This document shows, one piece after another, positions 1 through 64,000 of a DNA stretch of 64,000 nt. The stretch is from Pseudomonadota bacterium. Lineage in GTDB: Bacteria; Pseudomonadota; Alphaproteobacteria; Rhodobacterales; Rhodobacteraceae. Every line of letters begins with the position of its first letter. Within the stretch, counting starts at the first letter, position 1. Position numbers and translations under genes: made by a program. The notes beneath the pieces are model-generated. The model was not told where the DNA came from. It ran no database searches and was given only the letters and a program-made list of their open reading frames with translations. The DNA lies in contig JAIUPC010000017.1 in assembly GCA_020161655.1 (NCBI GenBank), forward strand, positions 248,001 to 312,000, given 5' to 3'.

Positions 1-100
1 TCTGGGCGAGGGCGGGCGCGGCAAGAGTGAACGACGCAGCGGCGATTGCCGCGGTACATGCATAACGAACCGACCAAAGCCGGCTGAAAATCTCAGTCAT
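1..100 (-). CDS. Secreted protein, N-terminal fragment (cut by window edge)
   Basis: Reading leftwards from an ATG at 100, the first 33 codons encode a typical Sec signal peptide: a charged start with Arg and Trp, an Ala-rich hydrophobic core, and an APALAQ cleavage region. The rest of the gene lies beyond base 1, so the mature protein and its function cannot be told. It runs in the same direction as the next two genes but is separated from them by about 158 nt with no gene. Confidence 0.6.
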   Translation of the reverse strand, partial: MTEIFSRLWSVRYACTAAIAAASFTLAAPALAQ

Positions 101-258
101 TCAAGTGCTCCCGTTTGCTAACCCGGCACACCCCACCGGCGATCAGCGCCGAAATGTTGCGCCGACCCGCTTTTTATCAGTAAAGCCGATTCCCGCGAAT
201 GGCCCATTTGGGCTAGCTGGCGGCGCCCGACGCAGGGAGACCAGAGCCGGTCCGTTGC

Positions 259-585
259 TCAGCCCTTGCTGACCCGTTCGATATAGTTCCTGAGCTCCGC
301 CGCCTCGCGCCTTGCGTCGCGCAGGCCGTCCATCGCGGCGCGAAGCTCGGCGTTGGACTGGTTGAGCTGGTTGATAAGCTCCGCCTCGCGGGTTTCCAGA
401 TAGGCGATGGCCTGGTCGCGGGTTTCCTCGGCGTCGTGCAGGTCACGCGCCATCTGGTCCAGTTCGCCCATCTCGGCCTGCGTCACCCGCGACAGCCGGT
501 TGATGAGCCAGCAGGCGAACCAGCCAAGGCCGAAGGCCACGAAAAGGATCACCGCCGTGGTGATGATGAATTCGGTTCTGTTCAT
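259..585 (-). CDS. Small membrane-anchored coiled-coil protein
   Basis: A 108-residue protein with one N-terminal transmembrane helix (about residues 7-30, including FGLGWFACWLI). A long charged Glu/Arg/Ala-rich helix follows (about 35-105) and looks like a coiled coil. The layout suggests an inner-membrane anchor with a cytoplasmic or periplasmic rod. It lies 52 nt downstream of the OmpA-domain gene on the same strand, so an envelope role is plausible. I do not recognise a named family; homologues are probably lineage-specific. Confidence 0.65.
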   Translation of the reverse strand: MNRTEFIITTAVILFVAFGLGWFACWLINRLSRVTQAEMGELDQMARDLHDAEETRDQAIAYLETREAELINQLNQSNAELRAAMDGLRDARREAAELRNYIERVSKG

Positions 586-637
586 AGCCCGTTGCTTTGC
601 CCCTGCGACCGGTCCCGGTCAAGTCCCCGCCCAGCGG

Positions 638-2626
638 TCAGTTGTCCGTACCGCCCGTTTCCGGGCGCAGCTTGGGCCGCGGCGTATCCTCGGTCGCTTG
701 CTGTGCTTCGATCACCGGTTCGCCGGCGCCCGCTTCTCCCGGCGCGGCCGCGTTTGCTGCGGCGGCCGGCGCAACCAGCCGGAACTCGATCCGCCGGTTG
801 GTCTCGCGCCCCGCTTCGCTGTCGTTGGCGGCAATCGGCACCGTCTCGCCATAGCCTATCGCGGTCAGGTTCGCGGTCAGGATGCGCCGATCCATCAACG
901 CGGCGAGCACCGCCTCGGCGCGGTCCTCGCTGAGGGCGAGGTTCATTTCCTCGCGGCCCTGGCTGTCGGTATGGCCGCCGATTTCGATGGGCGCATCGGG
1001 ACAGCCCTTCAGGGTTACCGCGATCTCGTCGACAAGGGCGCCGCTTTCGCGTGTGAGCTGGGCCGAGCCCGGCTCGAAACTGATCTTCTGCCCGGCGAGA
1101 AGGGCGTTGACCTGCGCCACGCATTCCTCGGGCGTCGGCAAGCCGAGAAGCGGGTCGAGCTTCGGATCGTAGCGGACCGAAAGCTTGTAGGTCTGCCCCT
1201 CGCCAAGCTTCGAGGTCAGGATGCGCGCCACGGTGTCGCGGGCCTGCGGCGATCCGGTCACGCCGCGGATCTCGATGCTGTCCTCGCGAACAATGGCCTG
1301 GCCGTTGGCGAGTTCGCCAAGCGCCTCAAGTGCTGCCAGGACCCGCACCGGCCAGCCTTGCGGCATGTCCGGCGTGATGCGCGTCGCGGTATGGACCGAC
1401 GCGGTGCCGAAGCGGGCGCGGGCATAGCTTTCCACCGCGTCGCGCGAAAGCTCGTCGCCAAGCCGGCCGCGCAAGTCGAGCATGCCCTTGTCGTTCAGCG
1501 TGGCGTTAAACTCCGGCACCACCGTTTCGGCGGCCTGATCCGGCTTCGGCGTCAGCACGGCATTCAGGGAAAAGACCTCCGGCAGGTTCGATTCCAGCTC
1601 GCCCACCACCCGGTCGAAATCGGACTGCGGCACGGTGTCTGCGGCAATGAGCGAGATATCGGCATCCGAAAAGGTGACGGAGCCGGCGCCAATTTCCTTA
1701 AGCGCCGTGATGGCCATGGTGACTGCATCGGCCCAGACGGTTGTCGGCACGCCAAGGCCGATGGTGCAGGTCTGCTGGCCTTCCGCGCCCGCCGCCTGAG
1801 CCGCCGCGACGATACGGTCGCGCGCGCGTTCGCTCTCGGCCGAACAGGCATCGAAGCGCGCGCCCTCGCCGTCGATGAGGAAGCGCAGGGTGAAGGGGGT
1901 GATGACCGGACGCGGCGCCGAGATGTCGAGCACGACCTTCAGCCCTGACGGGCGTTTCCGGGTCAGGTCGGATTCGAGCCGCGCCTTTTCCGCCGGGCTG
2001 TCGGAGATGGCCGTCACCTTCACCTCGTTGGCCGAGACCGAGATCTTCGAGCGGGGCAGCGCTCTCAGCGCCTTGATGCCGAAATCGACCGCTTCCTCCC
2101 AACCGGCCGGAACAGGATGTTCCGCCGTTTCCAGCATGTCGGTCAGTGTGCCGCTGCCGATCAGTTCCTTGAGGTCGCCCACCACTTTCTCATGCGCCTC
2201 GCCCGAGGGGATCAGCCCGATGAGAGAGATGCCGTCATCATTGCGCAGGACCTCGATCTTGAAATCCGGGGCCTTCAGCGCGGCGGCATCCGCCACGTCC
2301 ATCGCGTCGATCACCCGGTCGGAATCGACGATCCCGCCGGCGAGTGACAGCGCCCGGAACCGCGCCGCCTCGGTGGGCGCGGTGCCGGTCATCGTCACCT
2401 GAAGCCCGTCGGTCGCCACCTCTGCCCATTCGATGCCGCCGCCTTGCAGGGCCGCTCTGATGCCTTCGGCCGACCGGCTTTCGATCACCGCCGCAGCCCA
2501 GACAGCGCCAAGGGAGCAAAGGCCGGCGGCGAGAAGGAAGGTGAGAGGGGCAAGAAGCCGGACCGGGATGCGGGTCAGGCTGGCCGGGGCGCGAAGTTCA
2601 GTCAGAAACCGCAAGGGGTTGCGCAT
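638..2626 (-). CDS. OmpA-domain envelope protein with BON-like N-terminal repeats
   Basis: 662 residues. An N-terminal hydrophobic segment (about 25-50) acts as signal or anchor. A long periplasmic region follows with repeats of BON-like character (for example DGISLIGLIPSG near 130). The C-terminal OmpA/MotB peptidoglycan-binding domain (about 510-630) carries the hallmarks IEIGGHTDSQG, LSEDRAEAV and ETNRRIEFRL. A Pro/Thr-rich tail ends the protein. The family ties the outer membrane or an envelope complex to peptidoglycan. It is much longer than a porin-type OmpA and has no visible beta-barrel, so it is probably an envelope tether rather than a channel. The specific role is unknown. Confidence 0.85.
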   Translation of the reverse strand: MRNPLRFLTELRAPASLTRIPVRLLAPLTFLLAAGLCSLGAVWAAAVIESRSAEGIRAALQGGGIEWAEVATDGLQVTMTGTAPTEAARFRALSLAGGIVDSDRVIDAMDVADAAALKAPDFKIEVLRNDDGISLIGLIPSGEAHEKVVGDLKELIGSGTLTDMLETAEHPVPAGWEEAVDFGIKALRALPRSKISVSANEVKVTAISDSPAEKARLESDLTRKRPSGLKVVLDISAPRPVITPFTLRFLIDGEGARFDACSAESERARDRIVAAAQAAGAEGQQTCTIGLGVPTTVWADAVTMAITALKEIGAGSVTFSDADISLIAADTVPQSDFDRVVGELESNLPEVFSLNAVLTPKPDQAAETVVPEFNATLNDKGMLDLRGRLGDELSRDAVESYARARFGTASVHTATRITPDMPQGWPVRVLAALEALGELANGQAIVREDSIEIRGVTGSPQARDTVARILTSKLGEGQTYKLSVRYDPKLDPLLGLPTPEECVAQVNALLAGQKISFEPGSAQLTRESGALVDEIAVTLKGCPDAPIEIGGHTDSQGREEMNLALSEDRAEAVLAALMDRRILTANLTAIGYGETVPIAANDSEAGRETNRRIEFRLVAPAAAANAAAPGEAGAGEPVIEAQQATEDTPRPKLRPETGGTDN

Positions 2627-2690
2627 CGGCTTGGGTCATCCTCGGGAATCGGGTCGCCATGTTCCTAAGGGGCGTGGGCCTTGCGATCAA

Positions 2691-3656
2691 TCAGAGGAAG
2701 GCGGCGGCGGCAAGAAACAGCGCAGCGACCAGCCCGGCATCGCGGTTGGTGCGGAAGATGCGCATGCAGTTTTCGGGGTCGGCGGTGTCCAGCCGCCCGC
2801 TCTGCCAGAGAAGGTGCCAGCCAAGTGCCCAGGGCGCGACAAGGGCGAGGCAGAGCTTGACGATGCCGGCTACCGGCAAAAGAGCGACGAGCACCGCAAG
2901 CGTCATCAGAAGGACGGCAAGCACGAGGAACAGGGCCAGCCACCTGCCCGTCGCGGCACCGAAGAGCCGCGCGGTGGATTTCACGCCGATCAGGACGTCA
3001 TCCTCCTTGTCCTGATGGGCATAGATCGTGTCGTAGAAAAGCGTCCAGGCGATGCCCGACAGGTAGAGAAGCACAGCCGGCCATTCGAGCCGCCCGGAAT
3101 GGGCGACATAGGCCAGAAGCGCGCCCCAGTTGAAGGCAAGGCCAAGAAAGACCTGCGGCCACCAGGTGAAGCGCTTGGCGAAGGGATAGATCGCGACAAG
3201 GGCCAGCGAGGCGATGCCGAGAAGTATGGCCGGCAGGTTGAAGCTGAGCAGGATCAGCGCGGCGAGGCCCATCTGCGCGAACATCCAGACAACAGCCTGT
3301 TTGACTGACACCTGCCCCGAAGGAATCGGTCGCGACATTGTGCGCGCGACGGCGGCATCGAAGTCGCGGTCGGTGATGTCGTTCCAGGTGCAGCCCGCCC
3401 CGCGCATCAGCCAGGCCCCAAGGGCGCAGCCGATCACGATCCAGATGTCGCCCGCGCGCCAGCCGTCTCGCGCAGCGGCCAAAGCCACGCCCCACCAGCA
3501 GGGGATGAGGAGAAGCCAGGTGCCGATCGGCCGATCGGCGCGGGAAAGGCGCAGGTAGGGCCGGGTAAACTCGGGCGCGTAACGGTCGACCCAGTTGCCG
3601 GTGACCGCATCGGCGACCTGACCGGATGCATCTGGCGTTCGGCGGGTCGCGCTCAT
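2691..3656 (-). CDS. ubiA: 4-hydroxybenzoate polyprenyltransferase
   Basis: 321-residue polytopic membrane protein of the UbiA prenyltransferase family. It attaches the polyprenyl tail to 4-hydroxybenzoate in ubiquinone synthesis. The first Asp-rich motif NDITDRDFD is at about 92-100, followed by the SRPIPSG stretch. The second motif region is YDTIYAHQDKEDD (about 205-220). There are eight or nine hydrophobic helices, and length is normal for the family. Its start is only 12 nt from the start of the divergent rsmE gene, so the two promoters must overlap each other or the coding regions. Confidence 0.95.
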   Translation of the reverse strand: MSATRRTPDASGQVADAVTGNWVDRYAPEFTRPYLRLSRADRPIGTWLLLIPCWWGVALAAARDGWRAGDIWIVIGCALGAWLMRGAGCTWNDITDRDFDAAVARTMSRPIPSGQVSVKQAVVWMFAQMGLAALILLSFNLPAILLGIASLALVAIYPFAKRFTWWPQVFLGLAFNWGALLAYVAHSGRLEWPAVLLYLSGIAWTLFYDTIYAHQDKEDDVLIGVKSTARLFGAATGRWLALFLVLAVLLMTLAVLVALLPVAGIVKLCLALVAPWALGWHLLWQSGRLDTADPENCMRIFRTNRDAGLVAALFLAAAAFL

Positions 3657-3668
3657 AAGTTCGGCCTC

Positions 3669-4400
3669 ATGTCGTCGGCGAAGATCAGGCTCTGTGTAGA
3701 CCAGCCGCTAAGGGCGGGGCAATCGCTTCCCTTGGGCGAGGCGCAGGCGCATTACCTTTTCGGGGTGATGCGCGAAGCCGTGGGCGCGCGGGCGCTGGTC
3801 TTCAACGGGCGGGATGGCGAATGGCTGGCCGAAGTGACCGAGGCGGGCAAGCGCAAGGGGACGCTTCTGTGCCTTGAGAGGGCGCGGGAGCAGACCTCGC
3901 CCGCCGATCTCTGGCTTCTCTTCGCGCCGGTGAAGAAGGCGCGGACGGATTTCATCGTCGAAAAGGCGGTGGAGCTTGGCGCGGCGCGGCTAGTGCCCGT
4001 TGCCACCGACTACACCAACTCCGAACGCCTTCGCCGCGACAAGTCCGAAGCCCATGTGCGCGAGGCGGCGGAGCAATGCGGGGCGCTGTTCTTGCCCGAG
4101 GTGGCAGAGATGGCGTCCTTGACCCGGCATCTGGCGGACTGGCCGAAGGACCGGCGCATCCTCTGGGCCGACGAAAGCGCGCCTGCCGGATCGCCGGCGG
4201 CCATGCTCAGCGCAGCGGGGCCGGGGCCATGGGCGATCCTCACCGGGCCGGAGGGCGGGTTTTCCGAAACGGAGCGCACCCGCCTGCGCGCCCTGCCCTT
4301 CGTCGTCCCCATCTCCCTCGGCCCCCGTATCCTCCGCGCCGAAACAGCCGCCATCGCCGCGATGACGCTCTGGCAGGCGCATCTGGGGGACTGGCGATGA
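3669..4400 (+). CDS. rsmE: 16S rRNA m3U1498 methyltransferase
   Basis: 243 residues, SPOUT-class methyltransferase that methylates U1498 of 16S rRNA. Visible features are an N-terminal PUA-like domain, KKARTDFIVEKAVELG in the middle, and the C-terminal knot with AILTGPEGGFSETE and SLGPRILRAETAAIAAM. Length is standard. It starts 12 nt from divergent ubiA, and its stop overlaps the next ATG (ATGA at 4397-4400), so it is translationally coupled to the acetyltransferase behind it. Confidence 0.95.
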   Translation: MSSAKIRLCVDQPLRAGQSLPLGEAQAHYLFGVMREAVGARALVFNGRDGEWLAEVTEAGKRKGTLLCLERAREQTSPADLWLLFAPVKKARTDFIVEKAVELGAARLVPVATDYTNSERLRRDKSEAHVREAAEQCGALFLPEVAEMASLTRHLADWPKDRRILWADESAPAGSPAAMLSAAGPGPWAILTGPEGGFSETERTRLRALPFVVPISLGPRILRAETAAIAAMTLWQAHLGDWR

Positions 4401-5251
4401 GCTTCCGCGAGGCCCGCGAGGATGAGGCCGCAGATATCGCGGCGTTCCTGCGGGGCCATGTCGATCAGGCGATGCTACCATTGGCCAACCTGACCCATCA
4501 CGGCATGGGTAGCGATGGGCGCTATGAGATGCGCTTCTGGCTCATGGGGCAGGGGGCGGGGATCACCGCCGCCGTTGGCCTCAGCGCCATGCGGATGCTG
4601 CTGCCGGTCCTCCCCGGCCTTGGCGCAGAGGCCCTCGCGCCGCTGAAGGAACTGCTCAAGGGCGAGGACATCGCCGGCATAAACGCCCCCCCCGAACAGG
4701 CCGGCGCGCTGCAAACCGCGCTGGGGCTGAGCGACAACGATGCCGAACATATGGCCGACGAGCCGGGGTTCGCGCTCGACCTCGCTGATCTGATCCTGCC
4801 GGATGATCCGGCCCTGACGCTGCGCCCGATCACCGAGACGGATTTGCCGCTGATGATCCAATGGCGCGCGGCCTATCGCGGCGAGGTGGCGGGCACGCCG
4901 CCCAAACGCCGCGAGGCGGCAGCGCGGGAGGACATCGAGACCTACCTCGCGCGGGACAGCCACCGCATTCTCGAACGAAACGGCATCCCGGTCGCCACCA
5001 CCGGGTTCAACGCCGAACTTCCCGAGGCAGTGCAGATCGGCGGCGTCTATACCCCGCCGGAGCTGCGGAGCCGGGGCTACGCTCGCGCCGCCGTCGCCCT
5101 GCATCTGGCCGAAGCCCGGCAAAAGGGTATCCGCCGCGCGGTTCTCTTTGCCGCCAATGATGCCGCCGCGAAAGCCTACCGCGCCATCGGCTTCCAGCCG
5201 CACGGCCGCAAGGCACTGATTTTCTTCCGTGACGGCACGAGGGTGCCATGA
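4397..5251 (+). CDS. GNAT-family N-acetyltransferase
   Basis: 284 residues from the ATG that overlaps the rsmE stop; this junction fixes the start and excludes a longer reading into rsmE. The C-terminal half is a clear GNAT domain: IGGVYTPPELRSRGYARA is the acetyl-CoA pyrophosphate loop, and AAKAYRAIGF the closing motif. The N-terminal 140 residues look like a degenerate second acetyltransferase domain. The substrate is unknown. The stop overlaps the next gene's ATG, giving a three-gene coupled run rsmE - acetyltransferase - membrane protein. Confidence 0.85.
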   Translation: MSFREAREDEAADIAAFLRGHVDQAMLPLANLTHHGMGSDGRYEMRFWLMGQGAGITAAVGLSAMRMLLPVLPGLGAEALAPLKELLKGEDIAGINAPPEQAGALQTALGLSDNDAEHMADEPGFALDLADLILPDDPALTLRPITETDLPLMIQWRAAYRGEVAGTPPKRREAAAREDIETYLARDSHRILERNGIPVATTGFNAELPEAVQIGGVYTPPELRSRGYARAAVALHLAEARQKGIRRAVLFAANDAAAKAYRAIGFQPHGRKALIFFRDGTRVP

Positions 5252-5760
5252 GCGTGATCCGGCCCGAGATGCAACGGCATATCCGCCGCTGGGCTGAGGT
5301 CGCGATGGCCGTCGCCGTCGCCCTTGCCGGCGGCGCGCTGATGCGGGCGGGCGGCTATCTTCTCTTTCCGGCGGGGGCGCTCCTGACCCTTCTGGCGCTC
5401 GGCTGGGGCCTGACCGCGCTCCGCCGGATGAGCTTTCAGCGCGAGGTTTCCGCGCCGGGGTTGGTCGAGGTCGTGGAAGGGCAGGTCGGTTACTTCGGCC
5501 CGTCCTTCGGCGGTTTCATCGCCCTCGCCGATCTGACCGAACTCAGGCTCGCGGAATTTCACGGCACGCAGCAATGGCGGCTTAAGACCGCGGCTGGCGA
5601 GGTTCTTCTGATCCCGACCGAGGCTTCGGGGGCAGACAAGCTCTTCGACGCCTTCGCCACGCTGCCCGGCATCGACATGGCCGCACTGGCGGCAGCACTC
5701 GACAACCGGACCGCCACCCTGCCGCTCTGGCGCCGTCCGGTGCCGCGCCTCAAGGCGTGA
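5248..5760 (+). CDS. Conserved membrane protein of unknown function
   Basis: 170 residues. Two closely spaced transmembrane helices (about 17-35 and 38-57) precede a soluble C-terminal domain of about 110 residues rich in beta strand, with FGGFIALADLTELRL. It starts inside the stop of the acetyltransferase (ATGA), so it is translated from the same message. The shape resembles PH-like, membrane-attached cytoplasmic domains, but I cannot assign a family or function. Confidence 0.7.
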   Translation: MSVIRPEMQRHIRRWAEVAMAVAVALAGGALMRAGGYLLFPAGALLTLLALGWGLTALRRMSFQREVSAPGLVEVVEGQVGYFGPSFGGFIALADLTELRLAEFHGTQQWRLKTAAGEVLLIPTEASGADKLFDAFATLPGIDMAALAAALDNRTATLPLWRRPVPRLKA

Positions 5761-5874
5761 AGGATCACGAATTGTCATTACGCGACAGCGGCCCGCGTCC
5801 AGCGGACGTCTTGACTTGGCCCCGCGCGACCGGCACCTGTAGCGCTCCCATGCCCGTCGAGATCGAGGCCCGAC

Positions 5875-7245
5875 ATGTCCATTCCCCAGCAGGGCGGCGG
5901 CCCGATCGAACGGTTCGAGCAATTGGCCGAGTATCTTGAGGCCGGCAACAAGCCGAAGGCCGATTGGCGCATCGGTACCGAGCATGAGAAGTTCGGCTAC
6001 ACCAAGGATACGCTTCTCCCGTTGCCCTATGACGGGCCGCGGTCGATCCGTGCCATGCTCGAAGGCTTGCGCGACCGTTACGGCTGGGCGCCGGTCATGG
6101 AGCAGGACAAGATCATCGGCCTGACCAAGGGTGCCGCAAACGTCAGCCTTGAACCCGGCGGCCAGTTCGAGCTTTCCGGCGCGCCCCTCGTTTCGGTCCA
6201 CCAGACCTGCGACGAGGTGAACGAACACCTGCGCGAAGTGCATTCCATCGCCGACGAGATCGGCGCAGGCTTCATCGGCCTTGGTGCGGCGCCGATCTGG
6301 TCGGAAAAGCAGATGCCGATGATGCCGAAGGGGCGCTACCGGCTGATGACCGACTACATGGGCCGCGTCGGCACCCATGGCACGCAGATGATGTACCGGA
6401 CCTGCACCGTGCAGGTGAACCTCGACTTCGCCTCGGAAGCCGACATGGTGCAGAAGTTCCGCGTGGCGCTGGCGCTCCAGCCCGTCGCCACCGCGCTTTT
6501 CGCCAATTCGCCCTTCTTTGACGGCAAGGTGAACGGCTTCAAGAGCTGGCGGAGCCGCATCTGGCGCGACCTCGATCCGGCCCGGACAGGAACGCTGCCC
6601 TTCGCCTTCGAGGATGGCATGGGCTTCCAGCGCTATGTCGATTACGCGCTCGATGTGCCGATGTATTTCGTCTACCGCGACGGGAAATATATCGACGCGC
6701 TTGGCCAGTCCTTCCGTGATTTCATGAAGGGCAAGCTGCCGGCTTTGCCGGGCGCGGTGCCGACTTTGTCCGATTGGGCCGATCACCTGACGACGATCTT
6801 CCCCGAAGCGCGGCTGAAGAAGTTCATCGAGACGCGGGGCGCCGATGGCGGGCCGTGGCGGCGGCTCTGCGCGCTGCCGGCGCTTTGGGTCGGGCTGCTT
6901 TACGACCAGTCGGCACTCGATGCCGCCTGGGATCTGGTCAAGGGCTGGGACACGGAAACCCGCGAAGGGCTGCGCGTCGCGGCCTCGGTCTCGGCCCTGG
7001 ATGCCGAGGCGGGCGGCGTGAAGATGCGCGACCTCGCGCGCGAGGTGCTGAAGATCGCCGAGGCGGGGCTGAAGGCGCGGGCCATCCCCGGTGCTGGCGG
7101 CATGATCCCGGATGAGACGCATTTCCTGAACGCGCTGCAGGAAAGCGTCGAAAGCGGCAAGGTGCCGGCGGACGAGCTCTTGGCGCGCTATCACGGCGAT
7201 TGGGACGGCGACCTGACGCGGATCTACGCGGATTACAGTTACTGA
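5875..7245 (+). CDS. gshA: Glutamate-cysteine ligase, plant/alphaproteobacterial type
   Basis: 456 residues. Catalyses the ATP-dependent joining of glutamate and cysteine, the first step of glutathione synthesis, in the cytoplasm. It matches the plant-like class: WRIGTEHEKFGY near the N-terminus (ATP/metal ligand glutamates), SLEPGGQFELSGAPL, and RTCTVQVNLDF in the core. Length suits this class and is shorter than the enterobacterial enzyme. It is followed by a cluster of strong hairpins that separate it from convergent plsY. Confidence 0.93.
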   Translation: MSIPQQGGGPIERFEQLAEYLEAGNKPKADWRIGTEHEKFGYTKDTLLPLPYDGPRSIRAMLEGLRDRYGWAPVMEQDKIIGLTKGAANVSLEPGGQFELSGAPLVSVHQTCDEVNEHLREVHSIADEIGAGFIGLGAAPIWSEKQMPMMPKGRYRLMTDYMGRVGTHGTQMMYRTCTVQVNLDFASEADMVQKFRVALALQPVATALFANSPFFDGKVNGFKSWRSRIWRDLDPARTGTLPFAFEDGMGFQRYVDYALDVPMYFVYRDGKYIDALGQSFRDFMKGKLPALPGAVPTLSDWADHLTTIFPEARLKKFIETRGADGGPWRRLCALPALWVGLLYDQSALDAAWDLVKGWDTETREGLRVAASVSALDAEAGGVKMRDLAREVLKIAEAGLKARAIPGAGGMIPDETHFLNALQESVESGKVPADELLARYHGDWDGDLTRIYADYSY

Positions 7246-7267
7246 GGGGGGGGCGGGGCCGGGGGCC

Positions 7268-7291
7268 CGGCATGTGCCATCGCACATGCCG
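7268..7291. terminator. 10-bp perfect hairpin after gshA
   Basis: CGGCATGTGC and GCACATGCCG pair perfectly around the tetraloop CATC, 23 nt after the gshA stop. There is no T-tract, but the position and strength suit a transcription terminator or mRNA 3' stabiliser. Confidence 0.6.
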
Positions 7292-7314
7292 CCTCGGAAC
7301 GACCACTCTTGGAA

Positions 7315-7339
7315 GCCCGGTCGCCCAAAGCGACCGGGC
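7315..7339. terminator. Second 10-bp perfect hairpin
   Basis: GCCCGGTCGC and GCGACCGGGC form a perfect 10-bp stem with a CCAAA loop. It lies between the convergent genes gshA and plsY and could serve either strand. Confidence 0.55.
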
Positions 7340-7340
7340 A

Positions 7341-7366
7341 GCGCCCGCCCCGCCACCGGCGGGCGC
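7341..7366. terminator. Third hairpin, 9-bp stem
   Basis: GCGCCCGCC and GGCGGGCGC pair perfectly around an 8-nt loop, one base after the previous hairpin. It is part of the same stem-loop cluster. Confidence 0.45.
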
Positions 7367-7437
7367 TTCTCGCCCGCCGAGGCAGGCGCTGCCCTCAGTG
7401 GTCTCTTGCCGATATGTTCTGGTGGAGGCGTCTCGCG

Positions 7438-7477
7438 TGAGCGGGCCGACGCCAGTGGCGTCGTCTGTTCCCGCTCA
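7438..7477. terminator. Two-tier stem-loop near the plsY 3' end
   Basis: An outer 8-bp stem (TGAGCGGG with CCCGCTCA) encloses a 7-bp inner hairpin (CGACGCC, AGT loop, GGCGTCG). It lies 16 nt past the stop of minus-strand plsY, so it is the natural candidate for its terminator. Confidence 0.5.
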
Positions 7478-7493
7478 TGGCGGAGAGCGCTAC

Positions 7494-8105
7494 TCAGCCT
7501 TTCCCGCCGATCCGTGGCTCGGTCCCGGCCTTCAGCCGCTCGATGTTCGGCAGGTGCTTCCAGAAGACCAGCGTGCCAAGGATCACGATGAGATAGATCA
7601 TGTGGCCCTGCCCGAGGACCGCCGCCCAGGCAACCGACAGCGTCGCCGCGACGAGGGCGGAGAGCGAGGAGATGCGGCTGACGACCGCCGTGACAAGCCA
7701 GGTCAGGCAGGCCGCGATCCCGACCGGCCAGGCCAGGGCCAGCAGTGTACCGAGGAAAGTCGCCACGCCCTTGCCGCCCTTGAAGCCGAGCCAGACCGGG
7801 AAGAGATGGCCGAGGAAGGCCGCGAGGCCAGCAACCTGCGCCGCATCCTCATGCCCGGTCACGCCCCGCGCGATCAGCACCGCTGCCGCCCCTTTGCCGC
7901 CATCAAGAAGCAGCGTCGCAAGCGCCGCGCCCTTGTTCCCGGTCCGAAGGACGTTGGTCGCGCCGATATTGCCCGAGCCGATCTTCCGAAGATCGCCTAG
8001 CCCCATCACCTTCGTGACGAGGACGCCGAAGGGGATCGACCCCAGAAGATAGCCAAGCACGGCAATGGCAACCAGCGTGCCCGCGCCGGTTTCAAGTATC
8101 GGCAT
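7494..8105 (-). CDS. plsY: Glycerol-3-phosphate acyltransferase (acyl-phosphate dependent)
   Basis: 203-residue membrane enzyme that moves an acyl group from acyl-phosphate to glycerol-3-phosphate, the first step of phospholipid synthesis. Family motifs are present: [25 protein letters not shown] and [13 protein letters not shown], with several membrane helices. The ATG at 8105 directly follows the stop of the upstream pyrC-like gene with no gap, so the two are co-translated. Confidence 0.95.
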
Positions 8106-9377
8106 CTAGCCCTCCGCCCCAAACACCTGCGTTCCCCCGACCCAGGTGGCGCGCACCTTACCCTCCATCCGCTGGCCGTCAAACGGCGTGTTCTTGGATT
8201 TCGAGCGCAGCTTGAAGCGGTCGAGAAGGAAGGGCGCGTCGGGATCGAAGAGCACGAGATCAGCCGGCGCACCGACGGCCAGCCGTCCCTGCGGCAGACC
8301 AAGGCGGCGGGCGGGGTTGAAGGACATGGCGCGGAACAGCTGCGGCAGGCTGAGGTGGCCGGCGTGATGAAGCCGCATCGCGGCAGGAAGGAGGGTTTCA
8401 AGCGCCACCGCGCCCGATGCCGCTTCCTCATAAGGCAGGCGCTTTGACTCCTCGTCCTGCGGCGTGTGCATGGAGGAGATGATGTCGATGACGCCCGTGG
8501 CCACGGCTTCCACCACCGCCATCCTGTCATCCTCGGACCTGAGGGGCGGCTTCACCTTGAAGAAGGTGCGGTAGTCGCCGACGTCGAATTCATTGAGCGT
8601 AAGATGGTGGATCGAGGTTCCCGCCGTCACGTCGAACCCGTTCCTTTTGGCGCGTTCCAGGGGCGGCAGGGCGCGGGCGGTGGTGATCTGGTCGAAGTGA
8701 TACTTCGCCCCGGTCATCTCGATCAGGCCCATGTCGCGGTCAAACCCGATCCGCTCGGCCATCGGCGACACACCGGGCAGACCGCGCAGCGAGGCGAACT
8801 TGCCGGCGGTCGTGGCGGCCCCCTTCGACAGGCCCGGCTCCTGCGGATGGCCCATGACGAGCGCGCCCAAGGACCGCGCATAGGTCAGCGCACGGGACAG
8901 GACGCGCGTATCCGTCACCACATGGTCGCAGTCGGTGAAGGCAATGGCGCCGGCGTCGAGCAGAAACCCGATTTCCGTCATCTCGCGCCCCTCGCGGCCC
9001 TTGGTCAGGGCGGCCATGTGGCGGATGCGGACGGGCGAGGCCTCGGCCGCGCGGCGGGTGACAAATTCCAGCGTCTCGGGCGTGTCGATGGCGGGATGGG
9101 TGTCGGGGCGAGCGATGATCGTGGTGACGCCGCCGGCGGCGGCCGCCAGACCAGCGGAGCGGAACGATTCCTTGTGCCGCTCGCCCGGCTCGCCGATCTT
9201 GACGCCAAGGTCGACGATCCCGGGGGCGAGGCATTTGCCGCCGCAGTCGATGACCGTCGCGCTCTTGGGGGCCGGGGCGTTCACGGCGGCGATCTGGCCG
9301 TCCCTTATGGTCAGGGAGCCTTCGGCCTCCGTCAAGCCTTCAGGGTCGATCAGGCGGGCGTTGGTCAGATGGATCAT
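8106..9377 (-). CDS. pyrC: Dihydroorotase-like protein, probably catalytically inactive (PyrC' type)
   Basis: 423 residues with the amidohydrolase fold of type I dihydroorotase, the third step of pyrimidine synthesis. Sequence context around the metal site is conserved but the ligands are not. The usual D-L-H-x-H after APGIVD reads DLGVKIGEPG (Gly58, Lys60). The usual TDHAPH reads SMHTPQ (Met302, Gln306). Loss of these residues should abolish zinc binding and turnover. Inactive PyrC' proteins encoded with pyrB in Pseudomonas act as structural partners of aspartate carbamoyltransferase; by analogy this one may scaffold PyrB, which is encoded upstream on the same strand. An active dihydroorotase would then be encoded elsewhere. 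Confidence 0.85.
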   Translation of the reverse strand: MIHLTNARLIDPEGLTEAEGSLTIRDGQIAAVNAPAPKSATVIDCGGKCLAPGIVDLGVKIGEPGERHKESFRSAGLAAAAGGVTTIIARPDTHPAIDTPETLEFVTRRAAEASPVRIRHMAALTKGREGREMTEIGFLLDAGAIAFTDCDHVVTDTRVLSRALTYARSLGALVMGHPQEPGLSKGAATTAGKFASLRGLPGVSPMAERIGFDRDMGLIEMTGAKYHFDQITTARALPPLERAKRNGFDVTAGTSIHHLTLNEFDVGDYRTFFKVKPPLRSEDDRMAVVEAVATGVIDIISSMHTPQDEESKRLPYEEAASGAVALETLLPAAMRLHHAGHLSLPQLFRAMSFNPARRLGLPQGRLAVGAPADLVLFDPDAPFLLDRFKLRSKSKNTPFDGQRMEGKVRATWVGGTQVFGAEG

Positions 9378-9517
9378 GGGCGATCGTTCCCGGTATTCGG
9401 TGTTGCCACGGTGCCAAGCTGCACCTGCCGCATCATTTGGAAGACATTGGCGGAGTCGGCGATGTTCTCGAACCCCTCGCGCCTGATTTCAAGCTGATTG
9501 TCGGACTCGGGGGTCAC
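9374..9517 (-). pseudogene. Remnant of a fourth PH-like/two-helix family gene
   Basis: An open frame of 47 codons (GTG at 9517; an in-frame TGA two codons upstream) ends in an ATGA overlap with the pyrC-like gene. Its text GFENIADSANVFQMMRQVQL aligns with the C-termini of the three intact paralogues upstream (GFERIAEGEKVMRLIRQIQ and GFNRIRDGEQVMQLIRKVQ). The membrane and core domains are missing. It looks like the eroded 3' end of another copy. The rest of the gap to 9698 shows nothing I can recognise. Confidence 0.6.
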
Positions 9518-9698
9518 CGTTCAGCGCCTCTGGGCCGGAGGAACGGTCGTTGATCAGGAAAGCTGGTCAATTTCGTCCGTCGTCCCTCTCGCTGCCCGCG
9601 TGTCTTGGATCGCCGGAACAGCGTCCGTCAAGTCTTGAATCGGCCGGACGGCCGAGGGCGCCCCATGAGGAATTGTCGAGGGGACGTACCGACCCGGA

Positions 9699-10235
9699 TC
9701 AGGCCTTCCCCTGCACTCGGCGGAACAGGGCATGGACGGCGGCGGCATCCTCGATGAAGTCAAATCCGGTCCGCCAGCGCTTTTCATAGGCATGCATGGC
9801 GCGCCACTTCCGCGTCGCGAAATGAACAGAGCCGGGCTGCCCGTCGACGAACTGGACCTTCGTACCCTTGGCGATCGGATACGCCTCGACCTTCTGCCGC
9901 CCGAAGCCCCTGCCGATGATGAGCGCGCGGCGGTCCGTCAGGACGTAAAGCGACTGCCGCCGCTTCCAGGCGCGCCAGAGATGCTTGCCGAGAAGCCCCC
10001 AAATGCCGACCGAGAAGAAGACGGCCCAGAGCAACCAGACCGGCCCGGCGAGGCCCGTCCAGAAAAGCCAGCCGAAGGAGAGGCCGATAAAGAAGATCAT
10101 GCCGAGAGGTTCGAGGGGGTAGACGTATTCGAACGCGACACGAAAGACCGGCCGGCCTCGCCAAAGGACCTTTTCACCCGGTTGAAGGACGCTGGAAAGG
10201 TCGATGCCTTCGGGCGAGTTTGCGTCCTTGGTCAT
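9699..10235 (-). CDS. Two-helix membrane protein with PH-like domain, paralogue 1
   Basis: 178 residues: a short cytoplasmic N-terminus with LQPGEKVLWRGRP, two membrane helices (about 38-75), then a soluble domain with SLYVLTDRRALII, SVHFATR and a C-terminal helix GFDFIEDAAAVHALFRRVQ. This order matches bacterial PH-like membrane proteins of unknown function. It is the most divergent of three paralogues in the row. The position between pyrB and the pyrC-like gene may lead annotation pipelines to confuse it with a carbamoyltransferase subunit; nothing in the sequence supports that. Confidence 0.75.
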   Translation of the reverse strand: MTKDANSPEGIDLSSVLQPGEKVLWRGRPVFRVAFEYVYPLEPLGMIFFIGLSFGWLFWTGLAGPVWLLWAVFFSVGIWGLLGKHLWRAWKRRQSLYVLTDRRALIIGRGFGRQKVEAYPIAKGTKVQFVDGQPGSVHFATRKWRAMHAYEKRWRTGFDFIEDAAAVHALFRRVQGKA

Positions 10236-10499
10236 TGCGAGGCCTCAATGCGGCTCTGGCCCTGGGGCGGCGATCTGACATGGACGGGCCTGTACTGAAC
10301 CGGAAGGGCATAATGTGCCATCCAAGATCTCTGCCTATGCCGGTTTTAGCGGGAGGATAGGGAAGGCTTTGGGCGTAAAGAAGGCGGCATTCGGGTTGGC
10401 GGGGACGCGTCACAGGAATCTGCTGATCACCTGACCCCCGCGCATCGTTTGGATCGAACCGGTCTTTGCCGTCGGGCATTGAATGGCGGCGCCCGCCGT

Positions 10500-11066
10500 T
10501 CATGCCGCCTCGGTCTGGATCTGCCGGATCAGGCGCATCACCTTCTCGCCCTCGGCGATCCGTTCGAAGCCGACGCGGGTATGGCTCCTGTCGCCCTCGC
10601 TGTCGACCTTCTCCTCGGTCGCGAAGCGGAGCGAGGCCTCGGGGCCGGGCAGGAAGTCGACGATGGTTTCGGGCCGGATCGGCCAGCTTCGAAGCAACCG
10701 TTCGCGGCCGTCTATGGCGATGAGGGCGCGGCGGTCGGTCAGGGCGTAGCGGGTGCGGGCGCGCTGCCTGGCGTCGTGGAAGTAGTGGCCAAAAACGCCG
10801 TAGAGGCCGAGGCCGATGAACGGCAGGCCGAAGATCGGGAAGAGAAGCATGAACCAGAACATCACCCCTTCCGCCTGCCGCCAGGCGCCCGAGAGGATGC
10901 CGAGGCCGGCCCCGGCGGTCCAGAGAAGGGCGAAGGCGAGGATGAAGAGGCTGGCGAAACTGCCGCCGAGCCCCTTGCGGGTGACGCGCACGCCTTGCGC
11001 CGGCGCGCCTGACCAGAGAAGCCGTTCACCGGGGTCGAGGTAACTTTCCCATGTTTCGCTGGTCAT
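10500..11066 (-). CDS. Two-helix membrane protein with PH-like domain, paralogue 2
   Basis: 188 residues from ATG 11066; a longer reading to 11147 is possible, but the chosen start aligns with paralogue 3 (TSETWESYLDPGERLLWSG). Two membrane helices (about 30-80) precede TRYALTDRRALIAIDG, SLRFAT and the terminal helix VMRLIRQIQ. Length equals that of paralogue 3 exactly, and the two are clearly each other's closest relatives in the window. A 264-nt gap without a recognisable gene separates it from paralogue 1. Function unknown. Confidence 0.75.
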   Translation of the reverse strand: MTSETWESYLDPGERLLWSGAPAQGVRVTRKGLGGSFASLFILAFALLWTAGAGLGILSGAWRQAEGVMFWFMLLFPIFGLPFIGLGLYGVFGHYFHDARQRARTRYALTDRRALIAIDGRERLLRSWPIRPETIVDFLPGPEASLRFATEEKVDSEGDRSHTRVGFERIAEGEKVMRLIRQIQTEAA

Positions 11067-11155
11067 CACCCCGGCTCTTTGGTCTTTCCTTCTTCCTCGC
11101 GGGTTTCCTTGCCGACAATCATGTCGAAATTCCGGTCGGGGTGGCAACTGCCCCC

Positions 11156-11722
11156 TCAGACCGTTCCGGCCTGAACCTTGCGGATCAGCTGCATCACCTG
11201 CTCGCCATCCCTGATCCGGTTGAACCCGCTTCTGGCCTTTTCCATGACCTCGCCTCCATCGGGTCGCGGCCCGGTGGCGAAGCGCAAGGAGGCCTCGTCG
11301 CCCGGGCTGTAGTCGACCTCCGTTTCCGGCCCGATCGGCCAGCTTCGGAGGCTCGGCTCCCTGCCGCCGATGGCGATGATCGCGCGGCGGTCGGTCAGCG
11401 CGTAACGGGTCTGGGCGCGGATCCGGGCGTCTGTGATGTAATGGCCGAAGGCCATCATCACGCCCTCCCAGATGAAGGGCAGCGCGAAGAGCGGGAAGAT
11501 CACCATGAACCAGAGGACATAGCCGCTGGCCATTTGCCAGTAGCCGCCCCAGAGGCCCCGGCTGCTTTCGACAAAGGCAAGGAGCGCGAAGGCAAGGAAG
11601 ACGCCGCCGGAGACGCTCACGATCACCTGATCGAAGTCAAAGCGGAGCCCGCGCGCCGGCGCGCCGGTCCAGAGGAGCCGCTCGCCGGGGTCGAGGTGGC
11701 CTTCCCAAGGGTCGCCGTTCAT
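11156..11722 (-). CDS. Two-helix membrane protein with PH-like domain, paralogue 3
   Basis: 188 residues from ATG 11722. An in-frame ATG at 11752 exists, but the internal start is preceded by AGGAC and gives the same length as paralogue 2. The same plan is seen: DPGERLLWTGAP, two membrane helices, TRYALTDRRAIIAIGG, SLRFATG, then VMQLIRKVQ. It is the first of the tandem set and is separated by 89 nt from paralogue 2. Tandem duplication followed by divergence is the simple explanation. Confidence 0.75.
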   Translation of the reverse strand: MNGDPWEGHLDPGERLLWTGAPARGLRFDFDQVIVSVSGGVFLAFALLAFVESSRGLWGGYWQMASGYVLWFMVIFPLFALPFIWEGVMMAFGHYITDARIRAQTRYALTDRRAIIAIGGREPSLRSWPIGPETEVDYSPGDEASLRFATGPRPDGGEVMEKARSGFNRIRDGEQVMQLIRKVQAGTV

Positions 11723-11809
11723 CCCGCTGTCCTGCCAGTCGGTGTCTGGCACGGCAATCGCAGAGGATCATGGCAACAATCGGGACGACCGGAGGCTCGC
11801 GCCCGGCTG

Positions 11810-12604
11810 TTACTTCGGGAAGAGGTAGGTCACGACAAGCCGCGCACCCCAGCCGTCCGGCCCGCCTTGCGGCGCATCTGCCCAATAGCGGACGCCGCCG
11901 CCGATCTGGACCGGCCGGTTGGCGATGGTCACCAGCTGGGAGATGACGAAATTGACCGGAACCGCCCATTCATCGGCTTCCCAGTCGTAGGAGGCCTCGA
12001 CATTGCCGGAATAGGTGGTTCCGCCGGGGGTCGAGTAGCTCACGAAGGGCTGCAGGAACGAGACGCTTGAATGGCCGTAGACATCGTCGTTGGAGACCGA
12101 CCAGATGTGATTGGCCAGCCCACCATAAGTCCAGCCGTTGCTCTGCTTGAGCGCCACGCCGGTCAACCCGAGGCCCCACTGGTCGACGCCAAGCCCGTCA
12201 GTATTGGTCGGAATCTGGATCACCGGACCGGCACCCCAGATCAACCCGCCGCTCGTCGGCTTCTTTGGCGAAAAGAAGAAGCTTTGGACGGTGTTGCCGA
12301 ACCCGGTCTGCGTAGTGCCGGGCGTGAAGTCGGACTGGCTGACGACCGGAATGATCGTCCGCGAGATCAGGTTCCAGTTGTCGCCGATGGAGATCGGGAT
12401 CACCGGCTGGACGTTGATGTAGGATTGTTCGGCAGTGCCGTTCAGGAAACCCGAGTTGTAGTTGTACTGCAGCGGCACGCTGATGAGGTTCGCGACCGGG
12501 TTCGAAAGCTGGGAGGCGAGGTCATCGGCGGCTGCGGCGGCAAGAGCCGAAGCCATGAGAAGGCCGGCACAGGGGAGGGGCCTGAGCCACGCGGGTAGGG
12601 ACAT
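11810..12604 (-). CDS. Outer-membrane beta-barrel protein, MetA/phenol-degradation-like
   Basis: 264 residues from ATG 12604, chosen because GGAG lies 8 nt upstream and a signal peptide with an Ala-rich core follows directly. The mature part is made of alternating aromatic and glycine-rich strands (for example VQSFFFSPK, VGVDQWGLGLTG-like segments, GGGVRYWAD) and ends in an aromatic/Pro-Lys tail, as in small barrels of the Phenol_MetA_deg type. Such proteins are often labelled transporter without proof. It sits between pyrB and the membrane paralogues and has no visible link to pyrimidine synthesis. Confidence 0.7.
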   Translation of the reverse strand: MSLPAWLRPLPCAGLLMASALAAAAADDLASQLSNPVANLISVPLQYNYNSGFLNGTAEQSYINVQPVIPISIGDNWNLISRTIIPVVSQSDFTPGTTQTGFGNTVQSFFFSPKKPTSGGLIWGAGPVIQIPTNTDGLGVDQWGLGLTGVALKQSNGWTYGGLANHIWSVSNDDVYGHSSVSFLQPFVSYSTPGGTTYSGNVEASYDWEADEWAVPVNFVISQLVTIANRPVQIGGGVRYWADAPQGGPDGWGARLVVTYLFPK

Positions 12605-12838
12605 TCGTGCTCTCCATGGTTGAGTGCGATCCGACATGCTCAACCATCTACGGGGCGGAGGCCGCTTGGAAGCCTGCAAAATGCCGCAGGGAAAGGCAGC
12701 GTTCAGGCTTCTGCGGGCGAAGGCCATCCCTGCGGAGAAGATTTGTTTGATTTCAGATGGTTGCTTTAAGACTTCGGTAATCAATGCGGCGATCAGGGCG
12801 TAAGGTCGGGTGGGCAATATTGCCCATCCTGCGGAACG

Positions 12839-13801
12839 TCAGACCATCACCCCGACCGCCTGCCGTCCCCGCTCTGCGCGGAGGTTCCGGGCGAGCAGGT
12901 CCATGCAGGCCATCCTGACCGCCACGCCCATTTCCACCTGGTCCTGAATCACGGAACGGTTGATGTCGTCGGCAAGCTCTCCGTCGATCTCCACCCCCCG
13001 GTTCATCGGGCCGGGGTGCATGACGATGGCATCTTCCTTCGCGAAGGACAGTTTCTCCGCGTCCAGCCCGAAGCGGTGGTAATACTCGCGTTCGGAGGGG
13101 ATGAAGCCGCCGTCCATCCGTTCCTTCTGGAGCCGGAGCATCATCACCACATCGGCATCGCGCAGCCCCTCGCGCATGTCGTCATAGACCTCGCAGCCGA
13201 GGTCCGCGACGCCAGAGGGCATCAGCGTCGGCGGGCCAATGAGGCGGATGCGGTTTTCCATCTTGCCAAGCAGGATCAGGTTCGACCGCGCCACGCGGCT
13301 ATGCGCGATGTCGCCGCAGATCGCCACCGTCAGGCGCTGGATGCGGCCCTTGGCGCGGCGGATCGTCAGGGCATCGAGAAGCGCCTGCGTCGGGTGTTCA
13401 TGCCGCCCGTCGCCGGCATTGAGGACGGCGCAGTTCACCTTCTGCGCCAGAAGATCGACGGCGCCCGAGGCCGGGTGGCGGACGACGAGAAGATCGGGGT
13501 GCATGGCGTTCAGGGTCAGCGCCGTGTCGATCAGCGTCTCGCCCTTCTTCACCGATGAATGCGCGACCGACATGTTCATCACGTCCGCACCGAGCCTCTT
13601 GCCGGCCAGTTCGAACGAGGCCTGCGTCCGCGTCGAGTTCTCGAAGAACATGTTGATCTGGGTCATGCCGGCGAGGGCATCCGACCGCTTCACCGTGCGC
13701 TGGTTCAGCTCGACATAGGTTTCAGCAAGGTCGAGGACGGAGCGGATCTCATCCGGTGCCAGATGCTCGATGCCGAGAAGATGGCGCGCGCGGAATGTCA
13801 T
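12839..13801 (-). CDS. pyrB: Aspartate carbamoyltransferase catalytic chain
   Basis: 320 residues. Joins carbamoyl phosphate to aspartate in pyrimidine synthesis. The carbamoyl-phosphate loop [19 protein letters not shown] (about 52-70), [10 protein letters not shown] (about 137-146) and [12 protein letters not shown] near the end are all present. No regulatory pyrI gene is nearby. The pyrC-like partner about 3.5 kb downstream on the same strand lacks metal ligands, so this PyrB may need it structurally, as in the Pseudomonas PyrB-PyrC' complex. Confidence 0.95.
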
Positions 13802-13861
13802 TCTGGCCTCCGGGTCCGGTTCGCCCGCCTTATGGCAAATGCCGGAGCGTGGGGCAACGGC

Positions 13862-14911
13862 TCATGCCGGGTCTGCGTAGTCGTGGAGTCGGCCTTGCGG
13901 ATCGCGGACGCGGTAGTGGCCGGGGGTGATCTCGGTCAGGTAGTCTGAGGTCAGGGGCACCTTGCCGAAGCCACCGGGGATGTCGAGGACGTAGGCGGGA
14001 ATGCAGGTGCCGGAGATGCGGCCCCGGAGCGCGGCCATGATCGCCTGACCTTCGACGATCGTGGTGCGGAAGTGCGAGGTGCCAGGGGCAAGGTCGCAGT
14101 GGTGGAGGTAGTAGGGTTTCACCTTCGCCCGTATCAGCGCGCGGAAGAGGTTGGCGAGCGTTTCCGCGCTGTCGTTGATGCCCTTCAGGAGCACGGTCTG
14201 CGACAGAAGCGGGATGCCTGCCGCCGTCAGCCGGGCGAGGGCAGCGCGGGCGGCGTCGGTTAGTTCCTGCGCGTGGTTGGTGTGAAGGACGAGCCAGAGG
14301 CAGGGATGGGCGGCCAGCGCCTTTGTCATGGCTGCGTCGATGCGGTCAGGTGCCACCACCGGCACGCGGCTGTGGATGCGCACCGTCTCGACCGTCGGTA
14401 TGGCGGCGAGGCGGGTGAGGATCGCTTCGATGCGGCGGGGCGAAAGGCTCAAGGGGTCGCCGCCGGTCAGGATCACTTCGCGGATGGCCGGGGTGCGGGC
14501 GATGTAGGCGAGGGCTGCGGCGAGGTCCGGTTCCGAGAGCGGCCCGGTTTCGCCCACCGTCTCGCGGCGGAAGCAGAAGCGGCAGTAGACCTCGCAAGCC
14601 TTGGTGACGGCAAGGATCACCCGGTCGGGGTAGCGGTGTGTGAGGCCGGGGGCGGCGAGGTGGGTGTCGTCGCCGATCGGGTCGGCAAGCTCTTCGGGAC
14701 GGATCGTGAGTTCGCGGGCGTCGGGGACGAACTGGCGCGCGACGGGATCGCCGGAGGCGTCTACGGCGGCGCGCATGGCGGGCGACAGGCGGATGCGGAA
14801 GGCCTCGCCGACCGCTTCAAGGGCCGGGGCGTCGGCGGGCGCGGCCAGTCCCTCGGCGACAAGATCGGCGACGGAGGTGAGGGCGCGGGACGGGCGGTGG
14901 GCTTGGGTCAT
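13862..14911 (-). CDS. Lysine 2,3-aminomutase-like radical SAM protein (KamA/EpmB family)
   Basis: 349 residues from ATG 14911 (an upstream in-frame start at 14950 is less likely by alignment). The radical-SAM cysteines appear in CEVYCRFCFRRE (C-x3-C-x2-C). YYLHHCDLAPGTSHFRT and IPGGFGKVPL, the latter with the PLP lysine, match the lysine aminomutase fold. The length is EpmB-like, the enzyme that makes beta-lysine for elongation factor P. Neither efp nor epmA is in the window, so a role in EF-P modification versus free lysine metabolism is undecided. Confidence 0.85.
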   Translation of the reverse strand: MTQAHRPSRALTSVADLVAEGLAAPADAPALEAVGEAFRIRLSPAMRAAVDASGDPVARQFVPDARELTIRPEELADPIGDDTHLAAPGLTHRYPDRVILAVTKACEVYCRFCFRRETVGETGPLSEPDLAAALAYIARTPAIREVILTGGDPLSLSPRRIEAILTRLAAIPTVETVRIHSRVPVVAPDRIDAAMTKALAAHPCLWLVLHTNHAQELTDAARAALARLTAAGIPLLSQTVLLKGINDSAETLANLFRALIRAKVKPYYLHHCDLAPGTSHFRTTIVEGQAIMAALRGRISGTCIPAYVLDIPGGFGKVPLTSDYLTEITPGHYRVRDPQGRLHDYADPA

Positions 14912-14996
14912 GGCGGCAGGGCTTTTCCCCTTGATCGCACGCCGATGCAAGCCTCGGCTTTACCTCCGCCGGGCGGCACCCTAGTCTTGGGTCGCC

Positions 14997-15776
14997 ATGA
15001 ATTCATCTGCCGATCCAATCGACTTCCACACCGCGCAGGCGCTTCTTGCCTGGCAGATGGAGCTTGGCGCGGATGAGGCCATCGGCGACGCGCCGGTCAA
15101 CCGCTATGAGGCGCCCGCCGAGGCGCCGAAACCCTCCTTGGCTGCGGCGCCGGTGGCAGAGGCCGAAGCCGATCCCGTCGAGGCGGCGAAGGCTGCGGCG
15201 GAGGGTGCTGTGAGCCTTGAGGCTTTGGCGGCGGCACAGGCGGCTTACGCGCATTGCGACCTGAAGCAAGGTGCGCGGAACTTCGTCTTTGCCGACGGCA
15301 ACCCGGAGGCGCGGCTTTTGATCCTTGGCGAGGCGCCGGGGCGCGAGGAGGATATCGAGGGGCGGCCCTTCGTCGGAAACGCCGGGCAGCTTCTCGACCG
15401 GATGTTCGCGGCCATCGGCCTGTCACGGACGGCGCATCATCCCGATGAAGCGGTCTACATCACCAATGTCATGCCCTGGCGACCGCCGCAGAACCGCGAT
15501 CCGGAGCCGGCGGAGATCGCCATGATGCTGCCCTTCGTGACGCGGCATGTCGAACTGGTGAACCCGGATGTGATCGTCCTGATGGGCAATACCTCCTGTG
15601 CGGCGGCGCTGGGCAAGCGCGGTATCATGCGCCTGCGTGGCCAGTGGACAGAGGCTTTCGGCAAGCCCGCCATGCCGATGACGCATCCGGCCTATCTCCT
15701 CCGCAATACGGCAGCGAAGCGCGAGGCCTGGGCGGATCTCCTGGAGGTGAGGGCGAGGTTGAAAGGGCAGGCATGA
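14997..15776 (+). CDS. Uracil-DNA glycosylase, family 4/5-like
   Basis: 259 residues. An Ala/Glu-rich N-terminal 80 residues leads into a glycosylase domain with GEAPGREEDIEGRPFVGNAG (active-site loop), YITNVMPWRPPQNR and MTHPAYLLRN. It should remove uracil from deaminated DNA. In classical family 4 enzymes four cysteines bind a 4Fe-4S cluster. Here the first is Tyr (AYAHC), the second is kept, KCRPP reads PWRPP, and the fourth is absent, so the cluster is probably lost. The stop overlaps the moaB start (ATGA). Confidence 0.88.
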   Translation: MNSSADPIDFHTAQALLAWQMELGADEAIGDAPVNRYEAPAEAPKPSLAAAPVAEAEADPVEAAKAAAEGAVSLEALAAAQAAYAHCDLKQGARNFVFADGNPEARLLILGEAPGREEDIEGRPFVGNAGQLLDRMFAAIGLSRTAHHPDEAVYITNVMPWRPPQNRDPEPAEIAMMLPFVTRHVELVNPDVIVLMGNTSCAAALGKRGIMRLRGQWTEAFGKPAMPMTHPAYLLRNTAAKREAWADLLEVRARLKGQA

Positions 15777-16315
15777 GCCGCATCGACGAAACCAAAGACT
15801 TCATCCCCTGCCGCATCGCCGTCCTCACAGTCTCGGACACCCGCTCCATTGCCGAGGACAAGTCCGGCGACACGCTGGTCGAGCGGCTGACCGGGGCTGG
15901 GCATGTGCTGGCGGCGCGCATGATCCTGCGCGACGACCGGGCCGGGATTGCGGCGCAGTTGCGCGATTGGATCGCTGATCCGGGCATCGACGTCATCATC
16001 TCCACCGGCGGCACCGGCCTCACAGGCCGCGATGTGACGGTCGAGGCGCATCGGGATGTCTATGAGAAGGAGATCGAGGCCTTCGCCACGGTCTTCACCA
16101 TCGTCTCCATGCAGAAGATCGGCACCAGCGCCGTGCAAAGCCGCGCCACGGGGGGCGTGGCGGGCGGCACCTATCTGTTCGCACTGCCGGGCAGCCCCGG
16201 CGCCTGCCGCGATGCCTGGGACGAGATCCTGAAGTGGCAGCTCGATTTTCGCCACCGGCCCTGCAATTTTGTGGAAATCATGCCGCGACTTGATGAGCAT
16301 CTGCGGCGCAAGTAA
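15773..16315 (+). CDS. moaB: Molybdenum cofactor biosynthesis protein B
   Basis: 180 residues from the ATG overlapping the glycosylase stop. The MoaB/Mog fold binds molybdopterin and helps its adenylylation. Motifs VLTVSDTRS, ISTGGTGLTGRDVT and FALPGSPGACRDAWDEI are standard. It is translationally coupled to an unrelated repair gene. No other moa genes are in the window. Confidence 0.92.
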   Translation: MSRIDETKDFIPCRIAVLTVSDTRSIAEDKSGDTLVERLTGAGHVLAARMILRDDRAGIAAQLRDWIADPGIDVIISTGGTGLTGRDVTVEAHRDVYEKEIEAFATVFTIVSMQKIGTSAVQSRATGGVAGGTYLFALPGSPGACRDAWDEILKWQLDFRHRPCNFVEIMPRLDEHLRRK

Positions 16316-16351
16316 CGCGGCCTGTCGGATTACCAGTCGAAAGGAAATTCA

Positions 16352-16999
16352 ATGAGCAAGTTTCCCGCGGGGCTTTTCGCCGAACCCGAACCCGATCCCG
16401 ATACGCTCGTCAATCTCGGCCCTCTGGCACCCTTGGCCGGGACATGGACCGGGCGCAAGGGCGGCGACACCAAGCCGACCGAGGACGGCGGCGAGGCGCA
16501 GGTCTTTGTCGAGACGATCGACCTGCAGCCCATCGACCCGCAGACCAACGGGCCGCAGCTTCTATATGGGCTCCGGTATCACACGCATATCGTGAAGCCG
16601 AGCGAGGCCGAGACCTATCACGATCAGGTCGGCTATTGGCTGTGGGAGCCGGCGACGGGCAACCTCTTCTATTCGCTCACCATTCCGCGTGCCCAGATCG
16701 TGTTGGCGACGGGCAGGGCGGCCGCCACCGACCGCAGTTTTACCGTCACGGCGGCGCGTGGTTCCACGACGAACGGCATCTGCTCCGGCCCGTTCCTTGA
16801 GGAGAATTTCCGCACCGATGCCGTCTCGATGACGGTCACGGTGAACGGGGACGGGACGTGGAGCTATTCCGAAACCACGACGCTTGCCATCAAGGGCGTG
16901 CCGGACCCTTTCCGCCATACGGACGAGAACCGGCTGACCCGCATCGCGCCGCCGAAACCGAACCCCCTGATGGCGGCCAAGGAGGCGAAGGCGTCCTGA
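16352..16999 (+). CDS. Nitrobindin-like heme-binding beta-barrel (FABP-like, DUF1794)
   Basis: 215 residues. A ten-strand barrel of the nitrobindin/THAP4 type is suggested by LAPLAGTWTGRKGGD at the start, FVETIDLQPI, a mid-barrel HDQVGYWLWEPATG, and the closing GVPDPFRHTDENRLTR where the axial His is expected. The family binds ferric heme b and reacts with NO or peroxynitrite. Length is slightly above usual. Stand-alone gene 36 nt after moaB. Confidence 0.8.
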   Translation: MSKFPAGLFAEPEPDPDTLVNLGPLAPLAGTWTGRKGGDTKPTEDGGEAQVFVETIDLQPIDPQTNGPQLLYGLRYHTHIVKPSEAETYHDQVGYWLWEPATGNLFYSLTIPRAQIVLATGRAAATDRSFTVTAARGSTTNGICSGPFLEENFRTDAVSMTVTVNGDGTWSYSETTTLAIKGVPDPFRHTDENRLTRIAPPKPNPLMAAKEAKAS

Positions 17000-17120
17000 A
17001 TGCCGCCGCCCGCCTCGCACCGTTGCGACGGAAGTAACAGCTTCGCGCGTGTGACGGGAAAGGCTTGGACCCGGGAGGCCGTCCGATATACCATCCACGC
17101 GGCCATAAGTGACGGGAAAT

Positions 17121-18593
17121 ATGCGGTTTCTGACCCGAAGCCTTACGGGATTGTTCTTGTTCGCGGTGACGGTCGGGCTGATCGCCGTGGCCGCTGCATT
17201 GCTGAAGTCTGCCATCGACATCCGCATGGCCCCGCCGGCCCCCGGCCGGGCGGCCGAGGAACGGTCCTTCAGCGCCCGCGTCGCGACGCTGGAGCCAAGC
17301 AGCATCGCCCCGACCCTGACCGCCTATGGCGAGGTCAGAAGCCGGCGCACGCTGGAGCTTCGGGCGCTGGCGGCAGGGCAGATCGTCGAGCTTTCCCCAG
17401 ATTTCGAGAACGGCCGGCGGGTGACGGCGGGCGCCTTGCTGCTGCGCACCGATCCCGCCGATGCACAGTCCGCCCTTGATCTGGCGGAGGCCGGGTTGCG
17501 TGAGGCCGAGGTTGAAGGGCGCGATGCGGCGCGGTCGCTTGAATTGGCGCGGGCCGACCTTCAACTGGCCGAGGAACAAGTGACGCTGCGCCGCGGCGCC
17601 TTCGACCGCCAGAAGGGCATCAGCGACCGCGGCTTCGGCACGGCCACCGACATCGAGACGGCGGAACTGGCGCTGGCCATCGCCAACCAGAACCTCGGCA
17701 ACAGCCGGCAGGCGATCGCCCAAGCCGAGGCGCGCATCGACAAGGCGGCCACCGCCTTCGACCGGCAGAAACTGGCGCTGGCCGATGCCGAACGGCGGCT
17801 GGCCGATACGGAACTGCGCGCCGAATTCGGCGGCGTCCTGTCGGCGGTCACCGCTGTGGCTGGCGGGCTGGTCAGCAACTCCGAGAAGGTCGGGGAGCTG
17901 ATCGACCCTGACAACCTCGAAGTCTTGTTCCGCGTTTCGACGGCGCAGTTCCAGGAGTTGGCGGACAAGAAGGGCGAGCTCATGCCCCTGCCCGTGACCG
18001 CCTCGCTGGACATCTACGGCGCGCAGATCACCGCTATGGGCGCTTTGGCCCGTGTCGATGCCACGGTCGGCGCCGGTCTCAGCGGGCGTCTGGTCTATGC
18101 CGCGCTCAATGAGGCCAACGGGCTGAAGCCCGGCGATTTCGTTACCGTCTCGGTGACGGAGCCGCCGCTTCACGGCGTGGCACGGCTGCCTGCGGCGGCG
18201 CTGGGGGCGAACGGCGCGCTTCTGGTGGTGGGCGAAGGCGACAGGCTTGAAGAGGCGCCGGCGGATATCCTGCGCAGGGAAGGTGATGAGATCATCCTGC
18301 GGGTAGGCAACCTCGCCGGGCGCGAGGTCGTCACAGAACGGGCGCCGTTCCTCGGTGCCGGCATCCTGATCCGTCCGGTCCGCGATGGCCGGAACAGCGG
18401 TTCAGGGGGCGTCGCAAAGGACCGGGCCGCGATGATCGACCTGACGCCCGAGCGCCGCGCGGAACTCATGGCGCTGGTCGAAGGCAACGGCTCCATGCCG
18501 CCGGAGGCGAAGGAAAGGCTTCTGCTCCGGCTCCGGGAGGATCGGGTGCCTGCGGAAGTGGTTGAGCGCATCGAAGCCCGGAGGGGCGGCTGA
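17121..18593 (+). CDS. RND efflux periplasmic adaptor (HlyD/MFP family)
   Basis: 490 residues from ATG 17121 (a GTG at 17109 is possible). One N-terminal membrane anchor (about 10-32), then lipoyl-like halves (GEVRSRRTLELRALAAGQI and ELRAEFGGVLSAVTAVAGG), a long coiled-coil hairpin between them, and barrel domains. It links an inner-membrane RND pump to an outer-membrane channel. It ends in an unusual helical tail of about 55 residues after IRPVRDG. The stop overlaps the permease ATG by one base; no outer-membrane factor gene is adjacent. Confidence 0.9.
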   Translation: MRFLTRSLTGLFLFAVTVGLIAVAAALLKSAIDIRMAPPAPGRAAEERSFSARVATLEPSSIAPTLTAYGEVRSRRTLELRALAAGQIVELSPDFENGRRVTAGALLLRTDPADAQSALDLAEAGLREAEVEGRDAARSLELARADLQLAEEQVTLRRGAFDRQKGISDRGFGTATDIETAELALAIANQNLGNSRQAIAQAEARIDKAATAFDRQKLALADAERRLADTELRAEFGGVLSAVTAVAGGLVSNSEKVGELIDPDNLEVLFRVSTAQFQELADKKGELMPLPVTASLDIYGAQITAMGALARVDATVGAGLSGRLVYAALNEANGLKPGDFVTVSVTEPPLHGVARLPAAALGANGALLVVGEGDRLEEAPADILRREGDEIILRVGNLAGREVVTERAPFLGAGILIRPVRDGRNSGSGGVAKDRAAMIDLTPERRAELMALVEGNGSMPPEAKERLLLRLREDRVPAEVVERIEARRGG

Positions 18594-21500
18594 TGGCCGA
18601 TCCCGCCGGCCGCTTTCCAAGGGTGAACGGGGCGCTCTCTTACTTCGCCCGGCATGCGACGGCGGCGAACCTCCTCTTGGTGCTGATCGTGGCGATCGGT
18701 CTGGCGGCAATCCCCAACCTCAGGGCGCAGTATTTTCCCGATGTCGTCACCCAGGACATCATCGTCAGGGTCAAATGGGCGGGCGCCGGTCCGGAGGATG
18801 TCGACCGTGGTATCGTGCAGCTCACGGAACCCGCCCTGAGGGCGGTCGATGGCGTTGACCATGTGACCGCCATCTCGCGGGAAGGCCGTGCCGACTTCAC
18901 GCTCGATTTCGGCCCCGGCGAAGACATGGACCGCGCGCTCGACGATGTGGAGACCGTCGTTGCAGGAATAGCAAACCTGCCCGCAGATGCCGAAACGCCG
19001 GTCGTGTCGCGAAGCGCGTGGCGAGACAGGGTGACCGGCCTCGTCATCACTGGCCCGGTAGAGCCGGCGCAGCTACTGCGTCTCGCCGATGAATTGCGGT
19101 CACGCCTTTTCGAAGCCGGGGTCACCCGCGCCGTCATCGAAGGCATCGCCAGTCCGGAGGTGCAAGTCGAAGTTCCGCTGGCCGAGCTGATGCGCCATGG
19201 CCTGACCCTGTCCGAGATCGGCCGGCGCGTCAGTGCCGAGGTCACCACCGACCCCGCCGGCGAGGTCTCGGGCAGTTCCTCGCGCTTGCGCGCGGGCACC
19301 GAGAGGCGGACACCCGACGCGCTCGGCCAGATCGTGCTCAAGTCAAGCCAGGACGGAACCGATCTCAGGCTCGGCGACATCGCAGCCATTACCGAGCGCG
19401 GGAGCTCCTCCATTCACGCCTACTATGTAGGCGACAACCCGGCGATTGTGTTGCGCGTCGACCGCGATGCAAAGGGCGACGCGCTCGCCATTCAGGCCAC
19501 CGTGGAGAAGGTCGCGGATGAACTGCGCCCAACACTGCCGGATGGCGTGAAGATGGACATGATCAGGGTGCGGTCAGATGACATCCGGGCGCGACTCGAC
19601 ATCCTCATCGAAAACGGCCTGATGGGGCTGGCATTGGTCGTCGTGACGCTGTTCCTGTTTCTCAACGCGCGGACGGCGTTCTGGGTTGCCGCCGGCATTC
19701 CGGTGTCGATGCTTATCGCGGTCGCGATGATGCAGGCCTTTGGGCTGACCATCAACATGATCTCGCTTTTCGCGCTGATCCTGACGCTTGGTATAGTCGT
19801 CGATGACGCCATCGTCGTTGGAGAGCATACTGATTTCCGCGCCCGCCATCTGCAGGAGCCACCCCAGGTTGCGGCGGAGAATGCGATCAGCCGCATGGCG
19901 GCGCCGGTTCTCGCCTCAAGCCTGACGACGATTGCGGCCTTCCTCGGGTTGACGGCGCTGACCGGCCGTTTCGGGTACATGTTGCAGGATATTCCCTTCA
20001 CAGTGACAGTTGTCCTTCTTGCCTCGCTCCTTGAATGCTTCCTGATCCTCCCGAACCACATGGCGCATGGCCGTCTGCCTGACGAACGCGGACATTGGTA
20101 CGATGCCCCTTCACGTGTCGTGAACCGGGGTTTCGGCTGGGTACGCGACCGGCTGGTGCGCCCTTTGACGCGCTTCGTGATCTGGGCGCGGTATCCGGTC
20201 GTCGCCGGCGCGGTTGCCATCCTGGCCTGGCAGGTCGGCGCCTTCATCAAGGGCGATGTGAAGTGGCGCTTCTTCTCCTCTCCTGAACAAGGGGCCATCG
20301 ACATAAACTTCGCGATGCTGTCGGGGGCGACGCGCACCGACACGTTCGCGATGATGAAGTCGCTGCAGTCCACCGTCGACAGGGTGGCGGCAGACTATCG
20401 CGTGAAGCACGGCGTGGAGCCGCTCAAGTACATGATCGCCGAGATCGGCGCCAACGTCGGTCGCGGACTGGCGGTGTCGGAGACGAAGAACGCCGACCTG
20501 CTCGGTGCGGTTTCAGTGGAGCTGATCGACCCTGACCTGCGGCCCTGGAGCGCGTCGGATTTCGTCTCGTCCCTGCAAGACGCGGCGCCGCTCAATCCTC
20601 TTGTCGAGGAGCTTTCATTTCGTGGCGGTCATTTCGGGCCGAGCAGTGACGCCATCGGAATCGAGCTTTCGGGCGCTGATTCCCTGACGCTGAAAGCGGC
20701 GGCAGAGGACCTGAAGCGCGCTCTAGTGGTGTTTCCGGAAGTGTCGGCGCTTGAGGATACGCTTCCCTATGACAAGGACGAGATGATCCTCAATCTGACG
20801 CCGCAGGGACGCGCGCTGGGCTTTACCGTGGATGCCCTCGGCGCGGAAATGCGCAGTCGGCTGAACGGCATCGAGGCCGCAAGCTTTCCGGACGGATCGC
20901 GCAGCACCAAGGTCATGGTGCAATTGCCGGAACACGAACTGACGGCAGATTTCCTCGAACGCTCGCTGATGCGGACCGAAAGCGGCGGCTACGTTCCCCT
21001 TGCCGATCTGGTGACCGTTGAACGGCGGCACGGCTTTTCGTCGGTGCGGCGCGAAAACGGCCCGCCGGTCGTCGCCGTCGGGGGTGATATTGCAGACGAC
21101 AATCCGGCCCGGGCGGAGGAGATACAGACCCGGATCGAGACGGAAATTCTGCCGCAGATTGCGGCGGATCACGGTGTCTCCTACCTGATCTCAGGCCAGA
21201 ATGAGCAAGAGGTGACATTCCTGAACGAGGCGTCCGTCGGCCTCATGCTGGCACTGGTCGGCATCTACGCGATCATGGCCTGGATCTTTGCGAGCTGGAC
21301 CCGGCCTATCGTGGTCATGCTGGTGATCCCCTTTGGCCTTATTGGGGCGATCTACGGTCACGGCGCCTGGAATGTGCCGATCAGCATGTTCTCCGTCGTC
21401 GGGATCATCGGGATGTGCGGAATCATCGTCAACGACGCCATCGTTCTGGTGTCGACCGTCGATGAATATGCCGAAAGGCGCGGGCTGATCCCTGCGACCG

Positions 21501-21943
21501 TAGATGCGGTGGGGGACCGGCTGAGGCCGGTGTTCCTGACAACGGCGACGACGGTCCTTGGCATGGCGCCGCTTCTCTTCGAGACCTCGCGGCAGGCGGA
21601 GTTTCTGAAGCCCACCGTGATCACGCTCTGCTACGGCCTTGGGGTGGGCATGGTGCTGGTCCTTCTGGTGGTGCCGGCAATGATCATCATCCAGCATGAT
21701 TTCGGCCAGCGCCTGCGGGCCTACCGCCGCGCCCGGCGTGCACCGCACATGGCCCGGCTTGTCTTGGCCTGCGCCCTGGCGATGGTCGGCATCTTCGCGG
21801 CAACGCTCGGCGTGGCGATCTGGCAGGGGGCGGCGCTTCTGCCGGCCTTCGGTTACTTCCTCGCGGGCGAAGCGTTGGTGTGCGCGATCTTCTGGCTGAT
21901 CGGACGCGGCTATCTGCGCCGCGCTCAGCCGGCGCAGCCCTGA
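18593..21943 (+). CDS. RND efflux transporter permease
   Basis: 1116 residues, inner-membrane proton-driven exporter. Twelve core helices with two large periplasmic loops are evident. The helix-4 motif LILTLGIVVDDAIVVGEHTD holds the proton-relay Asp pair, and the second repeat has GIIGMCGIIVNDAIVL. The protein is about 70 residues longer than usual: after the family's normal end (VPAMIII, about residue 1030) it adds an Arg-rich linker and two more hydrophobic helices. The substrate is unknown. The 3' end overlaps the convergent DsbD-like gene by 19 nt. Confidence 0.93.
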   Translation: MADPAGRFPRVNGALSYFARHATAANLLLVLIVAIGLAAIPNLRAQYFPDVVTQDIIVRVKWAGAGPEDVDRGIVQLTEPALRAVDGVDHVTAISREGRADFTLDFGPGEDMDRALDDVETVVAGIANLPADAETPVVSRSAWRDRVTGLVITGPVEPAQLLRLADELRSRLFEAGVTRAVIEGIASPEVQVEVPLAELMRHGLTLSEIGRRVSAEVTTDPAGEVSGSSSRLRAGTERRTPDALGQIVLKSSQDGTDLRLGDIAAITERGSSSIHAYYVGDNPAIVLRVDRDAKGDALAIQATVEKVADELRPTLPDGVKMDMIRVRSDDIRARLDILIENGLMGLALVVVTLFLFLNARTAFWVAAGIPVSMLIAVAMMQAFGLTINMISLFALILTLGIVVDDAIVVGEHTDFRARHLQEPPQVAAENAISRMAAPVLASSLTTIAAFLGLTALTGRFGYMLQDIPFTVTVVLLASLLECFLILPNHMAHGRLPDERGHWYDAPSRVVNRGFGWVRDRLVRPLTRFVIWARYPVVAGAVAILAWQVGAFIKGDVKWRFFSSPEQGAIDINFAMLSGATRTDTFAMMKSLQSTVDRVAADYRVKHGVEPLKYMIAEIGANVGRGLAVSETKNADLLGAVSVELIDPDLRPWSASDFVSSLQDAAPLNPLVEELSFRGGHFGPSSDAIGIELSGADSLTLKAAAEDLKRALVVFPEVSALEDTLPYDKDEMILNLTPQGRALGFTVDALGAEMRSRLNGIEAASFPDGSRSTKVMVQLPEHELTADFLERSLMRTESGGYVPLADLVTVERRHGFSSVRRENGPPVVAVGGDIADDNPARAEEIQTRIETEILPQIAADHGVSYLISGQNEQEVTFLNEASVGLMLALVGIYAIMAWIFASWTRPIVVMLVIPFGLIGAIYGHGAWNVPISMFSVVGIIGMCGIIVNDAIVLVSTVDEYAERRGLIPATVDAVGDRLRPVFLTTATTVLGMAPLLFETSRQAEFLKPTVITLCYGLGVGMVLVLLVVPAMIIIQHDFGQRLRAYRRARRAPHMARLVLACALAMVGIFAATLGVAIWQGAALLPAFGYFLAGEALVCAIFWLIGRGYLRRAQPAQP

Positions 21944-22740
21944 AGCTCGACCGCGCGGCCGGTGCCGCCGAACACGGTGATCCGGATATCCTTGCCATCG
22001 ACCGCGAAAGGTTGCGCCGAAGCGGGAACGAGGTCTGCCGTAGCGCTGAGTTCGCCGCCGTTCCGCGAGGTTTCCGCCAGAGACACCCAGACGCTCTGAT
22101 CGGCGAGTTCGAGAACTGCAACCTCCTCAGGTCCGACCGGTGGCAGGGTAAGGCGGGCGGTCAGGCGCATCCCGTCGCTGATCGGCTCGGCTTCGCATTC
22201 TGCGGCGCTTAGGCCCGCCGCCCGCGCCGCTTCAGGCTGGTTGTCGAGCGCGCTTTGGATTTCAGGAACCGCCGCGCCTCCAGGGACGATCCTGCCCGTC
22301 AGGCTCAGCGACATCGGAACGCAGATGTTGTCGCATACTCCAATTTCGACGGCTGCCTTGAGCTGGATCGGCGCGCCGGGGTCCTGCGCGGTGATCTCGA
22401 TCGGCAGGACGAGGGATTCCTGGTAGCCGAAGGTGCGCATCCCGCTAAGGTCGAACATCACGGGTTTCGGCCAGTGGAAGGTGACGGCGGCGAGGTTCGT
22501 CGAGCCTGACCAGTCGAACCGCGGCGGTATGCCCGCCTCACCCGGTGCACGCCAGTAGGTCTTCCAGCCCGGCGCAAGGACAAGACGCATCGCGACCATT
22601 TCGCTGCCGGAGGCGGTCCGCCAGCCGTCGATCAGCTCTGCCTTGACGACCGGAACCGGCGTGGTTTCGGCGAAGGCGGGCGCGAGGGGCAGGCCCAAAC
22701 CGGCGGCGGCTGCGATGAATGAGCGGAGCTTGTGCTTCAT
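21925..22740 (-). CDS. Periplasmic DsbD-alpha-like protein
   Basis: 271 residues from ATG 22740, where a signal peptide (hydrophobic Ala/Leu core, cleavage near PAFAE) begins; an upstream in-frame start at 22782 would bury it. The mature region resembles the N-terminal domain of the reductase DsbD: WKTYWRAPGEAGIPPRFDW, and IGVCDNICVPM with two cysteines four apart. There is no membrane transporter domain, so it would need a partner to receive electrons. Probably a periplasmic thiol carrier or copper/cytochrome-related protein. Confidence 0.8.
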   Translation of the reverse strand: MKHKLRSFIAAAAGLGLPLAPAFAETTPVPVVKAELIDGWRTASGSEMVAMRLVLAPGWKTYWRAPGEAGIPPRFDWSGSTNLAAVTFHWPKPVMFDLSGMRTFGYQESLVLPIEITAQDPGAPIQLKAAVEIGVCDNICVPMSLSLTGRIVPGGAAVPEIQSALDNQPEAARAAGLSAAECEAEPISDGMRLTARLTLPPVGPEEVAVLELADQSVWVSLAETSRNGGELSATADLVPASAQPFAVDGKDIRITVFGGTGRAVELQGCAG

Positions 22741-22877
22741 GGCGTGAAAATTGGGCAACGGACCGCCGAAAGAAAGCACCAAAAGGCAACATCACAAAGA
22801 GTTTCCTCTGCCGACCTGCATATCGCGGCTTGAAACGTGACCGCCGGAACGCGATCCTTGTATCGGAGGCCCCGATT

Positions 22878-23435
22878 ATGAACCTCAGTGGCAAGCTCCT
22901 CATCGCCATGCCCGGCATGGGCGATCCGCGCTTCGAACATAGCGTGATCTTCATGTGCGCCCATTCCGATGACGGCGCCATGGGGCTGATCGTGAACAAG
23001 CTGGCGCCCGGCCTGACTTTTGGCAAGCTGTTGAAACAGCTTAACATTCCTGCGTCGCACGACCCGGTTCGCGACATCCCGGTGCATTTCGGTGGCCCGG
23101 TCGAGCAGGTGCGGGGCTTTGTGCTCCATTCCGCCGACTACGATGGCGAGGGGTCAACCCTGCATGTCGACGACCGTTTCGGCATGACCGCCACGCTTGA
23201 CGTGCTGCAGGCAATTGCGCGCGGCGACGGGCCGCAATCGTCGATCCTGGCGCTCGGCTATGCCGGCTGGGGGCCGGGGCAGCTTGAGGACGAGATCCTC
23301 GGCAATGGCTGGCTGACCTGCGATGCCGCGCCGGACCTCGTGTTTTCCGGACAGGATGAGATGAAGTGGACCCGCGCGCTTGGAACGCTCGGGGTCGATC
23401 CGATCCTTCTGTCTTCGACCGCGGGCCGGGCCTGA
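22878..23435 (+). CDS. YqgE/AlgH family protein (DUF179)
   Basis: 185 residues from ATG 22878, with a strong GGAGG 9 nt upstream. Family hallmarks are GKLLIAMPGMGDPRFEHSVI at the start, GAMGLIVNKL, and LALGYAGWGPGQLEDEI. It is a conserved cytoplasmic protein of uncertain function; AlgH in Pseudomonas was linked to alginate regulation. Divergent from the DsbD-like gene with 137 nt between starts. Confidence 0.92.
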   Translation: MNLSGKLLIAMPGMGDPRFEHSVIFMCAHSDDGAMGLIVNKLAPGLTFGKLLKQLNIPASHDPVRDIPVHFGGPVEQVRGFVLHSADYDGEGSTLHVDDRFGMTATLDVLQAIARGDGPQSSILALGYAGWGPGQLEDEILGNGWLTCDAAPDLVFSGQDEMKWTRALGTLGVDPILLSSTAGRA

Positions 23436-23437
23436 GG

Positions 23438-24286
23438 TCAGCCGACCTCGCGGCGGTAATTGACGGTGGTCGGGCGGCTGTAGCCTTCATGTGCGGTCTC
23501 GCCGGTTCTCAAGAAACCCATCGCTTCGAAGGCGGCCTGGTTCTCCGTCAGCTCGATCCGGGTTTGCAGCGTGACCGCCGGCTTGCCAAGCGTCTTGGCC
23601 CGGCCAAGCGCAAGATCGACCATCTGGCGGGCGAGGCCTTGCCTGCGGTGGCTTTGGACGACGGCGAGCTTGCCGAGGTAGAGGTCATCCGCGCGCGGCG
23701 TCAGCACAACGCAAGCGATGGGCGCGCCCGCTTTTTCGCGCACCCAGACCTCGCTGTCGCGCGCGGCCTCCGACAGTGCCGCCTCGGTCAACCGGTGCAT
23801 GGAGCTTGGCGGGTCGATCAGCCCCACCATGAAGGCGAAGGCGTCGCGGATCAGGCTGAGGACGGGGCCGAAATCCTCGGCAGGGTCCATCTGCCGCGCC
23901 GCCTCGTGCTTGGGTAGGTCGTCGGCGACATGCAGCCATGGCAGCCGTTCGTTCCAGAAGACGTGGAGGTCTGGCGCGAAGGCAGAAGGATCATCGAGCG
24001 TCATGGCGTAGAGGTCGATCTCCCCCGTGCGGATGTCGCTTTGATAGGTGAGGGGGGAGCCGCAGCGCGGGCAGAAGCTGCGGAAGATGCCGGGGGAGGA
24101 TTCGTAAAGCTGCGGGGCGATGCCGGACCAGGTGATCCGGTCGTGGCTGACCGCGAAGAAGCTGACCATCGGGGCAGAGGTCGCGCGGCGGCAGGTTTCG
24201 CAATGGCAATGCGCCGACCAGTTGGGCGCGCCGTGAAAGCTGTACCTGACCGCGCCGCAAAGGCACCTTCCCGTTCCGCCGTCCAT
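23438..24286 (-). CDS. GFA-domain / GNAT acetyltransferase fusion protein
   Basis: 282 residues from ATG 24286 with GGGAGG 6 nt upstream. Residues 1-125 are a complete glutathione-dependent formaldehyde-activating (GFA, Mss4-fold) domain with all zinc cysteines: CLCGAV, HCHCETCRR and FCPRCGSPL. Residues from about 140 to the end are a GNAT acetyltransferase with LYLGKLAVVQSHRRQGLARQ and a closing FEAMGF. The two domains are in one frame with no stop between. Neither substrate is known. Ends 2 nt from convergent yqgE. Confidence 0.88.
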   Translation of the reverse strand: MDGGTGRCLCGAVRYSFHGAPNWSAHCHCETCRRATSAPMVSFFAVSHDRITWSGIAPQLYESSPGIFRSFCPRCGSPLTYQSDIRTGEIDLYAMTLDDPSAFAPDLHVFWNERLPWLHVADDLPKHEAARQMDPAEDFGPVLSLIRDAFAFMVGLIDPPSSMHRLTEAALSEAARDSEVWVREKAGAPIACVVLTPRADDLYLGKLAVVQSHRRQGLARQMVDLALGRAKTLGKPAVTLQTRIELTENQAAFEAMGFLRTGETAHEGYSRPTTVNYRREVG

Positions 24287-24395
24287 CGCCGCCTCCCGCC
24301 GTGACGTGCCGATTTGGCGCCGCTTTGGTCGCAGGGTCAAGCGCGACAGATGCCGATATCTTGGGGATAACTAGCGGGATCATGCCATATACGGT

Positions 24396-27300
24396 GTGGA
24401 TCGGTTGACAGAAGCCGCCGTCGCGCCGACGATTGGCAACCTTCTGGAATCATCGAGCGGTCCCTTGCTGCGTTTCTCCCGCCTGCGTCTCAACGGCTTC
24501 AAAAGCTTCGTGGACCCCACGGATCTCATCATCCATGAGGGGCTGACGGGCGTCGTGGGGCCAAACGGCTGCGGCAAGTCGAACCTTCTTGAAGCGCTGC
24601 GCTGGGTGATGGGCGAAAACCGCCCGACCGCGATGCGCGGCGACGGGATGGAGGATGTGATCTTCGCCGGTGCAGCCAGCCGCCCGGCGCGGAACTTCGC
24701 CGAAGTCGCGCTGACCATCGACAATACCGAACGTCTGGCGCCTTCGGGCTTCAACGATCAGGACGCGCTCGAGATCGTGCGCCGCATCACCCGCGACGCC
24801 GGATCGGCCTACAAGGCTAACGCGAAGGACGTGCGCGCCCGCGACGTGCAGATGCTTTTCGCCGATGCCTCCACCGGTTCGCATTCGCCGGCGCTGGTCC
24901 GGCAGGGGCAGATCGCCGAGCTTATCAACGCCAAGCCGAAGAACCGCCGCCGGATTCTGGAAGAGGCGGCGGGGATTTCGGGCCTTTACCAGCGCCGGCA
25001 CGAGGCTGAGCTGAAGCTCTCCGGGACCGAACAGAACCTCGCCCGCATCGAGGATGTCGTCGAACAGCTTGCCCAGCAGCTTGCGCAACTGGCCCGGCAG
25101 GCCCGGCAGGCGGCGCGCTACCGCGAGATCGGCGAGGAACTCAGGCGGTCCGAAGGGATGCTCCTTTACCGCCGCTGGCGCGAGGCTGATCTTGCCGCCG
25201 CCGCCGCGGGGGCCGACCTGACCGAACGCACCCGCCTTGCCGGGCAGGCCGAGGCCGCCGCGCGGCAATCCGCCCGCGCCCGCGCCGACCGCGAGGACGA
25301 CCTGCCGCCGCTCCGCGAGGAAGAGGCGATTGCGGCGGCGATCCTGCAGCGCCTGCAAGTCCAGCGCGACGCGCTGAAGGATCAGGAGGACCGCGCGCTT
25401 CAGACCATCGAGACGCTGAATGGCCGCATCGGCCAGCTTGCCCGCGACATGGAGCGCGAGGCGGGGCTGAACCGCGATGCCGGCGAGACCATCGAGCGGC
25501 TGGAATGGGAGCAGGCGCAGATCCTGAAAGCGGCGGAAGGGCATGACGATCGCCTTTCCGCAGCACTTGAGGCGGCGCAGGACGCGGCTCGGGTGCTGTC
25601 GGACCGGGAAACCGCGCATTCCGAACTGACCGAGGATGTCGCGCGCCTTTCGGCCCGGCACCAGTCGGCGCATCGGCTTCTGGCCGACAGCCGCTCCACG
25701 CTGGAGAAATCCGATGCCGAGGCGGGCCGTGCCCGCAATGCCGCTGTCGAAGCCGAGATTGCGCTGGCGCAGGCTGCGGCCAGCCAGACGGCGGCGGAGG
25801 AGGCCCAGGAAGAGGCGGTGAGCGCTGCCGAAAACGCCGAAGCGGCCCTGGCTGCCGCCGATGAGGCACGGAGCGACGCGCAGGCGCGGGAATCCGAGGC
25901 GCGGGCGGCTCTGTCTTCGGCGGAAGGCGAATGGGGCGCGCTCAAGGCCGAGGCGACGGCGCTGTTGCGCCTGGTGGAGCGCGAGGCGACGGCGGGCAAG
26001 CAATTGCTCGACCGGGTCGAGGTGAAGAAGGGCTACGAGAAGGCGCTGGGCGCGGCGCTGGCCGACGATCTTCGCGCGCCCGAGGTGGCGGCGGACGCGG
26101 CCTCGGGCTGGGCGGTGCTGCCCGGTTACCCGCAGGCGCAAGGCCTGCCGGAAGGGGTCCAGGCGCTTTCGACCTTCGTCAATGTGCCTGCGGTGCTGGC
26201 GCGGCGGATCGGCCAGATCGGCCTCGTGGCCAAGGCCGATGGCGCGCGGTTGCAACAATTGCTGAAGCCTGGCCAGCGGCTGGTGTCGGTCGATGGCGAT
26301 CTCTGGCGCTGGGACGGGTTCCGTGCCGGGGCCGAGGATGCGCCGACCGCCGCCGCGCTGAGGCTCCAGCAACTGAACCGCCTGACCGATCTCAAGCGCG
26401 ATCTCGAAGAGGCCAACGGCCGTGCCGAGGGCGCGCGTCGGGCGCATGAGCATCTGACGCGGCGGCTGGCTGATGCGTCGGAGGCCGACCGCAGTGCGCG
26501 CGATGCGCGGCGCGAGGCCGACCGGCGCATGGCCGAAGCCTCGCGCGCCCTGTCGCGGGCCGAGGCGGATCGGTCGATCACCGGTGGCAAGCTGGAAAGC
26601 GCCCGTCTTGCCGTGTCCCGGCATGAGGAAGAGGCGATGGCAGCCCGCGCCCGGCTGAAGGAAGCCGAGGCCGGGGTTGCGGCCTTGCCCGATCTTGAGG
26701 CCGCGCGGGCCGAGGTCGAGGATGTGAAGCTGACGGTCGAGGCGGCGCGGATGACCATGCTCGCCAAGCGCTCCGGCCATGACGAGATCCGCCGCGAAGG
26801 CGAGGCGCGGGTGCGGCGGCGGCAGGAGATCACCAAGGAAGTTTCCGGCTGGCGTCACCGGCTGGAGACGGCGGAAAAGCGCAGCGCCGAACTGGCGGAT
26901 CGCAAATCCGCGACAGAAGCGGAACTGAAGGAGGCGTCCTCTGCCCCCGCCGAGATCGCCGCCAAGCGTGCCGAACTTGGTGATGCCATCGACGCCGCCG
27001 AGGATCGCCGCCGCGCCGCCGCCGACCGTCTGGCCGAGGCGGAAACCGCGCTGCGTGACGCAACCGATCTGGAGCGTGCCAGCGAGCGCGCGGCCTCTGA
27101 GGCGCGTGAGGCGCGGGCGCGGGCCGAGGCGCGGGCCGATGCCGCCCGCGAAACCGTCGCCCATGCCGCCGGGCGCATCCGCGAGGAGACGGAGCTTGAT
27201 CCTGCTGGGCTTCTGGAAAGCCTTGCTGCCGGCCCCGAAAACATGCCAACGGCAGAGGCGCTGGATGCCGATGTCCACCGCCTGCGCCGTCAACGCGATG

Positions 27301-27923
27301 CGCTGGGGGCGGTGAACCTGCGCGCCGCAGAGGATGCGAAAGAGGTTCAGGCCGAACATGACACGCTGGTTTCGGAAAAATCCGATCTTGAGGAGGCGGT
27401 CAAGAAGCTGCGCTCCGGCATCGCCGGGCTGAACCGCGAGGGGCGCGAGAGGCTTCTGACCGCCTTCGAGCAGGTGAACGCCAATTTCCGCCTGCTCTTC
27501 ACCCATCTTTTCGGCGGCGGCGAGGCCAATCTGGTGCTGGTCGAAAGCGATGACCCGCTTGAGGCAGGGCTTGAGATCATGTGCCAGCCGCCGGGCAAGA
27601 AACTGGCCACGCTGTCGCTTCTCTCTGGCGGCGAGCAGACCCTGACGGCGCTGGCCCTGATCTTCGCGGTCTTCCTCGCCAACCCCGCGCCGATCTGCGT
27701 GCTGGACGAGGTCGACGCGCCCCTGGACGATGCCAACGTCACCCGGTTCTGCGACCTTCTCGACGAGATGACCCGGCGCACCGAAACACGCTTCCTCATC
27801 ATCACCCACCATGCCGTCACGATGAGCCGGATGGACCGGCTTTTCGGCGTGACCATGCAGGAACAGGGCGTGAGCCAGTTGGTCAGCGTCGATCTGAAAC
27901 GGGCTGAAGCGCTGGTGGCGTGA
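24396..27923 (+). CDS. smc: Chromosome segregation ATPase SMC
   Basis: About 1175 residues. N-terminal Walker A GPNGCGKSN, two long coiled coils extremely rich in Ala/Glu/Arg, a hinge at about 545-650 (GYEKALGAALADDL to GLVAKADG), and the C-terminal ABC signature LLSGGEQTLTALAL followed by Walker B ICVLDEVDAPLDDAN. Works as a dimer with ScpA/ScpB to organise DNA. The start is uncertain: GTG 24396 gives a 23-residue tail ahead of the conserved LRFSRLRLNGFKSF, and TTG 24465 would start right at it. Confidence 0.95.
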   Translation: MDRLTEAAVAPTIGNLLESSSGPLLRFSRLRLNGFKSFVDPTDLIIHEGLTGVVGPNGCGKSNLLEALRWVMGENRPTAMRGDGMEDVIFAGAASRPARNFAEVALTIDNTERLAPSGFNDQDALEIVRRITRDAGSAYKANAKDVRARDVQMLFADASTGSHSPALVRQGQIAELINAKPKNRRRILEEAAGISGLYQRRHEAELKLSGTEQNLARIEDVVEQLAQQLAQLARQARQAARYREIGEELRRSEGMLLYRRWREADLAAAAAGADLTERTRLAGQAEAAARQSARARADREDDLPPLREEEAIAAAILQRLQVQRDALKDQEDRALQTIETLNGRIGQLARDMEREAGLNRDAGETIERLEWEQAQILKAAEGHDDRLSAALEAAQDAARVLSDRETAHSELTEDVARLSARHQSAHRLLADSRSTLEKSDAEAGRARNAAVEAEIALAQAAASQTAAEEAQEEAVSAAENAEAALAAADEARSDAQARESEARAALSSAEGEWGALKAEATALLRLVEREATAGKQLLDRVEVKKGYEKALGAALADDLRAPEVAADAASGWAVLPGYPQAQGLPEGVQALSTFVNVPAVLARRIGQIGLVAKADGARLQQLLKPGQRLVSVDGDLWRWDGFRAGAEDAPTAAALRLQQLNRLTDLKRDLEEANGRAEGARRAHEHLTRRLADASEADRSARDARREADRRMAEASRALSRAEADRSITGGKLESARLAVSRHEEEAMAARARLKEAEAGVAALPDLEAARAEVEDVKLTVEAARMTMLAKRSGHDEIRREGEARVRRRQEITKEVSGWRHRLETAEKRSAELADRKSATEAELKEASSAPAEIAAKRAELGDAIDAAEDRRRAAADRLAEAETALRDATDLERASERAASEAREARARAEARADAARETVAHAAGRIREETELDPAGLLESLAAGPENMPTAEALDADVHRLRRQRDALGAVNLRAAEDAKEVQAEHDTLVSEKSDLEEAVKKLRSGIAGLNREGRERLLTAFEQVNANFRLLFTHLFGGGEANLVLVESDDPLEAGLEIMCQPPGKKLATLSLLSGGEQTLTALALIFAVFLANPAPICVLDEVDAPLDDANVTRFCDLLDEMTRRTETRFLIITHHAVTMSRMDRLFGVTMQEQGVSQLVSVDLKRAEALVA

Positions 27924-27973
27924 CGGAGGCCGCCGCGCTAACCGCGCATTAATGGTGAATCACTAGAACAGGC

Positions 27974-27998
27974 CGTGAACAAACCAGAAAGGTTCACG
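27974..27998 (+). promoter_or_regulatory. Hairpin enclosing the ribosome-binding site of the 43-residue peptide
   Basis: CGTGAAC (27974-27980) pairs perfectly with GTTCACG (27992-27998) around an 11-nt loop holding AGAAAG. The likely Shine-Dalgarno GAAAGG (27987-27992), 9 nt before the ATG, lies in the loop and the first stem base, so folding could modulate translation. Confidence 0.4.
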
Positions 27999-28001
27999 CC
28001 C

Positions 28002-28133
28002 ATGCGCGAAGTCGTCTCGATCGCCACCGTCTTCCTTCTTCTCGCTGCTGCTGGCATGCAGGCGGAAACGCCGAAGATTTCCAAGACCTGCAAGGCGGGT
28101 GAGGTCGCGGCCTTCTTCTCGCTCGGCTGCTGA
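28002..28133 (+). CDS. Small secreted two-cysteine peptide
   Basis: 43 codons from ATG 28002 to TGA 28131-28133. Residues 1-21 form a compact signal peptide (VVSIATVFLLLAAAGMQAE). The mature part is about 22 residues, starts with ETPKISK, and holds two cysteines, one in TCKAG and one as the last residue (SLGC), which could form a disulfide. A plausible Shine-Dalgarno sits in a hairpin just upstream. It lies between smc and the convergent transglycosylase. No family recognised. Confidence 0.6.
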   Translation: MREVVSIATVFLLLAAAGMQAETPKISKTCKAGEVAAFFSLGC

Positions 28134-28142
28134 GGGCAGGGG

Positions 28143-29306
28143 TCAGAGCTGGCCGAGCAGGGCGCGCGTCGGCCAGGCATCCGCCGGAAGCCCGAGCCGC
28201 GCCTGTTCCTTCTGCACCGCCTCGCGGGTCTTTTCGCCCAGGATGCCGTCGATGGCGCCCACATCGTAGCCCCGCGCGGAAAGCTTCTTCTGCAACGACC
28301 GCATGTCGCCGTCCGACAGACCCGCCTCGGGGTTCCCCGCATCATAGGCCGGCGCACCTTCGAGCCTTGTGGCGAAATAGGCGGCGGTGGTGACGTAGAC
28401 GAAGCTCTTGTTCCAATTGAAATAGACGCGGAAATTCGGGTAGGCCATGAAGGCCGGCCCCTTTCGCCCCATCGGCAAAAGGATCGCGCCGCGCCCCTGC
28501 GCCAAGGGCGCCGACTTGCCCTTCACCCCCATCGCCGCCCATTGCCCGGTCGGGCGTTCGTGGTTCAACCCCGTCTCTAACCAGTCGAGGTCGGCGGGCA
28601 CGGAGATTTCCTGCAACCACGGCTCATTCCGCCGCCAGCCAAGCTCGCTCAGCATCTTTGCGCCGGTCATCAGCGCGTCCGCCGATGAGGTCTTGAGCGT
28701 GACATGGCCGTCGCCGTCGCCATCGACACCATTGCGCAGAATGTCGTCGGGCAGCATCTGCACCTGGCCGATCTCGCCCGCCCAGGCCCCGGTGGTGCGG
28801 CGCGGGTCGAAATCGCCGCGCTGGTAAAGCTCGAGCGCGGAAAAGATCTGCGGCCGGAAAAGCTCGGGCCGGCGGCAGTCATGGGCGAGGGTGACGAGCG
28901 CGTTCAGCGTGTTGAAATCGCCCTGCACCGCGCCGTAATCCGTCTCCAGCGCCCAGAAGGCCAGAAGGACACCGGGCGAAACGCCGTAATCCGCCTGCGC
29001 ACGCCTGAGGACGGAGGCATATTTCTTGGCGTTCCGCGCGCCGTTCTGGACCCGATTCGGGCTGATGACGCTGCGGGAAAACTCGATGAAGTTCTTCTTG
29101 AAGACGCCTTGCGACCGATCCGCGCGGAGCACCTTCTGGTCCTGACGGACGCCGGCGAAGAATTCGTTCGCGAGGCCCGCGTCAAAGCCGCGCCGGGCAG
29201 CCTCAGACGATAGCCCCTGCACGAATTCCCCGAAACCGCCGCCGCACTGGGCGGAAAGGGCCTGCGGGGCAAGTGCGAGAATGAGGGCGGGAAGCAGGCG
29301 GGACAT
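28143..29306 (-). CDS. Lytic murein transglycosylase (MltB-type) with peptidoglycan-binding domain
   Basis: 387 residues. Signal peptide (1-19, ending ALSAQ), then an SLT_2 catalytic domain with the acid Glu in LLAFWALETDYGAVQGDF, GEIGQVQMLPDDILRNGVDG and GQWAAMGV. A C-terminal PG_binding_1 domain has LSARGYDVGAIDGILGEKT. It cleaves peptidoglycan glycan strands to 1,6-anhydro ends in the periplasm. No lipobox Cys at the cleavage site, so it is soluble rather than lipid-anchored. Confidence 0.93.
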   Translation of the reverse strand: MSRLLPALILALAPQALSAQCGGGFGEFVQGLSSEAARRGFDAGLANEFFAGVRQDQKVLRADRSQGVFKKNFIEFSRSVISPNRVQNGARNAKKYASVLRRAQADYGVSPGVLLAFWALETDYGAVQGDFNTLNALVTLAHDCRRPELFRPQIFSALELYQRGDFDPRRTTGAWAGEIGQVQMLPDDILRNGVDGDGDGHVTLKTSSADALMTGAKMLSELGWRRNEPWLQEISVPADLDWLETGLNHERPTGQWAAMGVKGKSAPLAQGRGAILLPMGRKGPAFMAYPNFRVYFNWNKSFVYVTTAAYFATRLEGAPAYDAGNPEAGLSDGDMRSLQKKLSARGYDVGAIDGILGEKTREAVQKEQARLGLPADAWPTRALLGQL

Positions 29307-29390
29307 GCGGAACTCCTTGCCGTTTGTTGCGAGCCTAGCAGCGCGGGACGGGCGGGCAACCCCGCAAGACTGGATTTCTCTTGGGAAGAA

Positions 29391-29405
29391 TTAAGATTTG
29401 TTTAA
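29391..29405. promoter_or_regulatory. CtrA-type binding site (TTAA-N7-TTAA)
   Basis: The 15 bases TTAAGATTTGTTTAA are an exact match to the CtrA consensus TTAA-N7-TTAA, in an AT-rich patch of an otherwise GC-rich gap. It is centred about 79 nt upstream of the receiver gene start at 29477. Confidence 0.5.
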
Positions 29406-29476
29406 GCATTGTTCACGATTCTCTAACAGGACTGAACGGAGCACGTCGGTACCGCCACCGGCGCGCAGGAGGGGCG

Positions 29477-29839
29477 ATGCGGGTACTGATCGTCGAAAGC
29501 GACCCCAACCTGGGCTGGCTCTGGAAGCGGCATGTCGAACGGTTTTCGGCGGAGGTCACGCTGGTCCAGTCGCAGGAGGCCGCAGTCACCCATATCGAGA
29601 AGGACGAGGTCGATGTCATCGTCCTTGACCTGATCCTGTCGGGCGGCAGCGCCATTGCGGTGGCCGACTATGCCGCCTACCGGCGCCCCGATGCGAAGAT
29701 CGTTTTCGTCACCAACACTTCCTTCTTCTCGGATGGCTCGATCTTCCAGCACATCCCCAATGCCTGCGCCTTCCTGCCCTCGCGCACTCCGCCCGAAGAC
29801 CTCGCGGCGGTTGTGGAACATTACGGCTCCACCCCCTGA
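29477..29839 (+). CDS. Single-domain response-regulator-like receiver
   Basis: 120 residues from ATG 29477, with AGGAGG 5-10 nt upstream. A receiver fold only, no output domain: acidic pocket Glu7/Asp9, phospho-acceptor Asp51 in VIVLDLILSGG, and switch Thr79 in FVTNTS. The conserved Lys that normally precedes Pro near position 102 is missing (FLPSRTPPEDL), so phosphorylation chemistry may be altered. An upstream CtrA-type box suggests control by the CtrA phosphorelay. Partner kinase unknown. Confidence 0.8.
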   Translation: MRVLIVESDPNLGWLWKRHVERFSAEVTLVQSQEAAVTHIEKDEVDVIVLDLILSGGSAIAVADYAAYRRPDAKIVFVTNTSFFSDGSIFQHIPNACAFLPSRTPPEDLAAVVEHYGSTP

Positions 29840-30052
29840 TCCCAGCGGTCGATTGTCGCCTGGATCGAGTTGAGTGAAAATCCAACTGTTCCCCAAGACG
29901 GCCTGATCCGGCGTGTGTGCTAGCTATTGTCTCCTTGCGTGCTTCGCGCGGACGCTGTTCCCGGTGCCCACTTCGGTGTTAGCGCCGGAACCAAACCGAT
30001 TTCTTGCAATTTATTCAAAGCGGCTCATGCTGATTGCCGGGGGAAGGGTGTC

Positions 30053-30403
30053 ATGACGGATTTTTTGCCGGAAGCCGTGCGGGCCGGATTGGAAGAGGCC
30101 CGGAAACGCGATCTCAGACGCCGGTCGCGGCTCTGCGTCCATGCGGGGGATGAGGTTTATGCCATCCTGCGCTTCTGGGAGACGGGCTTTTCGCTCGACG
30201 CCGATCAGGTGCTGGCGATCCGAGGGATGGTCGACATCTATGACGGGCCAAAGCATCTATACAACTCGCTCATCATCGCGGCGGATGTGGAGAATGGCGA
30301 GCTGATCTGCACGATGAAGCGGTCGACGCTGACGATGGACCGCCCGCCCCTGGACTACGTGCGCGACGACGATGCGCCGGCGGGCTATCTGCCGCGCGAC
30401 TAG
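30053..30403 (+). CDS. Conserved hypothetical protein
   Basis: 116 residues from ATG 30053, preceded by a GGGAAGGG ribosome-binding site. A small soluble protein with RRSRLCVHAGDEVYAILRFW, then GPKHLYNSLIIAADVENGELICTMKR, and an acidic end. No signal peptide or membrane segment. I do not recognise the family. The stop overlaps the convergent L,D-transpeptidase 3' end by 4 nt. The 213-nt gap before it holds no other gene. Confidence 0.7.
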   Translation: MTDFLPEAVRAGLEEARKRDLRRRSRLCVHAGDEVYAILRFWETGFSLDADQVLAIRGMVDIYDGPKHLYNSLIIAADVENGELICTMKRSTLTMDRPPLDYVRDDDAPAGYLPRD

Positions 30404-30942
30404 GCCCGGATCTCGACCACGGTTCCCATTGGCGTGATGCGCCAAAGCTCCTCGATCTCGCTATCGGAAACAGCGATGCAGCCGGCGGTCCAGTCGCGCC
30501 TGAGCGTCGGCTTGCCCGCAAAGGAGTTCGGCTGGCCGTGGATGAATATGTCGCCGCCCGGCGAATAGCCGCCGGAACGGGCGCGGATCACATGGGCCTT
30601 TTGTGGATAGTCGATCCCGAGCGAGAGGTGAAAGGCACTGGCCGCATTGCGCCGGTTGATGCGGAAGAGGCCCTCAGGCGTCTTGCCGTCGCCCTGCCGG
30701 ACCTTGTCGCCCACGGGCGAAAACCCAAGCGCCACGCGGTAGGTCCGAAGCGCCTCGCCGTCGCGGTAGACGGTCAGGCGGCGGGCGGATTTTTCGACAA
30801 GGATGCGGTCGATCTGGCCCGAAATGGGCGGTAGTGGCAGGGGCGGCGCGGGCGGCAGGCGGTATTGGTAAAGCGCCAAAAGCCCCAGCATCAGGGCGCC
30901 CAGAAGGATGAACGCCCGGATGAATCGCCCAAGCCAGTTCAT
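30400..30942 (-). CDS. L,D-transpeptidase (YkuD domain)
   Basis: 180 residues. N-terminal membrane segment (about 9-26), a Pro-rich spacer, then a YkuD catalytic domain starting DRILVEKSARRLTVYRDG. The active-site block is IFIHGQPN followed by DWTAGCIAVSDSEIEELW, with the nucleophile Cys and with Thr in place of the common Ser before AGC. It makes or edits 3-3 peptidoglycan or lipoprotein cross-links in the periplasm. Its ATG overlaps the stop of the upstream C-S lyase gene (ATGA). Confidence 0.9.
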   Translation of the reverse strand: MNWLGRFIRAFILLGALMLGLLALYQYRLPPAPPLPLPPISGQIDRILVEKSARRLTVYRDGEALRTYRVALGFSPVGDKVRQGDGKTPEGLFRINRRNAASAFHLSLGIDYPQKAHVIRARSGGYSPGGDIFIHGQPNSFAGKPTLRRDWTAGCIAVSDSEIEELWRITPMGTVVEIRA

Positions 30943-32111
30943 TGCAGGTCGGAAAAAGCCCGCTTCAGCCGCCCGACCGCGTCTTCGATCCGGGCATGGG
31001 GCAGCGCAATGTTGAAGCGAAGGTAGCTTTCCCCGCCCTTGCCGAAGCCGGGGCCGGGGCTGGCGGCGATCTTGGCGCCTTTCGCCACCCTTTCGGTGAT
31101 TTCATCCGCCGTCATTCCGGTGCCCGAAAAATCGACCCAGGCAAGATAGGTGCCTTCCATCGGCTGCATCTTCACGCCGGGAATACTGTCGACGCCTTTC
31201 AGGAACGTGCGGTGATTGGCGTCGAGATAGCGGTTCAGCCCGTCGACCCAGGCCGCACCCTCGGGCGAATAGAGCGCCGGGGTCATGTGCATCGACATGG
31301 AATTCGGAGAGATGGCGAGTTGTTCGAGCCGGAAGGCGAGGCGCTTCCGAAGGCCCTCGTCGGCGATGATGACGTTGCCGCAGTGCATCCCGGCGACGTT
31401 GAAGGTCTTGGAGGTCGAGGCCAGCACCACCAGCCGGTCGGAAATGGAAGGATCGACCAGCGGCATGGCGATGTGCTTCTGGCCGGGGAAGACCAGATCG
31501 TGGTGGATCTCGTCGGAAATCAGGATCAGGTCGTGCCGCTTGGCGAAATCGGCCATGCCCTGCAACTCGGCGCGGGTCCACACGCGGCCGCCGGGGTTGT
31601 GCGGCGAACAGAGGATGGCGATGCGTTCCTTGCCGGTCATCTGCGCATCCCAGGCGTCGAAATCCATCTGGTAGACGCCGTCCCGGACCGCGAGCGGGCA
31701 TTCGACGACCTGTCGGTCATTGGCGCGGATGACGCGGGCGAAGGCGTGATAGACGGGGGTGAAGACGACGACGCCCTCACCGGGCTTCGAATAGGTCTCA
31801 AGGCACATCGACACGGCATTGACGATGCCGTGGGTGATGAGGATTTCTTCCGCCCGGACGTCCCAGCCGTGACGGTTCTTCATCCACCAGATGATGGAGG
31901 CGTCATATTCCCCACGGTCGCCGAAATAGGTGAAAAGCCCCTTGTCGGCGATAGCGCGGACGCGGTCGATCATCGCTTCCGGCGGGCGGAAATCCATGTC
32001 GGCGACCCACATGGCAAGGCCGTCTTTCGCCGATACGCCGAAGGTCGGCTCCATCATGTCCCACTTGTTGGAATGCTGGCCACGAAAGTCGATCTGGTCG
32101 TCGAAACTCAT
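30939..32111 (-). CDS. PatB/MalY-type aminotransferase, cystathionine beta-lyase-like
   Basis: 390 residues from ATG 32111, preceded by GGAGAG. PLP fold-type I, class II aminotransferase family. WVADMDFRPPEAMIDRV at the start is typical of MalY/PatB C-S lyases. CSPHNPGGRVWTRAEL, ISDEIHHDLVF and STSKTFNVAGMHCGN (PLP-binding Lys) complete the site. Likely cleaves cystathionine or cysteine conjugates to release a thiol. Overlaps and is coupled to the L,D-transpeptidase gene, an odd pairing. Confidence 0.88.
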   Translation of the reverse strand: MSFDDQIDFRGQHSNKWDMMEPTFGVSAKDGLAMWVADMDFRPPEAMIDRVRAIADKGLFTYFGDRGEYDASIIWWMKNRHGWDVRAEEILITHGIVNAVSMCLETYSKPGEGVVVFTPVYHAFARVIRANDRQVVECPLAVRDGVYQMDFDAWDAQMTGKERIAILCSPHNPGGRVWTRAELQGMADFAKRHDLILISDEIHHDLVFPGQKHIAMPLVDPSISDRLVVLASTSKTFNVAGMHCGNVIIADEGLRKRLAFRLEQLAISPNSMSMHMTPALYSPEGAAWVDGLNRYLDANHRTFLKGVDSIPGVKMQPMEGTYLAWVDFSGTGMTADEITERVAKGAKIAASPGPGFGKGGESYLRFNIALPHARIEDAVGRLKRAFSDLQ

Positions 32112-32158
32112 CACATCTCTCCAGTTTGCGGGGCAGAGACTAGCCACGACAGCAGCAG

Positions 32159-32185
32159 GCGCAAGGGGCCGCGGCCCCATTGCGC
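32159..32185. promoter_or_regulatory. Long palindrome in the patB-like / def divergent region
   Basis: GGGGCCGCGGCCCC (32165-32178) is a perfect 14-bp palindrome. It is flanked by GCGCAA and TTGCGC, which extend the stem with one bulged A. It lies about 30 nt upstream of def and could be a cruciform, operator or leader hairpin. Confidence 0.35.
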
Positions 32186-32214
32186 GCGCGCGGACCTTCG
32201 CCTAAATCACGCGC

Positions 32215-32736
32215 ATGACGACACGCCCGATCCTGATCCATCCCGACCCGCGCCTGAAGAAGCGCTGCGATCCCGTGACCGAGGTCACGGAGGAATTGCG
32301 CCTTGCCGCCGCCGAGATGCTTGAGACGATGTATGACGCGCCCGGAGTCGGCCTTGCCGGGCCGCAGGTCGGGCTGATGAAGCGCATCCTTGTGATGGAT
32401 TGCGTGAAGGACCCGGAAGCCACGCCCCGCCCGATGGTGCTGATGAACCCCGAGATCACATGGACCTCGGAGACCCTCAACACCTATGAGGAAGGCTGCC
32501 TGTCGATCCCCGACCAGTATGCCGATGTGTCGCGGCCGGCTGAGGTCAGGGTGCGCTGGCTCGGACTTGACGGGCGTGAGGCGGAGGAACATTTCACCGA
32601 TCTGTGGGCGACCTGCGTCCAGCATGAGATCGACCATCTGAATGGCAAGCTTTTCATCGATTATCTGACGCCCCTGAAGCGCCAGCTAATCACCCGGAAG
32701 ATGGAAAAGCTGAAGCGCGAGCGGGCGCGGCTGTGA
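32215..32736 (+). CDS. def: Peptide deformylase (active form)
   Basis: 173 residues. Removes the formyl group from nascent protein N-termini. All three active-site motifs are intact: GVGLAGPQVG (44-53), EEGCLSIP with metal ligand Cys95, and QHEIDH with His137, Glu138 and His141. The stop overlaps the start of a second deformylase-like gene (GTGA at 32733-32736), and fmt follows, so formylation and deformylation genes are in one unit. Confidence 0.96.
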   Translation: MTTRPILIHPDPRLKKRCDPVTEVTEELRLAAAEMLETMYDAPGVGLAGPQVGLMKRILVMDCVKDPEATPRPMVLMNPEITWTSETLNTYEEGCLSIPDQYADVSRPAEVRVRWLGLDGREAEEHFTDLWATCVQHEIDHLNGKLFIDYLTPLKRQLITRKMEKLKRERARL

Positions 32737-33236
32737 CCGTCCGGACCTTCGTTCCCTATCCCGACAAGCGGCTTCGGACTGCTGCCGAGCCGGTGGGGCA
32801 GGTGACGGAAACCGTCCGCATGATCTGGGACGACATGGTCGAGACGATGGACGCGATGCCGGGCGTCGGCCTTGCCGCGCCGCAGATCGGCATCATGCTC
32901 AGGCTTGCCGTCGTCGATTGTTCCGACAAGCGCGGGCAGGCGGTCAGGATGGCGAACCCGGAGGTGCTTCATGCCTCGGTGCAGATGCGCCGGCATGAGG
33001 AAGCGAGCCCGAACCTGCCGGGCGTGTCGGCCATCATCGAGCGGCCGCGCGCGGTGACGGTCAAGTTCCTGAATGAGTCGGGCGAGATCGAGGAGCGCGA
33101 TTTCGTCGGCCTCTGGGCGACGAGCGCGCAGCACCAGATCGATCATCTGAACGGCAAGGTCTATGTCGACCGCCTGTCGCCCCTCAGGCGCAAGATGCTG
33201 GTGGCGAAAGCGGCGAAGCTGGCGCGGAACGGATAG
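32733..33236 (+). CDS. Peptide deformylase-like protein lacking catalytic residues
   Basis: 167 residues from a GTG overlapping the def stop. The fold and first motif are kept (GVGLAAPQIG, 44-53). Motif 2 reads EEASPNLPG, so the metal-binding Cys is Ser92. Motif 3 reads QHQIDH, so the catalytic Glu is Gln135, while His134 and His138 remain. It should bind metal poorly and not deformylate. The reading frame is intact and codon use is normal, so it is kept by selection, perhaps as a peptide- or ribosome-binding partner of Def. Confidence 0.9.
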   Translation: MTVRTFVPYPDKRLRTAAEPVGQVTETVRMIWDDMVETMDAMPGVGLAAPQIGIMLRLAVVDCSDKRGQAVRMANPEVLHASVQMRRHEEASPNLPGVSAIIERPRAVTVKFLNESGEIEERDFVGLWATSAQHQIDHLNGKVYVDRLSPLRRKMLVAKAAKLARNG

Positions 33237-33241
33237 CGCGA

Positions 33242-33300
33242 CCGGGGGATTTTGCATCCCCCGGACCCCCTGCAGGGTATTTGCGCAACGAAGAAGGGGG
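33242..33300 (+). repeat. Intergenic hairpin repeat, copy A
   Basis: A perfect 9-bp stem (CCGGGGGAT, loop TTTGC, ATCCCCCGG) is followed by ACCCCCTGCAGGGTATTT, then GCGCAACGAAGAAG. The same two-part layout recurs in reverse at 54970-55019. Shorter versions of the second half occur at 48846-48880 and inside ileS. Confidence 0.6.
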
Positions 33301-33305
33301 AAGGG

Positions 33306-34202
33306 ATGCGCATCATCTTCATGGGGACGCCGGAGTTTTCGGTGCCGGCGCTGGAGGCGCTGGTTGCTGCGCATGAGGTTATCTGCGTCTATACCCAGCC
33401 GCCCCGGCCCGCCGGGCGCGGCAAGAAGGACCGGCCTTCGCCGGTTCAGGCGCGGGCCGAAGCGCTGGGCCTGCCGGTGCGGCATCCGGTGAGCCTCAGG
33501 GGCGCGGAGGCGCAGGCGGAATTCGCCGCACTTGGTGCCGATGTCGCGGTGGTGGTGGCCCACGGGCTGATCCTGCCGCAGCCGGTGCTCGATGCGCCGG
33601 CAAAGGGCTGCCTCAACATCCATGCCTCTCTCCTGCCGCGCTGGCGCGGGGCGGCGCCGATCCATCGGGCGGTGATGGCGGGGGATTCGGAAACCGGCGT
33701 CTGCATCATGCAGATGGAGGCGGGGCTCGATACCGGGCCGATGCTTTTGACCGAGCGGCTGGCGATCGGGCCGGAGGAGACGACGGCAGAGCTGCATGAC
33801 CGGCTGTCGGAGGTCGGCGCACAGGCGATCCTTGCGGCGCTTGACCGGCTGGGCGACCTCGTCCCGGTGCCGCAGCCCGAGACGGGCGTAACCTATGCCG
33901 CCAAGATCGACAAGGCCGAGGCGCGGATCGACTGGACCCGCCCGGCGCCCGAGGTTGACCGGCTGATCCGTGGCCTGTCGGCTTTTCCCGGCGCCTGGAC
34001 GGAGATCGGCGGCGAGCGGGTGAAGCTTTTGCGGTCACGGCTGGCGGCGGGCGAGGGCGCGCCGGGGGCGGTGCTGGCCGGTTTCACTGTGGCCTGCGGT
34101 ACAGGCGCGGTCGAGATCACCGAGGCGCAGCGCGAGGGCAAGCGGCCGATGCCGGCATCCGAGGTCTTGCGCGGCCTCACGCTTCCGGCGAGGCTGGTCT
34201 GA
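33306..34202 (+). CDS. fmt: Methionyl-tRNA formyltransferase
   Basis: 298 residues from ATG 33306 (strong GGGGGAAGGG upstream; an earlier in-frame ATG at 33252 lies inside a repeat element). Adds formyl from 10-formyl-THF to initiator Met-tRNA. Motifs are [27 protein letters not shown], and the catalytic Asn/His region [18 protein letters not shown], followed by the C-terminal OB-like tRNA-binding domain. Part of the def - deformylase-like - fmt unit. Confidence 0.96.
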
Positions 34203-34230
34203 GGCGCCAGAGCGGCGTGCGGAGGACCGG

Positions 34231-34473
34231 ATGGCGATTCTTGCCCTCATCATCATCGGCGCGGCGGCGGGGCTGATCGCCACGCGGCTGATGAATGTCC
34301 AGACCGACCTTGTCACCACCATCTCCATCGGCATCTTCGGAGCACTGGTCGGCGGGCTTGCGCTGCGCTTCCTTTTGTCGCTCGCCGGGATGGCCGCTGG
34401 GTTCGTCGGCGCAATTCTTGGCGCCGTGGCACTGATCTGGCTTTGGGAGAAGTATGGACCGGGCCGGCGCTAG
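34231..34473 (+). CDS. GlsB/YeaQ/YmgE-family small membrane protein
   Basis: 80 residues with three hydrophobic helices and glycine-rich turns (IIGAAAGLIATRLM, GIFGALVGGLAL, VGAILGAVALIWLW). This is the layout of transglycosylase-associated or general-stress small membrane proteins. The family is often induced by envelope or general stress; its biochemical role is unclear. A strong hairpin follows the gene. Confidence 0.8.
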   Translation: MAILALIIIGAAAGLIATRLMNVQTDLVTTISIGIFGALVGGLALRFLLSLAGMAAGFVGAILGAVALIWLWEKYGPGRR

Positions 34474-34486
34474 TTCCCCTCTTCTC

Positions 34487-34530
34487 GCCTGTCTTTCGGC
34501 AAAACCGGTTTCCACTTTTGCCGGACAGGC
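34487..34530. terminator. Bidirectional terminator-like stem-loop
   Basis: Outer stem GCCTGTC/GACAGGC and inner stem CGGCAAAA/TTTTGCCG surround the loop CCGGTTTCCAC. It sits between convergent genes (ends at 34473 and 34536). I recall similar CCGGTTTCCACTTTTGCCGG sequences as frequent intergenic repeats in alphaproteobacteria. Confidence 0.65.
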
Positions 34531-34535
34531 TCCGT

Positions 34536-35156
34536 CTAGCGACGCGGCGGGCGCGATCTGTAGACCGGCAGTTGCCAGCCGAAGAGCAGGCTTCCGGCGC
34601 GGAGCGTGAAGGTCACTGCGGCGCAGACAAGAAGCGCAACGCCAGAAGGCAGCACCGGCAGGGCGAGAAGCCCGGCGCTGGCCCCGGCGAAGGCGGCGGT
34701 GACGTAAAGCTCCCCCTGTTTCAGGACGAGCGGCACCTCGTTGCAGACGACATCGCGCATGAGGCCGCCGAAGCAGCCGGTCGCCACGCCCATGAAGATC
34801 ACGACCGGCCAGTGCTGGCCAAGGCCGAGCGCCACGCCGACCCCGGCGGGGACCGCGACCGACAGCGCCAGAGCGTCGAGCCAGGTCAGGACACGGAGGC
34901 GGCTTTCGAAGAGATGGGCGGTGAAGAAGACCAGCACCGCCGCCGCGACGGCGACCCCGATGAAGGACGGGCGTTCGATCCAGAACACCGGGTTGCGGTC
35001 GAGAAGCACGTCGCGGAGCGTGCCGCCGCCGACCGCCGTCAGGCAGGCGAGGAAGGAAAAGCCGACGATGTCGAGTTGCGCCCGGCTGGCAGCAAACGCC
35101 CCGGTGAGCGCGAAGACGAAGACCGAGGCGTAGTCGAGAACCTCAGGCAGCGTCAT
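34536..35156 (-). CDS. TRIC/UPF0126-family membrane protein
   Basis: 206 residues from ATG 35156. Seven hydrophobic helices arranged as an internal duplication. Each half carries the family motif: [17 protein letters not shown] and [17 protein letters not shown]. Structural studies of the family show trimeric cation (K+) channels; transport of other solutes has also been proposed. Its start overlaps the end of rnhA by 14 nt, so the two are coupled. Confidence 0.88.
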
Positions 35157-35622
35157 CGGGTCTGGCCTTCTTCGGCTTGAAGGGCGCCATCCCGGCGCGC
35201 GCCAGCTCATCGGCGCGTTCGTTTTCGGGGTGGCCGGCATGGCCCTTGATCCATTCCCAGCGCACCCGGTGGCGGGCCTGCGCCTCATCAAGGCGCTGCC
35301 AGAGGTCGACGTTCTTCACCGGCTTCTTGTCGGCCGTCTTCCAGCCGTTCCGCTTCCAGCCGTGAATCCACTGGCTGACGCCGTTCTTCACATAGGCGCT
35401 GTCGGTGATGACGGTGATGGCGGAAGCGCGGGCGAGCGCCTCAAGCGCCGAGATCGCGGCCAGAAGTTCCATGCGGTTGTTGGTGGTGTCGGCCTCGCCG
35501 CCCTTGAGTTCGCGGGTCTTGACGACCTCCTCGCCCTCGCGCGCGATCATCAGGGCACCCCAGCCACCGGGGCCGGGATTGCCGGAGCAGGCTCCGTCGG
35601 TATAGGCGAAAAGGTCGGGCAT
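35143..35622 (-). CDS. rnhA: Ribonuclease HI
   Basis: 159 residues. Degrades the RNA strand of RNA-DNA hybrids. [17 protein letters not shown] contains the first catalytic Asp, [15 protein letters not shown] the Glu, [12 protein letters not shown] the second Asp, and [18 protein letters not shown] the His loop and last Asp. Length and motif order are standard. Confidence 0.96.
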
Positions 35623-35671
35623 GGTGGCTCCGGTGAGGGTCCAGCCGGTCTAGGGCGGGCGGCGTCTGCGG

Positions 35672-36271
35672 TCAACGGTTGGCGCTGGCGCGGAGGATCA
35701 CGAAGGGATCGAGGGTGCCGGCAAGGCCACGCTCGCGGCCATTGGCGGCGGCGATGATGGTGAAGCCTGCGGCAGCAATCAGGTCCGCCAGTTCGTGGCG
35801 GGCGACATAGGTATAGCTGCGGCCGAGGCGGTCACGGACCTCACCTGCGCCGGTCTTCATCGCGATGTGGAGAAGCCCTGAAGGTTTCAGCGCCCTGCGG
35901 ATCGTGGCCAGATGGCGCGGCAGGTCGTCGCGGGGCGCATGGAGGAGCGAGAAATTGGCCCAGACGCCGTCATAGGCGGCCACCGCGTCCAGATCGTCGA
36001 AAGTGCCAAGCCGGGCGCCGATCCGGTGCCGGTCGTTTGCCAGCGCCACCATCGCGGGCGAGGCATCGACCGGATCGGGGTGAAGGCCAGCGGCGCGCAT
36101 ATGGGCCGAGGCGTCGCCCGGACCGCAACCGAGGTCAAGGACGCGGGCGCCTGCGGGCAGGGCCTCGATGAAGGCTTTCAAGGGGCGGGTCAGGCGGACC
36201 ACCCGGAAGCGTTTGGCATAGGCCGCCGCGTTGGCCTCATAGGCGTCGATGGTGCGGCGGTCGACGCTCAT
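35672..36271 (-). CDS. Class I SAM-dependent methyltransferase
   Basis: 199 residues. SAM-binding motif [16 protein letters not shown], the acidic residue in [11 protein letters not shown], and a post-II region [12 protein letters not shown] mark a UbiE/BioC-like Rossmann methyltransferase. The substrate cannot be read from sequence. The start overlaps the ispH stop by 4 nt (ATGA), so it is co-translated with ispH. Confidence 0.85.
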
Positions 36272-37215
36272 GCCGGTTCGCGGAGGACGCGGGGGACCTT
36301 GAATTCAACCCGTTCCTTTGCCGTCTCCACCAGTTCGACGGTCAGGTCATGGCGGGCGTGGAAGGCGTCGATGACCTCGTTCACCAGAACTTCCGGGGCC
36401 GAGGCGCCCGCCGTCACGCCGACGGCGCGGATGCCGTCCAGCGCGCGCCAGTCGATGTCGGTGGCGCGCTGGACCAGCTGGGCATAGCCGCAGCCCGCCG
36501 CGCGCCCGACCTCGACCAGCCGCTTGGAGTTCGAGGAATTCGGCGCGCCGATCACCAGAAGCGCGTCGATCAAATGTGCGATCGACTTCACCGCCTCCTG
36601 CCGGTTGGTGGTCGCGTAGCAGATGTCTTCCTTGTGGGGGCCGATGATCGCCGGGAAGCGTGCCCGCAAGGCCGCGACGATTTCGGCGGTGTCATCGACC
36701 GACAGCGTGGTCTGGGTGATGAAGGCGAGCTTGCCGGGATCGCGCGGAGCAATCCCCTCGACATCGGCGACGGTTTCAACCAGAAGCACCTCGCCTTCGG
36801 GCAGTTGGCCCATGGTGCCGAGCGTCTCCGGGTGGCCGGCGTGGCCGATCATCACCATCTGCAAGCCGTTCTCGAAATGGCGTTCGGCCTCGATATGGAC
36901 CTTGGAGACGAGGGGACAGGTGGCGTCGACATAGACCATCTGCCGCCGCTCAGCCTCGGCGGGAACCGCCTTCGGCACACCGTGGGCGGAAAAGATCACC
37001 GGTCGGTCGGGCGGGCAGTCGTCCAGTTCCTCGACGAAGACGGCGCCCTTGGCGCGCAACCCGTCGACGACGAAGCGGTTATGCACGATCTCGTGGCGGA
37101 CATAGACCGGCGCGCCCCATTTCTCGAGCGCAAGTTCGACGATCTTGATAGCCCGGTCGACACCGGCGCAGAAACCGCGCGGCGCGGCAAGGTAGAGGGT
37201 AAGAGCAGGGCGCAT
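36268..37215 (-). CDS. ispH: 4-hydroxy-3-methylbut-2-enyl diphosphate reductase
   Basis: 315 residues from ATG 37215. Last enzyme of the MEP isoprenoid pathway, giving IPP and DMAPP. The Fe-S cluster cysteines are in [25 protein letters not shown] and [13 protein letters not shown] surroundings. Catalytic Glu is in [15 protein letters not shown], and [11 protein letters not shown] is the substrate loop. An in-frame start at 37272 is less likely because the conserved fold begins at [10 protein letters not shown]. Confidence 0.95.
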
Positions 37216-37257
37216 GGCTTTGTCCAGTCGGTTCGCGCGGCGGACAATAGGCGACAC

Positions 37258-37281
37258 CTCCGCCGGGGACAACCGGCGGAG
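37258..37281. terminator. 9-bp hairpin between the NYN gene and ispH
   Basis: CTCCGCCGG and CCGGCGGAG pair perfectly around the loop GGACAA. It lies 25 nt past the minus-strand NYN-gene stop, so it may terminate that gene or fold in the ispH leader. Confidence 0.5.
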
Positions 37282-37305
37282 ACTGCCGAAACCGGGACGC
37301 CCGGC

Positions 37306-37881
37306 TCAGTGACCGCTCGCGGCCTCTTCCTCACGGTCGAAGCGCGGCTCGCGCGGGGGGCGGCCGATCACGTCGCGCAGGGCATCCAGTTCGATGAAGT
37401 TATCGGCCTGGCGGCGAAGTTCGTCCGCGATCATCGGCGGCTGGGAACGGATCGTCGACACGACCGAAACCCTGACACCTTGACGCTGAAGGCTTTCGAC
37501 CAGCGGCTTGAAGTCGCCATCGCCCGAAAAGAGGACGATGTGATCCACGCGCGGCGCAAGCTCCATGGCATCGACGGTCAGCTCGATATCCATGTTGCCC
37601 TTGACCTTCCGGCGACCCTGGCTGTCGGTATATTCCTTGGCCGGTTTGGTCACCATCGAGAAGCCGTTGTAGTGGAGCCAGTCCACCAGCGGCCGGATCG
37701 GGGAGTACTCGTCATTTTCCAGAAGCGCAGTGTAGTAGAAGGCACGCAGCAACTTGCCGCGGCGTTCGAACTCCTGCCGGAGGAGCTTGTAGTCAATGTC
37801 GAACCCCAATGCCTTGGCAGCGGCATAGAGGTTTGACCCGTCAATGAACAGCGCAAGCCGTTCGTCCTTGTAGAACATCAA
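37306..37881 (-). CDS. NYN-domain (LabA/DUF88) putative ribonuclease
   Basis: 191 residues. PIN-like NYN fold with the acidic residues of the family: LALFIDGSNLYAAAK near the start, GNMDIELTVDAMELA in the middle, and IVLFSGDGDFKPLVESL. These metal-binding Asp residues fit an endoribonuclease of the LabA/MARF1 group. Target RNA unknown. Divergent from folK with 97 nt between starts. Confidence 0.88.
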   Translation of the reverse strand: MMFYKDERLALFIDGSNLYAAAKALGFDIDYKLLRQEFERRGKLLRAFYYTALLENDEYSPIRPLVDWLHYNGFSMVTKPAKEYTDSQGRRKVKGNMDIELTVDAMELAPRVDHIVLFSGDGDFKPLVESLQRQGVRVSVVSTIRSQPPMIADELRRQADNFIELDALRDVIGRPPREPRFDREEEAASGH

Positions 37882-37978
37882 TTGTTCCCTTCGAAAAATC
37901 CCGCCTTGAACCCTTGGTCGTTCGAGTGGTCAAACTGGGCTAAGACGGTCAGCACCGGAACCTATAGGAATAGCCATT

Positions 37979-38566
37979 TTGGCACAAGCTGAGCCAACTG
38001 TACAAAAGCATAGCACGGCCATCATATCGGCAGGCGCCAACCTTCCGTCAAGGTATGGCGAACCTTACCGAACCGTCTCTGCCGCCCTTGCGGCCATTGG
38101 CGAAGCGTTGGGGAGAATCGTTTCCGTTTCAAGGTTCTTCCAGACCCCGGCTTATCCGCCCGGATCGGGTCCGGACTTCGTGAATGCCGCCTGTGTGATC
38201 GCCACCGATCTGGCCCCGGCCGATATCCTGGCCGGGCTTCACGCCATCGAGGCCGACGCCGACCGCCGCCGCGAAACCCGCTGGGGCGCGCGCACGCTCG
38301 ACCTTGACCTGATCGCCGTGGCCGACATGGTTCTGCCCGACCCGTCCTTCCAGAAGGCCTGGATGGGGTTGCCGCCGGAACGGCAGGGGGCAGAGGCGCC
38401 GCCGGTCCTGATCCTGCCGCATCCGCGCCTTCAAGACCGCGCCTTCGTGCTGATTCCATTGGCGGACATTGCGCCGGACTGGCGTCATCCGGTCACCGGC
38501 TTCAGCGTCCGCGACATGCTCGCGGCCCTGCCTGAAGCCGACAAAGCGGCAATTTGCCCGTGCTGA
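37979..38566 (+). CDS. folK: 2-amino-4-hydroxy-6-hydroxymethyldihydropteridine diphosphokinase
   Basis: 195 residues from TTG 37979, supported by AGGA about 8 nt upstream; no ATG fits. Pyrophosphorylates the pterin precursor of folate. ISAGANLPSRYGEPYRT, VSRFFQTPAYPPGSGPDFVNAA and the signature RWGARTLDLDLIAVADM are typical. An insert of about 15 residues (SFQKAWMGLPPERQG) before the LPHPRLQDRAFVLIPL segment makes it longer than the E. coli enzyme. Confidence 0.93.
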   Translation: MAQAEPTVQKHSTAIISAGANLPSRYGEPYRTVSAALAAIGEALGRIVSVSRFFQTPAYPPGSGPDFVNAACVIATDLAPADILAGLHAIEADADRRRETRWGARTLDLDLIAVADMVLPDPSFQKAWMGLPPERQGAEAPPVLILPHPRLQDRAFVLIPLADIAPDWRHPVTGFSVRDMLAALPEADKAAICPC

Positions 38567-38580
38567 GCGGGAATCGGCGC

Positions 38581-38609
38581 TTGTCAAGGGAAAGGTGAGC
38601 GCCTAAATA
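38581..38609 (+). promoter_or_regulatory. Sigma-70-type promoter for rpoZ-rsh
   Basis: TTGTCA (38581-38586) and TAAATA (38604-38609) are separated by exactly 17 nt and lie 38 nt upstream of the rpoZ ATG. The match to the -35/-10 consensus is good for such GC-rich DNA. Confidence 0.55.
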
Positions 38610-38646
38610 GCGTTCTCCACATCTCCCGACCTATTGGAGTTTGTTC

Positions 38647-39000
38647 ATGGCCCGCGTGACGGTTGAAGACTGCGTTGACAAGGTTCCGAACCGGTTCGAG
38701 CTGGTGATGCTCGCCGCGCATCGCGCCCGCGAAATCACGGCAGGCTCGCCGCTGACGATCGACCGCGACAACGACAAGAACCCTGTCGTCTCGCTCCGCG
38801 AGATCGCGGACGAAACCCAAGCTGCGGGCGACCTGCGCGAGCGCATGATCGAAAGCCACCAGACCCAGATCGAGGTCGACGAGGCCGAGGATGACGCGAT
38901 GGCGCTTCTCATGGGTGCCGAAGTGGATCGTCCGGCTCAGGACGACATGGACGAGGAACGCCTGCTGCGCCAGCTGATGGAAGCACAGGGTCAGGGCTGA
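38647..39000 (+). CDS. rpoZ: RNA polymerase omega subunit
   Basis: 117 residues from ATG 38647. [29 protein letters not shown] is the conserved omega core that wraps the beta-prime C-terminus; it is followed by [12 protein letters not shown] and an acidic tail of about 45 residues usual in this lineage. It aids polymerase assembly and forms part of the ppGpp site. The gene directly precedes the ppGpp synthetase/hydrolase. Confidence 0.96.
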
Positions 39001-39022
39001 ACACCGGACTGCGCAGGCTGCG

Positions 39023-41146
39023 ATGATTGACGTCGAAGATCTCATCGCGCTGGTCCGCAACTACAACCCAAGAACCAATGAAGACCGTATCCGGCGCGCC
39101 TATGACTACGGGCGCCGGATGCATGACGGCCAGAAGCGGCGTTCGGGCGAGGATTACTTCACCCATCCTGTCGCCGTCGCCGCGATCCTGACCGAACAGC
39201 GGCTGGATGATGCGACGATCATCACCGCCCTTCTGCACGACACCATCGAGGATACCAAGTCCACCTATTCCGAGATTGCCGCCCAGTTCGGCGAAGAGAT
39301 CGCGGAACTGGTCGATGGCGTCACCAAGCTGACCAATCTCCAGCTTTCCTCGACCGAAACCAAGCAGTCCGAAAACTTCCGCAAGCTTTTCATGGCCATG
39401 TCGAAGGACATGCGCGTGATCCTCGTCAAGCTTGCCGACCGGCTGCACAACATGCGGACGATCAAGTCCCTGCCGCCGGAAAAGCAGGCCCGGAAGGCGC
39501 GCGAGACGATGGATATCTTCGCGCCGCTTGCGGGCCGGATGGGCATGCAGTGGATGCGCGAGGAGCTTGAGGACCTTGCCTTCAAGGTCCTGAACCCCGA
39601 AGCGCGATCCTCGATCATCCGCCGTTTCATCCTTCTGCAAAAGGAAACCGGCGACGTGATCCACAAGATCACCGCCGACATAAGGCTTGAGCTTGAGAAA
39701 GAAGGGATCGAGGCCGACGTCTTTGGCCGCGCCAAGAAGCCCTATTCGATCTGGCGCAAGATGCAGGAAAAGCAGCTAGCCTTCTCGCGCCTTTCGGACA
39801 TCTACGGTTTCCGGGTGATCTGCCGGACCGAAAGCGACTGCTACCGCATCCTCGGTGCGATCCACCGGCGCTGGCGGGCGGTGCCGGGGCGCTTCAAGGA
39901 TTACATCAGCCAGCCGAAGTCGAACGGCTACCGGTCCATCCACACCACCGTTTCGGGCCGCGACGGCAAGCGGGTGGAGGTGCAGATCCGCACCCGCCAG
40001 ATGCATGAGGTCGCCGAGGCCGGGGTCGCGGCACATTGGTCCTACCGTGACGGTGAGCGCGCTCAGAACCCCTTTGCCGTCGACCCGGCGCGCTGGATCA
40101 CCACGCTGACCGAACGCTTCGACAACGGCGACGACCACGACGAGTTTCTCGAGAACGTGAAGCTCGAAATGTATTCCGACCAGGTCTTCTGCTTCACGCC
40201 GAAGGGCGATGTGGTGCAGCTGCCGAAAGGGGCGACGCCTCTCGACTTCGCCTATGCGATCCACACGAGGATCGGCAACTCCACCGTCGGCGCCAAGGTC
40301 GACGGCATCCGCGTGCCGCTCTGGACCCGGCTGAAGAACGGCCAGTCGGTCGAGATCATCACCGCGACCGGCCAGCGCCCGCAGGTGACATGGATCGACA
40401 TTGTCGTGACAGGTCGCGCGAAATCCGCGATCCGGCGGTCCTTGCGCGAGGAAGACCGCGAACGCTTCATCAAGCTCGGGCGCGAACTGTCGCGGGTGGC
40501 CTTCGAACATCACGGTCGCAAGGTGTCCGACAAGGCGCTGCGCACGGCGGCCAAGACCCTTGGCCTTGCCGATGAGCATGAGGTGCTGGCCCGTCTCGGC
40601 AGCGCCGAACTGACGGCGCGCGAGGTGGTCGAGGCCATCTACCCCGAACTTGCGACCAGCCCCGCCACCGAAGAGGTCGACGCCCGCCGCCCGGTCGTCG
40701 GCCTGACCGCCGACCAGTCCTTCCGCCGCGCCAACTGCTGCCAGCCGGTGCCGGGCGAGCGAATCGTCGGCATCACCTACCGGGGTCAGGGCGTGGTGGT
40801 CCATGCCATCGACTGCGAGGCTTTGGCCGAATTCGAGGAACAGCCCGCCCGCTGGGTCGACCTGCAATGGCATTCCGGCCGGCATGCCGCCGCCTACAAC
40901 GTCAGCCTGAATCTCACCATCGCCAACGATGCCGGCGTGCTTGGCCGGATCTGCACCTTGATCGGGGAGCAGAAGGCCAATATCTCCGACCTAACTTTCG
41001 TCGACCGGAAGCCGGATTTTTACCGTCTTATCGTGGAAGTTGACCTGAGGGATGCCGAACACCTGCACATGGTGCTGACGGCGCTCGAGGCGGAGAATGA
41101 TGTGGCCCAGGTTGCGCGCTATCGCGACCTCGGCCGCAAGCCCTGA
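39023..41146 (+). CDS. rsh: Bifunctional (p)ppGpp synthetase/hydrolase (RSH)
   Basis: 707 residues. Domains in order: HD hydrolase (about 20-170, with ALLHDTIEDTKSTY), synthetase (about 225-345, with YRSIHTTVSG and RVEVQIRTRQMHEVAEAGVAAHW), TGS (about 385-445, VFCFTPKGDVVQLPKGAT), and a C-terminal ACT domain (about 630-705). Controls the stringent response. Both catalytic halves look intact, as expected for the single long RSH of alphaproteobacteria. Placed 22 nt after rpoZ. Confidence 0.96.
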   Translation: MIDVEDLIALVRNYNPRTNEDRIRRAYDYGRRMHDGQKRRSGEDYFTHPVAVAAILTEQRLDDATIITALLHDTIEDTKSTYSEIAAQFGEEIAELVDGVTKLTNLQLSSTETKQSENFRKLFMAMSKDMRVILVKLADRLHNMRTIKSLPPEKQARKARETMDIFAPLAGRMGMQWMREELEDLAFKVLNPEARSSIIRRFILLQKETGDVIHKITADIRLELEKEGIEADVFGRAKKPYSIWRKMQEKQLAFSRLSDIYGFRVICRTESDCYRILGAIHRRWRAVPGRFKDYISQPKSNGYRSIHTTVSGRDGKRVEVQIRTRQMHEVAEAGVAAHWSYRDGERAQNPFAVDPARWITTLTERFDNGDDHDEFLENVKLEMYSDQVFCFTPKGDVVQLPKGATPLDFAYAIHTRIGNSTVGAKVDGIRVPLWTRLKNGQSVEIITATGQRPQVTWIDIVVTGRAKSAIRRSLREEDRERFIKLGRELSRVAFEHHGRKVSDKALRTAAKTLGLADEHEVLARLGSAELTAREVVEAIYPELATSPATEEVDARRPVVGLTADQSFRRANCCQPVPGERIVGITYRGQGVVVHAIDCEALAEFEEQPARWVDLQWHSGRHAAAYNVSLNLTIANDAGVLGRICTLIGEQKANISDLTFVDRKPDFYRLIVEVDLRDAEHLHMVLTALEAENDVAQVARYRDLGRKP

Positions 41147-41167
41147 AAGGGGCAGGGGGGAACGGAC

Positions 41168-41824
41168 GTGGTCTTCAAGCGGCGCAATCCGCGAACCTAC
41201 TTCCGGACGCTGCTTGAGGCCTTCTGGCCCCGCGGCGGCTGGACCCGTGCCTTTCACTACGTCAAGCACCGCATCCGCCGCCTGCCCGACCGCCCCGACC
41301 GCATCGCGCGGGGCGTCGGCGCGGGCGTCTTCATCAGCTTCACGCCCTTCTTCGGCTTCCATTTCATTGGCGCCGCCCTGATCGCCAAGCTGATCCGCGG
41401 CAACTTCCTTGCCTCGCTGCTCGGCACCTTCTTCGGCAACCCGCTGACGACGCCGATCATTGCCATCACCTCGCTCAAGTTCGGCAACTGGATGCTCGGG
41501 ACGAAGTTTGACGAGGGCGACCATGCCTCCATCGCCGGCCGTTTCATCGGCGCGGCGGAGGACCTGAAGCATAACTTCTTCGCGATCTTCAACGCCGACG
41601 TGACCCAGTGGCAGAACCTGATCTACTTCTGGAACGATATCGTCCTGCCCTATTTCATTGGCGGCTTCATTCCCGGCCTCGTCGCCGCCGTCATCTCCTA
41701 CTACCTGTCGGAGCCGGTGATCGCCGCCTACCAGAAGCATCGCCGCAAGAAGCTGAAAGAACGGTTCGAAAAGTTGAAGGCGCGGCTTCACGCCCGCAGC
41801 GACGAGCAGCGGGAACACGGCTGA
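41168..41824 (+). CDS. DUF2062 membrane protein
   Basis: 218 residues from GTG 41168. An N-terminal basic segment is followed by the DUF2062 signature RIARGVGAGVFISFTPFFGF, then membrane helices with LLGTFFGNPLTTPII, and a Lys/Arg-rich cytoplasmic tail. Function unknown, but the family is regularly found between rsh and pdxJ in this bacterial group, as here. Confidence 0.88.
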   Translation: MVFKRRNPRTYFRTLLEAFWPRGGWTRAFHYVKHRIRRLPDRPDRIARGVGAGVFISFTPFFGFHFIGAALIAKLIRGNFLASLLGTFFGNPLTTPIIAITSLKFGNWMLGTKFDEGDHASIAGRFIGAAEDLKHNFFAIFNADVTQWQNLIYFWNDIVLPYFIGGFIPGLVAAVISYYLSEPVIAAYQKHRRKKLKERFEKLKARLHARSDEQREHG

Positions 41825-41933
41825 TCGGTGCGTTCGCCAGTGACCGATCTTGTGCCGGTGACACTTCCGCCGTTCACAGTCGCCTCAACCCGCAATATCG
41901 TTGCACCCTGCGAATGACAGGGGAGATCAGCGC

Positions 41934-42677
41934 ATGACCGGCAAGCTTCGGCTCGGGGTGAATATCGACCACGTCGCCACCGTCAGGAATGCGCGTGGTT
42001 CGGCCTATCCCGATCCGGTCCGCGCCGGTCTTCTGGCGGAAGAGGCGGGGGCCGACGGTATCACGGCGCATCTGCGCGAGGATCGCCGCCACATCACTGA
42101 CGACGATATCGAACGGCTGATGGCATCGCTGACGCGGCCCCTGAACTTCGAGATGGCGGCAACGGCGGAAATGCAGGCGATCGCCCTGCGTCACCGGCCC
42201 CATGCCGTCTGCATCGTCCCCGAAAAGCGTGAGGAGCGGACGACCGAGGGCGGGCTTGACGTGGCCGGCGACGACAACCGCCTTGCCGATTTCATCGCGC
42301 CCCTCAGCGCGGCAGGCAGCCGGGTTTCCATGTTCATCGGCCATGACCCGCGCCAGATCGAAGTTTCGGCCCGGATCGGCGCGGCGGTGGTGGAGCTTCA
42401 CACCGGCCATTACTGCGACCTGCACCACGAGGGCCGCTTCACTGAGCGCGACGCCGAGCTTGCCGCGCTGAAGGAAGGCGCGCGGCTCGCCCATTCCCTC
42501 GGGCTTGAGGTCCACGCCGGCCACGGCCTGACCTATGACACCGTCGGCCCCGTCGCGGCGATCCCCGAGGTGATGGAGCTGAACATCGGCCATTTCCTGA
42601 TCGGCGAGGCGATCTTCGTCGGCCTGAAGGACGCGATTGCCGAGATGCGCCGGGCGATGGATGCCGCGCGCGGTTGA
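41934..42677 (+). CDS. pdxJ: Pyridoxine 5'-phosphate synthase
   Basis: 247 residues from ATG 41934, preceded by GGGGAG. Condenses 1-deoxyxylulose-5-phosphate with amino-acetone phosphate to give [19 protein letters not shown] at the start, [32 protein letters not shown] and the closing [18 protein letters not shown] are diagnostic. In relatives acpS usually follows directly; here four other genes intervene. Confidence 0.96.
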
Positions 42678-42680
42678 GCG

Positions 42681-43184
42681 TCAGCCGTTCTCGCCGGTAC
42701 TCTCACCCTCGCCCATCAGGGTCGCGATCTCTGCCCCGAGGCGCAATTCCTGCACCTGACCGACGTGATGCGCCCTGAGCCGTCCGATGCGGTCGATCAG
42801 GATCAGGCTCGGCGTGCCGCGCATCCGGTAGCGTTCCATCGTGACCGGCATTGCGCCGCTGCCGGCTTCGTCGACCCCGACGGGAAAGGTCACCCGGTAC
42901 TCGTACAGGAAGGCTTCGAGCGAGATGGGCGTCATCGCCGCGTGATGCTCAAAGACCGTGTGGAGGCCAATGACCGCGACCTTTTCCGGCGGGAAAAGCC
43001 GGTGGACGCCTTGGGCCAGCGGCAGGCCATGCGACACGCAGCCGGGGCAGAGCATCTGGAACGCCTCGATCAAAACCACCCGGCCGCGCAAGGATGCGAG
43101 GGTCAGCGGCACATCGGTATTGAACCACTGGCTGACCGACCATTCCGGCGCGAGCGGGGGTATGTCGGGGCGTTCCATGTCCAT
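42681..43184 (-). CDS. Thioredoxin-like (peroxiredoxin/TlpA-type) protein
   Basis: 167 residues, no signal peptide. A thioredoxin fold with the redox motif MLCPGCVSHGLPLAQG (CPGC), a cis-Pro region RMRGTPSLILIDRIGRL, and an inserted helix as in AhpC/TlpA relatives. Probably a cytoplasmic thiol oxidoreductase. It starts 8 nt after the stop of the secreted-protein gene on the same strand, so the two form an operon facing the MarR regulator. Confidence 0.82.
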   Translation of the reverse strand: MDMERPDIPPLAPEWSVSQWFNTDVPLTLASLRGRVVLIEAFQMLCPGCVSHGLPLAQGVHRLFPPEKVAVIGLHTVFEHHAAMTPISLEAFLYEYRVTFPVGVDEAGSGAMPVTMERYRMRGTPSLILIDRIGRLRAHHVGQVQELRLGAEIATLMGEGESTGENG

Positions 43185-43192
43185 TGCCTTTG

Positions 43193-43903
43193 TTATTCAG
43201 CCGTGCCGGGCAGGCTGAGGTCGCCTGAGGCTACGTCGAAAACATCCGTGACGCAAAGCAAGGGCGCATGGAGGTTGGCATTGACGCGCAGCGCTGCCGT
43301 CACGCCGTCGAACTTCACCTCGCCCATGTCGGCCATCTCCACGTCGACCGTGATCGTGTCACCTCCAAGCTGCGGCACAAAGCCGGGGCTGTCGATGAAA
43401 AGCGGCAGGCCGGGCCAGGTCTTTGGCAGCTTCGGGCTCTCGCCTTCGGGGATGTCGCGCACGGCGAGCGCGCCGGGGCCGCAGGCCTCATCCGGTCGCA
43501 GCACAACCCAATGGCTGTGCCACTTGTCGCCATCATTGGCCAGATCGCCGTCGCCATCCTCGTCGTACAGCGGCGTGTCGTCGAAATCGGGATGCCTTGT
43601 GGCGGCAAGGGCAAGGATGCCCGATCCCGCCTCGAACCCCGCCGCTTCGGGGTCGAGCGACAGCGGCCAGACATAGGCATGGACCGCCGCGCCTTCGAGC
43701 TTGCCGACCTTTTCCGGCTCAAGGGTGCCGGCCTCGCCCAGCGTCTGCATGCGGAAACGGAGGCCGCTGGTCGTGCGACTGACCTCGGCGGCGAGGATGT
43801 CGTAGGGGGCTGCGACCTCCGGCTTTTCCGGCGAGGCGACGGGGGCAGCTGCTGCCGGAAGGGCGAGCAGAAGGGCGATGATAAGGGAAAGCTGTCTTGG
43901 CAT
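43193..43903 (-). CDS. Secreted periplasmic protein of unknown function
   Basis: 236 residues from ATG 43903, with AGGAGA upstream and a clean signal peptide (LIIALLLALPAAAAPVA). The mature protein is beta-rich, with an acidic DEDGDGDLANDGDKWHSHW loop near residue 125 that resembles a calcium-binding stretch next to two His. It has two isolated cysteines (EACGPG, LLCVTD). No family recognised. It is the first gene of a two-gene unit with the thioredoxin-like protein, transcribed away from the marR gene across an inverted-repeat operator. Confidence 0.7.
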   Translation of the reverse strand: MPRQLSLIIALLLALPAAAAPVASPEKPEVAAPYDILAAEVSRTTSGLRFRMQTLGEAGTLEPEKVGKLEGAAVHAYVWPLSLDPEAAGFEAGSGILALAATRHPDFDDTPLYDEDGDGDLANDGDKWHSHWVVLRPDEACGPGALAVRDIPEGESPKLPKTWPGLPLFIDSPGFVPQLGGDTITVDVEMADMGEVKFDGVTAALRVNANLHAPLLCVTDVFDVASGDLSLPGTAE

Positions 43904-43926
43904 GGGGAGTCTCCTCTGAATGGGGT

Positions 43927-43981
43927 CAATTGATAGCGATTCGATATTATTGTCAAAATGATTTTGACTCGCTATCAATTG
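43927..43981. promoter_or_regulatory. Divergent operator/promoter with 13-bp inverted repeat
   Basis: CAATTGATAGCGA (43927-43939) is the exact reverse complement of TCGCTATCAATTG (43969-43981). Between them lies a 17-bp palindrome GTCAAAATGATTTTGAC (43952-43968). The patch is strikingly AT-rich. TTGTCA-17-TATCAA can serve marR, and the minus strand carries a consensus TTGACA. Likely autoregulatory binding sites for the adjacent MarR protein. Confidence 0.7.
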
Positions 43982-43997
43982 GCGAGGAGGAGGCCCC

Positions 43998-44525
43998 GTG
44001 ACCGAAGACGAGGAAATCGCCGAACTCATGGACCGCATCGCGCGGCTGCACGGCGCGCGCCGGCGCTCGGCCGCGCTGCCGGAGGCGCAGGTGGCGGCCC
44101 TCGACTATCTCGCCCGCGCCAACCGCTTCTCGCGCACGCCCTCGGCGGTGGCGGACTACCTTGCGGCCACGCGCGGCACGGTGTCGCAGACGCTGATCGC
44201 GCTGGCGCGGAAGGGCCTCGTGACCGACGATCCCGCGCCGGACGACCGCCGCAGCCGCATCTACAGCCTGACGGCTGAAGGCCGGACCGAGATCGGCGGC
44301 ACCGGGACCGGCCCCGACTGGGGCGGTGCGAAGACCGAACTTCTTTCCGGTCTCAGGGCCGCGCTCGCCGTGATGATCCGCGATGCGGGCGGGCGCAGCT
44401 TCGGCCTCTGCCGCACCTGCCGCCATCACCGGCCGGGCGAAGATGGCGCGTTGTGCGCCCTTCTCGGCGTGGCATTGGTTGCGGCCGAGGCCGACCAGAT
44501 CTGCGCCGAACATCAGGCCTCCTGA
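43998..44525 (+). CDS. MarR-family regulator with C-terminal four-cysteine tail
   Basis: 175 residues from GTG 43998, with GGAGGAGG upstream. A winged helix (about 30-95) with SAVADYLAATRGTVSQTLIAL as the recognition region and DDRRSRIYSLT as the wing. All four cysteines are in the last 38 residues: Cys138, Cys141, Cys153 and Cys169 (C-x2-C-x11-C-x15-C), plus nearby His143, His144 and His172. This could bind zinc or an Fe-S cluster, or form disulfides. The operator repeat lies directly upstream. Controlled genes are probably itself and the divergent secreted/thioredoxin pair. Confidence 0.82.
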   Translation: MTEDEEIAELMDRIARLHGARRRSAALPEAQVAALDYLARANRFSRTPSAVADYLAATRGTVSQTLIALARKGLVTDDPAPDDRRSRIYSLTAEGRTEIGGTGTGPDWGGAKTELLSGLRAALAVMIRDAGGRSFGLCRTCRHHRPGEDGALCALLGVALVAAEADQICAEHQAS

Positions 44526-44674
44526 GGCCTGCAGGCATCCCCCATCCCGCGACGGTCAGCCGTTTCATCATGTCGCACCAAGCCGTTACCGGGCAAATTT
44601 CGCTTAACGCGGCCTCAACGCACGATATGGTTGTGCTGCGCGCATCCGTTTCGCGCGCCAAACAGGGGACAAAG

Positions 44675-45190
44675 ATGAAGAACAAGGTTTTCGCCATCAT
44701 TCTGGGCGTCCTATCCATTGTCGCGGGTATTTTCTGCCTCATCAATCCGCTCGCAGGCTCGCTCGCCAGCACGCTTATCGCCGGCTGGTCCTTCCTGATC
44801 CTCGGTGCGATCCAGCTTTTCGTCGCCTTCCGGGAAACCGGCTGGGGCTCGCGCATCTGGGCGCTTCTGCTTGGCATTCTTGGCGTTCTGGCCGGGATCA
44901 GCCTGCTCAGCAATCCGCTTGAGGGCGTGCTGACGCTGACGGTCATCCTCGGCGTTCTCTTCCTCGTGACCGGCATCATGAAGTTCGTCGCGGGCTTTGC
45001 GCTGCCCTCGGGCAACCTCAAGCTCATGGTCATCATCTCCGGCGCGATCTCCGCACTTCTCGGCCTGATGATCCTGTCGGATTTCCCCGGCTCTGCCGTG
45101 GTGACGCTGGGGGTGCTGTTGGGAGTTGAGCTGATCGCCGACGGCATCGCGGTTCTCGGGCTGGCCAACGCCGGCCGCTCGCGCGCGTAA
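44675..45190 (+). CDS. HdeD-family membrane protein
   Basis: 171 residues from ATG 44675 with AGGGGA upstream. Six hydrophobic helices in three similar pairs (IILGVLSIVAGIFCLINP, LLLGILGVLAGISLLSNP, IISGAISALLGLMILSDF) match the HdeD/DUF308 repeat family. HdeD in E. coli aids acid resistance at high cell density; the role here is unproven. It is the last gene of the insertion between pdxJ and acpS. Confidence 0.85.
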   Translation: MKNKVFAIILGVLSIVAGIFCLINPLAGSLASTLIAGWSFLILGAIQLFVAFRETGWGSRIWALLLGILGVLAGISLLSNPLEGVLTLTVILGVLFLVTGIMKFVAGFALPSGNLKLMVIISGAISALLGLMILSDFPGSAVVTLGVLLGVELIADGIAVLGLANAGRSRA

Positions 45191-45248
45191 CACTTGCTTG
45201 AACCGGCGCGCGATTGCGCCGACAAGACGGTGACGGTTTGGGTGAACT

Positions 45249-45659
45249 ATGATCCTCGGCATCGGCACCGATCTTGCGAATATCGAACGGATCGCCGCGA
45301 CGCTTCAGCGTTTCGGCGACCGTTTCCGCAACCGGGTATTCACCGACACGGAACAGCAGAAGGCCGAACGTCGGATGGACGTTGCCGGCACCTATGCCAA
45401 GCGCTGGGCGGCGAAGGAGGCCTGTTCCAAGGCGCTCGGCACCGGTCTTCGCATGGGGATCAGCTGGAAGGACATGGCGGTGTCAAACCTGCATTCCGGT
45501 CAGCCGGTGATGCACCTCACGGGATGGGCAGCGGTGCGCCTGGCCGAGATGACGCCCGAGGGGCATGAGGCCATCGTCCATGTCACCCTGACTGACGATC
45601 ACCCCTGGGCGCAGGCTTTCGTGGTGATCGAGGCCCGCCCCGCTGCCGGCAAAACTTGA
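45249..45659 (+). CDS. acpS: Holo-[acyl-carrier-protein] synthase
   Basis: 136 residues. Transfers phosphopantetheine from CoA to [15 protein letters not shown] holds the metal-binding Asp, and [16 protein letters not shown] the catalytic Glu/Lys. Normal length. Begins the acpS-lepB-rnc run. Confidence 0.95.
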
Positions 45660-45715
45660 CTCCGCGGGCGGCACGCGCAAGAAGCGCCACGAAACGGGCA
45701 AGCAGGCAGGAAAAG

Positions 45716-46495
45716 ATGAGCAGCACGGCCAAGGACGGCGTGATGGAGACGGTCAAGACCGTCTTCTGGGCACTGGTGATCGCGGGCACCTTCCGCACGC
45801 TCCTCTTTCAGCCATTCTGGATTCCGTCGGGGTCGATGAAGGACACGCTTCTGATCGGCGACTTCCTTTTCGTGAACAAGATGGCCTACGGCTATTCGCG
45901 CTATTCCTGCCCGTTCTCGGCCTGCCCGATCTCTGGCCGCATCTTCGCATCCGAGCCTGAGCGCGGCGATGTCGTCGTCTTCCGCCATCCCGGCACCGGC
46001 GCGGATTTCATCAAGCGGCTGGTCGGTCTTCCCGGCGATACGGTGCAGATGAAGGACGGCGTGCTTTACCTCAATGGCCAGATGGTGCCGCAGGAAGACG
46101 GCGGCACCTTCGAGGAAATCATGGAGCCGCAGGGCTCGCAGGGGAACCTGCCGCGCTGCGCCAATGAACCCGTCGGCATGGGCGGCACCTGCATCAGCGA
46201 GCGCAAGGTCGAGACGCTGCCGAACGGCGTCAGGCATGACGTCCTCAACCTTGGCAATACCGCTGCCGACAACACGCCGGTATTCTCGGTTCCGGCAGGG
46301 CACTACTTCTTCATGGGCGACAACCGCGACAACAGCCAGGACAGCCGCTTCCCGGTTTCCGTGGGCGGCGTCGGCATGTTGCCCGCCGAATATCTGATCG
46401 GCCGCGCCGACCGGATCATGTTCTCCTCCGCCGGCAAGTCGCTCTTCTACTTCTGGACCTGGCGCAGCGACCGCTTCTTCAAGGCGGTGGAGTGA
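45716..46495 (+). CDS. lepB: Signal peptidase I
   Basis: 259 residues from ATG 45716, with AGGAAAAG upstream; an in-frame ATG at 45656 overlaps acpS but lacks support. N-terminal membrane helix, then the Ser nucleophile in [15 protein letters not shown], the general-base Lys in [16 protein letters not shown], and the box E motif [14 protein letters not shown]. Cleaves Sec and Tat signal peptides. The stop overlaps the rnc start (GTGA). Confidence 0.95.
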
Positions 46496-47175
46496 GGCTC
46501 GCCGCCGATCTCCAGGCATTTTCGGCCCGCCTCGGGCATGACTTCGCGCGGCCTGACCTTCTGATCCGGGCCGTGACCCATGCCTCCATTGCCACGCCGC
46601 AAAGGCCCGACAACCAGCGGCTTGAATTCCTTGGCGACAGGGTGCTTGGCCTTGTCATCTCCGAGACGCTGCTTGGCGCCGACAAGGGCGCGAGCGAAGG
46701 CCTGCTTGCGCCGCGCTTCAACGCGCTTGTCCGGAAGGAAACCTGCGCCGACGTTGCGCGCGAGATCGGGCTTGGCGATGTCCTGAAGCTCGGCCGGTCC
46801 GAGATGATGTCGGGCGGACGCCGCAAGGAAGCGCTTCTTGGGGATGCGATGGAGGCGGTGGTGGCCGCCGTCTATCTCGACGCCGGGCTTGAGGCGGCAC
46901 GAGGTCTGATCCTGAGGCTCTGGGGCGGTCGCATCGGCGCGGTCAAGGCCGATGCGCGCGACGCGAAGACCGCGCTTCAGGAATGGGCACAGGCGCGTGG
47001 CCTGCCGCCGCCCGCCTATACCGAACAGGCCCGGGAAGGGCCGGACCATCAGCCGATGTTCACCGTCGAGGTGCGGCTGGAAAGCGGCGAGTCCGAGGTG
47101 GCGAGGGCCGGAACCAAGCGGCAGGCTGAACAGACGGCCGCCAAGGCGCTTCTGGTGCGGGTCGAGAAGGGTTGA
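46492..47175 (+). CDS. rnc: Ribonuclease III
   Basis: 227 residues from a GTG overlapping the lepB stop. The catalytic domain carries the signature [15 protein letters not shown] and the second acidic site [18 protein letters not shown]. The C-terminal double-stranded-RNA-binding domain ends [15 protein letters not shown]. Processes rRNA and other structured RNAs. era is normally next; here a reversed gene separates them. Confidence 0.95.
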
Positions 47176-47176
47176 C

Positions 47177-47725
47177 CTAGCTCGGAAGGCGCGGCGGCAT
47201 TCGTCCCTTTTGACGGGCATCGCAGCGCCAGAGCTTCCGCCGCACCTCCGCGAGTTCAAGGGGGCGATACTTCCCGCCGGAATGTTTCGACCAGTCGATT
47301 GCCAGCCCCAGCTTGACCAACTCAGCCGAAAGATCGCGACCGTCCGGCAGGTAGCAGGTCGCGACAGAGCGGTCATGCGAATTGGCCCCATCGAAATGCA
47401 CCGTGACGATCTGCCCCTTGCAGAGCGCCATCATCGCAAACTTGGCGTTCTTGCCGTAGGGATGGTCCAGTTCGGGCGCGTCGATCCCCGCGAGCCGGAT
47501 CTTCCTGCCCTCGATCACCATGGTGTCGCCGTCGATCACCCAGGCGCGCCCCCGAAGCGGTGCGGCGGGTGGCGCGGCCGCGATTGTGACGACGACCTCG
47601 GTATAGGTCGTGACTTCGACGGTGGGAGGAACAGGCCCCCAAGGCTGAGTCACCGGAGCGGCGCGGTTCGCTGGCCGGTGGTCGTCGCCGAACAAGAACC
47701 TGAGGATATGTCGAAGCAGTCCCAA
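47177..47725 (-). CDS. Staphylococcal-nuclease-like (thermonuclease) protein
   Basis: About 182 residues if TTG 47725 is the start; the frame is open far upstream into era, so the start is uncertain. A short hydrophobic N-terminus (LLRHILRFLFG) and a Pro/Thr-rich spacer precede an SNase domain: AWVIDGDTMVIEGRKIRLAGIDAPE has the first catalytic residues, then YGKNAKFAMMALCKGQIV, DRSVATCYLPDGRDL and LGLAIDW. Secreted or membrane-bound nuclease is likely. It sits on the opposite strand between rnc and era, ending 1 nt from the rnc stop. Confidence 0.78.
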   Translation of the reverse strand: MGLLRHILRFLFGDDHRPANRAAPVTQPWGPVPPTVEVTTYTEVVVTIAAAPPAAPLRGRAWVIDGDTMVIEGRKIRLAGIDAPELDHPYGKNAKFAMMALCKGQIVTVHFDGANSHDRSVATCYLPDGRDLSAELVKLGLAIDWSKHSGGKYRPLELAEVRRKLWRCDARQKGRMPPRLPS

Positions 47726-47908
47726 AACGCTTAATGGCCCCGGCCAAACAAACCTTCGAATCTCGATAGGCCTGATTTTGCTCGGGAATCTGGCGCTTCT
47801 TGGGCAACGGGCCGAACGCAGCGTTAGAGTGTCGGCGGTCAACCGGTTCCAGCGCTGGCATCGGCCCGGCTTTTCGACTATGTGGCAGGGCTTATCGAGA
47901 GGATGACC

Positions 47909-48817
47909 ATGACGACACGCGCCGGTTTCGTAGCCCTGATCGGAGAGCCGAATGCCGGCAAGTCCACGCTTTTGAACCGCATGGTCGGGGCCAAGGTGTC
48001 GATCGTGACGCACAAGGTGCAGACCACGCGGGCGCGTATTCGCGGCATCGCGATGGAAGGCGACGCCCAGATCGTCTTCGTCGATACGCCCGGCCTTTTC
48101 CGGCCGCGCCGGAGGCTCGACCGGGCGATGGTCGCGGCGGCCTGGGGCGGGGCGGCGGATGCCGATGTCGTGGTGCTGCTCATCGAGGCGCATCGCGGGC
48201 TGACCGATGGCGTCCGCGCCATCATCGACACGCTGAAGGAACGGTTCGGCGACGGGCGCAGGGTGGCTCTGGCCATCAACAAGATCGACCGGGTGAAGGC
48301 CGAGGTTCTCCTCGCCCTCGCCGAGGCGATGAACGCGGCCTATCCTTTCGAGAAGACCTTCATGATTTCCGCCGAGCGCGGCCATGGGGTGGAGGACCTG
48401 AAGGCCTGGCTTGGCGCCACGCTGCCCGATAGCCCGTGGTTCTACCCCGAGGACCAGATCGCCGACCTGCCGATGCGGATGATCGCCGCCGAGATCACGC
48501 GCGAGAAACTGACGCTCAGGCTCCATGAGGAGTTGCCCTATCAGCTGACCGTCGAGACCGAGCGCTGGGAGGACCGCGAGGATGGCTCCGCCCGCATCGA
48601 CCAGCTGATCTTCGTCGCCCGCGACGGCCACAAGGGCATCATCCTTGGCCACAAGGGCGAGACGATCAAGGCGGTGGGCCGCGATGCGCGGGTCGAACTG
48701 ACCGAATTCCTCGGCCGCCCCGTCCACCTGTTCCTTCAGGTCAAGGTCCGCGAGAACTGGCTTGAGGACAAGGAGCGCTATACGGAAATGGGCCTTGAGT
48801 TCAAGGATGGCGACTGA
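47909..48817 (+). CDS. era: GTPase Era
   Basis: 302 residues from ATG 47909 (AGAGG 6 nt upstream; GTG 47882 and ATG 47903 are also in frame). Essential GTPase in 30S maturation. G1 GEPNAGKST, G2/switch region, G3 VDTPG, G4 NKID, then a C-terminal KH domain with IILGHKGETIKAVG. Length matches the family. Followed by DUF1491 and recO genes as in relatives. Confidence 0.96.
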   Translation: MTTRAGFVALIGEPNAGKSTLLNRMVGAKVSIVTHKVQTTRARIRGIAMEGDAQIVFVDTPGLFRPRRRLDRAMVAAAWGGAADADVVVLLIEAHRGLTDGVRAIIDTLKERFGDGRRVALAINKIDRVKAEVLLALAEAMNAAYPFEKTFMISAERGHGVEDLKAWLGATLPDSPWFYPEDQIADLPMRMIAAEITREKLTLRLHEELPYQLTVETERWEDREDGSARIDQLIFVARDGHKGIILGHKGETIKAVGRDARVELTEFLGRPVHLFLQVKVRENWLEDKERYTEMGLEFKDGD

Positions 48818-48845
48818 CGGCCTTTCGCCCGTGGCGGGCCGCGGA

Positions 48846-48880
48846 GCCTCCGGGGGAGGTATTTTCCGGCAAGATGAAAG
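48846..48880 (+). repeat. Intergenic hairpin repeat, copy B (second half)
   Basis: A small hairpin CCTCC-GGG-GGAGG is followed by TATTTTCCGGCAAGATGAA. It closely matches the stretch inside ileS at 63682-63713 and the second half of copy A. It lies between era and the DUF1491 gene and overlaps the latter's leader. Confidence 0.55.
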
Positions 48881-48889
48881 GGCAGGGGC

Positions 48890-49225
48890 ATGGAGCCGCG
48901 CCTGACCGCCGATTTCTGGGTGCGCGCCTATCTTGCCCGGCTTCAGGCGGCGCATGTCCCGGCCTATGTCACGTCGCGCGGCGATGCCACGGCGGGGGCG
49001 GTGCTGGTCAAGCTTGCCACGCTTGACGGCAAGGCGCGGCTTTTCCAGCGGAGCTTTGACCTCATGACCGGCGCCCGCGCCTGGGTGGTGCTGGCCGAGG
49101 GGCCGGAGGCCGATGTGGACGCCGCGGTTGCGCGCCAGCGCCGGACCGACCCGGACCTCTGGGTGATCGAGATCGAGAGCCGCGATGGGCGCACGCTTCT
49201 CGATGAAGAGGGGCTGTCGTCCTGA
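48890..49225 (+). CDS. DUF1491 family protein
   Basis: 111 residues. LTADFWVRAYLARLQAAHVPAYV at the start and DPDLWVIEIESRDGRTLLDE at the end are typical of this small cytoplasmic alphaproteobacterial family. Function unknown; it is consistently placed between era and recO, as here. Confidence 0.88.
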   Translation: MEPRLTADFWVRAYLARLQAAHVPAYVTSRGDATAGAVLVKLATLDGKARLFQRSFDLMTGARAWVVLAEGPEADVDAAVARQRRTDPDLWVIEIESRDGRTLLDEEGLSS

Positions 49226-49263
49226 CCCCTTGCCGATCCCCGTTGGCGGTGAAAGGCTGAGGC

Positions 49264-49992
49264 ATGGACTGGCGAGACGAAGGCGTGCTTCTTTCGGTCA
49301 GGCGGCACGGCGAGAGTGCCGCGATCATCGAGGTTTTCACCCTTTCCCATGGCCGCCATGCCGGCATCGTCCATGGCGGAGCGTCGCGGAAACTGGCGCC
49401 GATCCTGCAACCGGGGGCGCAGCTTGACGTAAGCTGGCACGCGCGGCTTGACGAGCATCTCGGCACCTATACGGCGGAACCGCTCAGGTCGCGGGCGGGA
49501 CTGATGGCCGACCGGCTGGCGCTTGCGGGCCTGAATTCCGTCTGTGCGCTTCTGGCCTTCCTCTTGCCCGAGCGCGAGGCGCATGGCGCGCTTTATGCCG
49601 GGACGCAGGGCTTGCTTGACCGCATCGGTGCCGGCGAAGGCTGGCCGATCGACTATCTTCGCTGGGAACTCGGACTTCTGGAGGAGATGGGCTACGGCCT
49701 TGACCTTTCCCGCTGCGCCCTGACCGGCAGCCGCGAGGATCTGGCCTATGTCAGTCCTAGATCCGGCCGCGCCGTCGCCCGTCGCGCGGCGGGGGAATGG
49801 GTGGACAAGCTCTTGCCGCTGCCCGCCTGCCTTCTCGGCCAGGGCCCCGCGACGAGCGATGAGATTGCGGCGGGGCTGCGCCTGACCGGGTACTTTCTGG
49901 AACACCGACTGGCGCCCGATCTTGGTCAGAAGCCCTTGCCCGAGGCGCGGCGGCGGCTGGTCACGCTGCTGTCACGAATGCCGGAAAGCTGA
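49264..49992 (+). CDS. recO: DNA repair protein RecO
   Basis: 242 residues. Loads RecA on gapped DNA together with RecR. The N-terminal OB fold is seen in [24 protein letters not shown] and [20 protein letters not shown]; a helical C-terminal domain with [23 protein letters not shown] follows. In this lineage the zinc-binding cysteines are reduced; one Cys remains in SRCALTG. Length is normal. Confidence 0.93.
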
Positions 49993-50068
49993 CCAAACCG
50001 ACAGGAATCTGTCGCAAAACGTCGCGACCCGGCCGGGCGAAGCGCCTTGACTGGGGGCGAGAGGTTTC

Positions 50069-51298
50069 ATGGCAATCCGTTACATTCCGGTCTTTCTTCG
50101 CCACGCGCCCACCCCCGGCGTGCAGGGGTTCGCGCTGCTTGCGGGGATTGAGGCCTCGCTCAGGGGGATGCTCGTCTCGGTCTGGCCGCTGGCCATGTAT
50201 GCGGCGCTGTCGCAGAACGCAGGCTCCGTCAGCCTTGCCTATTTCATCGTCGGCATCGCCTCGCTGATCTGGGGCCTGATGGTGCCCTGGATCAGCCGGA
50301 CCATCCCCCGGCGCTGGGTTTATACCATGGGCTGCGGGCTCTACATCGTCAGCGGGCTGCTCGAGATCGTTCTCGGCGGGTACATGACCCCCGTGGCGAT
50401 GGCGCTCGGCAGTTTCGCGACGGTCACAGTCTTTGTCTGTACCAACGCCTATCTCATGGATTTTATCGCCCGGTCCGAACTTGGCCGGACGGAATCGCAA
50501 AAGCTGCGCTACAGCGCCTTGTCCTGGGTGGCAGGGCCGATCGTCGGCGTGGCGCTCTGGAAGATCTGGGCGCCCTTGCCGTTCCTTATCGCCATGGGCT
50601 TCGCGCTCATCCTGCTCATCACCTTCTGGCGGATGCGGCTTGGCAATGGGCGGCTCATCACCCGGGCGCGTGCGCCGGCGCCGAACCCCCTGGCCTATCT
50701 CGGCCGGTTCTTCCGCCAGCCGCGTCTTGTCGCGGGCTGGCTGTTTGCGGTTTTGAGGTCCTGCGCCTGGTGGGTCTATGTCGTCTATCTGCCGATTTTC
50801 TGCATCCAGTCGGGCCTTGGCGACCGGGTGGCGAGCTATGCCTTCTCCGGCTCCAACGCGCTTTTGCTTCTGGCGCCATGGATGCTGCGCTGGATGCAGC
50901 CGCGCGGGTTGCGCCATGGGGTGCGCTTCGCCTTCACCGGCGGGGCGCTTTGCTTTGCCGCTGCGGCGCTCGGCCATTTCTGGGCACCGGCGGCGGTGAT
51001 CGGCCTGATCGCCTCGTCCATCTTCCTCGTGATGCTCGACGCTTTCGGCGGACTGCCGTTCCTTCTTGCAGTCCGCCCGGCGGAACGGACCGAGATGTCG
51101 GCGGTCTACGCGAGCTATCGAGACGTATCGGGCATCATCACGCCCGGCGTCGCCTGGTTCGTCCTCCTCTTCTCGCCGCTTGCCGGGGTGTTTCTCGCCT
51201 GCGCGGCGGGACTTGGCATGGCGGCGGTGATTGCCGGCACGCTCCACCCCCGATTGGGAGGGCTGCGCAGCAGGGAAGCCGAGGAGGAAGCGGCGTGA
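50069..51298 (+). CDS. Major facilitator superfamily transporter
   Basis: 409 residues with about twelve hydrophobic helices. The family loop between helices 2 and 3 is weak (WISRTIPRRWVYTMG), and the centre holds the usual cytoplasmic linker (MRLGNGRLITRARAP). It looks like an MFS exporter of unknown substrate. Stand-alone gene after recO; its 3' end is 4 nt from the convergent reductase pseudogene. Confidence 0.8.
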   Translation: MAIRYIPVFLRHAPTPGVQGFALLAGIEASLRGMLVSVWPLAMYAALSQNAGSVSLAYFIVGIASLIWGLMVPWISRTIPRRWVYTMGCGLYIVSGLLEIVLGGYMTPVAMALGSFATVTVFVCTNAYLMDFIARSELGRTESQKLRYSALSWVAGPIVGVALWKIWAPLPFLIAMGFALILLITFWRMRLGNGRLITRARAPAPNPLAYLGRFFRQPRLVAGWLFAVLRSCAWWVYVVYLPIFCIQSGLGDRVASYAFSGSNALLLLAPWMLRWMQPRGLRHGVRFAFTGGALCFAAAALGHFWAPAAVIGLIASSIFLVMLDAFGGLPFLLAVRPAERTEMSAVYASYRDVSGIITPGVAWFVLLFSPLAGVFLACAAGLGMAAVIAGTLHPRLGGLRSREAEEEAA

Positions 51299-51302
51299 GC
51301 CG

Positions 51303-52321
51303 TCAGACGAGGCCGCGCGAGACGAGGACTTCGGCGGAAGCAAGCAGGGCCTTTTCCGGCGGGATGAAGTCGATATCGAGGATGCGGCGGGCCTTTTCCG
51401 ACGACACCTCCTCCAGATGCCCGACGCCGGGCAGCGAGGCGCGGATCTCTCGGTCGAAAAGCGCCAGGAGGCGCAAAAGCGGTTTCGGCGCGGCGCGCGT
51501 CGGCATCCGGCGGTTCGGATAGGCGGTCTTCAGGATGCGGCCATAGTCGCCAAGCCAGAGCGATCCACATGCCACGGCAAAACGCTCGCCCTCGGTTCCG
51601 GGATGCTCCAATGCCCGCAGATGCGCGAGGGCCACATCGCGGACGTCGACCACGGAAAACCCCATATGCGGCACCATTGGATCACGCCCGCGCAGCACCC
51701 GCCGAACGAGGTCGACAGAACTCCCGAACCGGTCGTCAAGCGGCGGCCCGAGGATGAAGGACGGGTTGATCGTGGTCAGCCTGAGCCCCTTCAGGGCCGC
51801 CATTTCCCAGGCCAGCCGCTCCGCCAGGACCTTCGACCGCGCATAGGGCCAGTTCGGCGTGCCGTCGGCATCCGCCCAGTCGCTTTCATCGAAAGGGCGG
51901 AGGTCGAGCCGGTCGGGCTGGATCATTGCGATGGTAGATGAGGTGAGGATGACCCGGCCAATTCCAGCTGCGGCGGCGGCCTCCAGCGCGCGGTGGGTGC
52001 GTCGACTGCGGGGCGGATCACCTCCTCAGGGTCTTTCGGCTGCTCGATGGGGAAGGGCGATGCGGTGTGGAAAAGTGCGGTGGCGCCCTCCATCGCCTGG
52101 CCCCAGCCTTCGTCCCGGGTCAGATCGAGGGTGACGAAACTCAGCCGGCTGATCCCATCCGGATCAAGATGCGGCGCGACCGCCTTCCGCACCTGCTCCG
52201 CCATAGCCGGAGCGCGGACCGAGGCGCGTACCGAATGGCCCGCCTGCAGAAGCGTGAAGACGACGTGCTTGCCGAGAAATCCTGACGCGCCGGTGACGAA
52301 CACCAGTCCTTCCGAGGTCAT
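51303..52321 (-). pseudogene. NAD(P)-dependent epimerase/reductase (dihydroflavonol-reductase-like), frameshifted
   Basis: Two overlapping frames make one extended SDR protein. The first, from ATG 52321 with GGGAGG upstream, has the Rossmann loop VFVTGASGFLGKHVV and runs to VIRPAVD. The second carries RALEAAAAAGIGRVILTSS, PYARSKVLAERLAWE (Tyr-x3-Lys) and the C-terminal part to 51303. Restoring a single G near base 52000 joins them perfectly (VDGTHRAL). Either a recent inactivating deletion or a sequencing error; all catalytic residues are otherwise intact. Confidence 0.85.
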
Positions 52322-52380
52322 GATTGCCTCCCACTTGGCCGGGCAATGCTCCGGCAAGCGGGGACAGCAAGCAACCTTGC

Positions 52381-54045
52381 TTAATCGAGCAGCCGCCGCG
52401 CGATGACCTGCGCCTGAATCTCCGCAGCACCTTCGAAGATATTGAGGATACGGGCATCGCAAAGGATACGGCTGATCTGGTATTCAAGCGCGAAGCCATT
52501 GCCCCCGTGGATCTGCAGCGCATTGTCGGCAGCGGCCCAGGCCACCCGCGCACTCAGCAGCTTGGCCATCCCGGCCTCAAGATCGCAGCGCTTGTCGTGA
52601 TCCTTCTGCCAGGCGGAATGGTAGGTCAGCTGCCGTGCCACCATGATCTCGACTGCCATCATCGCAAGCTTGCCGGCGACGCGCGGAAACTCGATCAGCG
52701 CCTTGCCGAACTGCTTGCGGTCCTCGGCATAGTTCATGCCGACCTCAAGGGCTGACTGCGCCACGCCGATGGCGCGGGCGGCGGTCTGGATCCGGGCGCT
52801 CTCGAAGGTCTGCATCAGCTGCTTGAAGCCCTGGCCTTCGACGCCACCGAGAAGGTTCTCGCCCTTCACCTTGAAGCCGTCGAAACCCAGCTCGTATTCC
52901 TTCATGCCGCGGTAGCCCAGCACCTCGATCTCGCCGCCCGACATGCCGGGGGTGGGGAAGGGCGCCTCGGCAGAGCCGGGGGTCTTTTCGGCGAGGAACA
53001 TGGAGAGGCCGCGATAGTCGGTCGTTGCCGGATCGGTTCGCGCCAGAAGCGTCATCACATGGGTGCGCGCGGCATGGGTGATCCAGGTCTTGTTGCCGGT
53101 CACTTCCCAGTCCTCGCCGGCTTTCACCGCCCGGGTGCGGAGAGAGCCGAGATCGGAGCCGGTGTTCGGTTCTGTAAAGACAGCCGTCGGCAGGATCTCC
53201 CCGGACGCCAGTTTCGGCAGCCATTGTGCTTTTTGTTCCGGCGTCCCACCGCAGAGGATCAGCTCCGCCGCGATCTCGGACCTTGTACCAAGCGAGCCCA
53301 CGCCGATATAGCCGCGCGAGAGTTCCTCCGACACGACGACCATCGAGGCTTTCGACAGGCCAAGCCCGCCGAACTCCTCCGGGATGGTCAGGCCGAAGAC
53401 GCCCAGCTCGGCCAGTTCGGTTATGATCTCCATCGGGATCAGCTCGTCCCTGAGGTGCCAGCCATGGGCATTGGGCACCACCCGCTCCTCGGCAAAGCGG
53501 CGGAACTGGTCGCGGATCATCTCAAGCTCATCATCAAGCCCGGTGGCGCCGAAGGTGGCGCGGCCGTGGTTGTCGCGCATCAGCGCCACGAGAGCGGCCC
53601 GCGCCTCGGGTGTATTGCCCGACGCGATCAACGTCCGCGCCGCGTCCCCGGGGGTCCAGCCGCTGCCGAGGTCGGAAAGCCGCGCCGTCTCGCCCTGGCT
53701 CATGGGGATGCCGCCGGCGATCTGGGCGAGGTATTCGCCGAAGGCGATCTGCAGGATCAGCGCCTCCATCTCGCCGAACCGGCCTTCTGCCTCGATCCGC
53801 CCGGCCCAGCCGCGCATCTGTTTCAGCGCCTCGACATAGGTCGCGACCCACGACAGGGCATGGGCGGAAAACTGGTGCTCTTCCAGCGCCGCACCCGAAA
53901 CCTTGCCCTTGGCGTCGACCCTGGCGCGCAGGTTCGCCGTCGCTCCGGCCAGTACCACCCCGATCTCCGGCAAGGCCGCGTCAGCCAGCGCGATGAGGTT
54001 GGAAAGGCGGGCGGAATTCGGCATGTCGGCCCCGTCGTGCGCCAT
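52381..54045 (-). CDS. mcd: Acyl-CoA dehydrogenase, probable (2S)-methylsuccinyl-CoA dehydrogenase
   Basis: 554 residues from ATG 54045, with AAGGAG 9 nt upstream. A helical N-terminal extension of about 150 residues precedes a full acyl-CoA dehydrogenase: FGLTIPEEFGGLGLSKASMV, FTEPNTGSDLGSLRTRA (FAD/substrate), NKTWITHAARTHVM, and the closing NIFEGAAEIQAQVIARRLL with the usual catalytic-base region. The long extension and lineage fit Mcd of the ethylmalonyl-CoA pathway for acetyl-CoA assimilation. That assignment rests on remembered family traits, so a general acyl-CoA dehydrogenase remains possible. Confidence 0.75.
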   Translation of the reverse strand: MAHDGADMPNSARLSNLIALADAALPEIGVVLAGATANLRARVDAKGKVSGAALEEHQFSAHALSWVATYVEALKQMRGWAGRIEAEGRFGEMEALILQIAFGEYLAQIAGGIPMSQGETARLSDLGSGWTPGDAARTLIASGNTPEARAALVALMRDNHGRATFGATGLDDELEMIRDQFRRFAEERVVPNAHGWHLRDELIPMEIITELAELGVFGLTIPEEFGGLGLSKASMVVVSEELSRGYIGVGSLGTRSEIAAELILCGGTPEQKAQWLPKLASGEILPTAVFTEPNTGSDLGSLRTRAVKAGEDWEVTGNKTWITHAARTHVMTLLARTDPATTDYRGLSMFLAEKTPGSAEAPFPTPGMSGGEIEVLGYRGMKEYELGFDGFKVKGENLLGGVEGQGFKQLMQTFESARIQTAARAIGVAQSALEVGMNYAEDRKQFGKALIEFPRVAGKLAMMAVEIMVARQLTYHSAWQKDHDKRCDLEAGMAKLLSARVAWAAADNALQIHGGNGFALEYQISRILCDARILNIFEGAAEIQAQVIARRLLD

Positions 54046-54206
54046 GAGTCGGCTCCTTTTCTGCGGTCGCATCGTGATACGGTCTTTGCAGTTGCAGCGC
54101 AATATTAATTCAATCACATCCCGCTCTGACGCATGAATGTGTCGCGGCGGAAATGCCGGGTGCGGAGCCGGCGGGGGCAGGGTAAAGAAGGCGAAAGGGG
54201 AAGGAA

Positions 54207-54968
54207 ATGATGGCGGGGCTTGATCCGATCCTTCTGGTCATCGCGGCGGCGATCACGCTTTTTGCAGGCGTGGTGAAGGGCGCCGTCGGCTTTGCTATGC
54301 CGATGGTGATGATCTCCGGCCTCGCCTCGATCATGCCGGCGGAACAAGCGCTGGCGGCGCTGATCGTGCCGACGCTTGCCACCAACGGCATCCAGGCGCT
54401 GCGGCAAGGACGAGCCGCCGCCTGGCAGAGCATCGTCGAGTACCGGAGGATGCTGATCACGCTCAGCCTCACCATCCTCGCATCCGCGCAACTGGTCCCC
54501 TACATCCCGCAGACCCTCCTTCTGATCGTCCTCGGCCTCCCCATCGTGGCCTTCGCGCTCAGCCAATTGGCCGGATGGCAGCTTCGCTTCCACGCCGATA
54601 ACCGGGCGCGGGCAGAGATCACGGCGGGCGTCGTCGGCGGCTTTTTCGGCGGCATCTCCGGCGTCTGGGGGCCGCCGACCATCGCGCTGCTCCTCTCGCT
54701 CGATGCCGGCAAGTCGGAAAGCGTGCGGGTGCAGGGCGTCGTCTACCTGATCGGCGCGGCGATCCTCGCGGTGGCGCATCTCGCCTCGGGCGTCCTCAAT
54801 GCGAGCACCCTGCCGCTGTCGCTGATCCTGACGCTGCCGGGCGTCGTCGGGCTCTTCATCGGCTTTGCCATCCACGACCGCCTCGATCAGGCGCGCTTCC
54901 GGCGCTGGACACTGGTGGTGCTGGTGGTGACCGGGCTGAACCTTTTGCGCAGAGCCCTACTTACCTAG
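54207..54968 (+). CDS. TauE/SafE-family sulfite/anion exporter
   Basis: 253 residues, about eight hydrophobic helices in two repeats. Family-typical stretches are LFAGVVKGAVGFAMPMVM and, in the second half, GVVGGFFGGISGVWGPPTIALL. It likely exports sulfite or an organosulfur anion. The gene is alone and ends at a repeat-derived hairpin shared with convergent pckA. Confidence 0.88.
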   Translation: MMAGLDPILLVIAAAITLFAGVVKGAVGFAMPMVMISGLASIMPAEQALAALIVPTLATNGIQALRQGRAAAWQSIVEYRRMLITLSLTILASAQLVPYIPQTLLLIVLGLPIVAFALSQLAGWQLRFHADNRARAEITAGVVGGFFGGISGVWGPPTIALLLSLDAGKSESVRVQGVVYLIGAAILAVAHLASGVLNASTLPLSLILTLPGVVGLFIGFAIHDRLDQARFRRWTLVVLVVTGLNLLRRALLT

Positions 54969-54969
54969 G

Positions 54970-55019
54970 CTTCTTCGTTGTCCAAGTACCCCAGGGGGTG
55001 CGGGGGGCTGGCCCCCCGC
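54970..55019 (-). repeat. Intergenic hairpin repeat, copy C, acting as terminator
   Basis: Read on the minus strand it has the same plan as copy A: a perfect 9-bp stem GCGGGGGGC/GCCCCCCGC, then ACCCCCTGGGGTACTTGG and ACAACGAAGAAG. It lies between two convergent genes and should terminate both. Confidence 0.65.
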
Positions 55020-55031
55020 TTCCGTCAGAAA

Positions 55032-56630
<1,599 letters not shown>

Positions 56631-56998
56631 ATGCTCGCTCCCGGTGCCGCCAAGCGGCCTTGCTGGGTTTCAGTGGACATCCGCCCGCCGTCACGGACGC
56701 CGTACCCCCCGCGCGACGAGGAGTCTCGGCCCCTATATCATGCGCCTATATGATTGGAATAGAACGCAATTTTTCTGTTAGCGCCACCATCAACGGTTTA
56801 GCGCAACCAGCCTTGGCGCGACGGACGGATTTCGGCAACGATGCCCTTGGGTCAGCCGAATTTGTCGCCTCTTGGGACTTTTTCGCCGCAGTGATTCGTC
56901 GGAAGTCCACGATTCGTACTTATCAGTTGCGCGAACCAAGCGGAAAATAGACAATGCCGGAAAAAATCAAGCAATGAGAGCAGAATAGGAAAACGCAG
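56631..56998. promoter_or_regulatory. pckA-chvI divergent control region
   Basis: No convincing gene in 368 nt. The middle is AT-rich and carries tandem near-repeats: CTATATCATG/CTATATGATT (56752-56775 area), GTTAGCGC/TTTAGCGC and twice GATTCGT. These could be ChvI or other regulator sites for both promoters; I cannot place -35/-10 boxes with confidence. Confidence 0.4.
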
Positions 56999-57700
56999 AT
57001 GGCCAAGATCGCGCTCGTCGACGACGACAGGAACATCCTGACGTCTGTATCCATGACGCTTGAAGCCGAGGGTTACGAAGTCGAGACCTTCAACGACGGA
57101 CAGGCGGCGCTTGACGCCTTCAACAAGCGCCTGCCCGACATGGCGGTACTCGACATCAAGATGCCACGCATGGACGGGATGGAGCTTTTGCAGCGGCTCC
57201 GCCAGAAGACCTCGATGCCGGTGATCTTCCTCACCTCGAAGGATGACGAGATCGACGAGGTCCTGGGTCTGCGCATGGGCGCGGACGACTATGTCAAGAA
57301 GCCCTTCTCGCAGCGGCTTCTCGTGGAACGCATCCGTGCACTTCTGCGCCGGCAGGAGGCCATCGCCACGGGCGAGGTCGCGACGACCGAGGAAACCAAG
57401 ATCATGACGCGCGGCTCGCTCGTCATGGACCCCTTGCGCCATTCGGTCAGCTGGAAGGGCAAGGACGTCGCCCTGACCGTCACCGAGTTCCTGCTGCTTC
57501 AGGCCCTTGCGCAGCGGCCCGGTTTCGTGAAAAGCCGAGATCAGCTGATGGATGTGGCCTATGACGATCAGGTCTATGTGGACGACCGCACCATCGACAG
57601 CCACATCAAGCGGCTGCGGAAAAAGATGCGCACCGTCGATGATGATTTCTCGGCCATCGAAACGCTGTATGGTATTGGCTATCGCTACAACGAAGAATGA
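56999..57700 (+). CDS. chvI: Two-component response regulator ChvI
   Basis: 233 residues, OmpR/PhoB class. Receiver with Asp8-10 pocket, phospho-acceptor Asp52 ([11 protein letters not shown]), Thr (IFLTSKDDE) and Lys-Pro ([10 protein letters not shown]). The C-terminal winged helix has [19 protein letters not shown] and [18 protein letters not shown]. It acts with ChvG in acid/envelope sensing and central carbon control. The stop overlaps chvG (ATGA). Confidence 0.94.
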
Positions 57701-59427
57701 CTTTGGCGTCAGGAATAGACTTGCGCGGAAAGACGCGAAACCGGCGTGCCGATGTCGTCCTGGGTGAGGACTGGACGGCGGCCGAAGGTGTTGTCGATTC
57801 CGAACTCAAGGCCGGGCGCGAACGGCGCGGCTTCATCTCGCTGAACCGCTCGCCGCTTGCGCGGAAGATCATCACATTCAACCTGATGGCGATGATTGTC
57901 CTCGTGGCCGGGGTGCTCTACCTCAATCCGTTCCGCGACAGCCTTGTGCTTCAGCGCGAAAGCGGACTTGTTGCCGAGGCGCGGCTCATCGCCAATGTGT
58001 TCGAGGCGCAGCTGCCCGACGATGGCCCGGTGAACCTCGCCGCAGCTGATGGCATTGATCCGATCGAGGCGGCGATGTCGATCCAGTTGCCCGAAGGGGC
58101 GGAACTGTTCCTTTTCGATACGACGGAAAGCCTTATCGTCTCATCTGTCGGCATGGATCGGCCAGCCCCGGAATCGGTGATCGGGTTGCAGCGCGATCAC
58201 CGCTCGACCCTTATCACCGACATCCTTGCCAAGGTCTGGGAAGCGATCGCGAGTCTGCTGGCGCCGAAGAACACCGCCGACCCTTTCCACGCGACCGAGG
58301 ATATGGCGCGCGATCTGGTTGCCGGGGCGCTCAAGGGGGAAACCCAGGTGCGCACTGGCCGCGACGCGACCGGTGAGGCGATCTTCACCGTCGCCACGCC
58401 AATCCGTCAGGGTGGGCAGGTGGTGGGCGTTGCCGCGGTGACCTCGGTTGCGGGCGAGATCGACCAGCTTGTGCGGGTGGAGCGGGAGCAGGTCCTGCAG
58501 ATGTTCGTCATCGCGATCATCGTCTCCATCGGCCTCAGCCTCGTCCTAGCCTCGACCATTGCCAACCCGCTTTCAGACCTTGCGGCTGCGGCCGAGCTTG
58601 GCCGCGACAAGAACGCCCGCAAGATGTCGCCGAACCGTGTCCGCATTCCTGACCTCACGGCGCGCCCCGATGAGATCGGGCGGCTCTCGGGTGCCATGCG
58701 CGGGATGGTTTCGGCGCTCTACGAACGTATTGAGTCGAACGAGCAGTTCGCCGCTGATGTCGCGCATGAGATCAAGAACCCGCTCGCGTCGCTGCGATCG
58801 GCGGTGGGTTCCCTGCGCATGGTCAAGAAGGAAGAGCACCGCGAGAAGCTTCTCGACGTGATCGACCATGACGTGCGCCGCCTCGACCGGCTTGTCAGCG
58901 ACATCTCGAACGCCTCGCGGCTCGACAGCGAGCTGGTGAAGGAGGAAGAGGAAAGCTTCAACCTCGTGAAGATGCTCGGCAATCTGACCGAGTATCTGGG
59001 GGCGGAGGCAAAGTCGAAGGGCGTCGATTTCATCTCTGACCTGCCGCCTGAGCCGATCATCATCACCGGTCTTGAGGGCCGTCTGGCGCAGGTCTTCGTC
59101 AATCTCATCACCAATGCCATCTCCTTCTGTCAGGATGGCGATGCGGTCCGCGTCTGGGCCCGCAAGCGTGAAAACCGTATCCTTGTCGTCGTCGAGGATA
59201 CCGGCCCCGGCATTCCCGATCAGGCGCTCCAGAAGATATTCAAACGCTTCTATTCCGAACGGCCGGTCGTCCAGTTCGGTGAACATTCGGGCCTCGGCCT
59301 CGCCATCTCCAAGCAGATCGTCGAGGCGCATGGCGGCGTCATCTGGGCCGAGAACATCCGCCCGGCCGATGCCGACCTGACCACGAATCCGCTCGGCGCC
59401 CGCTTCGTCGTGGGCCTTCCGGTGTGA
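57697..59427 (+). CDS. chvG: Sensor histidine kinase ChvG
   Basis: 576 residues. Cytoplasmic N-terminus, membrane helix about 65-87 ([19 protein letters not shown]), periplasmic sensor domain of about 180 residues, a second helix ([17 protein letters not shown]), HAMP, H-box [19 protein letters not shown] with the phosphorylated His, and an HATPase domain ([21 protein letters not shown]). Partner of ChvI. In rhizobia the periplasmic ExoR protein restrains it; no exoR is seen here. The stop overlaps hprK. Confidence 0.94.
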
Positions 59428-59858
59428 GCGAGACCGCTCCGCGTGCCCGCATCATCCATGCGGGCTGCGTGGCGCTCGGCAACCGGGGTGTGCTGATCCT
59501 CGGCTCCTCTGGCACGGGAAAGTCGGCGCTCGCGCTGCAACTCATGGCTTTCGGCTGCGAACTGGTCAGCGATGACCGCACCGCACTCGCCACCCGCGGC
59601 GGCATCGTGGTCGCGGCGGCGCCGCTGCCCATCCGCGGAAAGATCGAGGCGCGGGGCGTCGGCATCCTCAATGCCCGCGCGCGCGCCGCCGCACGGGTGG
59701 TCGTTGTCGTCGACATGAATGAGACCGAAGGGGAGCGTCTGCCGCCGATGCGGACCTATACGCTTCTCGGCGCTGAGCTGCCTCTTCTTCACAGAGTCGA
59801 GAGCCCCCATTTTCCCGCCGCAATCCTGCAGTATCTCAAAGGGGGAAGAAGCGCGTGA
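59424..59858 (+). CDS. hprK: HPr kinase/phosphorylase, short alphaproteobacterial form
   Basis: 144 residues from a GTG overlapping chvG. Only the catalytic domain is present: Walker [15 protein letters not shown], acidic VSDDRTAL, and the HPrK signature [13 protein letters not shown]. The N-terminal domain of Gram-positive HprK is absent, as usual in this class. It phosphorylates HPr on Ser (Ser51 of the HPr encoded 1.7 kb downstream). The stop overlaps rapZ. Confidence 0.94.
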
Positions 59859-60778
59859 CGGAGAACGGGGTGCAACCGGGTCAGGATGTGCAGCGGGTGG
59901 TGCTGGTCACCGGGCCTTCGGGCGCCGGGCGGTCCACGACGCTCCATGCGCTTGAGGATCTTGGGTATGAGATCATCGACAACCTGCCGTTCAGCCTCAT
60001 CCCCCGGCTTCTCGACGGCCCGCCGATCTCGCGCCCTGTTGCGCTGGGCATCGACGTGCGCAACCGCGACTTTTCCGCCGCTGGCCTGATCGAGCTGATC
60101 GACCGGCTGACGCGGCTGCCCGAGGTCGCGCCCGAGGTTCTCTATCTCGATTGCCGGCCCGAGGAGCTTCTCCGCCGCTACAACGAAACCCGCCGCCGCC
60201 ATCCGCTGGCGCCGGATGACAGCCCCGCCGCCGGCATCGCTGCCGAGATCGACCTCTTGGCGCCGATCCGCGCCCGGGCCGAAGTGCTGATCGACACCAC
60301 GGACCAATCGCCCCACGACCTCAAGGCCGAGATCGGTCGCTTCTTCGCGACCAAGGGGACCAGTCCGCTCGCGGTGTCGATCCATTCATTTTCCTACAAA
60401 CGCGGGGTTCCGCGCGGGCTCGACATGATGTTCGATTGTCGTTTTCTGCGGAATCCGCATTGGGACGCCGATCTGCGCCCGCTCGACGGGCGCGCGCCCG
60501 AAGTTGGCGCCTATCTCGACGCCGATCCGCATTTCGCGCCGTTTCTGGCCAAGGTCCGCGATCTTCTTCTCTTCGTGCTTCCCGCCCATGTCTCGGAAGG
60601 CAAGAGCCACCTCGCCATCGGCTTTGGCTGTACCGGAGGGCAACACCGCTCGGTCGCCGTTGCGGAAAAGATGGTCAAATCCCTTGCGGACGCCGGTTGG
60701 CAGGTGTCTAAGAGGCACCGGGAACTGGAACGGCGGGTGGGCGGAACCGCCGACAAGATACAGGGTGACAAGGCGTGA
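59855..60778 (+). CDS. rapZ: RapZ-family nucleotide-binding RNase adaptor
   Basis: 307 residues. P-loop [33 protein letters not shown] and the C-terminal [23 protein letters not shown] plus [14 protein letters not shown] match RapZ (YvcJ/YhbJ). In E. coli it steers RNase E to the GlmZ small RNA; the role in alphaproteobacteria is less clear. It is embedded in the chvIG-PTS unit, with 4-nt overlaps on both sides. Confidence 0.92.
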
Positions 60779-61176
60779 TCGGAATCGTGATCGTCGCACA
60801 TGGGGGATTGGCGCGGGAATATCTCTCCGCGGTCGAACATGTTGTGGGCAAGCAGGAAGGCATCCGCACGATTGCCATTGAAGAGGACCACGATCGCGCC
60901 GCGAAGCAGGCGGAGATTCGTGCCGCCGCCGATGCGGTCGATACCGGCGACGGTGTCGTCGTCGTGACCGACATGTTCGGCGGATCGCCCTCGAACCTCA
61001 GTCTCTATGCCTGTTCCGACACCGACCGGCGGATTCTTTACGGTGCCAACCTTCCGATGCTCATCAAGCTGGCGAAGTCGCGCCACCTTGGCGTCGATGA
61101 GGCTTCGGAAGCCGCCCTTGATGCGGCGCGCAAGTACATCAACAGTTACATTGGAAGTGAACAGGCCGCGCAATGA
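60775..61176 (+). CDS. PTS EIIA component, mannose type
   Basis: 133 residues from a GTG overlapping rapZ. EIIA-Man fold with phospho-acceptor His9 in [13 protein letters not shown] and [13 protein letters not shown]. No EIIB, EIIC or EIID gene is present, so it is thought to signal rather than transport. The stop overlaps the HPr gene. Confidence 0.93.
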
Positions 61177-61457
61177 GCGATGCTGCCGCGGTCACCCGCG
61201 TCCTGAAGATCGTCAACGAAAAAGGGCTGCACGCCCGCGCTTCGGCCAGGTTCGTCGAAGTGGTCGAAGCACATGACGCGCGCGCTGATGTCAGCCGCGA
61301 CGGCATGGATGTTTCGGGCGATTCCATCATGGGTCTGCTGATGCTTGGCGCCTCGAAAGGCACCTCGATCCATGTCAGCACTCGCGGCGCCGAAGCGGCG
61401 AAACTCGCCGACGCGCTGGAGGCATTGGTTGCCAACCGCTTTGGCGAAGAGTACTGA
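61173..61457 (+). CDS. ptsH: Phosphocarrier protein HPr
   Basis: 94 residues. His20 in NEKGLHARASARFVE takes phosphate from enzyme I. Ser51 in SGDSIMGLLML is the expected HprK target, and the SIMGLL box is complete. Last gene of the chvI-chvG-hprK-rapZ-EIIA-HPr series; enzyme I must lie elsewhere. Confidence 0.95.
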   Translation: MSDAAAVTRVLKIVNEKGLHARASARFVEVVEAHDARADVSRDGMDVSGDSIMGLLMLGASKGTSIHVSTRGAEAAKLADALEALVANRFGEEY

Positions 61458-61491
61458 GCCGGGCCAATCGTCGCTTAGGGGGCGCCCGATC

Positions 61492-62352
61492 TTGCAGGAC
61501 GAACAGAACGGCGCCGCTGAGGCGCCCGGCTACAAGCCATACCGTATGCGCCGGCTGTCCTACGCGGGAACCTTCACCAATCCGTTCAAGGCCAGCGCGA
61601 TCCGCACCATCGAGTGGCTGACGGGGAAGTATCCCCTGATGAAGCTGATCCGCCAGTTCGAACGCACCGGCGTTCCGACCGGGCAGGAGTTCTTCACCAA
61701 GGCGCTCCGCACGATGGGAATCGCCGTGCTCACTCCTGATGCGCAGGTCGCCAACATCCCGGCGACGGGCCCCCTCGTCGTTGTCGCTAACCATCCGCAT
61801 GGCCTTGTCGATGGGCTGGTGATGGGCGAACTCATCGGCCGCGTGAGGACCGACTACAAGATCCTCACCCGCTCGCTCCTGACCGGCGTTCCCGAGATCG
61901 AAGACCACATGCTCCCCGTACCCTTCCCGCATGAGGAAAACGCCCGCGAGCAGAGCCTCGAGATGCGCAACATCTGCATGGCGCATCTCAGCGCCGGCGG
62001 AGTCATCATCCTGTTTCCGGCCGGCAGGGTGGCAAGCAGCCGTGGCTTCTTCGACAAAGCGGTGGAGTCGGAGTGGAACCCCTTCACGGCGAAGATGGTC
62101 CTGCGGTCGGGGGCGACGGTGCTGCCGATCTACTTCCCCGGCACCAATACCCGGCTTTACCACATCGCCGACAAGCTTTCCGCCACCCTCCGGCAGGGGC
62201 TTCTGCTGCATGAGATCTACCGGGCGCTGAACCGGGCGCAGTCGCCGGTGATCGGGACTCCGATCACACCCGAGGAAGTGAAGGCGCGGGGCGACGATCC
62301 GCGCGGCCTTCTCTTGTGGCTCAGGGAACGGACGCTGGCGCTCCGCCGTTAA
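61492..62352 (+). CDS. 1-acylglycerol-3-phosphate acyltransferase-like (PlsC family) protein
   Basis: 286 residues from TTG 61492 (AGGGGG about 10 nt upstream); ATG 61546 is the alternative. PlsC/LPLAT fold: VVVANHPHGLVDGLV is the HX4D-like block, followed by ILFPAGRVASSRGFFD and VLPIYFPGTNTRLYH. It probably acylates a lysophospholipid or related lipid. Placed 34 nt after HPr, so it may share its transcript. It ends with a 4-nt overlap of the convergent haemoglobin gene. Confidence 0.82.
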   Translation: MQDEQNGAAEAPGYKPYRMRRLSYAGTFTNPFKASAIRTIEWLTGKYPLMKLIRQFERTGVPTGQEFFTKALRTMGIAVLTPDAQVANIPATGPLVVVANHPHGLVDGLVMGELIGRVRTDYKILTRSLLTGVPEIEDHMLPVPFPHEENAREQSLEMRNICMAHLSAGGVIILFPAGRVASSRGFFDKAVESEWNPFTAKMVLRSGATVLPIYFPGTNTRLYHIADKLSATLRQGLLLHEIYRALNRAQSPVIGTPITPEEVKARGDDPRGLLLWLRERTLALRR

Positions 62353-62756
62353 CGCAGCTTCGGCACGCCACCGGCGAGGGTTTCGCGGTCCACGACACCC
62401 GCGCGCAGGCTCCTGCCGATGCGGTGGGCGAGGGCGGACCACTGAGCCGCGGGTTCCGGCGCGAGGGTCCGCTTCAGGACGGCATCGAAAAGGCCAAGCC
62501 AGGGTTCGAACATGCCGGGGCGGACATCGCCGGCCTTGCGGTGAACCTCCAAGGGGTTGCCGTCATAGCTCCGCTCATAAAGGATCGCATTGCGCCAGAA
62601 GCCGGCGATCTTCGCCTCATGCGCCGGCCAGTCGGTGACATGGGCGGCAAAGACCGGGCCGAGGCCGGGGTGCTGCCGGATCGCGGCATAGAACTCGGTG
62701 ACGACGCGGGTGATGTCGTCAGGTGTGACGTCGATACGGGGCGGCAAGGGGGGCAT
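62349..62756 (-). CDS. Group III truncated haemoglobin
   Basis: 135 residues. A compact globin with FYAAIRQHPGLGPVFAAHV, KIAGFWRNAILYERSYDGNPLEVH (proximal His region) and MFEPWLGLFDAVL. Group III truncated haemoglobins bind O2 or NO with unusual distal pockets and may act in nitrosative or microaerobic stress. No neighbours hint at the role. Confidence 0.9.
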   Translation of the reverse strand: MPPLPPRIDVTPDDITRVVTEFYAAIRQHPGLGPVFAAHVTDWPAHEAKIAGFWRNAILYERSYDGNPLEVHRKAGDVRPGMFEPWLGLFDAVLKRTLAPEPAAQWSALAHRIGRSLRAGVVDRETLAGGVPKLR

Positions 62757-62826
62757 GGCGGTCCTTTCGGGGCCGATCCTTGCGCGGCAACAGGGCGGGA
62801 TGCAAGCGGGCAGGGTGCCGCGGCCC

Positions 62827-62855
62827 TTTACCTCTGGAAACCGCCTTCTTATAAG
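62827..62855 (+). promoter_or_regulatory. Likely ileS promoter
   Basis: TTTACC (62827-62832) and TATAAG (62850-62855) with a 17-nt spacer, 140 nt upstream of the ileS ATG and directed towards it. Confidence 0.45.
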
Positions 62856-62901
62856 CCCGGAACATGAAGCGCATCTTCGCGATCATCATTCGAATTACCT
62901 G

Positions 62902-62930
62902 CCCGGCGTCCTGATCCATCAGACGCCGGG
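62902..62930 (+). promoter_or_regulatory. Strong hairpin in the ileS leader
   Basis: CCCGGCGTC pairs with GACGCCGGG, extended by CTGA/TCAG with one bulged C and a TCCA loop. The GGCGTC-TGATCC piece is repeated directly at 62936-62947. It may be an attenuator-like or stability element; no T-box consensus is visible. Confidence 0.35.
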
Positions 62931-62994
62931 ATGAAGGCGTCTGATCCGTCGCGCCGCCCCCTGATCCAATTCGACTTCCGAAGGACCGCCCGAG

Positions 62995-64000
62995 ATGTGC
63001 GCCGATACGCCCGAAGCCCCCGATTACCGCAATACCGTCTTCCTGCCCGAAACCGAATTTCCCATGCGCGCCGGCCTGCCGCAACGCGAGCCGGACTGGC
63101 TTGCCCGCTGGCAAAGGCTCGGCGTCTATGACCGGCTCAGGGAAAAAACCGGCCGCAAGCCCTTCATCCTGCATGACGGCCCGCCCTACGCCAACGGCCA
63201 CCTCCATATCGGCCATGCGCTGAACAAGGTCCTGAAGGACATGGTGGTGCGGTCCCAGCAGATGATGGGTCGCGACGCGCGCTATGTGCCGGGCTGGGAT
63301 TGCCACGGCCTGCCGATCGAATGGAAGATCGAGGAGCAGTATCGGGCCAAGGGCCTGAACAAGGACGACGTCGACGTCGTCGCCTTCCGCCAGGAATGCC
63401 GCAAGTTCGCCGAGGGCTGGATCGACGTCCAGCGCGAGGAGTTCAAGCGCCTCGGCGTCACCGGCATGTGGGCCGATCCCTACCTGACCATGGACTACCA
63501 CGCCGAGGCGGTGATCGCGGCGGAGTTCATGCAGTTCCTGATGAACGGGAGCCTGTATCAGGGGTCGAAGCCGGTGATGTGGTCGCCGGTCGAGAAGACC
63601 GCGCTCGCCGAGGCGGAGGTCGAGTATCACGACCATACCAGCCATCAGGTCTGGGTAAGGTTCCCGGTTCTGGCCGGGGATGCCTCCGGCGGAGGTATTT
63701 CGGGCAAGATGAATGCGAGTATCGTCATCTGGACGACGACGCCCTGGACGATCCCGCAGAACCGTGCCGTGGCGTACAGCCCGGACATCGCCTACGGGGC
63801 TTATGAAGTCGTAGCCCTGGGCGAAAACTCCTCCGCGCAAGTGGGTGAGCATGTGATCCTCGCCGACAAGCTGGCCGAAGGCGTCTTCGGTGCGGCACGC
63901 GTGGCGGAGTTCAAGCGGCTGCGCTCTGTGACGGCTGAGGAACTTGGGGCGCTGACCCTCGCCCACCCCTTCCGCAGCGTCGAGGGCGGCAATGGCGAGT
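62995..64000 (+). CDS. ileS: Isoleucyl-tRNA synthetase, 5' part (runs off window)
   Basis: First 335 codons from ATG 62995 (AAGGA about 9 nt upstream), open to the window end. Charges tRNA-Ile. The class I HIGH motif is in [20 protein letters not shown], followed by [14 protein letters not shown] and the start of the editing domain ([18 protein letters not shown]). The KMSKS region lies beyond 64000. Just before IVIWTTT a 12-residue stretch ([12 protein letters not shown]) is encoded by a copy of the intergenic repeat, an in-frame insertion relative to the usual sequence. Confidence 0.95.
63682..63713 (+). repeat. Intergenic-type repeat inside the ileS coding region
   Basis: GCCTCCGGCGGAGGTATTT followed by CGGGCAAGATGAA matches copy B (48846-48880) with only a C/G change and a short indel. 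It is read in frame and lies at the entry of the editing domain. Confidence 0.6.

Follow-up and report, generated by a model that had tools for sequence, protein, structure and literature searches.

The window, a 64,000-nucleotide stretch of a chromosomal contig from a genome of 4.08 Mb, contains a gene for a MarR-family winged-helix regulator (MARR) facing a divergent operon that encodes a protein with a signal-peptide-like N terminus (SEC) and a thioredoxin-like protein (TRX) (Table 1). The open reading frames (ORFs) of all three are confirmed at the positions given in the first-pass annotation of this DNA; neighbourhood ORFs came from a small in-house gene caller and are approximate. TRX, SEC, and MARR are bracketed by pdxJ on one side and by a DUF308 gene and then acpS on the other, pdxJ and acpS being the names that we take these flanking genes to have. 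The closest named relative found, the metagenome-derived Rhodobacteraceae bacterium UBA6273, has the same gene order, with 88-98% protein identity over TRX, SEC, MARR, and the DUF308 protein. The DUF308 gene, which encodes an HdeD-like membrane protein, lies downstream of MARR at window positions 44675-45190. It is kept in locus L031 and was not found in L034 and L037, though SEC-MarR occupies the same pdxJ-acpS site there.

Table 1 Features of the SEC-MARR locus, in window coordinates.
Feature	Position	Strand	Description
TRX	42681-43184	-	167 aa, CPGC; starts 8 bases past the SEC stop; second gene of the SEC operon
SEC	43193-43903	-	236 aa; signal-peptide-like N terminus (by eye); acidic DEDGDGDLANDGD loop
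Operator O1	43934-43946	.	TAGCGATTCGATA; 12/12 consensus positions; predicted site
Candidate MARR promoter	43950-43978	+	TTGTCA-17-TATCAA; overlaps O2; by eye, weak
Operator O2	43962-43974	.	TTTTGACTCGCTA; 10/12 consensus positions, 28 bp from O1; predicted site
MARR	43998-44525	+	175 aa, GTG start; divergent from SEC; MarR-family winged-helix regulator
Four-cysteine tail codons	44409-44504	+	C138 to C169 of MARR

MARR exceeds the curated Pfam cut-offs for MarR_2 (31.2 bits, cut-off 27) and HTH_27 (31.6 bits, cut-off 22.2), which places it in the MarR winged-helix family, and it scores below the cut-off for PF01047 MarR (17.4 bits, cut-off 24.6). Its only cysteines, C138, C141, C153, and C169, form a C-terminal cluster (C-x2-C-x11-C-x15-C) with H143, H144, and H172 close by, an arrangement that the first-pass annotation had described and that the ORF translation bears out. 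The same annotation had named cysteine conservation among orthologues as a check on its proposal, and each of the four tail columns is cysteine in 43 of 43 aligned rows (MARR from the window and 42 relatives gathered by whole-protein similarity), where the L072 row is a fragment and the fourth cysteine of L062 comes from an insertion at an apparently broken end. Among 11 more diverse plasmid MarR proteins, C138 and C141 are kept in all 11, and C153 and C169 in all save a short annotated Lelliottia ORF. The four-cysteine tail also occurs in SEC-linked MarR proteins from Deinococcus and Bacteroidota. Across 29 diverse tails, which were picked by the motif, the four cysteines are the only invariant positions, and the histidine beside a tail cysteine is conserved. 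A PDB search with the tail gave no relative, and resemblances to library families were weak and all to zinc ribbons (DZR_2 in 2 of the 29 members, best E 0.0014). AlphaFold models made with three sequences, with pLDDT values of 50 and 39, were too poor to use.

The genes for the four-cysteine MarR and SEC are found together in both gene content and position. An SEC profile matched 23 of 394 genomes of the family, and MARR as bait, with eight candidates scored per genome, retrieved 22 close relatives in 21 of the 394 genomes (E <= 2.4e-30, a cut-off set at a visible gap, with the next value at 1.7e-23). Close MarR relatives are thus present in 21/23 SEC genomes and in 0/371 others (Fisher p 6.9e-33, calculated over related genomes that nearly all come from different genera). 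The two SEC genomes lacking one are G162, where a longer four-cysteine MarR adjoins SEC, and G263, where SEC is on a 5.1-kb contig without a four-cysteine MarR. At the level of loci, a four-cysteine MarR adjoins SEC in 22 of the family's 24 SEC loci, the part of the gene linkage proposed at first pass that is conserved; in G323 SEC and MarR are at contig ends. Outside the family, the 12 SEC genomes of a 398-genome phylum sample have 13 SEC loci, 10 with a four-cysteine MarR within 3 kb and three (L107, L112, and L115) with none detected in that distance. An initial tail scan found a four-cysteine MarR near SEC in 20/26 loci. In the fuller count, one lies within 3 kb in 44 of 52 SEC loci, with the motif in six other ORFs over 673,758 bases, and the remaining eight loci, which include the three from outside the family, have no detectable four-cysteine MarR within 3 kb. 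Because 22 of the 52 loci were fetched with MARR as the bait, the fair figure is 22 of 30 SEC-anchored loci. Pairwise distances of MARR and SEC correlate over 22 loci (r 0.63, a value reached by 0 of 2000 permutations), and SEC is the more conserved protein in 231/231 pairs, with a mean identity of 66% versus 48%.

The gap between SEC and MARR contains a perfect 13-bp inverted repeat (CAATTGATAGCGA/TCGCTATCAATTG) surrounding GTCAAAAT/ATTTTGAC. This region had been read as a single elaborate operator. Conserved sites are indeed paired here, and they are two separate predicted operators rather than one large palindrome: the unit conserved in relatives is a 13-bp pseudo-palindrome, TAKCGA-N-TCGMTA, in two copies. 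At least two copies occur in 22/22 SEC-MarR gaps (match >=10/12), with 46 sites in total at this threshold, versus a mean of 0.95 and a maximum of 3 in 100 dinucleotide shuffles. The site centres are 28 bp apart in 11 of the 22 gaps, including that of the window, and mostly 39-57 bp apart in the rest. The operator pair is conserved and nearly exclusive to SEC-MarR. In the window's own genome, a degenerate 15-mer built to match O1 and O2 occurs at the SEC-MARR gap only (control, 0), and in ten relatives a strict 13-mer matches 11 distinct places, 10 of them inside SEC-MarR gaps, with three of the ten relatives having no strict match and a reversed-pattern control in the same ten matching 7 places. 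Even Leisingera SEC genes with no adjoining MarR have two operators, and one such Leisingera plasmid carries a four-cysteine MarR, a MOSC gene, and one operator away from SEC. Regulators of the MarR family bind palindromes close to their own gene, and the paired conserved sites are candidates for such binding. Lying between divergent genes and a short distance from each start, the two sites are placed in a way compatible with simple repression in both directions. A consensus scan gave other, overlapping hexamers, so the MARR promoter is uncertain.

SEC has no match in Pfam, NCBIfam, or the PDB, and a Pfam search with nine diverse members of its family returned only PL28, at E 0.32 for one of the nine. 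Eight residues, H104, D106, D109, W128, H129, H131, W132, and D171, are retained in 51-52 of the 52 SEC loci, and the core signature is HxDxxD...WHxHW, in which the combination of HxDxxD and HxH suggests a putative metal site. Of the 52 loci, 50 have both C141 and C217 and the other two have neither, and being jointly kept or jointly lost is the pattern expected of a disulfide. The acidic DxDxDG-like loop emphasized in the first-pass annotation is present in SEC of the window, but it is not a core feature: D116/D118 are deleted in 6 of the 52 loci while HxDxxD...WHxHW is kept, and we therefore rejected an EF-hand-like loop as the functional core.

TRX scores just under the Pfam cut-off for AhpC-TSA (E 2.6e-5, 24.6 bits, cut-off 26) and below that for Redoxin (20.2 bits, cut-off 26.6). 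It strongly matches the thioredoxin-like structures 3eyt (E 1.7e-70) and 3lor and, judged by its sequence, looks like a cytoplasmic thioredoxin-fold redoxin with a CPGC motif. TRX homologues are present in 11/23 SEC genomes versus 6/371 others (p 1.8e-11). They lie beside SEC in 8 of the 24 family SEC loci and away from it in three more of the 23 genomes, and TRX is absent from the locus in the same-genus genome G010. Among all 52 SEC loci a TRX homologue is found in 22, with CPGC in 21 and CPAC in one. The secreted and thioredoxin-like proteins, presented at first pass as a pair within a three-gene module, share an operon in the window but are not a fixed unit, and only the MarR-SEC part of the module is conserved. 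TRX is an accessory partner outside this core, as are the genes for the HTHP heme protein, glutaredoxin, and MOSC proteins. Within 3 kb of the 52 SEC loci, MOSC genes occur at 14, glutaredoxin at 6, HTHP at 5, and catalase at 4 (the MOSC, glutaredoxin-like, and catalase figures are raw counts at SEC loci), and at many loci none of the redox genes queried falls in this distance. No consistent pathway emerged from the wider neighbourhood (88 proteins, 13 loci) among the best 25 of 111 families. A general nitrosative-stress role, raised by two plasmid loci, is supported neither by this neighbour tally nor by the 52-locus count. DUF2024 genes are near SEC in 6/52 loci (L109, L114, L116, L117, L077, and L078).

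The full version of the operon is found on the megaplasmid of Ruegeria pomeroyi DSS-3 (L158 3626-7064), where MOSC-MarR faces SEC-HTHP-TRX-MOSC, with two operators 28 bp apart; the window operon differs in having no HTHP. The HTHP of R. pomeroyi is identical to the chain in PDB 2oyy and its TRX (SPOA0173) to 3eyt, so that two proteins whose structures were solved singly are the products of adjacent genes in one operon. According to the available portion of PMC4813847, R. pomeroyi HTHP binds heme through a tyrosine and reduces peroxide on electrodes. HTHP is encoded in 15/35 SEC genomes versus 1/14 control genomes, which were unmatched by lineage, and in G009 it adjoins TRX with both away from SEC. 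The tags SPOA0168-0174, inferred from the number of SPOA0173 except for that tag itself, appear in no paper searched.

Related four-cysteine MarR proteins also occur without SEC. These sister regulators (L053-L061 and L063-L071) have the same tail and the same type of site, found at a raw match count of >=9/12 in 18/18 loci. At 10 of the 18 loci the regulator gene is opposite a sigma-32-type gene, and at 10 it has genes for Mrp/NUBPL and NfuA-like Fe-S carriers downstream; one or other arrangement is seen at 17/18, and the neighbour identities come from one representative of each. Control of a heat-shock-type sigma factor may be a so far unrecognised role of the sister proteins, whose arrangement has no match in the literature searched. 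In longer four-cysteine MarR proteins from Rhizobiaceae, Deinococcus, and others, TAKCGA-N-TCGMTA is absent and TAGGA-N-TCCTA is found instead, in 12/16 promoter regions at >=8/10 against an expectation of 0.055 per region (L073, L075, L076, L080, L083, L084, L086, and L111 are such loci). This division of sites by MarR type indicates two related operator dialects.

Three known proteins combine a winged helix with cysteine-ligated iron and provide precedents, in the available portions of their sources, for an Fe-S cluster on a cysteine tail of this kind. ArnR of Corynebacterium is a MarR/ArsR-like winged-helix protein with C-terminal cysteines, like MARR; it binds a [4Fe-4S] cluster, represses hmp, loses DNA binding with NO, and is reported almost only in Actinobacteria (PMC12343034). 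It has three conserved cysteines (179, 193, and 223) with no C-x2-C, whereas MARR has four and faces other targets (PMC12343034). SufR/Rv1460, a winged-helix repressor encoded near Fe-S genes, ligates its cluster through C-terminal Cys 203, 216, and 244 and controls the suf operon, unlike MARR with its C-x2-C-x11-C-x15-C tail and SEC operon (PMC6034842); MARR, with four cysteines, therefore departs from the ArnR/SufR pattern of three C-terminal cysteines spaced by ~x13 and x27-29. In archaeal TFE-beta/hRPC39, a MarR-type winged helix precedes a four-cysteine [4Fe-4S] domain, but this protein is a basal transcription factor and the spacing of Cys 92, 95, 101, and 112 is unlike that in MARR (PMC4495717).

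Thiol-sensing MarR proteins of the OhrR/DUF24 type carry the sensing cysteine in the N-terminal half, whereas MARR has no cysteine outside its tail. Like the proposed function of MARR, that of these proteins, such as YodB, is repression of redox-defence genes, as described in part in PMC8063818. In the literature searched, which mostly did not reach subscription papers, there is no description of the MarR-SEC module, in agreement with the first-pass statement that no described system of this composition is known. Apparently, then, a bacterial MarR-SEC switch is undescribed.

We consider it somewhat probable that MARR is a dedicated, autoregulated, redox-responsive repressor that controls an oxidant-defence SEC operon. 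In this model, a MARR dimer would bind the two 13-bp sites between marR and SEC and repress both directions, its own gene and SEC. The four-cysteine tail would hold a redox-sensitive cofactor, most likely an Fe-S cluster, and oxidation or loss of the cofactor on exposure to peroxide, NO, or a similar oxidant would release MARR from the DNA and allow the SEC operon to be made. Its products would be the exported, probably metal-binding and protective SEC together with accessory thiol-redox or peroxide-handling proteins, which would be TRX in the window and HTHP, glutaredoxin, or MOSC proteins at other loci. The Fe-S carrier genes beside the sister regulators favour Fe-S as the cofactor, and we judge this identity slightly likelier than all others combined.

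A different use of the tail, as a zinc site in which oxidation of zinc-bound thiolates alters DNA binding, is unlikely but deserves weight: the tail weakly resembles zinc ribbons, a histidine next to a cysteine is conserved, and the thiol-redox partners thioredoxin and glutaredoxin adjoin SEC, but the Fe-S carrier genes after the sister regulators argue against such a thiol switch. Rather unlikely, too, is that MARR senses nitric oxide specifically, in the manner of ArnR. Besides the ArnR precedent, this reading would account for Hmp, protoglobin, and an Rrf2 regulator near Hymenobacter SEC, for NnrS, hemerythrin, truncated hemoglobin, and nitronate monooxygenase in Defluviimonas, and for a P460-like gene in L041. 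However, few of the 52 SEC loci have such genes (NnrS 1, P460 1, and globin 3), of the three Hmp matches those in L046 and L079 probably represent a PDR/VanB oxidoreductase, the annotation given in L079, and no such gene is among the best 25 of 111 neighbourhood families. MarR proteins often bind ligands, and a purely structural zinc knob, with a small molecule sensed in the usual MarR pocket, would be compatible with that habit; four-cysteine zinc sites can be structural, as with the non-sensing site of PerR in the available portion of PMC8063818. We regard this as decidedly unlikely, since the neighbours that recur over three phyla are redox rather than catabolic and the Fe-S carrier linkage of the sister regulators would be left unexplained. 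A chance layout, in which SEC and TRX happen to lie next to a MarR gene within a housekeeping cluster and have no connection with it, finds an argument in the G010 locus without TRX. It is extremely improbable and, for MarR-SEC, already contradicted by the co-occurrence statistics, the shared operator, and a linkage that holds in different phyla and in genomic surroundings that are otherwise unrelated.

The repressor model for MARR gives an exported family with no Pfam entry a testable role and assigns two solved structures that had been orphans, those of HTHP (2oyy) and the redoxin (3eyt), to one regulated operon. It also proposes, as a subclass, regulators with a conserved tail that is shared by marine alphaproteobacteria, Deinococcus, and Bacteroidota. 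If the tail holds an Fe-S cluster, the MarR family would, in a form absent from the literature searched, join the Fe-S redox switches of bacteria. More tentatively, and with doubt outweighing belief, these regulators may constitute a new MarR class, in at least three phyla and with two operator dialects, that senses oxidants or NO through a C-terminal four-cysteine Fe-S cluster, each member controlling a new exported oxidant-defence metalloprotein and the sister branch a heat-shock-type sigma factor and Fe-S carriers.

Four-cysteine MarR genes were also seen in other settings. On an IncHI2A plasmid of Enterobacter hormaechei (L081 3650-4558), one faces a glutaredoxin-domain gene and is preceded by an operator of the TAKCGA-N-TCGMTA type, a perfect TATCGATTCGATA, in a stretch with no SEC match annotated. 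On a Polaromonas plasmid (L082 1874-4591), one is divergent to the gene for aconitate hydratase, an Fe-S enzyme, and an aconitase-family gene is near MarR in L119 as well.
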